Source: an uncultured Mycoplasmatota bacterium
GTDB lineage: Bacteria > Bacillota_I > Bacilli_A > RF39 > UBA660
Length of the DNA stretch: 36,724 nucleotides
NCBI GenBank assembly: GCA_947365915.1
Contig: CANAXT010000010.1
Span: forward strand, 1 to 36,724
Reading direction: 5' to 3'
Shown: piece after piece, positions 1 to 36,724 of the stretch
How positions within the stretch are numbered: the stretch's first letter is position 1
Layout: the number at the start of each line of letters is the position of its first letter
Position numbers and translations under genes: made by a program
Notes under the pieces: model-generated
Database searches by the model: none
Told to the model about the DNA's origin: nothing
What the model saw: the letters and a program-made list of their open reading frames with translations, nothing else

Positions 1-562
1 CCAATTTATTTTCATTTAATATTTTATAAGCTTCATATAAAATATAGTTAAAATCTATCATTCTATTTTTTAATAATTCAGAATAATAATCATTTACATA
101 ATCCCTATATCTTATTTCCTTTATTTGACCAGAAATATCAAAAGTATAATCAATATAATAATCATTTTCTAAATTATATTTATCAAATAATTTATCTTTT
201 ATTTTTCTTGAATCATCTTCACCTATTATTGAAAAAGGTTTAGATAATACTTTAGAAAATCTACTATATTTTCTAATAATAAAATCCAAGCAAAATTTAT
301 GAATAGTTCCTATCCAAATATTATCAGGTATAAAACCAACCTGTTTTAAAATTCTATCCTGCATTTCATCTGCACCTCTATTTGTATAGGTAATAGCAAT
401 TATATTCCTTACATCATTTTCGTCAAATTCATAAAGAATCTTATTAGTAAGTGTCCGTGTTTTTCCACTTCCTGGAATTGCAACTAATAAAATATTACCA
501 TCTGCTGTTATTGCATCAAATTGTCTATCGCTCAATTTTTGAAGAAATTTTTTATTTTTCAT
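1..562 (-). CDS. gajB: GajB-like UvrD/Rep-family DNA helicase, N-terminal part (runs off window)
   Basis: This reading frame is missing from the ORF track because it is cut by the window edge. It starts at an ATG at 562 and stays open for about 187 codons to base 1. It begins with a Q-motif-like stretch (LSDRQFDAI), then a superfamily 1 Walker A (PGSGKT), then motif Ia-like TYTNRGADEM, followed by IGTIHKFC and a DFNYILYEAY segment. This is the usual order in UvrD/Rep helicases. The Walker B and C-terminal helicase motifs lie outside the window. The start overlaps the end of the upstream OLD nuclease gene by 11 nt, so the two are translationally coupled. A short UvrD-like helicase directly behind a class 2 OLD/TOPRIM protein is the gene order of the Gabija anti-phage system, where GajB is thought to sense or unwind DNA termini and to activate GajA. 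The gajB name rests on this context, because only the N-terminus is visible. Confidence 0.82.
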   Translation of the reverse strand, partial: MKNKKFLQKLSDRQFDAITADGNILLVAIPGSGKTRTLTNKILYEFDENDVRNIIAITYTNRGADEMQDRILKQVGFIPDNIWIGTIHKFCLDFIIRKYSRFSKVLSKPFSIIGEDDSRKIKDKLFDKYNLENDYYIDYTFDISGQIKEIRYRDYVNDYYSELLKNRMIDFNYILYEAYKILNENKL

Positions 563-2597
563 TATATAGACCTCTTATATAAAGCATAAAAGTATCAGTT
601 ATTTCATCTTCTTTGAGCCTTTCTTTTTCACAATATAATTTAACAATTTGATTATAGATTTTTTTATTATAGATATCTGAAGGGAAAAAATTTTTAAGTG
701 AATCAATTATGTAGTCTGGAATAATAAATTTTTTTATAGAATCTTTCCCTTGAGATTTTAACCATTCAATAAAGTCTAAAGCAAGCCACCCTTTTCCAAG
801 ATTCTTTGCAACAAGTAGAATTCTTCTAAATTTAATCGTTTTATCTGTATTTTCATGTAATTCTTTTAAAATTCTGTCAACATCTCTAGTGTATATTTTA
901 CGGTCTTTTACATATTTTGCAAATAATTCTATATTATTAGAATATAACTCTATCTCAAAAGTATAATCATTAGTATAAATATTAACAAATTCATTATTTA
1001 AATGAATAAAATTCAATTTGTCTACTCTATTTTTGCTTAACTTTTCTGCTTCACTATTTATTAAATCAAAAGATTTGTCCAAATCAGTTAAAATAGAACA
1101 TTTTTTGCGCAATCTTTCTTTATTAAACAATTTAGACATCTTTTCAAAAAAACAATTGTCCATAGAAATCAAGCTTATACCATAAGCATTTAAATCAAAT
1201 CCGTATTTCAATTTTAGTATGTTATCAATAAATATTAACTCTGCATCTCCTTCAACTAGCATCACACTTTTAGAGAATAAAATTGGAGATCTAACAGAAT
1301 CTAAATATCGTTCTAGATATCTAATTTCATCTTCTTTCAATTGATTTGAAGGAGAATATATTTCACAACTTTTTTCACCTTTTTTTCCCAAAACAATCAT
1401 TGAAGATATATTACATGATTCTGATATATGCACCGAGTGCGTTGATAACATTATTTGGGTATTCAAAGTTTTCCCAATACCACTAAAAAAAGTCTGTTGT
1501 AAATGTTTATGTAAATGAGATTCTGGCTCTTCAATTATCAGTAAATTAAATAATCTTTTAGTATGGCCCATAAAATAATTATTTTGAAGCATTTTTAATG
1601 CAAAATATATAATATTATTTTCACCCAAACTTTTGTTATATAAATCTATTAAATGATTTTCCACTTTTCCCTTTAAAGTAAAATATTTTATAATTTTATT
1701 TTTGTCTTCTGGCACAGAAACATCTAGAAACATATCTCCAGAAAAAGATGAACCTACTGTGTTATTCATCATTCCAAAAATCTCATCTGTTAGTTTGGTA
1801 AACTCTTCTATATTTTTTAACTGGTCATTTATTGTATTAAAATTTTGTTTTATCGTGCTCCATTTTGTTTCGTCAATATTTTCAGATATTGATCCCAGCA
1901 TCTTTTCAAAAAAATTTCCATCCTTTATCAATTCAGAATTAACATCACGAATTGCAGGAATAAATGTAACATTTATAAACTTAGTCAATTCAAAGTCATC
2001 TTTGTCACCAATTTGAGTTGAGTCTTCTTGAACATCATCAGGGCTTGGAAAAATATAATTATCAAAATCCCCAATGATTTTTTTGTAAGTTTCATCATCT
2101 ATAAAGTCAAAAATAGTACCAACAGTCCTCTTTACCTCGTAATCATTTCTTATATCTATGTTATTTATAAATTCTTCTAATTGCATTTTTTTTAAAATTT
2201 TTTCTTCTGCATCTTCTATTTCTAAATATTCTTTTGATAAAGTATATAAATTATTTCTTACAATTCTATTTGGTCTAAAAATTAAAGTATAAATAGCTTC
2301 GTTTTCTTCATTTGCATTAAAACTAACAGCTTCTGGAATTTCTTCAGAATTAGGAATATCTTTAAAATATACGCTAATAATTATCCAATGACCATTCGGT
2401 TTATCTAACTCATATGAAAAATCATTTTCTTCTAAAAAATGTCTATTATTTCTATCTAATAATTGTCTAAGTGCATAAAATAAATTTGTTTTTCCAGTTC
2501 CATTTTCACCTATAATTGTTATTACATCGCTTTCTAAATTAATAGAACATTTATAAAAATTTTTATAGTTTCTTATTTTTAATTTACTAATATACAT
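552..2597 (-). CDS. gajA: GajA-like OLD-family ATPase/TOPRIM endonuclease (Gabija defence)
   Basis: A 681-aa protein with an ABC/SMC-type ATPase followed by a TOPRIM nuclease domain, the class 2 OLD arrangement. Visible motifs are Walker A GENGTGKTN (residues 30-38), a signature-like SLGENN (about 323-328), Walker B IIEEPESH (354-361), the switch STHS (385-388), the TOPRIM glutamate in LVEGDAE (448-454) and the TOPRIM DxD in TDLDKS (504-509). Known GajA is a DNA endonuclease held inactive by nucleotides and released during phage infection; it assembles with GajB. This protein is roughly 100 residues longer than the reference GajA as I recall it, with the excess probably in the inserted coiled region (about 100-330) or the C-terminus. 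The next gene is a UvrD-like helicase overlapping by 11 nt, which supports Gabija over a solitary OLD nuclease or a PARIS AriA. The start at 2597 is the first ATG and fits the conserved ISKLKIRNYKNF opening. All catalytic motifs are intact, so it is probably functional. Confidence 0.88.
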   Translation of the reverse strand: MYISKLKIRNYKNFYKCSINLESDVITIIGENGTGKTNLFYALRQLLDRNNRHFLEENDFSYELDKPNGHWIIISVYFKDIPNSEEIPEAVSFNANEENEAIYTLIFRPNRIVRNNLYTLSKEYLEIEDAEEKILKKMQLEEFINNIDIRNDYEVKRTVGTIFDFIDDETYKKIIGDFDNYIFPSPDDVQEDSTQIGDKDDFELTKFINVTFIPAIRDVNSELIKDGNFFEKMLGSISENIDETKWSTIKQNFNTINDQLKNIEEFTKLTDEIFGMMNNTVGSSFSGDMFLDVSVPEDKNKIIKYFTLKGKVENHLIDLYNKSLGENNIIYFALKMLQNNYFMGHTKRLFNLLIIEEPESHLHKHLQQTFFSGIGKTLNTQIMLSTHSVHISESCNISSMIVLGKKGEKSCEIYSPSNQLKEDEIRYLERYLDSVRSPILFSKSVMLVEGDAELIFIDNILKLKYGFDLNAYGISLISMDNCFFEKMSKLFNKERLRKKCSILTDLDKSFDLINSEAEKLSKNRVDKLNFIHLNNEFVNIYTNDYTFEIELYSNNIELFAKYVKDRKIYTRDVDRILKELHENTDKTIKFRRILLVAKNLGKGWLALDFIEWLKSQGKDSIKKFIIPDYIIDSLKNFFPSDIYNKKIYNQIVKLYCEKERLKEDEITDTFMLYIRGLYNEK

Positions 2598-2619
2598 AAT
2601 ACTTCACTTCCAAACAAAA

Positions 2620-2647
2620 AAGTATATTTAACTTTATAAATATACTT
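2620..2647. promoter_or_regulatory. Perfect 10-bp inverted repeat upstream of gajA
   Basis: AAGTATATTT is followed by an 8-nt spacer and then its exact reverse complement AAATATACTT, 23 nt upstream of the gajA start. A TATAAT-like -10 (complement of 2657-2662) lies just upstream, so the repeat would sit at the transcription start or in the 5' leader. It could be an operator for a dimeric repressor or a leader hairpin. No good -35 is visible and no regulator is encoded next to it, so the function is inferred from position only. Confidence 0.4.
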
Positions 2648-2850
2648 ATTATCGATATTATATCATTTTTTTCAACATTAGAAAATAACTAGTAAATATT
2701 TTTTAGCTTTAATTGTTATACATTCGTTACACAATGATCATCGCCTCCTGAAGACAGCATGTAATTAATATATTTCATTTTACAATCAACCATTACTAAC
2801 AAAAATATTCACCAAACACAAAAAATTACAAACTAGTAAATCTCCCACAT

Positions 2851-3591
2851 CTAATAATCACTATAATTAACCGCATTAATCTTCTCACCATTTCTAGCAA
2901 TATCATAAAGCATTAAACACCTTGAAAAATTACTACTACTAGTATACTTATGATGCTTTATAAAATCTTTCAACCACTTATTATTTCCATTAAAAATACA
3001 AGGAAGTCCAGTACCAAACCATATTCCATCATAAACAATAATACGATTATAAATATATAATTCACGTCCCTCATTCAATTTACCAAGACTACTCATCGAA
3101 ATATCAATTATTTTATACTTCTTCTTTGTAAAAACATCCTGATAAGTCACATACCCATTTACATTATCATAACCTATTACTTTAAATAATCCAACAATCG
3201 AATCATTCATAGCATAAAACATTTTTACCTTTTCCTGTGACTTAAATTTCTTCTTCTGAATATATATTTCAGTTAAAGACGGAAACTTATTATGAGTTTT
3301 ATACATAAATAACTCGTTAAAAATCACCGCGTCATTGAGTTCTTGATTATCTAAAAATATCTCTAAACCTTTCGTTTCTCTTCGTACATCAAAAACAATA
3401 CGATCAAAATATTCATCAATAGGTAACTTACCACTATCAATATAGTTCACCATAATCTCTAACACACTAGAATGTATTTTCCGAGCTCTATAATACTTTT
3501 TTATATGATCTTTACGATTCAAAAATAAATTTCTATTTAAATTCACTATAAAATTAATTGCCTCTTCCTGACTATCAAAAAAATTACCCAT
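2851..3591 (-). CDS. Uncharacterised 246-aa protein, last gene of the SWIM/pRiA4b operon
   Basis: I do not recognise a family. The protein is soluble, with no signal peptide or membrane segment, and rich in Lys, Tyr, Asn and Phe. The N-terminal half looks helical. The C-terminal half has an alternating beta-like segment with FKVIGYDNVNGYVTY and ends in a compact region carrying GIWFGTGLPC. The pattern of a short beta-barrel-like stretch (roughly residues 125-190) could be a small nucleic-acid or ligand-binding fold, but this is speculation. It starts 12 nt after the stop of the pRiA4b ORF-3-like gene on the same strand, so it is almost certainly co-transcribed with the three genes upstream. 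It is followed by about 250 bp before gajA with no obvious terminator, so read-through into the Gabija genes is possible. Confidence 0.7.
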   Translation of the reverse strand: MGNFFDSQEEAINFIVNLNRNLFLNRKDHIKKYYRARKIHSSVLEIMVNYIDSGKLPIDEYFDRIVFDVRRETKGLEIFLDNQELNDAVIFNELFMYKTHNKFPSLTEIYIQKKKFKSQEKVKMFYAMNDSIVGLFKVIGYDNVNGYVTYQDVFTKKKYKIIDISMSSLGKLNEGRELYIYNRIIVYDGIWFGTGLPCIFNGNNKWLKDFIKHHKYTSSSNFSRCLMLYDIARNGEKINAVNYSDY

Positions 3592-3603
3592 ATTCCCATC
3601 TAC

Positions 3604-4200
3604 TTATCCTTTGACCTCATAGCCATTCTTAATTTCTAAAACTAATCCTTTTAAATTTTTATTATTTGTTTTTATATTAAACTTACGATAATCATATTTT
3701 TCACACTTCTCATATCCAGGCGTAACATAATGATCAGAATACCCCTTTTCATCAATATCATCAACAATTGCCTTTAACTGAAAATCACTAATATCATCAA
3801 GCATTCCACGTCCCGCTCCATCAACAATATATGGATAAAGATGTCCATCATATTCACCCATATCTCGAGAACCCAAATAAGTAATTTTAAAAGTCGTAGT
3901 AGAACCCATATCATAATCCATTTCCATAACATCATTCTCTGTTAAACCAATACTTCCCAATGTCGTTACTACTGCGTTCACAGGTGGAATTTTACTATGA
4001 TTATCCTCAATACAAACCCAACAATCATAAACCTTACCATGAAACTTTATATGATACAAATGATACGCAAGAGAATCAAACGTTGCAAGTATCGTATACG
4101 CCAAATCAGCAACCGTTCTCCGATCTGTAATTTCAATTACCCTCCATATTTTATCCTCTAATCCTTCAATTCCAACTCTAAAAGTCAATACTTTAGCCAT
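3604..4200 (-). CDS. Plasmid pRiA4b ORF-3-like family protein
   Basis: A protein of about 198 aa that matches the plasmid pRiA4b ORF-3-like family by recognisable features. It opens with a short beta strand (VLTFRVGIEG), continues with the typical KIWRVIEI and TVADLAYTILATF motif, and carries the later MDYDMGSTTTFKITY segment with its conserved YDMGS.W/F-like core. Members often sit in mobile or plasmid DNA and their biochemical role is unknown. The ORF track starts at 4215, but the AGGAGG-like site overlaps that first ATG; the ATG at 4200 (MAKVLTF) has the site at correct spacing, so I start there. The gene is the third in an operon with DUF6429 and a SWIM protein (53-68 nt behind the SWIM stop) and is followed 12 nt later by the 246-aa unknown gene. 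No enzymatic residues can be assigned. Confidence 0.8.
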   Translation of the reverse strand: MAKVLTFRVGIEGLEDKIWRVIEITDRRTVADLAYTILATFDSLAYHLYHIKFHGKVYDCWVCIEDNHSKIPPVNAVVTTLGSIGLTENDVMEMDYDMGSTTTFKITYLGSRDMGEYDGHLYPYIVDGAGRGMLDDISDFQLKAIVDDIDEKGYSDHYVTPGYEKCEKYDYRKFNIKTNNKNLKGLVLEIKNGYEVKG

Positions 4201-4268
4201 TGATAACACCTCCATTTTAATCTCATTTATTTCCTGGCTTTCTAATATTCACATACAATAAATTCAAT

Positions 4269-5921
4269 TTATAATCCCCTCAACTCATCCTGCATTGCAG
4301 GCCGATTCCGATATTGCAAACGAATTTCTGACAATAACTTCTCATATAAAACCTTACTATGTTTCATCTCCTTAATATGTCTCAAATCCGAAGCCAACTT
4401 TCTATATAAATTTCTATTATTCGCTACCTTCGCAAACTCCCTACAACGATCCAAATAAATCCCAATCAGTTCCTGATTATATTTCGGTAACAAATACGTT
4501 TCATAACGAACAATAACATCCATTTCTTTATCTTTTACAACAGAATAAATATCATCATACATTTTTTCCTCAATATAAATATTCAAAATATGATAAAAAT
4601 ATATATCTTTCTCTTTTAACACCTTATCAATAATCTTCTGCCTTTCCACTAACCATTCCTTACGAGAATAAAGCTTCTTAATTTTTTTATAAACTTCAAT
4701 ATTATACTTACTCAAATCATATAATAACTGATATAAAATCTGTTTATATTCTTCCATCATATTCAACTCAAAATAAATATCACTTAACTTAAAAGCATAA
4801 CGAGCATCATTAACAGAACCCGTTTCTTCCAAACGATCCTTCAATAACTGAATTGCTTTATCTCCATCTTTTATCCTCATATATTCATCCACTAACCTAA
4901 AACAAACATCATAATCAAACGAATATTCCTCTAACAATTCCAAAATCTTTTCCTGATGATTTCCTATATCATATATAGAAACCAAATAATCAACATAATA
5001 CTTTCTATGCCAACAATACTCATCATTTTTACGCATCTTTAAAAGATGAACCAAATGTTGTTCAATTTTTTCTAAATACACCTTACCATCAATATAATAA
5101 CGAAATAACTCATATAGTTCAATTCCATAATTAGATAAATAATCTGTCATCGTCTCATGAAAAATATATTGTAAAATATCAAGCGACAATTTCTCATCTT
5201 TCTCTAACACCTGATCTAAAATACGTTCGATTATTTGAATACAACTATCCGCAACATCACCAGTAGAACCATCCGAATCATCAATATCCGTATTTGGAAT
5301 CGTCTCTAATATACTAGTAGCAACATCAAAAGCAAGCTCATAATGATCATGACTAACAAGCGCCTCCACTTCCTCAGTAATTTGAGACATCGCATTCACA
5401 TAATCCCAAGCTTCCTGATAATCAATAAAACCATCCCTACCACCACTAGACCGAATCGCATCATATATTTTCTTTCGATACTGAGCGAGTGTTAAAACAG
5501 GAAACAAATGATGAAACTTTAACCGAAATTGATCATAAATATGCTCATCACTCTCTAATAACTTCACTAAAAAATCTTCTAAATCCTGCTTATCAATCTG
5601 TCTCAAAATACCACGAATCTCCTGTTTTTTACTTTGATAAATACCAGAGCATTCTTCAATATCATGCTCTTCTAAATAATATAATAAAGCCGCTATATGT
5701 TTACAATAAAGTCCTTCACTCGCATACGGACAACTACAACCAGCTTCCATTAAATCATGATCTTCAAGATAAACAAAAACCTGATAAACACTTGTCCCAC
5801 TAACTTTAGCTACAATGACATCTCCTTCTTCATGAACATTTTCTACCAACCCTTGTTTATAATATTCATACCCTCTAGAAAGTATCTTTTCTTCAAATTC
5901 ATCTTTATAATTAATTCTCAT
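4269..5921 (-). CDS. SWIM zinc-finger domain protein with helical-repeat C-terminus
   Basis: A 550-aa protein with a SWIM zinc finger near the N-terminus. The ligands are C62-x-C64, C73 and H75 in CSCPYASEGLYCKH, exactly the CxCx(n)CxH pattern. SWIM fingers bind DNA or protein. The N-terminal residues 1-50 (an FEEKILSRGYEYYKQGLV motif) are the usual lead-in of bacterial SWIM proteins. The remaining 450 residues are almost all alpha-helical and Tyr/Leu/Glu-rich, resembling TPR- or HEAT-like repeats, a likely protein-binding scaffold. There is no helicase domain, so this is not the SNF2-SWIM type. The start overlaps the stop of the DUF6429 gene by 11 nt, showing tight coupling. Function is unknown; the combination with DUF6429 and pRiA4b ORF-3 suggests a joint accessory function. 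Confidence 0.85.
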   Translation of the reverse strand: MRINYKDEFEEKILSRGYEYYKQGLVENVHEEGDVIVAKVSGTSVYQVFVYLEDHDLMEAGCSCPYASEGLYCKHIAALLYYLEEHDIEECSGIYQSKKQEIRGILRQIDKQDLEDFLVKLLESDEHIYDQFRLKFHHLFPVLTLAQYRKKIYDAIRSSGGRDGFIDYQEAWDYVNAMSQITEEVEALVSHDHYELAFDVATSILETIPNTDIDDSDGSTGDVADSCIQIIERILDQVLEKDEKLSLDILQYIFHETMTDYLSNYGIELYELFRYYIDGKVYLEKIEQHLVHLLKMRKNDEYCWHRKYYVDYLVSIYDIGNHQEKILELLEEYSFDYDVCFRLVDEYMRIKDGDKAIQLLKDRLEETGSVNDARYAFKLSDIYFELNMMEEYKQILYQLLYDLSKYNIEVYKKIKKLYSRKEWLVERQKIIDKVLKEKDIYFYHILNIYIEEKMYDDIYSVVKDKEMDVIVRYETYLLPKYNQELIGIYLDRCREFAKVANNRNLYRKLASDLRHIKEMKHSKVLYEKLLSEIRLQYRNRPAMQDELRGL

Positions 5922-6213
5922 CTTTTATATACTTCTTTATTAGCTCTTGAGCCAATAATTCTCCTTCCTTCGTTAACGTAACTGATTTATTTCTATGTTT
6001 GCCATCAAACAAATATCCCTGATCAGTTAGCGCATTTAATGCATCAAAAGAATACCCCTTCCAACTATGCTTTAAAACTGTTTTTTCCACTTGATCATCT
6101 TGATCGAAATAATAACCCTCTTCATTCCAAGCAGTTAAATAAAGTAATAATAGTGTTAATTCTTCTATCTGTTTATCCATTCTTCCATTCACAACCTTTC
6201 TTCTTATATCCAT
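5911..6213 (-). CDS. DUF6429 family small protein
   Basis: A small protein of 89-100 aa that I recognise as DUF6429 from the opening EELTLLLLYLTAW, the central HSWKGYSFDALNAL and the final KSVTLTKEG. The layout resembles a winged-helix-like small domain (helix, helix, short wing), so nucleic-acid binding is possible but unproven. The track start is the ATG at 6213; an internal ATG at 6180 (MDKQIEEL) fits the family start better, while the best SD-like sequence (AGAAAGG) lies between them. It is the promoter-proximal gene of the SWIM/pRiA4b/246-aa operon and overlaps the SWIM start by 11 nt. The coupling and the small size suggest a regulatory or stoichiometric partner role. Confidence in the family is good; the exact start is uncertain. 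Confidence 0.75.
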   Translation of the reverse strand: MDIRRKVVNGRMDKQIEELTLLLLYLTAWNEEGYYFDQDDQVEKTVLKHSWKGYSFDALNALTDQGYLFDGKHRNKSVTLTKEGELLAQELIKKYIKDEN

Positions 6214-6276
6214 TGTAATACAATAATTTCGTTTTGTCTAACATACGAAATAATATAATAAATTTAAACCATATTA

Positions 6277-6302
6277 AAACTATGAATTTTTCATCATAGT
6301 TT
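6277..6302 (-). terminator. Hairpin downstream of the DUF4143/511-aa gene pair
   Basis: AAACTATGA and TCATAGTTT form a perfect 9-bp stem with an 8-nt loop. On the minus strand the stem is followed by TTTTAATAT, a weak U-tract. It lies about 70 nt past the stop of the 511-aa gene and before the DUF6429 operon, so it probably separates the two units. It could also be an operator for the DUF6429 operon. Confidence 0.45.
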
Positions 6303-6374
6303 CGTTAATTCATTTAGCATGCCACAAATTTTATCTTCCTTGCGATTTCCCTTTTTAAATTCATCCAAACCTCA

Positions 6375-7910
6375 CTACAAATGATAATACTTCATAAGCG
6401 AATCATATTCCTTTTCAACCATTTCGTCAAAATTACTCCCCATTTTTACAGCCATTCCAAGTAACATCCCATCGTAAACTAAATTCCCTTTAAATGGAAT
6501 AATAGAAGTAATCGCAACATGTGGTAACTCATCATATGGAATAATATTATCAATATTATCATTAATACCTTTTACCATATAGATTCGATCTTGCTTCATA
6601 AAAGCAGTATATTCTAACTCATATCTAGCGATAATAAATAAACCTCGAATTCCTTTTTGAAACTCGTTTGCGATATTCAATTCCTCCCCATTAAATTTAT
6701 ATGGATTAGACAAACAAAATTCTGATGTAATTACATCTTTGTTTTCCCAATATTTATCCACAATATCTTTAATTTCCATTGGATCAATCCCATTACGACG
6801 ATATATTTTAATATGATCATTAATATTATATTTTTGATTCGTAAATTCTAACAACCCAAAATAAATTTTATAAAATAATTTTGCATCCGATTTTGATAAA
6901 CAAGCATCTTGCTGTCTCACATATCTTTGTGCCTTCTGAACTTGCAAACGCACTTGCTTTTCCTTAATTTTTCTAGCTTCATTCGGTGTATAGCCATTTA
7001 GTGCTCCTGATGGCATCTCATCCACAGCTTCATCTAAAATCTTAAAAAACTGAGTTAAATCAACATGCTCGAGCGCTGGAACACTCTTAATAGACTCCTT
7101 CAAAGACGTACGATCTATATTTAACATAGCATAATCCCGAATTAATTCAAGCGCTGAAAACCAAAAGAAAGGCAACTGTTTCAATTCGTCCAAAAACCTT
7201 TTAATCTTAGGATTATGAATATCAAAATCATGATAAAACAATGTTTTAAATAGTTTAAGATCTATTTTTTGAGTTCCTACTAATCCTTGCTTTCTTCTTT
7301 CTTCCTCTAATTCATCTGCTATCCCATAATAATCCTGAAAAATCGCAATTGGAATATTTTCACCAAAATGCTCTATATCTCTATTAACAACAAACACATA
7401 ATAACAAAATACCTTATCACTTAACATATGATTCCATATGACTTCAGAAGATATTCCTGTAATTTCTGAAGCAAACTGACACACTGTAGGTAATAACGCT
7501 GAACCTTGAATTTTACAATACCCTACCAATAACTCATTCAAATCATCGATTTTCTTCTTTTCACTCCACTTTACTCTTTTTAAAGCTTCTCTAACTTTAT
7601 CAATCATTTCTTCAGGTACCTGAAACTCTTTACCATAATCATAAGCAAGTAAGAATTTATGCCTTAAAGTATCTTTTTCCCAATCATATTTATCATCTAA
7701 AACTGGCTCTTGATTTAATACTTTTTTCAAATATTTTAACTCTCTAGTTGTACAAATACCAACAATATGATCTGGGTTATCATAAACTTTATATATTGCA
7801 TCTAACATTTTAACCTTGGTTATTTTTTCATAATCCTTAAAATCTTGTACAATTCTTGTATATTGCTCATATACATATTCTTTTTTAAATTCATTTATTT
7901 CTTCATACAT
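6375..7910 (-). CDS. Uncharacterised 511-aa protein paired with an AAA/DUF4143 ATPase
   Basis: I cannot assign a domain. The protein is soluble and largely helical. It carries a TPNEARKI-like motif mid-protein (SGALNGYTPNEA) and a beta-rich C-terminus with IIPFKGNLVYDGML. That last motif resembles the tail of a family of uncharacterised Firmicute proteins I have seen next to SEC-C or pRiA4b-type genes; this is recollection rather than a search result. There are no Walker motifs, no membrane segments and no obvious nuclease signature. The gene begins 29 nt after the stop of the DUF4143 ATPase on the same strand, so the two are probably one transcript ending at the hairpin near 6290. It lies between two other unknown or defence-type operons, which suggests an accessory role. 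The ATG at 7910 is the first in frame, and no strong SD is visible. Confidence 0.65.
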   Translation of the reverse strand: MYEEINEFKKEYVYEQYTRIVQDFKDYEKITKVKMLDAIYKVYDNPDHIVGICTTRELKYLKKVLNQEPVLDDKYDWEKDTLRHKFLLAYDYGKEFQVPEEMIDKVREALKRVKWSEKKKIDDLNELLVGYCKIQGSALLPTVCQFASEITGISSEVIWNHMLSDKVFCYYVFVVNRDIEHFGENIPIAIFQDYYGIADELEEERRKQGLVGTQKIDLKLFKTLFYHDFDIHNPKIKRFLDELKQLPFFWFSALELIRDYAMLNIDRTSLKESIKSVPALEHVDLTQFFKILDEAVDEMPSGALNGYTPNEARKIKEKQVRLQVQKAQRYVRQQDACLSKSDAKLFYKIYFGLLEFTNQKYNINDHIKIYRRNGIDPMEIKDIVDKYWENKDVITSEFCLSNPYKFNGEELNIANEFQKGIRGLFIIARYELEYTAFMKQDRIYMVKGINDNIDNIIPYDELPHVAITSIIPFKGNLVYDGMLLGMAVKMGSNFDEMVEKEYDSLMKYYHL

Positions 7911-7939
7911 CTTCTATACTATTACTCCAATCAATATCA

Positions 7940-9202
7940 TTAATTTTTTAGCGTTCCAATAGATACAACATAAATATAATCTTCTCTTTTATAAGAATAA
8001 TCTGCTCCAGTTAAAATCATTAAAAATGATGGTTCACCATATTTATCAGTATCCACTTTATCTTTAAATTTGTTTAAATTATTAGCAGCTTCTGGAATTT
8101 CACCAGCACCTAATTTTATTTCTATCGCCCCCCATTTTCCATCAGACATCTTTAAGATACAATCAACTTCAAAATCATTTTTATCTCTATAATATGATAA
8201 TGTTGCATCCATAGCATCTGCATATATTTTTAAATCTCTAATACACATATTTTCAAATATAAAACCAGTAAAATTTAAATCTTTAATTAAATCTTCTCTT
8301 TTTAAATTTAAAGAGGCAATAACTAGTGATGGATCTACCAGTTCTAATTTTGGTGAAACTCTTAATGGAGTTTTTGATCTTAAATTAAGATTGGTAGCAG
8401 GAATATATTCTAAAATATACAATTTTTCTAAAGTATTTAAATAATCATCTAAAGTCGGTCTAGAAACTTCATTGACAAATTCATTTTTTACATCATCCAA
8501 AATTGTTGTTTTACTAGTATTCGTTGATATATTTCTAGAAATACTTTTTAATACAGCACTCATTTTTGATAAATTTCTTTCTACACCATCTATTGTTTTT
8601 ATTTCCTCACTGAGTAAACTCTTAATATAATCCTTAGCTATTTTATATTTATTGTCACCAGATATATTAAGTGCCTCAGGCCATCCACCTCTTATCATCG
8701 CATTAATAAGACTATCAAAATCAAGATTAGAAACACCCTCAATATCCTTTCCATCAACAATATCACTTAAAGATACTTTTCCATTAGATTCACCAGACTC
8801 AAATAAAGACATAGGTCTCATTAATAATTTGGTAATTCTTCCTGTTCCTGTGTGCATAACACTATCTTCTAACGGTCTTGCTGAACTAGTTAATATATAT
8901 TGTCCTTTTAATCCTGTATGGTCGACATCAGTTCGAATAGAATCCCATACAACTGGATACATTTGCCATTCATCAAAAAGTTTTGGCTTTTCTCCTTCTA
9001 AAAATAATGATGGCTTCGTTTGATTCATTTTATCATATTGCATTTTCTTATCAGGATCTTGAAACTCTATATAACTTTTTGCTACTTGTCTTGCCGTCGT
9101 AGATTTCCCACACCATTTACATCCTTCAATTAATACAGCACCCATATATTCTAACTTATTTTGTAATAATCCATCAACAATTCTAGGTATATACTTTTCC
9201 AT
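7940..9202 (-). CDS. AAA family ATPase with DUF4143 domain
   Basis: A 420-aa protein of the AAA_14 plus DUF4143 type. The Walker A is GCKWCGKST (residues 27-35), followed by the usual PKLFDEWQMYP Walker B-like segment and an LTSSARP sensor region. Residues about 200-300 form the winged-helix part, and the C-terminal half is DUF4143. Near the end, a DFEVDCIL plus AIEIKLG pair matches the D/E-x-K core of the restriction-endonuclease-like fold common in this family. These ATPases are widespread and poorly understood; some act with toxins or in defence islands. The start at 9202 has a GGAGG-containing SD (GGAGGAGATACA) at good spacing. The 511-aa unknown gene follows 29 nt downstream. All key motifs are intact. 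Confidence 0.85.
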   Translation of the reverse strand: MEKYIPRIVDGLLQNKLEYMGAVLIEGCKWCGKSTTARQVAKSYIEFQDPDKKMQYDKMNQTKPSLFLEGEKPKLFDEWQMYPVVWDSIRTDVDHTGLKGQYILTSSARPLEDSVMHTGTGRITKLLMRPMSLFESGESNGKVSLSDIVDGKDIEGVSNLDFDSLINAMIRGGWPEALNISGDNKYKIAKDYIKSLLSEEIKTIDGVERNLSKMSAVLKSISRNISTNTSKTTILDDVKNEFVNEVSRPTLDDYLNTLEKLYILEYIPATNLNLRSKTPLRVSPKLELVDPSLVIASLNLKREDLIKDLNFTGFIFENMCIRDLKIYADAMDATLSYYRDKNDFEVDCILKMSDGKWGAIEIKLGAGEIPEAANNLNKFKDKVDTDKYGEPSFLMILTGADYSYKREDYIYVVSIGTLKN

Positions 9203-9257
9203 TGTATCTCCTCCATTTATTAAATTATACTATATCGTTTTGTTTTTATAAATACTT

Positions 9258-9388
9258 TTTTACATTTTAGCCACATTTTATTTTACATTTTGGCTGTATT
9301 TCATTTTACGTTTTGGCTACAAATTATTTTATATTTAACTAATAAAAAATTATACTCATTAAAATAAATATCATCATACATTTTGACA
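9258..9388. repeat. 23-nt-period degenerate tandem repeat, probable IS21-type element end
   Basis: Three clear copies of TTTTACATTTTGGCTACA-like sequence start at 9258, 9281 and 9304, exactly 23 nt apart. A degraded copy lies at 9327, and a further one (TACATTTTGACA) starts near 9377, close to three more periods away. Read on the minus strand the block starts TGTCAAAATGT and repeats TGTAGCCAAAACGTAAA. Multiple short terminal repeats beginning with TG are typical of IS21-family ends, where the transposase binds several sites. No istA or istB gene is present, so it would be a remnant; identity to a named IS was not tested. Confidence 0.5.
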
Positions 9389-9390
9389 AC

Positions 9391-9416
9391 AAAACAAAAA
9401 AACGCAACCATGCGCT
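9391..9416 (-). terminator. Rho-independent terminator of the engB-der operon
   Basis: On the minus strand, AGCGCA, an ACCA-complement loop (TGGT) and TGCGTT form a short stem closed by one G-U pair and followed by a long T-rich run (TTTTTTTGTTTTG). It starts 3 nt after the der stop codon. The repeat block at 9258-9388 ends within 3 nt of this site. Confidence 0.75.
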
Positions 9417-9418
9417 CC

Positions 9419-10735
9419 CTATAACTCCTGTTCCCCCTTATTCTTAAACCGAATCACAATTGGCGTTCCCTCAAAATCAAACGTCTCACGAATCTTATTC
9501 TCCAAATAACGCTCATAAGAAAAATGAACCAATCCCTTATTATTTACCTGCATATGAAACGTTGGTGGACAAGTACCAGCTTGATTACTAAAATAAATCT
9601 TTAACCGCTTTCCCTTATAAGAAGGAGGCAAATTAAGAGCATAAGCATCATTAATCACATCATTTAATAAACTCGTCTTAATTTCCCTTTTACTATTACT
9701 ATAAACCCTTTTAATCTCTGGCATCAACGTATGAATCCTTTTTTTCGTAAGAGCAGACAAAAACACAATTGGAGCATAAGTCATAAACTGAAATTCGCTT
9801 CGAATCTCCTTCGTAAAGCTCTTCATAGCAGATTCCTTATCCTCTACCGTATCCCACTTATTAACAACCAAAATAACAGCTTTTCCTGCCTCCAAAGCAT
9901 ACCCAGCAATATGCTTATCGTGTTCTACAATTCCAGTACTCGCATCAATCACAATCAAACAAACTTGAGAACGATCAATCGCTTTCATCGAACGCAGTAA
10001 ACTATACCTCTCTACATTCTCATATACCTTTCCACGTTTCCGCATCCCAGCTGTATCAATCACCACAAACTCCTCACCATGATACGTAAAAGGCGTATCA
10101 ATCGCATCACGAGTCGTTCCAGCAATCGAAGAAACAATCACACGATCCTCATTCAAAAGCGCATTCACCAAACTGCTCTTTCCAACATTCGGACGACCAA
10201 TCACCGAAAAATGAATCGCATTACAATCATCATCTTCCACAAAATTAAAATTCGCAGTAATTTCTTCTAACAAATCATAAATTCCTAAATTTTGTTCCCC
10301 ACTTACCTCAAAATACTGATCAAACCCTAACTCATAAAAATCATACTGATGCTCCTTAAAAAACTTACTATCCGTTTTATTAATCACAACATAAACATCC
10401 TTCTTAGACTTTCGTAACATATCACGAACAACCAAATCATTTGAAGTTAACCCTTCTTTTCCATCCACAACAAACAAAACCAAATCAGCCTCATCGATCG
10501 CTAATTCAGCTTGACCACGAATATCCACATTAAAACTTGCCTCGCCAGAATCAATTCCACCCGTATCAATCAAATGAAAACTCTTATCATTATGTACCAC
10601 AGTTCCATAAATCCGATCCCTTGTAATTCCAGGAGTATCCTCAATAATAGACACCTTTTTCCCAACCAAACGATTAAAAATAGTAGACTTTCCAACATTC
10701 GGTCTACCCAAAAGGGCAACTACAGGTTTCTTCAT
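9419..10735 (-). CDS. der: Ribosome assembly GTPase Der (EngA)
   Basis: A 438-aa tandem GTPase with two complete G domains and a C-terminal KH-like domain. The first P-loop GRPNVGKST is at residues 9-17 and the second GRPNVGKSS near residue 180. G3 motifs DTGG and DTAG follow each, and the G4 motifs are NKTD and NKWD. The C-terminus ends with the family's PIVIRFKNK segment. Der acts in late 50S subunit assembly and is essential in most bacteria; the length is standard. The start has a GAGGTGG SD. It is the last gene of the engB / 164-aa / der unit and is followed at once by a terminator. Confidence 0.98.
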   Translation of the reverse strand: MKKPVVALLGRPNVGKSTIFNRLVGKKVSIIEDTPGITRDRIYGTVVHNDKSFHLIDTGGIDSGEASFNVDIRGQAELAIDEADLVLFVVDGKEGLTSNDLVVRDMLRKSKKDVYVVINKTDSKFFKEHQYDFYELGFDQYFEVSGEQNLGIYDLLEEITANFNFVEDDDCNAIHFSVIGRPNVGKSSLVNALLNEDRVIVSSIAGTTRDAIDTPFTYHGEEFVVIDTAGMRKRGKVYENVERYSLLRSMKAIDRSQVCLIVIDASTGIVEHDKHIAGYALEAGKAVILVVNKWDTVEDKESAMKSFTKEIRSEFQFMTYAPIVFLSALTKKRIHTLMPEIKRVYSNSKREIKTSLLNDVINDAYALNLPPSYKGKRLKIYFSNQAGTCPPTFHMQVNNKGLVHFSYERYLENKIRETFDFEGTPIVIRFKNKGEQEL

Positions 10736-10779
10736 ACATTACCACCTCGCTTGCTCCATTATAACACAACATAAACCAA

Positions 10780-11274
10780 TTAACAAAGACTCTTATGAAA
10801 TAACTTCCCAAAATTCATCACTTTCCGCGCCTCTTCCCCATAAACCAAACTACTATACTCCAACAAACGAATATAACTAGACTTAGAAACTGACGAATCA
10901 ATTTGAAGAAAAAAATTATTTTGATATCGATAAAAACTAGACTTTTCCAAAACCTCAGAAGGCAAATCCAAAACATCCTCTACCTGATACAAAAAACCAT
11001 GATCCTTATTCACATGAATACTCATCTCTACTGAATGATCAAAATAATCCAAATAAGGAATATCATCACCCTCAATCTTTACAACAGTACCATAATTAGA
11101 ATCCATATAAATATCAATTTGATAAAACCCATTCATCTCTATCTCATAACAATCCTCTAACTTCAAAAACAACTCCTTAAAATAATCCTCTAACACATCC
11201 CGATTTAACACCTCAAAAGAAAAATTGGGCAAAAAAATAACCACGTTTTCTTGATCTAATTTCATGACTTTCAT
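10780..11274 (-). CDS. Uncharacterised protein between engB and der
   Basis: A protein of about 164 aa, soluble, with no recognised domain. The track starts at 11313, but a clear AGGTGA site precedes the ATG at 11274 (MKVMKLDQ), which I prefer; the upstream 13 residues lack an SD. The sequence begins with an alternating beta-type segment (VVIFLPNFSFEVL) and continues with FYQIDIYMD and VKIEGDDIPYLDYFD, suggesting a small alpha/beta fold rich in acidic and aromatic residues. The first strands recall a MecA-like adaptor N-terminus, but the match is too weak to name. It starts about 41 nt after the engB stop and ends 44 nt before der, so it is in the same operon as two ribosome-assembly GTPases. 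Confidence 0.75.
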   Translation of the reverse strand: MKVMKLDQENVVIFLPNFSFEVLNRDVLEDYFKELFLKLEDCYEIEMNGFYQIDIYMDSNYGTVVKIEGDDIPYLDYFDHSVEMSIHVNKDHGFLYQVEDVLDLPSEVLEKSSFYRYQNNFFLQIDSSVSKSSYIRLLEYSSLVYGEEARKVMNFGKLFHKSLC

Positions 11275-11315
11275 CTTATCACCTAGACTATTATATGAAA
11301 CAATCAAGATCATGG

Positions 11316-11897
11316 TTAAATAGTTCGAACAATTTTTTCTCCGATTTCTTCTTTTCCCTCTTTTGTAACACTAGAAAACAATACAAAATCATCCCCTACA
11401 ACAAGTTCTAGTTCATCTAAAATCGCATTTCTTTGACGTTGATGCAAAGTAACCCCCACCTTATCAATTTTAGTAGCTACAATCGTAACTGGCAACTTAT
11501 AATACTTTAAGAAATTATACATCATCAAATCATCACTTGTCGGCTTATGTCTAAAATCAACCAACAAAAATACTTGCTTCAAATTAGGACGATTTTTCAA
11601 ATAATCTTCCATCATCAAACCAAACTTTTTTTGCTTCGTCTTATTAATTGCAGCATAACCATATCCAGGAGCATCTACCAAATAAAAAGCATCATTCACC
11701 AAATAAAAATTAATCGTTTGCGTTTTCCCAGGAGTAGCAGAAGTTCTAGCATAATTTTTTCTATGAATCATGGTATTAATAAAACTACTTTTCCCAACAT
11801 TAGACCGTCCAACAAGTAAAAATTCAGGCTTATCATCTGTTGGATATTGACTACGTCTTACCGCACTCACCACCAAATCCACACTGTTAATTTTCAT
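11316..11897 (-). CDS. engB: Ribosome biogenesis GTP-binding protein EngB (YsxC/YihA)
   Basis: A 193-aa single-domain GTPase of the YihA/YsxC family. G1 is GRSNVGKSS (residues 30-38), the G2 threonine region is TSATPGKTQTINF, G3 is DAPGYG and G4 is TKID, closing with FSSVTKEG as G5. The family acts in 50S ribosomal subunit assembly and is essential in Bacillus; the length is normal. It is the first gene of the engB / 164-aa / der operon, with a near-consensus sigma-A promoter 40-70 nt upstream and an AAGGAAG SD. Confidence 0.97.
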   Translation of the reverse strand: MKINSVDLVVSAVRRSQYPTDDKPEFLLVGRSNVGKSSFINTMIHRKNYARTSATPGKTQTINFYLVNDAFYLVDAPGYGYAAINKTKQKKFGLMMEDYLKNRPNLKQVFLLVDFRHKPTSDDLMMYNFLKYYKLPVTIVATKIDKVGVTLHQRQRNAILDELELVVGDDFVLFSSVTKEGKEEIGEKIVRTI

Positions 11898-11938
11898 AAT
11901 ATGACTTCCTTTCTATATTGGAAATATTTAGTCTATTT

Positions 11939-11968
11939 ATTATAACATGTGATCATACACTTTGTCAA
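11939..11968 (-). promoter_or_regulatory. Sigma-A promoter of the engB-der operon
   Basis: On the minus strand, TTGACA (11968-11963), an 18-bp spacer and TATAAT (11944-11939) are both perfect consensus hexamers, about 40 nt upstream of the engB start. Confidence 0.85.
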
Positions 11969-11985
11969 AATACTTCACAAAATCC

Positions 11986-12642
11986 TCACGATTCTTTTTT
12001 TAATTTTACTTTTCCAATCTGAGTTTTCTCAACATAACAAGATACTTCAGTAAAATGTGGATCATAACCGTATTTTTCTCTACTAAAAGCCAAACACATA
12101 GAAGACCAATCTCTACCTTCATTTAATAAACGTTGGACCAATTCATCATGAAATACAACATTTCCTTCCTGATCACTTAAATCAACACAATTCTCCTCAC
12201 CATATAATTTCGCTTGAATATCACATTCTAACTTATCACAATAAAACGCAAATCGAGCCTCTTCCGTTTTCCGTTCATCAAATTCAAAAATCAATGACTT
12301 AATTTGATCTTGCCTTAATACATCACGAAGAATCATTTGCACTGCCTGATGTCCTTGAGATAACTTTTCCTCTATAGATACATCCCATAACGTCAAATCA
12401 CCAATCACAGTTTCCTCTAACTCATGAATTGCAAGCATAAACAACACACGAGAAATATCAATGTCGTAGCCATACTCTGACCACATAATAATAGCCAATT
12501 GCTGAACACCATAAACATGCTCTGCAATACTTTCTAATCGTTCTCTTTTTACATTCCATACCTTCCAACCAGAGCGAATCACATGTTTTAATTTATTGCA
12601 CAAAACATAATAACTCACCACTGCTGCAGCTTGTTTTTCCAT
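11986..12642 (-). CDS. HD-domain protein (YfbR-like phosphohydrolase)
   Basis: A 218-aa protein of the HD_3/COG1896 type. The metal-binding pattern is visible as EHVYGVQQ (first His), AIHELEE in place of the more common HD, and a downstream IGDLTLWD. The HE dyad is seen in several Firmicute members, so activity is possible but not certain. YfbR-like enzymes act as 5'-deoxynucleotidases; the exact substrate here is unknown. The start has a strong GAGGGGGGA SD. The gene is divergent from the ybaK-type gene, with its own sigma-A-like promoter in the shared intergenic region. Confidence 0.82.
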   Translation of the reverse strand: MEKQAAAVVSYYVLCNKLKHVIRSGWKVWNVKRERLESIAEHVYGVQQLAIIMWSEYGYDIDISRVLFMLAIHELEETVIGDLTLWDVSIEEKLSQGHQAVQMILRDVLRQDQIKSLIFEFDERKTEEARFAFYCDKLECDIQAKLYGEENCVDLSDQEGNVVFHDELVQRLLNEGRDWSSMCLAFSREKYGYDPHFTEVSCYVEKTQIGKVKLKKES

Positions 12643-12671
12643 CCAAATCCCCCCTCACAAAATTAATACTT

Positions 12672-12700
12672 ATTTTACCACCCACCACCATCAAAGTCAA
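12672..12700 (-). promoter_or_regulatory. Sigma-A promoter of the HD-domain gene
   Basis: On the minus strand, TTGACT (12700-12695), a 17-bp spacer and TAAAAT (12677-12672), about 30 nt before the start codon. Confidence 0.7.
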
Positions 12701-12713
12701 TCAAATAGAAAAC

Positions 12714-12741
12714 TTGTTTTTTTTTTAGAATATGCTACAAT
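12714..12741 (+). promoter_or_regulatory. Sigma-A promoter of the YbaK-family gene
   Basis: TTGTTT (12714-12719), a 16-bp spacer and TACAAT (12736-12741), with a GAGGAGGA ribosome-binding site and the ATG at 12759 close behind. The spacing to the start implies a very short leader. Confidence 0.7.
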
Positions 12742-12758
12742 AGAAATGAGGAGGATTT

Positions 12759-13226
12759 ATGGGACTACTAGAAGTGAGAAATGAATTTGAAAAAATTGGA
12801 ATTGTAGACCAAATTATTATTTTAGAAGAAAGCACCTCGACAGTCGAAGAAGCAGCCCATGCTCTTCATATAGAACCTGCTAGAGTCGCAAAAACAATCA
12901 CACTAAAATCAAAAGATGGATGTCTACTGGTTGTTACTGCAGGAAACCGAAAAATAGACAATTCCAAGTTCAAAAAAACATTCAAATTAAAAGCAAAAAT
13001 GCTAACACCAGAAGAAGCATTCGAATATACAGGTCATATGATAGGAGGAATTTGCCCATTCGGTTTAAAAAAACCTCTTCCAGTTTACCTTGATGTTTCT
13101 TTAAAAAAATTTACCAAAGTTTATCCAGCTTGTGGAGACGCACATTCTGCCATTGGATTAACCATAGAAGAATTAGAACAATATAGCCACATGACTGACT
13201 GGGTAGATGTAACAAAAGACCAATGA
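12759..13226 (+). CDS. YbaK/EbsC-family aminoacyl-tRNA deacylase
   Basis: A 155-aa single-domain protein of the YbaK/ProX editing family. The central LLVVTAGNRKIDNSKFKK segment, the LTPEEAFEYTGHMIGGICPFG motif and the late VYPACGD match the fold. These proteins hydrolyse mis-charged Cys- or Ala-tRNA(Pro) in trans. The conserved lysine expected in the editing pocket is present in the KSKDG/KIDNSKFKK region, though which lysine is catalytic cannot be fixed by eye. The gene is monocistronic, with its own promoter upstream and a terminator whose loop contains the stop codon. Confidence 0.88.
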   Translation: MGLLEVRNEFEKIGIVDQIIILEESTSTVEEAAHALHIEPARVAKTITLKSKDGCLLVVTAGNRKIDNSKFKKTFKLKAKMLTPEEAFEYTGHMIGGICPFGLKKPLPVYLDVSLKKFTKVYPACGDAHSAIGLTIEELEQYSHMTDWVDVTKDQ

Positions 13227-13239
13227 GGTCTTTTATTTT
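13214..13239. terminator. Terminator overlapping the YbaK-family stop codon
   Basis: AAAAGACC, loop AATGA and GGTCTTTT followed by ATTTTT. The TGA stop lies in the loop. The A-rich left arm means the stem can also work for the convergent minus-strand gene, so it is likely bidirectional. Confidence 0.8.
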
Positions 13240-14102
13240 TGATATAATGATTTCATTAAAATTGCTCCAACATCTTGTGTATTATGAGCTTCACAAATCG
13301 TAATTGGTTCCAGTCTCTTTTCCTTAATCGCATTAATATAATCTTCTGCCCTAGGATAATACTCCAAATCTTCTTCAAACAAAGACAATTGCCCTTTTTC
13401 TGGACGATCACCAAATGCTTTATGAACCTTTTCCCCCTTATCTGTATAATCTACAGGATACACATGAAAATGAGTCTGTAACAACTTATCTCTTCCAAGT
13501 TCAGATTCAATTTTATCAAGTACTGCTATCATCGCCTCCTTACTCTTCATAGATCCCAACTCTCTTGCATGAAGATGCGCAAAATCAATACAAGGATACG
13601 CAATAGGAACACGCTTACAAATTTCAATAATTTCATCTAAACTTCCTAACTGATTCACTTTCCCACCAATTTCAGGATAAAGATGAATAGACGAATCCAA
13701 TTCAGGAACGATTTCATTGAGAGCAGCAATCAACTGCTCAAGACCTTCCTTTCGATCCTGAAACCCTCCGCCTGGATGAAAAATAATACGATTTACTCCT
13801 AATATTTTTGCAAGCTCATAAGCTTTTTTTATTTCTAATTGTGACCGCTTTACAGTCTCTGGCTTCATAGAAGCCAAGCATATATAATATGGAGCATGAA
13901 TCGTCATCATAATATGATGCTTTAAAGCAAGATCACGATAAAGATTTGCCTGTTCTTCTTTCATGCGGATGCCATAAGTACATTGTAACTCAATCACATC
14001 TAAATTTAACTGTTCCAACCACTGAAAAATGTATTCTCTCTTTTTATATTCCTCAAAAAAATGAATTGGAAATCCTGCCACTCCAAATTTTGCTTTTTCC
14101 AT
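13233..14102 (-). CDS. Sugar phosphate isomerase/epimerase-like TIM-barrel protein
   Basis: A 289-aa protein of the xylose isomerase-like TIM-barrel superfamily (AP_endonuc_2). Metal-ligand motifs are visible as MTIHAPYYI, IIFHPGGGF, LYPEIGGK, CIDFAHLHA, THFHVYPVDY and a terminal ITICEAHN. The spacing follows the endonuclease IV/isomerase pattern of His/Asp/Glu ligands at the strand ends. The substrate cannot be inferred; endonuclease IV-type repair is less likely because the family hallmarks for DNA binding are not clear. The start has an AGGTGG SD. It converges with the ybaK-type gene and lies 40 nt downstream of the oxidoreductase start side, though on the same strand as it. Confidence 0.8.
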   Translation of the reverse strand: MEKAKFGVAGFPIHFFEEYKKREYIFQWLEQLNLDVIELQCTYGIRMKEEQANLYRDLALKHHIMMTIHAPYYICLASMKPETVKRSQLEIKKAYELAKILGVNRIIFHPGGGFQDRKEGLEQLIAALNEIVPELDSSIHLYPEIGGKVNQLGSLDEIIEICKRVPIAYPCIDFAHLHARELGSMKSKEAMIAVLDKIESELGRDKLLQTHFHVYPVDYTDKGEKVHKAFGDRPEKGQLSLFEEDLEYYPRAEDYINAIKEKRLEPITICEAHNTQDVGAILMKSLYQK

Positions 14103-14142
14103 AATACCACCTAAATTTATTATAAAGGAAAATCAAAAAACA

Positions 14143-15564
14143 TCAATGATAATACGTAATATTGTAATTACTAGGACCAATAATCACATGTCCATCCAAA
14201 TCAAACCTAGAACCATGACAAGGGCAATCCCATGTTTTTTCCACAGAATTAAATAACAAACTACACTTCATATGTGGACAACGATTATAAACAACATGTT
14301 CCTTTCCCCACTTATCCACATAAATTGCCAAATCTCCTTCAAAATAGACATTATCAGGATTCCATTTTTTACTTTTCCACACCTTATTTTCAATCATTGG
14401 CTTCATTCCACCATAAATAATTTTTGGCAATGACTCTATATGTAACTTTCGTAATGGAGAAAACAATTCCTCATAACGATTATAAATATCTAAAATCATA
14501 TCAGAAATAATTTTTCCAGCCAAATTACTATTCGTCATTCCCCAAGTATTATATCCTGTTGCCAAATAAAGATCTCTACTTCCCTTCTCCAATCTTCCAA
14601 TAAATGGAAGCTGATCAAACGTCATAATATCATGATTACTCCACATATACCTCGGCCTAAGCCCCATCTTCAAAACAGACTTCTCTAACACATCAAAATG
14701 TTTCTTGGAATCATACTTTTGATATAACGGATGTGACTCTGATGCATAAATCATATAACCATTTCGCTCATCCTGATGATAACGTATTGAAACGACGGGC
14801 TGATCCACACTAATAGCAGAATATGGTTCTACCTTTTCCACCTTAGCAGCCGATACATAAGATCGCTCTAAAGTACATTTTAAAGGAATCAAAAATGGAA
14901 ATAAAAAATAAGGATAATGACAAGCAAATACTATCTTTTTAGCGCATATAGACACCAATTCATTGCCACATATATAACCATGACTCCCTTTTTTCATAAA
15001 ATGAATATCCGTCTTCTCATAAAACTGAACCCCAGACTGCTTACAAATTTCTTTCAAAGATAAAATATATTTAATTGGATGAAACACATAAGTTCCGTCC
15101 ACCTTTATCGCATTTCCTTCTTGTTCCACCTCAACACCAAATTGTTCCAATAACCTCTTTTCTTCCATAACAGATGAATTCTCATGCTGTGAAAAAACAT
15201 AAGACACAACAGATTCAAAATCACAATCAATATGATGTTCCTCTATAATTGACCTAATCAATTCAATTGCCTCTAATTGAGAATCCAAATACTTTTTTGA
15301 TACATCTAGAGAATGTTTCTTTTTTAAATCACTATAAATCGTCTCTTGCAAATAAGTAATTTTCCCAGTCGTTCTAGCACTAATACCATGTCCAACTTTA
15401 TTTTTATCCACTACCACTACATTGAATCCCTTATTCCGAAGATGATAAGCAGTAGCAACCCCTGTCATTCCTGCCCCCACAATCAAGACATCACACGTAA
15501 TATCTTGTCTTAAAATAGACTCTTGATCATAAATATTTTCTAACCATATACTTTTTCGTTTCAT
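14143..15564 (-). CDS. FAD-dependent oxidoreductase with C-terminal Rieske [2Fe-2S] domain
   Basis: A 473-aa two-domain protein. The N-terminal DAO-type FAD domain opens with DVLIVGAGMTGVATA (Rossmann GxGxxG) and ends with TGYNTWGMTN near residue 340. The C-terminal Rieske domain has ligands in CPHMKC (Cys-x-His) and CPCHGSRFD (Cys-x-x-His). The first domain is related to glycine oxidase/DadA-like amine oxidases, and the Rieske fusion is a known Firmicute arrangement (YhfW-like in Bacillus); substrate and electron acceptor are unknown. A strong AGGAGG SD fixes the start. No heme or membrane anchor is seen. It is probably monocistronic with its own promoter, although the sugar-isomerase gene follows closely and might be co-transcribed. 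Confidence 0.9.
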   Translation of the reverse strand: MKRKSIWLENIYDQESILRQDITCDVLIVGAGMTGVATAYHLRNKGFNVVVVDKNKVGHGISARTTGKITYLQETIYSDLKKKHSLDVSKKYLDSQLEAIELIRSIIEEHHIDCDFESVVSYVFSQHENSSVMEEKRLLEQFGVEVEQEGNAIKVDGTYVFHPIKYILSLKEICKQSGVQFYEKTDIHFMKKGSHGYICGNELVSICAKKIVFACHYPYFLFPFLIPLKCTLERSYVSAAKVEKVEPYSAISVDQPVVSIRYHQDERNGYMIYASESHPLYQKYDSKKHFDVLEKSVLKMGLRPRYMWSNHDIMTFDQLPFIGRLEKGSRDLYLATGYNTWGMTNSNLAGKIISDMILDIYNRYEELFSPLRKLHIESLPKIIYGGMKPMIENKVWKSKKWNPDNVYFEGDLAIYVDKWGKEHVVYNRCPHMKCSLLFNSVEKTWDCPCHGSRFDLDGHVIIGPSNYNITYYH

Positions 15565-15610
15565 AAATTCCTCCTAATTCATTATGAATGAAAAAATTTA
15601 ATAATAAACA

Positions 15611-15630
15611 AAAAAAAGTCAATTCTGACT
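15611..15630 (-). terminator. Terminator of the two-gene anchored-protein operon
   Basis: On the minus strand, AGTCA, loop GAAT, TGACT and then TTTTTTTTG. It overlaps the stop codon of the 213-aa gene. Confidence 0.75.
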
Positions 15631-16270
15631 ATTTTCTGCACGTTAATCCCATACCCTCATAATAAGATTTCACACTATCAATACTTTGATTAAACTCTAA
15701 ATCAACAAACACACTACTAACTCCTGTTTCAGATTCTGCATTGATAGCATCACGATCAACATCAGCATAATTGGTAACTACATTAAATGAAAACGTATCA
15801 TTATTCAAATTCGATTTTACAGAAAAACCTTTATACTTTTTATAAATTTCTTCTGATTCTGTATAAAGCTCTTTTCGAATTGGCAATTCCTCTTTTCCAA
15901 TATCACTAATAGCCTTCATAGTTAATGTATAATCTTCCTTTTTAAGTTGCTTATCAACATAAGTAATTACCGTTTTTATACTAGTCGTATAATCATTATC
16001 TTTTAATGATTGTGAACATGTCATAGTAAGTGTTTTTCCAGCATTCGGATCTTTTGGCTCTTTTTTTACAGTACTACCACCTTTATCTGATCCAAAGTGA
16101 AAACCATTATCTCTAAAATTAACCCAACCTTTATACAAATATGGCATACATACCATAAATAGTAATACAACAGCAACTATCACAATGACCGTTTTTCGTT
16201 CAGAATCCATTTTTTTCCACGATTCCATCATTGATTTTAAAACACTTTTTTTCTCTTTTTTTTGTTTCAT
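15629..16270 (-). CDS. Membrane-anchored extracellular protein, paralogue of the next gene upstream
   Basis: A 213-aa protein with a basic N-terminus, one membrane helix (about residues 27-46, VIVIVAVVLLFMVCMPYLY) and an extracytoplasmic domain (type II orientation expected). The domain aligns by eye with that of the neighbouring 298-aa protein. Shared points are the opening TCSQ/SCRK cysteine, a central ISDIG..ELP/ISAIDATGQTDLP block, KGF, a VTNYADVD/VKTDYTKAD block, and a final LTCRK/YTCQ cysteine. The two conserved cysteines at the ends could form a disulfide. I cannot name the family. It starts 2 nt after the stop of the 298-aa gene, so the two form an operon. Confidence 0.75.
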   Translation of the reverse strand: MKQKKEKKSVLKSMMESWKKMDSERKTVIVIVAVVLLFMVCMPYLYKGWVNFRDNGFHFGSDKGGSTVKKEPKDPNAGKTLTMTCSQSLKDNDYTTSIKTVITYVDKQLKKEDYTLTMKAISDIGKEELPIRKELYTESEEIYKKYKGFSVKSNLNNDTFSFNVVTNYADVDRDAINAESETGVSSVFVDLEFNQSIDSVKSYYEGMGLTCRK

Positions 16271-16272
16271 TT

Positions 16273-17169
16273 CTATCCCTCACTTATCTGACAAGTATAC
16301 CCTGCAATATTGAAATATTCTGTAACCAATTCTAATGTATCTGTTTTTCGAACATCATTAAACGCGTGCAATACATCATCACCTTCATTTTCTTTATATT
16401 CATATGAAATTTTTGAAAAATCTGCTTTTGTATAATCTGTTTTCACAGTAAACACATGCTTGTCCCCTGACGGCACATATTTTGTAGTAAACCCTTTTAC
16501 TTTTCCAAGTTTGTTGATCCATTCCTGATAATATTCTGCTACATATGGAAGATCAGTTTGTCCAGTTGCATCAATTGCTGATATCGTCCGAATTGTTTCA
16601 TCACTTAAAACGCCTTTTCCAACTTGATAACGAACTTTAATGCTATCTACAGTACGAATTCCACTATCATCATAAGTTTTTCTGCAAGAAAAGTTCTTAA
16701 ACTGTAATTTGGGACTACCACCATTATTTCCGCTTCCTCCATTGTTTCCAGAGCTTCCGTTTCCGCTTCCTCCATTGTTTCCAGAGCTTCCGTTTCCACT
16801 TCCTCCATTGTTTCCAGAGCCTCCATTTCCGCTTCCTCCATTGTTTCCAGAGCTTCCGTTTCCACTTCCTCCATTATTTCCAGAGCTTCCGTTTCCACTT
16901 CCTCCATTATTTCCAGAGCTTCCATTTCCGCTTCCTCCATTGTTTCCAGAGTTTCCATTTCCACTTCCTCCATTATTTCCAGAGCTTCCGTTTCCACTTC
17001 CTCCATTAGAGTTTCCGTTGTTATTTTCACCATTTTGATTGGAATTATTATTTGGATTATTTGAATTTTTTCCTTTATTCATAAAGACAAGAACCATCGC
17101 TACAATTGCAATAATCACAACTACCAATACAGAAATCAAAATAATCTTTGTTTTCTTGCTTTTATCCAT
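16273..17169 (-). CDS. Membrane-anchored protein with Gly/Ser/Asn repeat linker
   Basis: A 298-aa protein with a short basic N-terminus, one membrane helix (about residues 8-30), an Asn-rich hinge, eight copies of an 11-residue GSGNGSSGNNG unit (roughly residues 56-145) and a C-terminal extracytoplasmic domain bounded by cysteines (FSCRK and YTCQ). The repeat looks like a flexible stalk that lifts the domain away from the membrane. The domain is a paralogue of that in the downstream gene, which lacks the stalk. The start has an AAGGAGGATATC SD. The two long shadow ORFs over the repeat (one on each strand) are artefacts of a 33-nt unit without stops. The family is unknown; an envelope-associated function is inferred from topology. 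Confidence 0.8.
   Translation of the reverse strand: MDKSKKTKIILISVLVVVIIAIVAMVLVFMNKGKNSNNPNNNSNQNGENNNGNSNGGSGNGSSGNNGGSGNGNSGNNGGSGNGSSGNNGGSGNGSSGNNGGSGNGSSGNNGGSGNGGSGNNGGSGNGSSGNNGGSGNGSSGNNGGSGNNGGSPKLQFKNFSCRKTYDDSGIRTVDSIKVRYQVGKGVLSDETIRTISAIDATGQTDLPYVAEYYQEWINKLGKVKGFTTKYVPSGDKHVFTVKTDYTKADFSKISYEYKENEGDDVLHAFNDVRKTDTLELVTEYFNIAGYTCQISEG
16741..17004. repeat. 33-bp tandem repeat, eight copies, inside the Gly/Ser/Asn linker
   Basis: Eight consecutive 33-bp units start with ATTGTTTCCAGAG or ATTATTTCCAGAG, with a few synonymous or single-residue variants between copies; a partial ninth unit precedes at 16723-16740. The unit is in frame, so unit gain or loss would change the stalk length by 11 residues without breaking the gene. 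Confidence 0.95.
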
Positions 17170-17272
17170 ATGATATCCTCCTTATTCTATCTATTTATAA
17201 GTATATCAATTTTTTCGTAAATTGAAAAGACAAAATTGTTTTCTTTTATAAAGGAATGACATTTCTATACAG

Positions 17273-19015
17273 TTAATCCTCAAATTGACTCATATACAAA
17301 TCATAATAAAAACCTTTTTGTGCTAATAACTGTTCATGATTACCTCTTTCAATGATCTCTCCATGATTCAAAACCAAAATCGTATCCGCACTACGAATGG
17401 TAGATAAACGATGTGCAATCACAAAACTAGTTCTTCCATTCATAAGCTCTTTCATTCCTTGATTAATTTGAAGTTCTGTCCGTGTATCTACATTACTCGT
17501 TGCCTCATCCAAAATAAGAATATCTGGATCCGCTAAAATCGCTCGAGCAATCGCAATCAATTGTCTTTCACCCTCAGAAAAATTACTGCCTTCCTCTTCT
17601 ACAATAGAATCATATCCGTTAGGAAGTCGATGAATAAACTGATGTGCTTGAGCCTTTTTACTCGCTTCAATCACTTCCAATTCGGTAGCAAACTTATTTC
17701 CATATCGAATATTTTCTTTCACTGTTCCCTTAAATAAATGAGTATCCTGTAAAACAATTCCAATCTTTTTTCGAAGTTCTTTTTGCTTCACTTTAGAAAT
17801 GTCAATACCATCAATTTTAATCACACCATCACTAACATCATAAAATCGAGTTAACAAATTAATAATCGTTGTTTTTCCAGCACCTGTAGGCCCAACCAAA
17901 GCCACCGATTCTCCCTTTGAAACCTCTAAATTAATATCCTTTAATATTGGCTTATTTTTTGTATACCCAAAATGAACATGTTCTAGCGAAACAAACCCTT
18001 CTACATGATCAAATGAAATAGGCTCTTTCACATCTACAATTTCAATTGGTTGATCCATTACCTCAAACACTCGTTCCGCCCCTGCCAAAGCAGCCTGAAT
18101 AGAAGCATATAAAGTCGCTAACTGATTGATTGGTCTACGAAACATATCTGCATATGTAACAAAAGCCAAAATATTTCCAACAGTAGCATGTCCAAACACC
18201 GTCATAATAGATCCAACTGCAATAATCAGTACATATCCAATATTATTCACAGCCACATTAGCAGGAATTACCAAATTTGAATATAACTCTGCTTTAATAG
18301 AAACTTCTCTAAGAGCATTATTATATTGTTCAAATTCTAAAACCGATTCGTCTTCTTTACAATAACTTTTGATCACTCGCATACCAGTCATCATTTCTTC
18401 AGATACTCCATTTAACTTTCCCAAATTATCTTGTTGTTTCATAAAATACTTTCCAGAAGCGACTCCGATTTTCACTACAATCCAAAAGAAAATCGGAACC
18501 GTAACAATTGTTGCAAGAGCCAAAAAAGGATTCATAATAAACATAATAACAGTCACACCAACCAACATTAATACACTGCTGATAATTTGAATAACGGCTT
18601 CACTCAAAGCATCATCAATAATCGTAATATCATTCGTAAAACGACTCATCAAATCTCCTTTTTTATGTTGATCAAAAAAACTCAAATCTAACTTTTCTAA
18701 GTGCTGGAACAAATCTGTACGCAAATAATACATCGACTGCTCTGAAATACGAACCATAATATAATTCGTAATCCATCTAGAAAACGTAATTAATAAATAA
18801 AGTATAACCAAAGCGATACATAAAAATAATAATGGCTTCATATCCTCCTTTCCGACAAATTGATCCACCGCTACACTAAGCAAATAAGGAGCAATCACAC
18901 TAGCAACCGTTGCAAACAAAACAAAAAAAGTAACAAATCCCAATTTTAAACGATCTTTTTTCAAATATCCCCAAAGACGTTTCATTGTTTGTTTAGGATT
19001 CAATGCTTTTTCCAC
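17273..19015 (-). CDS. Heterodimeric ABC exporter subunit with canonical Walker B
   Basis: A 580-aa half-transporter with six membrane helices (residues about 25-310) and a C-terminal nucleotide-binding domain. Motifs are Walker A GPTGAGKTT, Q-loop LQDTHLF, a variant signature FSEGERQ in place of LSGGQ, Walker B LILDEATS with the catalytic Glu, and H-loop AHRLST. Together with the partner gene, whose Walker B ends in Asp, this gives one competent and one degenerate ATP site, as in TM287/288, LmrCD and BmrCD. This gene corresponds to the TM288 side. Translation starts at a GTG (19015) behind a GGGGGGA site and overlaps the upstream gene by 23 nt. The substrate is unknown; drug or lipid export is typical. 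Confidence 0.93.
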   Translation of the reverse strand: MEKALNPKQTMKRLWGYLKKDRLKLGFVTFFVLFATVASVIAPYLLSVAVDQFVGKEDMKPLLFLCIALVILYLLITFSRWITNYIMVRISEQSMYYLRTDLFQHLEKLDLSFFDQHKKGDLMSRFTNDITIIDDALSEAVIQIISSVLMLVGVTVIMFIMNPFLALATIVTVPIFFWIVVKIGVASGKYFMKQQDNLGKLNGVSEEMMTGMRVIKSYCKEDESVLEFEQYNNALREVSIKAELYSNLVIPANVAVNNIGYVLIIAVGSIMTVFGHATVGNILAFVTYADMFRRPINQLATLYASIQAALAGAERVFEVMDQPIEIVDVKEPISFDHVEGFVSLEHVHFGYTKNKPILKDINLEVSKGESVALVGPTGAGKTTIINLLTRFYDVSDGVIKIDGIDISKVKQKELRKKIGIVLQDTHLFKGTVKENIRYGNKFATELEVIEASKKAQAHQFIHRLPNGYDSIVEEEGSNFSEGERQLIAIARAILADPDILILDEATSNVDTRTELQINQGMKELMNGRTSFVIAHRLSTIRSADTILVLNHGEIIERGNHEQLLAQKGFYYDLYMSQFED

Positions 19016-20744
19016 GTTCTTCCCCCCTTTCTAACTGTGAATGATAAAGTTCTTGATAAAATTGACAATGTTGCATTAACTCTTGATGAGTTCCTTTTCC
19101 TACAATCTCTCCATCCTCTAATACTAAAATTTGATCTAGCTCCATAATTGATGCAATTTTACTTGCTACAATAATAGTAGTTCTATCTTTTAAAAATGGC
19201 TTCAAATTTGTTCGAATCTGATGATCTGTTTTCATATCTACTGCAGACAAAGTATCATCCAGTATCAATATCTTAGGATCTGATATGATTGCTCGAGCTA
19301 ACGACAAACGTTGTTTTTGACCACCTGATAAATTCACACCTCTCTGTTCTAAAACATAATCCATTCCTTTTTCTTGAATAAATTCATATGCACATGCAAT
19401 ATGAGCTCCATTTACCAATTGTTCTTCAGTAGCACGTTCATTTCCATAAGACAAATTTTCACGTATTGTTTTAGAAAACAAAAATGGTTTTTGTAAAGCA
19501 ATACTAACATATTTCCGAATAAAAGAAAGACGATAATCTTTGATATTAATATCATCGATTAAAATTTCACCACTAGAGACATCATAAAATCTTGGAATTA
19601 AATTTACGAGTGTACTTTTCCCACTTCCAGTTCCACCAATAATACCAATGGTTTCACCTGGATGAACCACAAAATTAATGTTTTTTAAAACCGCATCTCC
19701 TGATCCATTATCATACGCAAAACTAACATTTTTAAATTCTAATTTCCCAGTCATAGTTTCTAAAGACAAAGCCTGTTTTCCATCTTCTAAATCCTGATCT
19801 AATCCAAGTATTTCATTAATTCGAAATGCACTAACCTCACTTCTAGAAAGCATCACAATAACCATGGACGCCATCATAAGTGCTGTCAAAATATTCGTCA
19901 AATACTCAATAAAAGCCATGATATCTCCAACTTGTAATGTTCCCAAATTCACTTCAATTCCACCATACCAAAGTAAAAGAACTGTCGCAATATGAATAAA
20001 CAACATCACAATTGGAAGAGCAGTTACCATAATACGAGTCCCTTTCACAGTAACATCCATTAAATGTTGACTAACTTCTTCAAAACGTTTGATTTCATGT
20101 TCTTCCATAACAAATGCTTTTACAACACGAATTCCGCTTAAATTTTCCCTAACTACTGTATTTACTTCATCAACACTATCTTGCATTTTTTGAAAATAAG
20201 GAAACGCTTTTTTCATAACAATCGATACAACAACAATCATAAATGGAATTAAAATAAGCAATACCATAGAAAGCTTTGGACTAATTGTAAGTGCCATAAT
20301 TAAACTTCCAATTACAATCACTGGCACCCGAAAAATAAAACGCAAACAAAGCATTAAAACACTTCCAATTAAAGTAATATCATTTGTAATAATCGTTACC
20401 AAATGTCCTGTCTTAATTTTATCTAAATTGAAAAAAGATAAGTTAGATATTTTATGAAATAATTCTTTTCTTAAATCACTAGCAAAATATCCACTTGCTT
20501 TCGCACTATAATAAGTACTTAAAATACCTCCAACAATACCCAATACAGTTAAAATAACCATAATCCCCAAATGTAATATAATATAACCAATATTTTTTTC
20601 AGCAATCCCAACATTAACTACATTCGCCATAATAGACGGCAAAAAAAGTTCCATAATTACTTCTAAAAATATCAATGAAGGAGCCAAAAAGGCCCATTTT
20701 TTATATGGTTTTAAAAAACGTAACAGTTTTCCTAAGTTCTTCAT
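18993..20744 (-). CDS. Heterodimeric ABC exporter subunit with degenerate Walker B
   Basis: A half-transporter of about 583 aa with six membrane helices and a nucleotide-binding domain. Motifs are Walker A GGTGSGKST, Q-loop LQKPFLF, a normal signature LSGGQKQR, and Walker B LILDDTLS, where Asp replaces the catalytic Glu; the H-loop is ASKIAS with Lys in place of His. These losses define the non-catalytic site subunit (TM287/BmrC side). The track starts at a TTG (20759); I prefer the ATG at 20744 (MKNLGKLL), which has a GAGG SD 9 nt upstream. It is the first gene of the exporter operon, behind a strong sigma-A promoter. Confidence 0.92.
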   Translation of the reverse strand: MKNLGKLLRFLKPYKKWAFLAPSLIFLEVIMELFLPSIMANVVNVGIAEKNIGYIILHLGIMVILTVLGIVGGILSTYYSAKASGYFASDLRKELFHKISNLSFFNLDKIKTGHLVTIITNDITLIGSVLMLCLRFIFRVPVIVIGSLIMALTISPKLSMVLLILIPFMIVVVSIVMKKAFPYFQKMQDSVDEVNTVVRENLSGIRVVKAFVMEEHEIKRFEEVSQHLMDVTVKGTRIMVTALPIVMLFIHIATVLLLWYGGIEVNLGTLQVGDIMAFIEYLTNILTALMMASMVIVMLSRSEVSAFRINEILGLDQDLEDGKQALSLETMTGKLEFKNVSFAYDNGSGDAVLKNINFVVHPGETIGIIGGTGSGKSTLVNLIPRFYDVSSGEILIDDINIKDYRLSFIRKYVSIALQKPFLFSKTIRENLSYGNERATEEQLVNGAHIACAYEFIQEKGMDYVLEQRGVNLSGGQKQRLSLARAIISDPKILILDDTLSAVDMKTDHQIRTNLKPFLKDRTTIIVASKIASIMELDQILVLEDGEIVGKGTHQELMQHCQFYQELYHSQLERGEERGKSIES

Positions 20745-20764
20745 TGTATCATTCCTCAATTATT

Positions 20765-20793
20765 ATTATAGCCAAAAAAAGGAAAGATATCAA
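20765..20793 (-). promoter_or_regulatory. Sigma-A promoter of the ABC exporter operon
   Basis: On the minus strand, TTGATA (20793-20788), a 17-bp spacer and TATAAT (20770-20765), about 20 nt before the start codon. Confidence 0.8.
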
Positions 20794-20820
20794 TGTTCTT
20801 CCCTCTCACTTGATTATAGA

Positions 20821-20859
20821 ATTGATAAAACAAAAATCAACAAATTCAGTTTTATCAAT
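20821..20859. repeat. Inverted repeat upstream of the ABC operon promoter
   Basis: ATTGATAAAAC and GTTTTATCAAT form a perfect 11-bp inverted repeat with a 17-nt spacer, 28 nt upstream of the -35 box of the exporter promoter. It could be an operator for a dimeric regulator or a hairpin. No regulator gene lies beside it. The rest of the stretch to 21040 shows no gene, tRNA or riboswitch that I recognise. Confidence 0.4.
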
Positions 20860-21040
20860 AGAATAGGAGTTGCTAAGGCATTTCTACCTCATTACTATTA
20901 TGGTTACTATTTTTTTATTTTATACATTTTTTAATAACAATGGTTAATTTTCGTTCATAGGCGTCTGTGCCAAAGGCTATTAAATTCTAGTTTATCTAAT
21001 TTTAAAACCTTTATTTTTCTTTATATTTTCCCAATTTTGA

Positions 21041-22310
21041 TTAAAATAAACTAAAGTATAAATATAAAGTTTCAAAATTTTGCTTATTATAGTCTAATTC
21101 ATGAGTATCATCTTTAATTTTTGTGAAATAATGATTGTACCTTCTTGTTACTAACTCTTCAATATTTTCTTTAGTTTTTTCCTTTTGATTATTTATTCTT
21201 GAAATTTCTCTTTCTACATTTTTTTTATTTTTTCTTCTTGCAAAACAAAACCTAATAATTCTTTAAGTCCTTTCCCATTTTAAAATAATGATAATTTATT
21301 TCTATTATGTACTTTTAATCCTAAACAATAAGGCAAGAATATATGTTTTGCTACCATATCTTCTTCATAAATACCACCATATAAAGTTTTGAAAATAAGC
21401 GCTAATAAATCATAATCAGATAAAACCCTATTTATTTCTCTCATATTAAGTTTGAAATAATCAATTATTGCAAATAAAGAATAATTCCAAAATTGGCTAG
21501 TCTTATTTATACTAAATACTTTGCTTAAATATTTTTCGGTATCTATCCCATCTAATTCTATTATTAAATCATAAAATTTGTTTAAGTAACTATATCCATC
21601 AAAATTACTTCCATAGCAATTGTTAATTGTATGACTTAATTGCTCATTATTTGTAGATACTATAAAAACTATATTATCATTGCAAAAAAAATGTTTTAAA
21701 GTTTCTAATAAATTTACCGCAAAAATAGGTTTACATCTATCCAATCCATCTACAATAAAAAGCATTTTTTTATCATTTGGTATTATATTTTTCAATAATT
21801 GATTTAGTGCATTTCTTTTTTTCTTCTACTGTAAATATCTCCTTGAGGATATCCTCAAAAGATGTAACTTTATCAAGATCTATTAAATTTCCACTTATAG
21901 ATTTTAATAATTCCTTTAAGTTAAAGGGTAATTGTACTTTACTATTTGTAGTTTGGTTCTTTTCTTTTGGATAATCATTAATTAAATTATAAATTAATGA
22001 TAACAATGGTGAATCATGCATGTCATTTTCCCAAGCATTATAATAAAAAAACAATATAATTATTTTTAAACTTTTTTGCAGAGTTTTTATTCAATGTATT
22101 TAAATTTTTCTTTTTGTTAATTAATTCTAACTGCTTTACAAATATAGTTTTTCCAATTCCCCAGTTTCCATCAATCGAAATAACCACATTACTATTTAAA
22201 CTGTTTAATATATCAATTAATTTACTTAATTTTTTATTTTCCCCTAAATAATCTTTTTCAATACTATCAACAAGATTCTCTTCGGTAAGCTGCATATCAT
22301 ATTTTTCCAT
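21041..22310 (-). pseudogene. KAP-family P-loop NTPase, broken by frameshifts and a stop
   Basis: Three track ORFs and an unlisted tail are fragments of one gene. Reading in order gives Walker A WGIGKT (fragment 22038-22310), the family FNAW-like YYNAWEN (fragment 21773-22054) and the Walker B VDGLDRCKP (fragment 21280-21795), all hallmarks of KAP NTPases. Frame is lost at a T7 run near 22045, an A7 run near 21820 and an A8 run near 21229; in addition an in-frame TAA follows SLF at 21280. Past the last slip the tail reads on to a stop at 21041. KAP NTPases are often plasmid- or defence-associated, and some are membrane-bound. The 5' end starts 1 nt after the DUF1016 stop, so the two were an operon. 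Inactive unless the indels are sequencing errors. Confidence 0.82.
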
Positions 22311-22311
22311 A

Positions 22312-23322
22312 TTATTTATCTTCTACCATTGGCAAATGTAATCTAATTTCTTCCTCAGTAGGCAATTTTTCTTGAATTTCTTGAGTTAGTTGTTCAAATA
22401 TCTTGTATTCACTAACCCCAACAGGCTTATTTATATATTTTAAAGTATAATCAACTATTTTATTACTTTTATTTTGACATAAAATAATTCCTATAGATGG
22501 ATTATCATTTTCATCCTTTACTTCTTCATCTAAAGCAGTAAGATAGAATCCCATTTTACTAGCAAATTCTGGTTTGAACTCTACAACTTTTAATTCTACT
22601 GCAATATAGCATTTTAGTTTGATATGATAGAATAATAAATCTATATAAAAATCTTGATTATCTATTGTTATTTTGTACTGATTTCCAACAAAAGAAAAAC
22701 CATTACCTAGTTCAAGTAAAATATTTTTTAGCTTACCTAACATTTTGTTTTCTAATTCTTTTTCTTTATAGTCTTGTGTTAACTCAATTAAATCAAATAC
22801 ATAAGGTTCTTTCATCATATTGTTTGCAAGATCACTATTTTGTTTTAATGTTAATCCAAAGTTATTATGTTTTATCGCACTTACTTGTCTATCATAAAGG
22901 TTAGTATCTATTTGATATACAAGAATACTATCAGACCAGCCATCTTCTAAACATCTACTCATATACCATTTTCGAATCTCTTTATCTTTTACTTTTTGCA
23001 TTAAAGTAATATTATGTTTCCAAGGCAATTGTGCAACCAGTTGCACAAATTCTTCATCATCTTTATATTCATTATAAAAAGATTTCATATATTTTAAATT
23101 ACGAACAGAAAAACCTTTTAAATTAGGGAAGGACATTTTTAATTCTATTGCAACATTATCAATAAACTTATTTCCCCAACTACTATTTTCTTCTAATGTT
23201 TTACCAATATTAAAATACAAATTAACTAATTTTTTATTAGCATCGGTCATAATTTCTAATTGGGTTTTAGTAATATCATTTTTAATATTACTTGTTATTT
23301 CTTGAAATGATTTATCTAACAT
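22312..23322 (-). CDS. DUF1016 (YhcG-like) PDDEXK nuclease family protein
   Basis: A 336-aa protein of the DUF1016/YhcG family, with a helical N-terminal domain (an LYFNIGKTLEE motif, then SVRNLKYMKSFY and VAQLPWKHN) and a C-terminal PDDEXK nuclease fold. Candidate active-site motifs are FYIDLLFYH and AVELKVVEF. The family is frequently near type I restriction genes or in mobile islands, with proposed DNA cleavage in repair or defence; experimental support is limited. The AGGAGG site gives a clear start. Its partner is the broken KAP NTPase directly downstream. No hsdR/M/S genes are in this window. Confidence 0.88.
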   Translation of the reverse strand: MLDKSFQEITSNIKNDITKTQLEIMTDANKKLVNLYFNIGKTLEENSSWGNKFIDNVAIELKMSFPNLKGFSVRNLKYMKSFYNEYKDDEEFVQLVAQLPWKHNITLMQKVKDKEIRKWYMSRCLEDGWSDSILVYQIDTNLYDRQVSAIKHNNFGLTLKQNSDLANNMMKEPYVFDLIELTQDYKEKELENKMLGKLKNILLELGNGFSFVGNQYKITIDNQDFYIDLLFYHIKLKCYIAVELKVVEFKPEFASKMGFYLTALDEEVKDENDNPSIGIILCQNKSNKIVDYTLKYINKPVGVSEYKIFEQLTQEIQEKLPTEEEIRLHLPMVEDK

Positions 23323-23476
23323 AGTTAAGCCTCCTCGTATAAATATTATACCATTTTAAAGGAATTATTTATACTATTTTAGGTAGCATTTTTATTGAAT
23401 TTTTTTAATCATAATTAACACTTTTTAAACTTTTTCATATTAATCTTAACAAAATTTAATCCAAAACAACAAAAAT

Positions 23477-23492
23477 GGAGCCTTTCGGCTCC
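23477..23492. terminator. GGAGCC/GGCTCC hairpin between DUF1016 and the lipoprotein gene
   Basis: A perfect 6-bp stem. On the minus strand the loop is GAAA (GNRA) and the stem is followed by ATTTTTG, which makes a minus-strand terminator the better reading; on the plus strand the T-run is distant. No minus-strand gene ends here, so it may stop antisense read-through or belong to a small RNA. Confidence 0.5.
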
Positions 23493-23536
23493 TTCAGGGG
23501 GTTTTACTCTTTTTCAATGAAAATAGTAAAAAACAT

Positions 23537-23565
23537 TTGACTTTTTGCAGATTTTATAACATAAT
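23537..23565 (+). promoter_or_regulatory. Sigma-A promoter of the lipoprotein gene
   Basis: TTGACT (23537-23542), a 17-bp spacer and CATAAT (23560-23565). The AAGGGAG ribosome-binding site and the ATG at 23597 follow. Confidence 0.75.
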
Positions 23566-23596
23566 ATTATTCAAGTTCCGAAGGGAGAAAATAATT

Positions 23597-24058
23597 ATGA
23601 GAATTAAAAATTTTAAAATCAATCAAAAGGCAACATCTAAATTAGTGGCTTGTGTATTAGCTGGTACTCTTGCGGCTACAACATTAACAGGATGTGAAGA
23701 TACTAATAGAAATAATCTTTTAAAAGGAACTATTTTAGAAAATACTTGTGTAGTTACTTTTGAAGATGGTTCTAAAGACATTGCAGTTGCAATTGATACT
23801 TGTGATGATAAATATCATCATTATTATAGTATTATATCAGGAGAGTATTTTGGAAGCAAAAATTGTCAGAAAAAAACAATTTATAAAACTGTAGTTCATC
23901 ATTATGAAATTACTAATGAAGAAAATATTACTGGCTATTTAACAACTGATGAATTGACAAAAGCAATACAAGGAGAATTAGATAACAATGATATAATTAC
24001 TATTGTTAGTAGATCTATTGAACCAATTAATGAAAAAACAAATACAAAAACAAAATAA
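23597..24058 (+). CDS. Small predicted lipoprotein
   Basis: The track ORF begins at 23537, inside the promoter; the ATG at 23597 with an AAGGGAG SD is the real start, giving about 153 aa. The N-terminus is basic (MRIKNFKINQK), then a hydrophobic core, then a lipobox LTGC at about residue 32, so a diacylglyceryl-Cys lipoprotein is expected. The mature part is unusual: many His, Tyr and Asp residues (DKYHHYYS, VVHHYEI) and a C-terminal Lys/Thr tail. I do not recognise a family. It stands alone, between a DUF1016/KAP remnant and a transposase remnant, with its own promoter and a strong terminator. The His-rich patches could bind metal, which is only an inference. Confidence 0.8.
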   Translation: MRIKNFKINQKATSKLVACVLAGTLAATTLTGCEDTNRNNLLKGTILENTCVVTFEDGSKDIAVAIDTCDDKYHHYYSIISGEYFGSKNCQKKTIYKTVVHHYEITNEENITGYLTTDELTKAIQGELDNNDIITIVSRSIEPINEKTNTKTK

Positions 24059-24077
24059 TTATTATTGCTAAAATTTT

Positions 24078-24126
24078 AAGACGGAGTAGGTCAAAATTAC
24101 ATCGACCATACCTCTGTCTTTTTATA
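24078..24126 (+). terminator. Rho-independent terminator of the lipoprotein gene
   Basis: AAGACGGAG pairs with CTCTGTCTT (one G-U), an inner GGTC/GACC stem extends it, and TTTTT follows. It lies 20 nt after the lipoprotein stop. Confidence 0.85.
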
Positions 24127-24149
24127 ACCTTAGTTTTGTTAATGAACTA

Positions 24150-24335
24150 CCTCAGGAAATTACACCCTAAAAAATTAAATCCTTTGGTTAGACCATTACT
24201 ATAATCATAAGTAACAGCATTTTCAATTACTTCAATATCAATTTCTATAAGATTAATAAAACTATTTTAGTTCTAAAACCTTCTGTAATCTTGCTTTTTC
24301 AATCCACAAAAAACTCCTTTTCCAGCTCAGTTTAA
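24150..24335 (-). pseudogene. Decayed fragment of an ISL3-like transposase C-terminus
   Basis: The minus strand reads ENAVTYDYSNGLTKGFN, close to the ISL3-family block with YSNG followed by EG and N-N-x-IK that marks the end of the DDE domain. The preceding FLWIEKARLQKVLELK piece, in a different frame, fits the helix usually found ahead of this block. Stops and a frame change interrupt it, no IS ends are evident, and the rest of the gene is missing. The family call comes from motif memory alone. Confidence 0.5.
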
Positions 24336-24423
24336 TTAATTCTTCATTTTAATTTAGATAAAAAGTAATGTCAGTTTTGGAAAGCTTTATTTTTGATGTC
24401 TTCTAAACTAAAATTTTTTTCTA

Positions 24424-24452
24424 AAAAAAACTGACCTCAAAAATCAGTTTTT
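24424..24452 (-). terminator. Terminator of the fabK operon
   Basis: On the minus strand, AAAACTGA, a loop, and TCAGTTTTTTTT. The first arm contains the fabK stop codon TGA. Confidence 0.8.
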
Positions 24453-25346
24453 ATATTCATTCATCAATCTTTCAATCACTTCTTTAACAGATCGAATCTC
24501 AGAAATCATACCAACAATTTGACCAGACATTAAAGAACCATTTTCTATGTCACCATCAACAGCTTTCTTTAAAGATCCCATTGTAAACTTCTCTAACTCA
24601 TCCCTTGAAGCTCCCTCTCCTTCCAACTTCAAATAAGCATCTGTCATCTTATTTTTAAGAGTTCGAACAGGAGCCCCTACATGAAGACCGGTAACAACTG
24701 TATCTGTATCTTTCGCAATTACCAAAGCCCTTTTATAAGAATCCGAAATTGGACACTCTAAAGTCGCCAAAAATAAAGTACCGATCTGTACGCCAGTTGC
24801 CCCCAAAGCCTCCACTGCCTTCATCGCTCTTCCAGAAGCAATTCCACCTGCTGCAATCACAGGAATCGATACTGCATCTACAACTTGAGGAACCAAACAC
24901 AATGTCGTTGTACTACCAATATGTCCACCTGCCTCAGTCCCTTCAGTAACAATCGCATCTACCCCAAGTGACTCCATCTTACAAGCATGTTTCACACTAG
25001 CTACAACTGGAATAACCTTAATCCCAGCTTCTTTCCACATAGCAATATAAGGTTCTGGACTCCCAGCCCCTGTTGTTACTACAGCTACGCCCTCTTCTAC
25101 CAAAAGATGCGCTAACTCATCCCTATTTGGAGCCATTAACATAATATTTACCCCAAACGGATTAGAAGTCAACTCCTTACACTTTCGAATTTGAAAACGA
25201 AGTTCTTCCTTACTAAGTCCTCCACCAGCAATAATTCCAAGCCCACCTGCATTCGAAACAGCAGCTGCTAAAGTCGCATCCGCAATCCTAGCCATCGCTC
25301 CTTGCATAATTGGATATTTAATACCTAACAACTTTTCAATATTCAT
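24444..25346 (-). CDS. FabK-like FMN-dependent enoyl-ACP reductase (nitronate monooxygenase family)
   Basis: A 300-aa TIM-barrel protein of the NMO/FabK family. It opens with IKYPIMQGAMARIAD, has NPFGVNIML, then EGTEAGGHIG with the conserved active-site His, and PVIAAGGIASG plus GVQIGTLFLAT as the FMN phosphate-binding segments. FabK reduces the trans-2-enoyl-ACP double bond with NADH/FMN in fatty acid synthesis. FabK proteins of streptococci are slightly longer, and related nitronate monooxygenases share these motifs, so the exact enzyme is not certain. The gene is not in a fab cluster; it overlaps the upstream ArsC/Spx-like gene by 4 nt, the last two genes of a short operon. Confidence 0.85.
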   Translation of the reverse strand: MNIEKLLGIKYPIMQGAMARIADATLAAAVSNAGGLGIIAGGGLSKEELRFQIRKCKELTSNPFGVNIMLMAPNRDELAHLLVEEGVAVVTTGAGSPEPYIAMWKEAGIKVIPVVASVKHACKMESLGVDAIVTEGTEAGGHIGSTTTLCLVPQVVDAVSIPVIAAGGIASGRAMKAVEALGATGVQIGTLFLATLECPISDSYKRALVIAKDTDTVVTGLHVGAPVRTLKNKMTDAYLKLEGEGASRDELEKFTMGSLKKAVDGDIENGSLMSGQIVGMISEIRSVKEVIERLMNEYKN

Positions 25347-25711
25347 ACACGATCCTCCTCAAAAAAACGTTTCCATTCATCTTCCTTAAACCCAATCAAA
25401 ATTCCTTTTTCACTAATAATAAGAGGCCTGCGAACCAACATCCCATTCGTACCCAACAACTCCAATTGCTCCCTCTCACTCATTAAAAGTCTTTTTTCCT
25501 TCAAATGTAATTCCTTATATAAATTGCCACTCGTATTAAAATACTTCTGAATCGGTTCTTGATACTGACGATACCACCCCATAATCTCCTCCACACTAGG
25601 ATGATCAAGCACAATATCTCGTTCTACATAACCAATTCCTCTCTGATCCAACCAAGCCTTTGCACGCTTACAAGTACTACACTTTGGATACCACACAAAT
25701 GTAATCATAAA
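25343..25711 (-). CDS. ArsC/Spx-family thioredoxin-fold protein
   Basis: A protein of about 122 aa with an N-terminal CSTC redox pair in YPKCSTCKRA and the family's later LVRRPLIISEKG segment with the conserved Arg-Pro. This is the ArsC/Spx/YffB family; it is more ArsC/YusI-like than true Spx because no RNA-polymerase-binding hallmark is clear. The track begins at 25732, but the AGGAGGTG site fits the ATG at 25711 (MITFVWYP). It overlaps the DUF1294 gene by 7 nt and the fabK start by 4 nt. Confidence 0.88.
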   Translation of the reverse strand, partial: FMITFVWYPKCSTCKRAKAWLDQRGIGYVERDIVLDHPSVEEIMGWYRQYQEPIQKYFNTSGNLYKELHLKEKRLLMSEREQLELLGTNGMLVRRPLIISEKGILIGFKEDEWKRFFEEDRV

Positions 25712-25947
25712 ACACCTCCTAAAAACGTCCAAAAAAACAAAAAAATAGGCTCCAAAATCAAAAACTTCAACTTCCTAGTTTTATGATGAAACAAATACAT
25801 AGAAAGTATAAAACCAAATACACCACCAATCAAAGAAACCAACAATAACACATTCTCACAAATTCGATATCGATTCGCAATTGCCCTTTTTTTATCCACA
25901 TAACAAAGAACAAACGCAACCAAATTAATACCAATCAAATATATCAT
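25705..25947 (-). CDS. DUF1294 small membrane protein
   Basis: An 80-aa integral membrane protein with the DUF1294 pattern: a first helix, a YVDKKRAIANRYRI cytoplasmic loop, then LIGGVFGFILSMYLFHHKTRK. About three membrane segments are expected. Function is unknown. It overlaps the CmpB-type gene by 4 nt and the arsC-like gene by 7 nt, so it is translationally coupled to both. Confidence 0.88.
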   Translation of the reverse strand: MIYLIGINLVAFVLCYVDKKRAIANRYRICENVLLLVSLIGGVFGFILSMYLFHHKTRKLKFLILEPIFLFFWTFLGGVL

Positions 25948-26645
25948 GATTTGCGACCTATTTTCTTTAACGTTTGCCGAATCGTACCCAATATCTTTTC
26001 TTGATTCAACACCTTCGCTCTTGGAAAAGCTTCTAACAAACGTTTCTTAAGTACTCTATTTTTAGAAAGAATCTCCTTTACCTGTTTACTAATCAAAGCA
26101 GTAGAATCTTGTAACAACAAAACTGCATTAGAACGAATCTGAAACACTGTAACAAATGAAATAATATTATCAAAAACAAAAATAAACAGTAAAACAAAAG
26201 CAATAATACAACGTACCAAAACAGGAATCTTTAAAAGAATACTAGTATAAAAAGGATTCAAAACACAAAGCAAAAATACACCAAGCAAACCAAATAAAAT
26301 ACTATTTTGTAAACAAATCCTTCCATTAATATTAAACGAATTATCATAATAATCCCACCATCTAGCCTTAAATAGCTTTTCCATCACATAACTCGTCAAA
26401 TATTCTAAAACAGAAGCCCCTACTGCTGACATTACAAATAAAACAATTGGATCATCCAAATACTTATTTAAAAACAAAATCATTCCAATCGCTGCAAATC
26501 CATAAATGGGACAATATGGACCCAAACAGAATCCACGATTCAGTACAATCTTTTTCTGATCAATACTACAGCACACCATTTCTATTAGCCAACCCAAAAA
26601 AGAATAACTCATAAATAACAAAACATAATTACAAAACGTTTCCAT
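25944..26645 (-). CDS. CmpB-type putative ABC transporter permease family membrane protein
   Basis: A 233-aa protein with about five membrane helices and the family opening SYSFLGWLIEM, followed by NRGFCLGPYCPIYG and LEYLTSYVMEKLFKARWWDY. This matches the Firmicute family annotated as putative ABC transporter permease (CmpB-type, pfam06541). No ATPase partner is adjacent, so the transporter label is doubtful. The basic C-terminal tail (residues 190-233) is cytoplasmic. It heads the CmpB-type / DUF1294 / ArsC-like / fabK run of overlapping genes. Confidence 0.85.
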   Translation of the reverse strand: METFCNYVLLFMSYSFLGWLIEMVCCSIDQKKIVLNRGFCLGPYCPIYGFAAIGMILFLNKYLDDPIVLFVMSAVGASVLEYLTSYVMEKLFKARWWDYYDNSFNINGRICLQNSILFGLLGVFLLCVLNPFYTSILLKIPVLVRCIIAFVLLFIFVFDNIISFVTVFQIRSNAVLLLQDSTALISKQVKEILSKNRVLKKRLLEAFPRAKVLNQEKILGTIRQTLKKIGRKS

Positions 26646-26673
26646 CTTACACCTCTAATATCATTATACCACA

Positions 26674-27870
26674 CTATTTTCTCTTTGGATAATAGATATT
26701 AATATCAACTGGTCCTTCTACTCCATCAACCTTTCCATTACTCGTTAATTGCCAAAAATCATACGTTCCTTCATAACTAGTCTGGCTTGTATAATGAGCA
26801 AGCCAAACATGATCAAAAGGTTCCCAAATAGATTCCAAATAAGCTTTACTACTATAAAGCATACCTTGATATGAAGAATCCTCCACTGTCTTTATAAAAC
26901 TAGAAGCCATACGATTCAACTCATAAAAACTCAAATGATAATAATTAAAATAATGCCATTCTTCCCAATCAAAAACAATAGGTAACTCAATATTATAACC
27001 TTTAATCTGTTTTAACACCCACAAAGCCTCCTTTTTCGCATCAAAAACATTTTCTGCATAAGAATAAAAATAAACACCAACAGGAATATCATATTTTTTA
27101 GCCAATTCCATATTACGTTTGAACTTCTGATCTAAAAAAAACTTTCCTTTTCCACTCTTACTTCCAACTCGCAAAATAACAAATTCCACACCAGTATTTT
27201 TTAATTTTTCAAAATCGACATCTCCTTGATGACTAGAAAGATCAATACCAATTTTCGTATTTTCATTTTTGTAGTTTTTAACATACTCTAAAAAATCAAT
27301 CCTTGTATCTTCCATCTCTTCTTCCTTATCCTCAATAACAGGTTCATAAACGTTCAAAATAAACTTTTGCTCACTTTCATTTCCACTTGAATCAATTGCC
27401 TTAAATGTAAGTGGATATTCTCCTGGTGTATGAATATCATAACTTCCTTCTACAAAACACTTCGGTGAAGGATCAGAATTATCTCCACAAAGAATCACTT
27501 TAGTGAAATCAATATCACTATCCTTTTTCACCCGATATTGACTTCCTAACCAAATCAAAGGCTTCATTGTATCTACCACTTCCACAAAAAATTGATACTG
27601 AACCTTAATATGATCATCATTAGTATAAACAAAAGAAATCTCTTTTTTCCCCAACTGATCAAATAAAACTTCCTGATCCTTCATCTGGTCTCCATTCATT
27701 TTTACAATAAAATCTGAAATTCTCCTTTGTTCCCCAAATTCCACAGTCAAATCATCCACTAAAGTAACCTCTACTTTCGCATTTTTCACACGAATATATT
27801 GATATAATTTCACAAAACCAACCACAAACACAATACAACAAATAACAATTAAACAAACTTTCTTCTTCAT
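26674..27870 (-). CDS. GH25 lysozyme with N-terminal Ig-like domain, membrane-anchored
   Basis: A 398-aa protein with an N-terminal membrane helix or uncleaved signal (residues 4-22), two Ig-like beta domains of the HYR/DUF5011 kind (about 30-185, with GEYPLTFKAIDSSGNESEQ) and a GH25 muramidase domain (about 205-398). GH25 motifs are GIDLSSHQGDVDF, VILRVG, GVYFYSYA, IVFDWEEW (catalytic acids in DWE), WLAHYTS and FWQLTSNGKVDGVEG ending in DINIYY. It cleaves the MurNAc-GlcNAc bond of peptidoglycan from the outer face of the membrane. It is likely a cell-wall remodelling enzyme. It lies upstream of the CmpB-type gene by 28 nt and may be co-transcribed. Confidence 0.93.
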   Translation of the reverse strand: MKKKVCLIVICCIVFVVGFVKLYQYIRVKNAKVEVTLVDDLTVEFGEQRRISDFIVKMNGDQMKDQEVLFDQLGKKEISFVYTNDDHIKVQYQFFVEVVDTMKPLIWLGSQYRVKKDSDIDFTKVILCGDNSDPSPKCFVEGSYDIHTPGEYPLTFKAIDSSGNESEQKFILNVYEPVIEDKEEEMEDTRIDFLEYVKNYKNENTKIGIDLSSHQGDVDFEKLKNTGVEFVILRVGSKSGKGKFFLDQKFKRNMELAKKYDIPVGVYFYSYAENVFDAKKEALWVLKQIKGYNIELPIVFDWEEWHYFNYYHLSFYELNRMASSFIKTVEDSSYQGMLYSSKAYLESIWEPFDHVWLAHYTSQTSYEGTYDFWQLTSNGKVDGVEGPVDINIYYPKRK

Positions 27871-27964
27871 ATTTCTTCACCTTTTCTTCTATTTTACCAC
27901 ACAAATAACTTTTCTTTTTGTTTTAATTATGTTACAATGAAAATGGAGGTAGTATGGGGGTATT

Positions 27965-28603
27965 ATGAAAGAGAAAAAAAGATATGTAAAAGCATATAGA
28001 AACTTATTAAAAAGTTACTTCGCAATCTTTTTATTATCCATCGCATTATTTTTGGTAATTATTAAAGTATTAGATGGTTTTGTAGAAGGAGATGTCGGAA
28101 AACTTATTACAGATTTGAGTGCTGTAATCATTGGAATACTAACAAGCTTACTATTTTATTCATTTTTAAGTGTTTCCAGAAACAGCAAAAATTATGTAGA
28201 TGACATTGACCAAAATAATCAAATATTAAAAAAAGGATTAAACGATTTAGGTTTAATCTCAAATATGATTGTATTCAACGTAGAAAGTAAAAAAAGTGAA
28301 TTAGAAATATTAACTTTATACAAAGACATCCAAATCAACAGAAACTTATTAATCAATAATAACTTATTTGATAGTATTTCATTAGTAGGAATCAACTCTC
28401 TATACGATAATCTATCATCAAGTTTACTCAAAATATCTACAAAAAAAGAATTTATCGATGAAAGTATTAACCTACTTTCAACCATTGACAATATTACCAA
28501 AATGATTGAAGAAGTCATAATGACAAATGATGATGAAAAAGATGCATTTTTAAAAGAAAAAGAACGCTTAGATAACCTTTTTAATGATAGAAAAAAATCT
28601 TAA
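27965..28603 (+). CDS. Two-TM membrane protein with coiled-coil tail
   Basis: A 212-aa protein with a basic N-terminus, two membrane helices (about residues 18-38 and 45-68) and a long soluble C-terminus rich in Leu, Asn, Lys and Glu that looks coiled-coil. No family is recognised. It is divergent from the lysozyme gene. A TACAAT -10-like box lies at about 27932. The leader carries a GGAGG site in front of a four-codon ORF (ATG at 27954, MGVL) whose TGA overlaps this gene's ATG, so translation may be coupled. A terminator follows directly. Confidence 0.75.
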   Translation: MKEKKRYVKAYRNLLKSYFAIFLLSIALFLVIIKVLDGFVEGDVGKLITDLSAVIIGILTSLLFYSFLSVSRNSKNYVDDIDQNNQILKKGLNDLGLISNMIVFNVESKKSELEILTLYKDIQINRNLLINNNLFDSISLVGINSLYDNLSSSLLKISTKKEFIDESINLLSTIDNITKMIEEVIMTNDDEKDAFLKEKERLDNLFNDRKKS

Positions 28604-28877
28604 AAAAATATGCTGAAAACGATACTAAAAATATCGTTTTTTTATACCAAAATTGTTAATAACAAACAAATATTTCACTAATTTATTAATCAAAAAGCTC
28701 TGTACTAATTATTGCGGATAGTAATAAAATACCTAGACTTTTCAACATATATTTTGTTTGCAATTTCAGTATCACCCACAACAATCTAATACATAGCTAA
28801 TCAAAAAAAGAAACGAAATTTTTCTTTCTGAAACACTTTTGATACTCAAATGATTACTTTATTATGAATAATAAATA
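28604..28877. other. Intergenic stretch with terminator, otherwise no gene seen
   Basis: After the terminator at 28616-28642 the remaining 235 bp show no open frame, tRNA or riboswitch that I can recognise. A short minus-strand frame (GDTEIANKIYVEKSRYF) before a stop may be a gene remnant, but it is too short to name. Confidence 0.4.
28616..28642 (+). terminator. Terminator of the two-TM protein gene
   Basis: AAACGATA, a seven-base loop, TATCGTTT and then TTTT, 13 nt after the stop codon. Confidence 0.85.
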
Positions 28878-29910
28878 TTAGCTTAATTTTTCAGCAATCT
28901 CATTAATTTTATTAATAGATTTTAAATACTCTTTTTCAATTGAAGTTAGTTCTTTTATTTGATACTTACCATATTCTAATTTTGCTTTTTCTATAGCTTC
29001 TTTATGACTAACCTTACCAGCATTCATCAAAATATTAGCATCTAAAGAATCTAGTATTTTGTCTAATTGCTTAATATAATCTTTCATCCTCATCGGTTTA
29101 TGTTTCATGGCTTGAAATTCAGCAAAATCAAAATATCCTGAAACTAAATTGTTTAACATCAAAAGTTCTTATTCAGTTAAATAGTTTTTAGCAATTTCTA
29201 TATCATTAATGCATGGCAACTCTCCCTTAAAATTAGTAAGTCCCATAAAAGGTTTATTTGCATCAGCACGATTATAAATAACCTCTGCAGCAGTGTTTCC
29301 ATGTGTCGCAAAATGGAATTTGTTCTGTACAATTTTAAAGAATCTTATAGTTTCTTCAGCATTAGGATTATAATCAATTTGCAGTTGCATACAACTCAAG
29401 AACTTGTCTATATAATACTTTTTCACTTGATCGGATATCTTTAATGCGGTTGATTAGTTCATAAAAGTATTTTCCACCTCCAAGATTTTTAAGACGTTCA
29501 TCATCTATAGTATACCCTTTAATAATATATTCCTTAATTCTTGCAGTTGCCCACTTCCTAAATCTTACACCTTCTAAAGATTTAACACGGTATCCCACAC
29601 TAATTATTACATCCAAATTGTAGTAATCAACTAAATGGGTTTGACTTTTACCATCTATCGCACCATGTTTAGTGGTTGTTGCAAATTTTGCAACAACCTC
29701 ATTTCTTTCTAGTTCATCTTCTTCAAAAATATTTTTAATGTGTCTAGAAATTACAGATTTATCCCTTCCAAATAATCTTGCCATTTGTACCAAAGATAAC
29801 CAAACTGTTTCTCCTTCTAAATTTACATCTAGTTTAATATTCCCATTTGTTGACTCATAAATAATCAATTCTGTTTTATTTTCTTTTATCAATTCATTTT
29901 TCATTTTCAA
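28878..29910 (-). pseudogene. rhuM-like (RhuM family) gene, broken by a frameshift and a stop
   Basis: Three track ORFs (29374-29910, 29169-29426 and 28878-29162) are one RhuM gene. The N-terminal part has the typical VWLSLVQMARLFGRDKSVISRHIKNIF helix-turn-helix-like start and FRKWATARIKEYI, the middle HFATHGNTAAEVIYNRADA, and the end FAEFQAMKHKPMRMKDYI. The frame is lost at one extra A near 29386 (ATAN then stop, where ATAID would continue), and a TAA replaces a Glu codon near 29169 (LTE-stop-ELLMLN). Everything else is well preserved, so the decay is recent. RhuM was named in Salmonella virulence islands and is common in mobile DNA; its function is unclear. An AAGGAG-like SD precedes the ATG at 29910. 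Confidence 0.88.
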
Positions 29911-30225
29911 TCACTCCTTCTATACTCATTAATTTTTAAATTCTCATACACCGACTTTATTCATTATTCACTATTTTCTAAAAAACAATTAAAGTATAAT
30001 ATATTCACAACAGATAATAAGCACAATATTTTTGTGGAAAATAAATTACTTACTATTTATAAAGATCGTCTATCTAACACACAAACACATTCCACATGAC
30101 TAGAATGTATATCATGAACAATTGAAATCTACATAATTGTTTACAACTGACTATGTCATAATATACATACATATTAGGTGCAATGTTTAATATGAATATA
30201 TAGTAGTTATCAATTATAGTATATA
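29911..30225. other. Intergenic stretch holding the att-like copy of the rlmD 3' end
   Basis: This 315-bp stretch has no gene. It contains a plausible minus-strand promoter region for the rhuM remnant (a TATTAT/TATACT-rich segment near 29992-30002) and the rlmD-like duplicate at 30067-30098, listed separately. I see no tRNA or riboswitch. Confidence 0.5.
30067..30098. repeat. Second copy of the rlmD 3' end (att-like direct repeat, outer copy)
   Basis: The 32 bp starting GTCTATCTAACACACAAAC match 31240-31271 with one mismatch. Read on the minus strand it encodes HVECVCVLDR, close to the HVECVCVLNR end of RlmD. A TATTTATAA tract flanks both copies, so the similarity extends slightly further. 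The two copies enclose only the ORF6N gene. Confidence 0.8.
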
Positions 30226-31101
30226 CTACTTTCTAATTTCATCTAAAACGTCATTTAAAATTTTGCTACTTTCTATTTTATTAATGGCAAAACACTTCTT
30301 TCCTAAATCTTTAAAACTACTACCACAATGATATATGTCTTTGTTGTCTATAATAATAAATCTATCATGAAATTTATTATCATAGACTAATTCAACATTA
30401 TTATATTGACTTTTATATTTTTTGATTAATGTTTCATTCATATTCGCAGAATAAATTATTATATTAACATTTATTACTTTTAAAATATCTAACAATTCTT
30501 TGCCAGCATAATTATCAATAATAATTATTTCTTTTTTTGAACTTTTTAAAATATCTAAAAGTAAAGAATAAGCATCATAAATTTGTCCATCAAAGAATAT
30601 CGCATTGCTTTTTTCTTTTTCTTGTAATTTATCAAAAGAATCTTTTAGTAACTTTATTTCTTCATCATGCTTATAAACTAAATTATTTATAAAACTTTGA
30701 TTTACCATTGTACTTGAAATAAATTTTCTCATAGAAACAAAAGCATCAATGATTTGAACATTTACTTTGGCAGCAACAGCACTTTTAAGAAGTCCAGATA
30801 ACATCATTATTCCTTGCTCAGTTAAAACATATGGTAAATATCTTATTCCACCATGTACTATTTCATTCCTTAAACTTGAGGTCACAAATTGTGATCTCAA
30901 GTTTATTACTTCTTCCATAGTTAGTTGAAAACAAAATGATTCAGGAAATCTCATAATATTTCTTTTAATCGTTTGATTTATAATTCTTGTTTCTGTTTTA
31001 TATAACTTTGCAACATCTGATGAGAAAATAACTTGCTTTCCTCTTATTTCAAAAATCATATCTTCAATTTTTATATTTTCTTTTACTAATAATTTATTCA
31101 T
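30226..31101 (-). CDS. ORF6N domain protein with PLD-like C-terminus
   Basis: A 291-aa protein. Residues about 10-105 are an ORF6N domain (IRGKQVIFSSDVAKLYKTET, then NIMRFPESFCFQLT and RYLPYVLTEQGIMMLSGLL), a phage antirepressor-type DNA-binding module. Residues about 165-290 resemble a phospholipase D-like domain, with SSKKEIIIIDNY and HDRFIIID (HxK/R-type core), then YHCGSSFKDLGKKCFAI. Such ORF6N-PLD fusions are common in gut Firmicute islands and their role is unknown. The single HKD-type motif suggests a dimeric site or a non-catalytic fold. The gene lies alone between two copies of the rlmD 3' end, so it is the cargo of a small integrated element. Confidence 0.85.
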   Translation of the reverse strand: MNKLLVKENIKIEDMIFEIRGKQVIFSSDVAKLYKTETRIINQTIKRNIMRFPESFCFQLTMEEVINLRSQFVTSSLRNEIVHGGIRYLPYVLTEQGIMMLSGLLKSAVAAKVNVQIIDAFVSMRKFISSTMVNQSFINNLVYKHDEEIKLLKDSFDKLQEKEKSNAIFFDGQIYDAYSLLLDILKSSKKEIIIIDNYAGKELLDILKVINVNIIIYSANMNETLIKKYKSQYNNVELVYDNKFHDRFIIIDNKDIYHCGSSFKDLGKKCFAINKIESSKILNDVLDEIRK

Positions 31102-31234
31102 AATCTAAACCCTCCATTTATAATTTTAATTATACACCCATACCAGTTAAGATAATATGACGAAACATATTCTCCACAAACAATCTCTATAATTTTTTTG
31201 ATCCTTACTAGATTTCCCTTTTATTTATAAGAAC

Positions 31235-32461
31235 TTACTGTCTATTTAACACACAAACACATTCCACATGATACGTATGAGAAAACATATCTACGGGAAT
31301 AATAGTCTTAACCTCATACTGCGTTTCCAAATACTTTAAATCCCGAGACATCGTAGCAGGGTCACATGAAACATAGATAATTTTAGGAGCATTAATTTTC
31401 TTTAACTCATGAATCGCTAAACTATCCAAACCTGCTCTTGGAGGATCCACAATTACCGCATCTGGATCAAACAAAGTTTTCTTTAAAATCGTTCCAGTAT
31501 CTCCACACAAAAACTCTATATTAGAAATCCCATTTCGTTCTTTATTCCACATAGCATCAAAAACAGCTTCCTCATAAATCTCAATACCAAGTACCTCTTG
31601 AACATTTTTACTAACCACAATTCCAATTGTCCCCGTTCCACAATAAAGATCCAATACCTTTTCACTCCCACTAAAATCACAACACTGGATAACAGTCTGA
31701 TATAATTTCTCCATCCCACTTTTATTAACCTGAAAAAATGAACTTGGTGAAACCTTAAAAACAAAATCAAAAATCTGTTCCGTTAAAAAGTCATTACCTG
31801 AAATCACCTCATACTCATATCCACGCTTTACCAAAACTGAAACACCATCAAAACATTCTAAAGGAATTTGTGTTACCAAAAACGAAGAAGAAACATCAAA
31901 CACCACCAACATATCACAAGAACTTTCTCTTATCATAACCTCTTTCACATATGACAAATCCATCTTACTTTTAATCAATGATAACATCAAGTTCATCTTT
32001 TTAGAAAGCAATAAACAACCATTCACTTCTACAATTTGATTGCTTTTCTTCTGATAAAAACCAATTCTTTGATCAACTTGAAAAATAACCTTATTACGAT
32101 ACCCAAAAGGCTGATCATTTGGAACAACCGATTGAACAACTCCATCAAGTCCAGCAAACTTCTTCACAAGCTCACAAACCTTTTTCTTCTTGTACTCTAA
32201 TTGTTTCTGATAATTGAAATGTAATAAATCACAACCACCACACTCCAAAAAATAAGGACAAGGACTTTCTATCCGATCTTCACTTACAGAAAAAAATCGA
32301 ACCACTCTAGCTTCCATCCACTTTTTCTTTTCCTTTAAAATCTCTACTTCTACCACTTCTTCAGGCAAAGCATTCCAAACAAAAATCACCTTACCATCAA
32401 CATGAGCAATTCCTCTTCCTTGATGATCCATCGTTTCAATCGTCACTACAATCTTCCTCAT
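31235..32461 (-). CDS. 23S rRNA uracil-5-methyltransferase (RlmD/RlmCD, RumA family)
   Basis: A 408-aa TrmA/RumA-family methyltransferase. It has an N-terminal TRAM domain (VTIETMDHQGRGIAHVDGKV), a Cys-rich cluster (CPYFLECGGCDLLHF, a likely 4Fe-4S site with an upstream Cys) and a C-terminal SAM domain with DLYCGTGTIG, VDPPRAGL and the catalytic VSCDPATMSRDL. It methylates uridines of 23S rRNA; whether it acts at one or two sites (RlmCD) cannot be read from the sequence. The C-terminus HVECVCVLNRQ is complete and forms one half of a direct repeat. It is divergent from gerA. The start has a GTGGGA SD. Confidence 0.95.
   Translation of the reverse strand: MRKIVVTIETMDHQGRGIAHVDGKVIFVWNALPEEVVEVEILKEKKKWMEARVVRFFSVSEDRIESPCPYFLECGGCDLLHFNYQKQLEYKKKKVCELVKKFAGLDGVVQSVVPNDQPFGYRNKVIFQVDQRIGFYQKKSNQIVEVNGCLLLSKKMNLMLSLIKSKMDLSYVKEVMIRESSCDMLVVFDVSSSFLVTQIPLECFDGVSVLVKRGYEYEVISGNDFLTEQIFDFVFKVSPSSFFQVNKSGMEKLYQTVIQCCDFSGSEKVLDLYCGTGTIGIVVSKNVQEVLGIEIYEEAVFDAMWNKERNGISNIEFLCGDTGTILKKTLFDPDAVIVDPPRAGLDSLAIHELKKINAPKIIYVSCDPATMSRDLKYLETQYEVKTIIPVDMFSHTYHVECVCVLNRQ
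31240..31271. repeat. rlmD 3'-end att-like direct repeat, inner copy
   Basis: This 32-bp segment is the natural 3' end of the rlmD gene and matches 30067-30098 with one mismatch. The rum/rumA 3' end is a known insertion site of integrative elements in streptococci, where the duplicated core also lies on the HVECV codons. No integrase gene is in the enclosed segment. Confidence 0.75.
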
Positions 32462-32638
32462 AATCCCACATCATTTCTAACTCTATTATAACATTCAATT
32501 AATAATTTTATACCATCTGCAGTTGTATTCCAATTATATCAAGAACAAATGTTTACAGCAATATTTTTTATAAACTTTTATATATAACTTTCCTACAATA
32601 CCATTTCATATACTTAAAAAATAACAATTCAAATTTCA

Positions 32639-32669
32639 ATCATAAAACAAAATAAAATGGACCATACTA
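32639..32669 (+). promoter_or_regulatory. Sigma-G-like forespore promoter of the ger operon
   Basis: A -10 box CATACTA (32663-32669) is identical to the sigma-G consensus and lies 18 bp after ATCATA (32639-32644), which keeps the ATA core of the -35 element. Transcription would start near 32676, just before the GAGGGA ribosome-binding site, as expected for a short-leader sporulation gene. Confidence 0.6.
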
Positions 32670-32688
32670 ACCATAGTGAGGGATTTGT

Positions 32689-34164
32689 ATGAAAAAAATC
32701 GAAAAAGACGCAAAAAAAAATATAGAAACCATAAAACTAGCTTGTGGAAATAGTCCAGATTTCGCAACTAGAAATATCAAAATTGGAAACAAACAAATAT
32801 CATATGTATACTTTGAAAGTGTAAGTAGTGATGATAAAATCAGTGACTTCATTATGAAAAGTATTACAAACGATGTCAAAGAAGCCAAAACAACAACCTT
32901 TTTCACAAACCTTTTTACAAGACTAGAAAATACTATTCCCAATAGTAAGCTAACCACTGCAGATGACTTTGATAGCATATTCTATTACCTATCCTCTGGA
33001 TTTACCTGTATTTTTGTAGACGGAAGCAAAATAGCCATCATCCTAGAAACAAGAACTGTGCTTGATAGAGGAGTCACAGAATCTTCCTCTGAACCAGTGA
33101 TAAGAGGACCAAAAGATAGCTTTACAGAAAACCACAACATGAATCTAGGACTCATCCGAAAACGGATTAAAGATCCAAACCTCTGGTTTCGAGAACTGAA
33201 GATAGGAAGACGAAGCAAAACCAAAGTAGCAATCGCTTATATTAAAGATATAGCAGAATTAAAACGCGTTCACAAAATTGAACAAATGCTGAAAAATATT
33301 GATATTGACGCCATTTTAGATAGTGGATACATTCGAAAATTCTTAGAAGGAAAACAGCATTCCACCTTTCCACAAATCATCACAACCGAGAAACCAGACA
33401 TGGTTTGTGGAGAACTATTAGATGGAAAAATCGCAATCATTGTGGAAAACACCCCATTCGTATTAGTCATGCCAGCAACACTCGTAAACTTCTTACACGC
33501 CCCTACAGACTACTATGAAAAAGCATCAAACGTCACTTTTTCTAGAATATTAAGAACACTAGCTTTTTTCATCACCATCATTACCCCTGCCCTATATATC
33601 GCTCTTACAACATTCAACCACGAACTCATTCCAGACGAATTTCTAATATCCATCGCCATGCAACAACAAGGCGTCCCCTTTCCAACCGTATTAGAAATTC
33701 TCCTATTTGGAATTACCTTTGAAGTATTAAGAGAAAGTGACCTAAGGGCCCCAAGCGCAGCTGGAACCGCCATGAGTATCGTTGGTGCCTTAGTATTAGG
33801 AGACGCAGCAGTTGCAGCTGGTGTCGTTTCCCCCATTGTTGTAATTATTGTCGCAGTCACATCCATATGTGAAATGGCATTCTCAGATATTGATATGATC
33901 AACGCCTTAAGAAGCTGGAAAATCATATTCATATTTACTTCCATGTTTATGGGACTCATTGGTTTCTTAGTTGCAATGCTAATCTTAATCATCAAACTCG
34001 TAAGTCTAGAGACTCTAGATGTTCCATACCTAATTCCATTTAGTCCGTTTGATTTTAATGCATGGAAAGACACAATCATAAAACTTCCAATCAACAAACT
34101 TACCAAACGTCCAAGATATCTAACAGACAAAAATAGAACAAGATTAAAGGAGGACAACAAATGA
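32689..34164 (+). CDS. Spore germinant receptor subunit A (GerA/GerKA family)
   Basis: A 491-aa protein of the GerA family. The N-terminal half (about 1-275) is the soluble two-lobe domain, with the conserved VEGELLDGKIAIIVENTPFVLVMPAT-like segment (here CGELLDGKIAIIVENTP). The rest has about five membrane helices, with a conserved TFEVLRESDLRAPSAAGTAMSIVGALVLGDAAVAAGVVSPIVVI region. Subunit A forms the oligomeric germinant-gated channel in the inner spore membrane. Length is typical. The start ATG has a GAGGGA SD, and the stop overlaps gerC by 4 nt (ATGA). The promoter carries a sigma-G-like box. Confidence 0.95.
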   Translation: MKKIEKDAKKNIETIKLACGNSPDFATRNIKIGNKQISYVYFESVSSDDKISDFIMKSITNDVKEAKTTTFFTNLFTRLENTIPNSKLTTADDFDSIFYYLSSGFTCIFVDGSKIAIILETRTVLDRGVTESSSEPVIRGPKDSFTENHNMNLGLIRKRIKDPNLWFRELKIGRRSKTKVAIAYIKDIAELKRVHKIEQMLKNIDIDAILDSGYIRKFLEGKQHSTFPQIITTEKPDMVCGELLDGKIAIIVENTPFVLVMPATLVNFLHAPTDYYEKASNVTFSRILRTLAFFITIITPALYIALTTFNHELIPDEFLISIAMQQQGVPFPTVLEILLFGITFEVLRESDLRAPSAAGTAMSIVGALVLGDAAVAAGVVSPIVVIIVAVTSICEMAFSDIDMINALRSWKIIFIFTSMFMGLIGFLVAMLILIIKLVSLETLDVPYLIPFSPFDFNAWKDTIIKLPINKLTKRPRYLTDKNRTRLKEDNK

Positions 34165-35348
34165 AACTAAAAATACTATTCACACTATGTTGTTGTTTTT
34201 TCTTAACAGGATGCTGGAACTATCGTGAACTAAGCGAACTAAGCATTTCTACTGGAATGTCAATCGACAAAGAAGGAGACGAATACAGAGTTGGCATGCT
34301 CGTATCAAACGCCCAAAAAATTCAAGGTAATTCCAAAGAAGGAGAATCGCAAACCATCGTGCTAGATGGAAAAGGAAAAACCATACTAGAAGCATTAAAA
34401 AACATCGGTTTAACCAGTCCAAAAGAATTATATTTTAGACACTTACTAGTTGTCGTCATCTCAGAAGACGTCGCCAAAGAAGGACTATATGATGTTCTAG
34501 ATTATCTCTTAAGAGACTCACAATCTAGAAAAATGTTCTACATGATTTTAGCTCACGACTGTAAAGCCAAAAATACCTTAAAAATCCTCTCCCCATTAGA
34601 AGCATTTCCATCACAAAGCATCGCCATCAATATAGAAGAAACATATCGATTACAAGCAATCATGACAAAAGTAACCTATAACTCCTTTCTATCCACATTA
34701 CTAGAAGAAGGAAAAGAAAACTACGTAAACAACGTCACAGTAGAAGGAAGTGTCAAAAAAGGAGAAAAAGAAGACGATTTAAAACAAACGGAACCAGATT
34801 CTTCTATCAAAGTGGGAACAGCTGGAATATTCAAAAATGACAAACTACTAGGCTTTAGTACCAAAGATGAAAACAGAGGAATCAACCTTTTAAACAATCA
34901 AATTGATCAAATGTATACAATATTTGACTATCACAATAGTCCAATTTCCATTACCATTCCAAAAATTGGATCAGACACAAAAGTCAAAATGAAAAATAAA
35001 AAACCAATGATTGAAGTAACAATTAAAGGATCAGGAATTATCAATGAAGTCAATCAACTAATCAACTTAGAAGATCCTAAAGTAATCAAAGATTTAGAAA
35101 AAGCAACAGAAAAAGAATTAAAAAAATACACAAATAAAGCCATAGAAATGGCTCAAAAAAAATACCAAAGTGACATTTTTGGATATGGTAGTCTCATTCA
35201 TAAAACATACCCAAAAGAGTGGAAAAAAATGAAAAAAAATTGGAATGAATCTGAATTTCCAAATCTAAAAATAAAAGTAAAGTTTGATATAGAATTAGAA
35301 TATAAAGGATCTTTAAAACAATCAATCAAGGAGGCAAAGCATGAATAA
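34161..35348 (+). CDS. Spore germinant receptor subunit C lipoprotein (Ger(x)C family)
   Basis: A 395-aa lipoprotein. The signal peptide ends with lipobox LTGC (around residue 18) and continues WNYRELSELSISTGMSIDK, the unmistakable Ger(x)C opening. The mature protein has the domain 1 core (LYFRHLLVVVISEDVAKEGL) and a C-terminal domain 3 with TEKELKKYTNKAIEMAQKKYQSDIFGYG. It anchors to the outer leaflet of the inner spore membrane and is required with A and B for receptor assembly. It overlaps gerA by 4 nt and gerB by 8 nt, so translation is coupled. The order A-C-B departs from the usual A-B-C. Confidence 0.94.
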   Translation: MKLKILFTLCCCFFLTGCWNYRELSELSISTGMSIDKEGDEYRVGMLVSNAQKIQGNSKEGESQTIVLDGKGKTILEALKNIGLTSPKELYFRHLLVVVISEDVAKEGLYDVLDYLLRDSQSRKMFYMILAHDCKAKNTLKILSPLEAFPSQSIAINIEETYRLQAIMTKVTYNSFLSTLLEEGKENYVNNVTVEGSVKKGEKEDDLKQTEPDSSIKVGTAGIFKNDKLLGFSTKDENRGINLLNNQIDQMYTIFDYHNSPISITIPKIGSDTKVKMKNKKPMIEVTIKGSGIINEVNQLINLEDPKVIKDLEKATEKELKKYTNKAIEMAQKKYQSDIFGYGSLIHKTYPKEWKKMKKNWNESEFPNLKIKVKFDIELEYKGSLKQSIKEAKHE

Positions 35349-36435
35349 AAAAAAATTAAGAATGTTAGAAATTTGTTGTCTTTATTATTTCGTGATACGT
35401 GCCAACTTCTTAGGGATTACTTCTAACAATATATTACATTTAGCAAGACAAGATGGATGGATTTCAATTTTAATCGGAACTTTATTAGGACTCATTCCAC
35501 TATGTACTTTTTTATTCATTCAAAACAAATTTCCAAATGATACAATTTTTTCCATTACCAAAAAATTATTTGGAACAACAATAGGAAAAATTATAAATGG
35601 AATTTTAGTAATTGGTACATTTCTAAGTATTACCATCACATTCTATGACTTAGTTGGATTCATCGCTTCACAATACTTAAATAGAACTCCAACACTAGCC
35701 ATTGCAATCATGTTTTTTCTAGCCATTACTTATATCTTAACCAAAGGAATTACAGTCATTGCTAGAACCCATGTGATCCTTCTTTATTTTGGAATTATCT
35801 TATTTCTTCTCGCTTTATTTGGATTATCTGGAGAAATAAGTTTTGCAAACATAAAACCAATGCTAGAATCAGGATGGAAGCCAATTTTTAACGGAAGTAT
35901 GTCCTTTATTGCTTTCAATGTTTTACCAATATTTGTTCTAACTTCTATCCCAAAAAATTATGTATTTGATACAAAACATTATCATCGAAATATATTTATT
36001 GCTTATCTCCTAGGATCATTCTCTTTATTTACAACATTATTTTTCATTCTTTCTATTTTTGGTCCCAATCTCGCACTCCTCTATCAATACCCAGAATTTC
36101 ATCTATTAAAGTTAATTACATTAGGAGGATTCATTACCCGTGTAGAAGGTATTATCGCATTACATTGGTTATTTGACTTATTCGCATTTATTGTAATAGG
36201 CTTATATTTTGTCACTCAGTATATAAAAGATGACTGGTGCTTAAAAGACAAATTTGGGAACCCATTTATCATTTTAATTTCCATATTACTAATTTTCGCA
36301 ACAGAACACATCTTTAAAAACAATACCATCGCAAATTTTATTGTTTTACATTATTCACCATTTATCAACTTTTGCTTTTTTGCTTTCATTCCATTCATTA
36401 TATTACTACGTTCCATAACATATAAAAAAACATAA
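35341..36435 (+). CDS. Spore germinant receptor subunit B (GerB family, APC-type transporter fold)
   Basis: A 364-aa integral membrane protein with about ten helices and no signal peptide, matching the GerB/spore permease family of the APC superfamily. It binds the small-molecule germinant. Recognisable regions are RQDGWISILIGTLLGLIPL near residue 40 and TRVEGIIALHWLFDLFAF near residue 280. It is the last gene of the operon; its start overlaps gerC by 8 nt, behind a GGAGG site inside gerC. The stop codon lies in the left arm of a hairpin. Confidence 0.93.
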   Translation: MNKKKLRMLEICCLYYFVIRANFLGITSNNILHLARQDGWISILIGTLLGLIPLCTFLFIQNKFPNDTIFSITKKLFGTTIGKIINGILVIGTFLSITITFYDLVGFIASQYLNRTPTLAIAIMFFLAITYILTKGITVIARTHVILLYFGIILFLLALFGLSGEISFANIKPMLESGWKPIFNGSMSFIAFNVLPIFVLTSIPKNYVFDTKHYHRNIFIAYLLGSFSLFTTLFFILSIFGPNLALLYQYPEFHLLKLITLGGFITRVEGIIALHWLFDLFAFIVIGLYFVTQYIKDDWCLKDKFGNPFIILISILLIFATEHIFKNNTIANFIVLHYSPFINFCFFAFIPFIILLRSITYKKT

Positions 36436-36449
36436 TTCAAGTTATGTTT
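36428..36449. terminator. Bidirectional hairpin between gerB and the IS1182-like element
   Basis: AAACATAA, loop TTCAAG and TTATGTTT. The plus-strand T-run is short, but on the minus strand TTTTTTTATATG follows, so it is a better terminator for the transposase side. The gerB stop codon is in the first arm. Confidence 0.55.
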
Positions 36450-36724
36450 CAGACTGTTGACAAAGTGGTATATTCAAAATGAATATGCTACTTTTTTTGG
36501 TTGTATTTTGATAAATTGTATAAATCTTGAAAAAATTGGTGTAATACCAGTAATATTAGGAAATGATTTCCATCTCCAATTAGCCATTTTCTTTAAATTG
36601 TGGCACGCAAAAATCATCGTAGCATTTTGTTCATTTTTTAATAAGCCACGAACTCTAGTGAACCTTAATCCATGTTGTTCTTTACAATCTCCAAAGGTTC
36701 TTTCTATTGTTTCTTTTCTTAAGG
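36450..36724 (-). mobile_element. IS1182-like insertion sequence, one end and partial transposase
   Basis: The IS end appears to start near 36450 (CAGACTGTTGACAAAGTGG, reading CCACTTTGTCAACAGTCTG on the minus strand) and the transposase gene fills the rest of the window. The insertion lies directly after the gerB terminator and leaves the ger operon intact. The other end and the target duplication lie outside the window. Confidence 0.6.
36474..36724 (-). CDS. IS1182-family transposase, C-terminal part (runs off window)
   Basis: An unlisted open frame of about 83 codons on the minus strand, cut by the window end. It reads LRKETIERTFGDCKEQHGL, RFTRVRGL and MIFACHNLKKMANW, the C-terminal block of IS1182-type DDE transposases; the last catalytic Glu is in RKETIERTF. 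The stop lies within a small inverted repeat ATATTCA/TGAATAT (36470-36486). It looks intact in the visible part, so the element may be complete and active. The frame is in phase with the window edge at the third base. Confidence 0.85.
   Translation of the reverse strand, partial: LRKETIERTFGDCKEQHGLRFTRVRGLLKNEQNATMIFACHNLKKMANWRWKSFPNITGITPIFSRFIQFIKIQPKKVAYSF

Follow-up and report, generated by a model that had tools for sequence, protein, structure and literature searches.

Exchangeable partners of DUF6429 in an acquired gene island beside Gabija: a lead for defence accessories in an uncultured Mycoplasmatota bacterium

The hyperpromiscuous toxin-antitoxin networks of the Panacea domain combine one small domain with many partners, which are encoded in adjacent and often overlapping genes (PMC8832971, PMC10440598). 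Two further entries, PDC-S62 and PDC-S01 of the PADLOC collection, are single-gene defence candidates, and both have counterparts in the DNA analysed here, a stretch of 36,724 nucleotides from an uncultured Mycoplasmatota bacterium (the window). A protein with a SWIM zinc finger matches PDC-S62 (residues 8-533 against positions 17-541 of the 566 of the profile, E = 8.9e-23) and an ATPase of the AAA_14/DUF4143 type matches PDC-S01 (E = 2.5e-57), each along most of its length. A preliminary description of the window had regarded a run of four genes beside a Gabija system, encoding a DUF6429, a SWIM, a PRiA4_ORF3 and a 246-aa protein (U246), as a candidate undescribed system without any member of assigned function. 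The latter point still holds, but since the SWIM protein and the ATPase match the two PADLOC candidates, the neighbourhood is not wholly undescribed. A literature search revealed no paper on PDC-S62, nor on SWIM or pRiA4b proteins with defence islands, and no paper naming DUF6429 was found in the open-access literature searched.

All open reading frames of the run were found intact on the minus strand (Table 1). They lie directly upstream of a defence system, as had been proposed: profile matches to GajA and GajB identify Gabija, with GajA (an OLD-family ATPase/TOPRIM protein) followed by GajB (a UvrD-like helicase) and an overlap of 11 nt between the two genes. The Pfam E-values uphold the assignments to DUF6429, SWIM and PRiA4_ORF3, and the 246-aa protein matches none of these families. 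The 11-nt overlap at the DUF6429/SWIM junction was confirmed (5911-5921), whereas the 12 nt at the PRiA4_ORF3/U246 junction, which had been taken for an overlap, are a gap (3592-3603); at the middle junction, SWIM and PRiA4_ORF3 are separated by 53-68 nt. For DUF6429 we favour the ATG at 6180, because of the promoter-like site at 6240-6212 and because relatives start with MDK or MEK, and for PRiA4_ORF3 the ATG at 4200, on account of a GGAGG sequence. Promoter-like sites are frequent in this AT-rich DNA. The genes are part of an island, 9.2 kb long or more, which is missing after der in four congeners; SpoIVA, which was sought in the bacterium's own genome as a marker of the far side of the island, gave no match. 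The four genes are located in an island that was acquired, beside a phage-defence system.

Table 1 Features of the island and of the neighbouring Gabija genes in the window.
Feature	Position	Strand	Remarks
AAA_14/DUF4143 ATPase	7940..9202	-	opens the island; Pfam DUF4143 2.8e-31, AAA_14 5.9e-14
U511, 511 aa	6375..7910	-	without Pfam family
Promoter-like site TAGACA-17 nt-TACAAT	6212..6240	-	between U511 and DUF6429; match to consensus only
DUF6429, 89 aa	5911..6180 (ORF open from 6213)	-	Pfam 3.6e-22
SWIM zinc finger with long helical-repeat tail	4269..5921	-	Pfam 5.5e-9
PRiA4_ORF3 family protein	3604..4215, likely start 4200	-	Pfam 8.3e-16
U246, 246-aa orphan	2851..3591	-	outside all families searched
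gajA, complete (Gabija, neighbour)	552..2597	-	PADLOC GajA 2.2e-163
gajB start, 187 codons (Gabija, neighbour)	2..562	-	PADLOC GajB 4.4e-54; gene cut by contig end

The SWIM zinc finger spans residues 46-83, and its CxC...CxH ligands (C62, C64, C73 and H75) are invariant among 12 sequences. As previously supposed, it is combined with a helical-repeat tail, which matches designed PPR proteins (E = 8.5e-7). The PRiA4_ORF3 protein gave a weak match to the solved structure 2i1s (E = 0.004). DUF6429 is a compact helix-hairpin-helix-strand-helix protein according to a 40-sequence alignment and an AF2 model (pLDDT 88.5). The fold search with this model returned nothing at E ≤ 0.001 (best Foldseek E-value 0.048; weak matches to TubR and MarR-type proteins), and a winged helix is only plausible. 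For U246, no family was found above the cut-off in Pfam and none in PADLOC or NCBIfam; an alignment of eight sequences and the best AF2 model (pLDDT 78.6, the other four models about 40-47) suggest N-terminal helices and a small C-terminal beta-barrel. A structure search with U246, which the preliminary description had proposed, yielded no match at E ≤ 0.001. The OB-fold-like matches of U246 and the winged-helix-like matches of DUF6429 are hints. A recognisable catalytic domain or a known effector was found in none of the four proteins, and PHROG holds no family for any of them.

Co-location was assessed by counting pairs within 12 kb in an unbiased sample of 193 genomes from the order, compared with the expectation for random positions. 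U246 and U511 were found together at seven loci, with 0.035 expected (p = 1e-14), followed by DUF6429 and U511 (five loci, p = 7e-10), DUF6429 and SWIM (four loci, p = 1e-8), SWIM and U511 (five loci, p = 2e-8) and PRiA4 and DUF6429 (four loci, p = 3e-8); all five pairs kept p ≤ 4e-6 when the bacterium's own genome was left out. U511 lies near U246 in 7 of 10 loci, and in one case (L108, 2312-3925) the N-terminal part of U511 is fused to a C-terminal part resembling the 246-aa protein. U511 is the most strongly associated partner, yet it lies outside the unit first drawn. Homology between U246 and U511 was also considered; their profile comparison was not significant, and the link between them rests on the one fusion protein and on co-location.

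The complete four-gene set was found in none of the 192 other genomes of the order. The 79 DUF6429 loci hold partial sets only, the SWIM-PRiA4-U246 tail was found once elsewhere (L167), and any other member is located within 12 kb at 6 of 21 SWIM places and 6 of 27 PRiA4 places. Since the set does not recur and SWIM and PRiA4 are mostly separate, we conclude that the four genes are not a fixed operon. Families occurring mostly apart had been named beforehand as an outcome contradicting a new system, and this is what we see for SWIM and PRiA4, whereas pairs co-locate far above chance. It is very improbable that the four genes constitute one dedicated undescribed defence system: their tight coupling in the window, the adjoining Gabija genes and the PADLOC candidacy of SWIM speak for it, but the set is absent elsewhere, its three-gene tail has a single further occurrence, and U511, the strongest linked gene, is omitted. 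What stands of the original proposal is the co-location of pairs, the coupling of DUF6429 and SWIM, and the position in an island beside defence genes, both in the window and in several relatives.

DUF6429 is coupled to exchangeable partners: it overlaps SWIM by 11 nt at L183, as in the window, and U511 by 11 nt at L167, and overlaps of 1 nt connect it with PRiA4 (L146, L152), SWIM (L186) and a 405-aa protein (L157). Among the Bacillaceae and Clostridia records found, it occurs mostly without the other families; sub-cut-off matches to Pfam DUF6429 in proteins of about 830 and 400 aa were disregarded. The ATPase recurs beside DUF6429, U511 and PRiA4 (L142, L155, L160-L162, L204, L255, L262, L263, L266, L267). 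Compared with shuffled gene order inside loci, adjacency was above expectation for DUF6429-U511, PRiA4-U246, DUF6429-c7 and PRiA4-c7, c7 being a 144-aa integrase-SAM-like protein present in relatives, and not significant for DUF6429-SWIM and SWIM-U511 (p 0.13-0.16). The genes are patchy accessories, which are missing from most genomes of the order, and serine recombinases are located at the flanks of several copies. These recombinases, the highly diverse neighbours, the two non-significant adjacencies, the unique composition of the set and the mostly separate SWIM and PRiA4 genes could indicate unrelated cargo, gathered by recombination in shared hypervariable chromosomal sites and lacking a joint function. 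We consider this possible, if doubtful, as shared sites alone would hardly account for the recurring overlaps in the same register, the U511-U246 fusion and the four adjacencies above shuffled order.

Several relatives have defence-type neighbours, i.e. BREX and GmrSD (L081), Wadjet II (L082), type I restriction and AbiEii (L092), an AbiL-like ATPase (L174), a NACHT-like protein (L098) and KAP (L093). At L157, which shares its contig with L084, AbiEii, with a DUF6088 gene upstream, is located 17 nt before DUF6429, and a gene of AbiEii size shows the same spacing at L152, L153 and L166. At L092, AbiEii of another type precedes DUF6429 by 10 nt, and YhcG overlaps DUF6429 by 17 nt at L096 and L099. 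A credible defence match was obtained for 4 of 10 test neighbours and about 1 of 17 random-region proteins in a small matched control, which is only suggestive of defence enrichment near these families. Type I methylases were found near only 2 of the 21 SWIM places and near none of the 27 PRiA4 places, and N6-methylase proximity, tried as an unbiased defence marker, gave a weak signal. Mad3-like (MADS) matches at L146 and L167 were discarded as defence evidence; the proteins read as ABC-type transporters, and the model also matched a random control region (L241). Some clusters lie among ordinary genes, as read from the sequence, encoding an ABC-type transporter (L167), an MMPL-type transporter (L183) and PheT (L189).

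An origin from phages or plasmids was rejected, with three DUF6429 relatives and no U246 in 2.9 million viral contigs, and one partial DUF6429 match and eight partial SWIM matches in plasmids. This little or absent viral and plasmid spread of DUF6429, U246 and the full-length SWIM protein is consistent with a role in stress or protein quality, in which zinc adaptors of the SEC-C/SWIM kind would recognise ribosomes, nascent chains or damaged proteins and DUF6429 would act as an autorepressor. The invariant cysteines and histidine of SWIM also fit such a role, as do the SEC-C motifs of two U511 relatives beyond the order, one of which additionally carries a GNAT domain. However, the genes are patchy and located in an island instead of core positions, and we regard this role as decidedly unlikely.

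Our tentative explanation, which we give almost an even chance, is a modular accessory set that is reshuffled between genomes and provides movable, non-enzymatic adaptors of defence- or toxin-type islands. The set would comprise the AAA_14/DUF4143 ATPase, U511, DUF6429, the SWIM-repeat protein, PRiA4_ORF3 and U246, in relatives also c7, and would travel in chromosomal islands of gut Bacilli. We infer that the proteins may be non-catalytic binding modules, which may form physical complexes. DUF6429, small and putatively winged-helix-like, would be translationally coupled to its adjoining partner as the regulator or adaptor of the latter, and the SWIM-repeat protein, PRiA4, U511 and U246 would serve as scaffolds or recognition subunits. 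Any effector activity would be supplied by an adjoining enzyme, which is the ATPase here and elsewhere AbiEii, the YhcG nuclease or another enzyme, and the response would be of the defence or toxin-antitoxin type. A bolder version appears rather unlikely: gut Bacilli would possess a combinatorial system of the immune or toxin type, in which interchangeable SWIM, U511 and PRiA4 recognition proteins, coupled to a tiny DUF6429 regulator, would steer these different effectors with Panacea-like logic and unrelated sequence. We regard the cluster as a plausible, as yet unproven, lead towards accessory genes of defence, and not as a single fixed new system. If our explanation is true, it would unite several families without a function as interchangeable components of islands of the defence or toxin type in uncultured gut bacteria, and DUF6429 would be a searchable marker. 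Where a gene set in a defence island has been delimited by eye, it should be checked which member is truly the linked partner; here this is the next gene upstream, U511.

Compared with the known systems, the locus extends the single-gene candidates PDC-S62 and PDC-S01 by their coupling to DUF6429, PRiA4, U511 and U246. The SEC-C motif proteins beyond the order have N- and C-terminal regions in common with U511, whereas U511 is itself without a SEC-C motif by Pfam. AbiE, a type IV toxin-antitoxin system, is represented by AbiEii just before DUF6429 in relatives (L157, L092), but it is not present in the window, and AbiE as defined excludes DUF6429. With the Panacea networks, DUF6429 shares the principle of one small domain with many adjacent or overlapping partners; this likeness is one of gene arrangement, and the partners of DUF6429 are large, show no recognised enzyme domain and include no identified toxin.

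On the minus strand of the window (the complete contig C10, one of 101 in a 1.55 Mb assembly), transcription runs from a YihA-type GTPase and Der (core) through an AAA_14/DUF4143 ATPase, U511 (511 aa, no Pfam family), DUF6429, a SWIM-repeat protein, a PRiA4_ORF3 protein (PRiA4) and the 246-aa orphan U246 to gajA and gajB. The four genes from DUF6429 to U246, which the preliminary description proposed as a candidate undescribed system beside Gabija, were all correctly called, and the 11-nt overlap at their first junction was confirmed, whereas the 12 nt at the last are a gap and not an overlap. A promoter-like site at 6240-6212 agrees with a DUF6429 start at 6180, although such sites are common in this DNA. 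The stretch 21001-24000 is AT-rich (GC about 0.22-0.25) and differs from its flanks.

Genes of the window and arrangements at loci of relatives (L numbers).
Place	Feature	Position	Strand
Window	AAA_14/DUF4143 ATPase	7940-9202	minus
Window	U511	6375-7910	minus
Window	DUF6429	5911-6180	minus
Window	SWIM-repeat protein	4269-5921	minus
Window	PRiA4_ORF3 protein	3604-4215	minus
Window	U246	2851-3591	minus
Window	gajA	552-2597	minus
Window	gajB, first 187 codons, remainder beyond contig end		minus
L081	BREX genes (BrxC end, PglX, PglZ, BrxL), GmrSD-type gene near cluster		
L082	Wadjet II jetABCD near cluster		
L094	related jetC/jetD near cluster, by similarity only		
L092	type I restriction gene, AbiEii near cluster		
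L157 (contig of L084)	AbiEii and DUF6088 gene, 17 nt upstream of DUF6429	7408-9261	
L096	YhcG (DUF1016/PDDEXK) nuclease, 17-nt overlap with DUF6429	7715-8984	
L099	as L096, same register	7679-8753	
L174	AbiL-like ATPase near cluster		
L098	NACHT-like protein near cluster		
L093	KAP ATPase near cluster		
L183	DUF6429-SWIM, 11-nt overlap as in window		
L142	ATPase-DUF6429-SWIM		
L167	DUF6429-U511, 11-nt overlap; SWIM-PRiA4-U246 on same contig		
L157, L153	DUF6429-405aa-c7-U511-PRiA4-PRiA4-SWIM		
L160-L162	ATPase-DUF6429-c7-U511		
L204	ATPase-PRiA4-U246		

In four congeneric genomes (L271-L274), der is followed by genes of 81 and 491 aa without island genes in between; from their sequence, not by family search, we take these to be spoVIF and spoIVA. 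Since the AAA_14/DUF4143 gene directly follows der in the window, we conclude that at least 9.2 kb were inserted, and this absence from the congeners is counter-evidence to conserved synteny at core positions, the alternative raised in the preliminary description. Other genes occupy the site in a fifth congener (L275), and a search of the own assembly for spoIVA as the far boundary gave no match.

Among 193 genomes of the order, we found 21 places with SWIM, 10 with U246, 27 with PRiA4, 11 with DUF6429 (matches over the Pfam cut-off) and 35 with U511 (one, in genome G173, a 40-aa fragment). The four genes did not hold up as a conserved unit, the complete set occurring in none of the other genomes. 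Another of the five families lay within 12 kb at 7/11 DUF6429 and 8/10 U246 places, and at only 6/21 SWIM and 6/27 PRiA4 places; U246 was never near SWIM or short PRiA4 in the other genomes of this sample. Pairs far above random placement were U246-U511 (7 loci), DUF6429-U511 (5), SWIM-U511 (5), DUF6429-SWIM (4) and PRiA4-DUF6429 (4), each with p 3e-8 or below including the own genome and 4e-6 or below excluding it. Because this expectation presumes uniform positions, the pair statistics cannot tell a functional link from shared hotspots.

Partial sets, not the full one, also occurred across 79 DUF6429 loci from a named-genome collection, some contigs of which are shared with the survey. Shuffling gene order within each of 83 de-duplicated loci supported direct adjacency of DUF6429-c7 (c7, a 144-aa protein with an integrase SAM-like domain match, 5.8e-6), PRiA4-c7, PRiA4-U246 and DUF6429-U511, weakly that of PRiA4-DUF6429 and PRiA4-SWIM, and not that of DUF6429-SWIM (p 0.13). 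A single protein at L108 (2312-3925) joins a U511-like N-terminal part (E 1e-36) to a U246-like C-terminal part (E 1e-12), the only fusion seen. Genome G248, of another family, carries decayed SWIM and DUF6429 fragments on one strand about 0.7 kb apart. Members of DUF6429 outside the order come from Bacillaceae, Clostridia and Elusimicrobia, where these partners are mostly absent. These results support an accessory gene set that is movable, with DUF6429 coupled to partners that can be exchanged and with U511 showing the strongest linkage of all members.

A family of proteins of ~465 aa (L155, 9409-10806, tested without Pfam match; L144 and L156 clearly similar) follows DUF6429 at at least three loci, or six by size (also L159, L172, L176), and is one more exchangeable partner. 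At L101 (1687-11202), L102 (1258-7285) and L103 (8296-16112), from three genomes of one genus, U246 shares a conserved neighbourhood with U511 and with phosphoesterase-like and cation-efflux-like genes, as read from sequence; two add a long PRiA4 protein. L157 (12575-14626) encodes two long PRiA4 proteins in tandem, the second with two domain copies.

No enzyme domain was recognisable in DUF6429, SWIM, PRiA4 or U246. Alignment shows no variation at the metal ligands of SWIM, and the tail of this protein is similar to repeats of the PPR type. DUF6429 was modelled with confidence (pLDDT 88.5) as a helix, a hairpin, a helix, a strand and a final helix, and the model gave no significant fold match; weak profile matches include MarR-type regulators. 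U246 combines helices at its N-terminus with a small barrel at its C-terminus, although only one of five models is reasonably confident, and it likewise had no significant match in the structure search. No family was found for U511. SEC-C motifs are present in two of its relatives from outside the order, and one of these, a 730-aa protein at L284 (469-2661), also has a GNAT acetyltransferase domain.

In a small comparison, 4/10 test neighbours credibly matched defence proteins (two AbiEii, one AbiL-like and one Schlafen/AlbA_2-type). Among 17 random-region control proteins, there were one Fic match and one PADLOC candidate; mad3 and IetA/AAA matches there were judged non-specific. N6-methylases were not generally near these families in the 193 genomes. 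At L146 and L167, proteins with Mad3-like matches were dropped from the defence evidence, as they read as ABC-type transporters. Arrangements similar to AbiEii/DUF6088 at L157 lie upstream of DUF6429 at L152, L153 and L166. The association with defence is suggestive, not secured. Among single functions, we tentatively favour one in defence or toxin-antitoxin-type islands; shared cargo in hotspots is the main rival explanation and somewhat less likely.

The SWIM and ATPase genes carry PADLOC candidate labels, so this neighbourhood had in part already drawn attention; in a Streptococcus thermophilus survey, PADLOC-type candidates were counted separately from predicted resistance systems (PMC11514479). 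The promiscuous pairing resembles that of Panacea networks in pattern only (PMC8832971, PMC10440598).

Follow-up and report, generated by a model that had tools for sequence, protein, structure and literature searches.

The DNA analysed here (the window) is a 36,724-nucleotide stretch from an uncultured Mycoplasmatota bacterium (contig CANAXT010000010.1 of assembly GCA_947365915.1, genome G000 in our comparisons). It carries an intact rlmD (rumA) gene, the end of which recurs farther along as a 32-bp direct repeat (Table 1). The rlmD-side copy consists of the last RlmD codons (TCATGTGGAATGTGTTTGTGTGTTAAATAGAC, encoding HVECVCVLN), and the outer copy matches it at 31 of 32 positions. This bears out the original prediction of a repeat with one mismatch over the HVECVCVL codons. 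The two copies form a unique pair: no further copy was found in the window at up to three mismatches, none appeared in 100 dinucleotide shuffles, and in the whole genome the repeat is confined to these two places. It had also been considered that the outer copy might belong to a degraded rlmD paralogue. This is ruled out, as the match covers the 32 bp only and no rlmD homology is present upstream of the repeat. A search for a tRNA or known RNA at the insertion site found none.

Table 1. Features of the rlmD region in the window and the evidence on which each assignment is based.
Feature	Position	Strand	Evidence or remark
GH25 lysozyme gene, distal synteny anchor	26674..27870	-	
p212, synteny anchor	27965..28603	+	kept beside site in relatives
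RhuM-family gene (PF13310), most likely cargo of second unit	28878..29910	-	three reading frames
Palindrome in RhuM coding sequence	29674..29698	-	
Decayed left end, most likely of second, older unit	29945..30098	-	model R1 weak match, E 0.039
Conserved right end including outer core	30067..30194	-	right-end HMM E 4.7e-28
att-like core, outer repeat copy	30068..30099	-	
ORF6N cargo gene, 291 aa, PADLOC candidate PDC-S05	30226..31101	-	PF10543 E 5.1e-29; PDLC04869 E 2.9e-91
Palindrome in ORF6N coding sequence	30871..30905	-	
Conserved left end of ORF6N unit	31126..31270	-	model R1, 83.6 bits, E 7e-24; alignment
rlmD (rumA), target gene, intact, 408 aa	31235..32461	-	TIGR00479 equivalog, E 7.8e-97
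att-like core, rlmD-side repeat copy	31240..31271	-	
gerA-type spore germination gene, proximal synteny anchor	32689..34164	+	

The repeat copies bound a 1.17-kb unit in which a single ORF6N gene lies between conserved left and right ends; the left end shows an internal deletion of ca. 55 bp relative to most other copies in the alignment. The earlier description of the interval as holding only an ORF6N/PLD gene is thus correct for the single open reading frame and for its ORF6N domain. The PLD half rests on an HDRFIIID motif in the C-terminal half of the protein, which resembles the phospholipase-D-type HxK motif with R in place of K, and on a sub-threshold match to the VPA1262 family; from these we infer that this half may be PLD-like, and a convincing solved structural relative of it was not found. 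As had been noted before, the unit encodes no integrase. Structurally it resembles a CIME in having attL- and attR-like flanks while being devoid of integration and transfer genes, and it does not have the serine integrase of its own that marks a rumA-specific ICE or IME.

Both ends of this unit recur widely in the family. The left end comprises ca. 170-200 bp of DNA after the rlmD stop codon, running from CTTATAAATAAAGGGAAAATCAACTA to CATACCA-N8-TGGTATG, and is common to relatives with RlmD proteins that are only 34-62% identical. By blastn (E ≤ 2e-8), it is present in full or in part in at least 31 of the 291 family genomes; matches with E above 1e-6 were taken as chance unless confirmed by a profile, as was the case for G193. 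Automatic scoring of the fetched loci placed it at the 3' end of rlmD in 35 genomes, and the copies not scored in this way are array-internal, directly follow a right end or are split by a deletion. By inspection, the rlmD end also adjoins the left end in G105 and L056. Its position is always either the 3' end of rlmD or directly behind the right end of another unit, and insertion at rlmD/rumA is a trait that the units share with the rumA-specific serine-integrase ICEs and IMEs. The conserved right end covers ca. 120 bp before the outer core (consensus TTATGACATAGTCAGTT with CAACTATTCATAATG) and was detected in 18 of the 291 genomes by blastn (E ≤ 1e-5) and at further loci by profile. Complete units between the two ends measure ca. 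0.9-2.1 kb, and a direct repeat, TCAACTATTCA, is present on both sides of the core.

Outside the family, a sample of 395 class genomes gave one 44-bp match to the left end, which we took as chance; phage and plasmid records gave no match, and the exact pattern was not found in IMG/VR. The genomes are metagenome-assembled with contigs that often break within arrays, and several carrier contigs end just after a left end, as expected of repeated units. Nearly all left ends contain an inverted repeat, CATACC-N-GGTATG (within 31125-31194 in the window), that is followed by a TATAAT-like or TTGACTA sequence; it could be an operator, part of a promoter or an accessory site of the recombinase.

What speaks most strongly for a mobile unit with a single target is the contrast between the unit and its host gene. 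In eight hosts that carry the ORF6N unit at rlmD, its DNA is 81-98% identical compared to amino acid identities of 33-46% for RlmD, and this holds for 28 of 28 pairs. From this difference we conclude that the ORF6N unit has moved horizontally, to one and the same site. A scan of GTDB genomes for close ORF6N homologues likewise found 7 of 7 directly downstream of rlmD. Close relatives also include the empty sites that the original prediction had proposed to look for: the same-genus genomes G002 and G005 keep the order gerA-rlmD-p212-GH25 and have no second rlmD end, and their rlmD and p212 genes are separated by ca. 450 bp of unrelated sequence that includes a short reading frame. The duplicated end is therefore not a feature of the empty site. 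A third genome of the genus, G004, carries a different cassette there. As an aside, RlmD itself diverges unusually fast in this genus, with only 58-61% identity in same-genus relatives vs. ca. 89% amino acid identity to the window for the neighboring gerA (G001, G002, G004 and G005).

Several loci carry units in tandem (L057, L111, L116 and L048). In L057, rlmD is followed by a kinase unit with both ends and then by a second left end with ORF6N. In G291, the left end at rlmD gives way to ca. 18 kb of mobile DNA of mixed kind, beyond which lie the core of a right end and a second unit that is complete; in G011 and L048, more left-end sequence is found past the right end. The window most likely holds a two-unit array as well. 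Its RhuM gene, which the original prediction did not mention, lies beyond the outer repeat copy, is broken by one frameshift and one in-frame stop and is preceded by a weak match to the left end, which is why we read it as the cargo of a second, older and decayed unit. Intact counterparts for comparison are available both for the second left end (L057 and L111) and for RhuM cassettes that sit at rlmD (L105 and L041). The original prediction had offered a very small mobilisable cargo, a collapsed element or a nested att array as alternatives; two of these hold together, i.e., a very small non-autonomous cargo unit within a nested att array.

The cargo differs from unit to unit. ORF6N genes are found in the window, L048, L054 and the second unit of L057, and RhuM genes in L041, L105 and L123. 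Other units carry AbiEi/AbiEii (L051 and L107), an AAA_14-DUF4143 ATPase (L109, where the right end was not seen), a cytidylate kinase (first unit of L057), a SAM methyltransferase (L125), a Peptidase_C39-like protein (L121), a GNAT_C protein (L177) or genes without a recognised family (L111 and L119). In the PADLOC classification, ORF6N and RhuM both fall into candidate class PDC-S05, the ATPase into PDC-S01 and the AbiE pairs into AbiE, suggesting that the cassettes often carry candidate defense or toxin-antitoxin genes. An integrase was not found in any of the complete small units.

The two genes of the window array each contain a palindrome within the coding sequence that occurs once in the window and lies at a shared relative position (ca. 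codons 50-83). In most family homologues (L048-L072), the palindrome exceeds what is seen in synonymous-codon shuffles while its letters differ between lineages. The best N-terminal palindrome of 15 distant homologues from several phyla and from phages (L239-L253) again falls at that position; 12 of these 15 palindromes were matched by no more than 3 of 100 shuffles, with L244, L247 and L249 being weak. Symmetry that is kept while the letters change is what one would expect of a protein that binds specifically within the gene encoding it, and our simplest guess is a site of self-recognition or autoregulation. We found no published description of this palindrome in the open literature. Among the distant homologues, RhuM has restriction-modification genes as neighbors in two plasmids: it lies between the type I subunits M and S in one from Rhodobacter (L243) and follows a DNA methyltransferase gene in one from Roseomonas (L246).

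A candidate for the enzyme that moves the cassettes comes from larger elements with matching ends. In G011, the reading frame of a peptide of 35 residues stops a few bases short of the right end, and a near-identical peptide precedes the right end in G195. This peptide is homologous to the C-terminus of a CcrC/XisF-like serine recombinase in the G291 array (PF00239, PF07508 and a zinc ribbon), which is itself broken and separated from the right end by another gene. Remnants of such a recombinase also precede right ends in G288, G176, G312, G259 and the G291 cassette, and in total about seven genomes have the 3' end or a remnant of a serine recombinase, identified via the G291 protein, adjoining the right end. 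The earlier guess of a serine recombinase acting in trans gains support from these elements. Left ends with ParA/ParB were seen, and in G011 and G176 the ParA gene is located within the left end; a single contig that combines both ends with conjugation genes and an intact recombinase was not found. Judging from these fragments, the parental element was probably an rlmD-targeted ICE or a related element with a serine recombinase at its right end. A search of G000 for the cognate recombinase gave no match to its C-terminus and one weak PF07508 match elsewhere in the genome. Since no cognate recombinase was seen there, the window unit is probably idle at present.

Two further loci are related to these elements. 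G278 (L230, C6) has four serine recombinase-like frames in a row at 326-5652 (511, 496, 189 and 594 aa), the last of which is intact and shares its C-terminus with the remnants at rlmD right ends; it is not followed by a right end, and the locus has no rlmD ends. In related ParA/ParB ICEs of G116 (L191) and G211 (L192), which sit next to secA, a tyrosine integrase lies directly upstream of ParA, so that integration modules and targets seem to be exchangeable within this family of ICEs. The tyrosine integrase of G116 and G211 was considered as the cassette integrase and rejected, given that these ICEs sit at secA and do not have the cassette ends. A search for ParA relatives in IMG/VR confirmed none.

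We think it likely that the window unit is a non-autonomous, att-flanked, CIME-like cassette that entered the 3' end of rlmD by site-specific insertion, with an older and decayed RhuM cassette beyond it, and that such cassettes are moved in trans or by accretion by an element with an rlmD-specific serine integrase. Each cassette has a left end that restores the C-terminus of RlmD and a right end that closes with a copy of the 3' end of rlmD; between them lie one or two cargo genes. The rlmD-specific large serine recombinase of larger elements with the same ends would cut and paste these cassettes, in trans or by accretion in cis, so that new units would enter beside rlmD and older units would decay farther out.

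It is improbable, though worth serious consideration, that the cassettes are instead moved in trans by a tyrosine integrase. The long shared direct repeat and the restored rlmD 3' end are familiar from many tyrosine-integrase elements, the related ParA ICEs at secA have such an enzyme beside ParA, and TCAACTATTCA flanks the core on both sides in the manner of arm sites; these flanks and the repeat length of 32-38 bp would fit a tyrosine integrase as well. However, in about seven genomes it is a serine recombinase gene that ends by the right end, and no tyrosine integrase was seen adjoining a unit. We give still less credit to a static relic, i.e., a site hit once by an element that then collapsed and left the repeat as a mere scar. 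The shortened left end of the window unit, the decay of its neighbor and the result of the recombinase search in G000 are all in line with this idea, which is possible for the window copy. For the family as a whole it is unlikely, as copies of the ORF6N unit in several hosts exceed 90% identity although the RlmD proteins of these hosts are very different, so that units of this type must have moved recently. Spread by homologous recombination through the conserved ends after DNA uptake, with no site-specific step at all, is very hard to credit even though these ends are long enough to serve as homology, because hosts with an empty site hold no end copy to recombine with and array growth with core duplication is expected from site-specific insertion. 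Homologous recombination through shared ends could nevertheless account for part of the movement.

The rlmD cassettes are a variant of an already known kind of system. CIMEs keep attL and attR, have lost their integration and transfer genes and form tandems by accretion (PMC5704250). The rlmD units are likewise flanked by attL- and attR-like sites, devoid of integration and transfer genes and arranged in tandem, and newcomers would enter beside the target gene as in ICE/IME accretion (PMC5704250). They differ in being reduced to one or two genes with standard ends that add up to ca. 300 bp, and in that one unit recurs across many genera within a single uncultured family. Streptococcal ICEs and IMEs at rumA use a single serine integrase, have repeats of 2-21 bp and carry their att site inside the integrase gene (PMC4701971); rumA is also the target of CTn5 in C. 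difficile (PMC4320837). These elements share with ours the rlmD/rumA target, the exchange of the 3' part of the gene and, probably, the use of a serine recombinase. The streptococcal parallel drawn in the original prediction therefore holds for the target and fails for the repeat length, the restoration of the 3' end and the placement of the recombinase (PMC4701971), since the rlmD units have a repeat of 32-38 bp and restore the 3' end of the gene, and the recombinase gene of the larger elements ends just before the right end. Islands at the tmRNA gene ssrA of Dehalococcoides lie in tandem, involve a Ccr-like serine recombinase and in many cases have no integration module (PMC3146451). They resemble the rlmD arrays in their tandem position at the 3' end of one gene, their direct repeats, the Ccr-like recombinase and the frequent lack of an integration module, but differ in their target, their larger size and their cargo of reductive dehalogenase operons.

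Integrons are similar in forming arrays of single genes that each have a recombination site, with the newest gene beside the anchor. Unlike integrons, rlmD arrays do not involve an IntI-type tyrosine integrase (neither the window nor the complete units showed an integrase gene adjoining rlmD), and they are anchored at rlmD instead of at the gene for an integrase. A bolder view, which we put forward only tentatively and consider rather doubtful as a whole, is that of an integron-like system at rlmD in which single-gene cassettes rich in candidate defense and toxin-antitoxin genes would enter in order through the serine integrase of larger elements, with the commonest cargo, ORF6N and RhuM, being self-addressed through the palindromes within their N-terminal codons.

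Apart from this region, the window also encodes a protein (16273-17169) in which a long Gly/Asn/Ser-rich repeat of GSGNGSSGNNG units separates a membrane anchor from a C-terminal domain.

The rlmD cassettes suggest that single candidate defense genes can travel without a mobility gene of their own, across genera and to one predictable site, and they offer a simple case for how non-autonomous units may depend on serine-integrase elements. Their study also led us to the intragenic palindrome of ORF6N and RhuM genes. Conserved ends make further cassettes easy to find, and rlmD could thus serve to trap novel systems of a single gene across a large group of uncultured gut bacteria.
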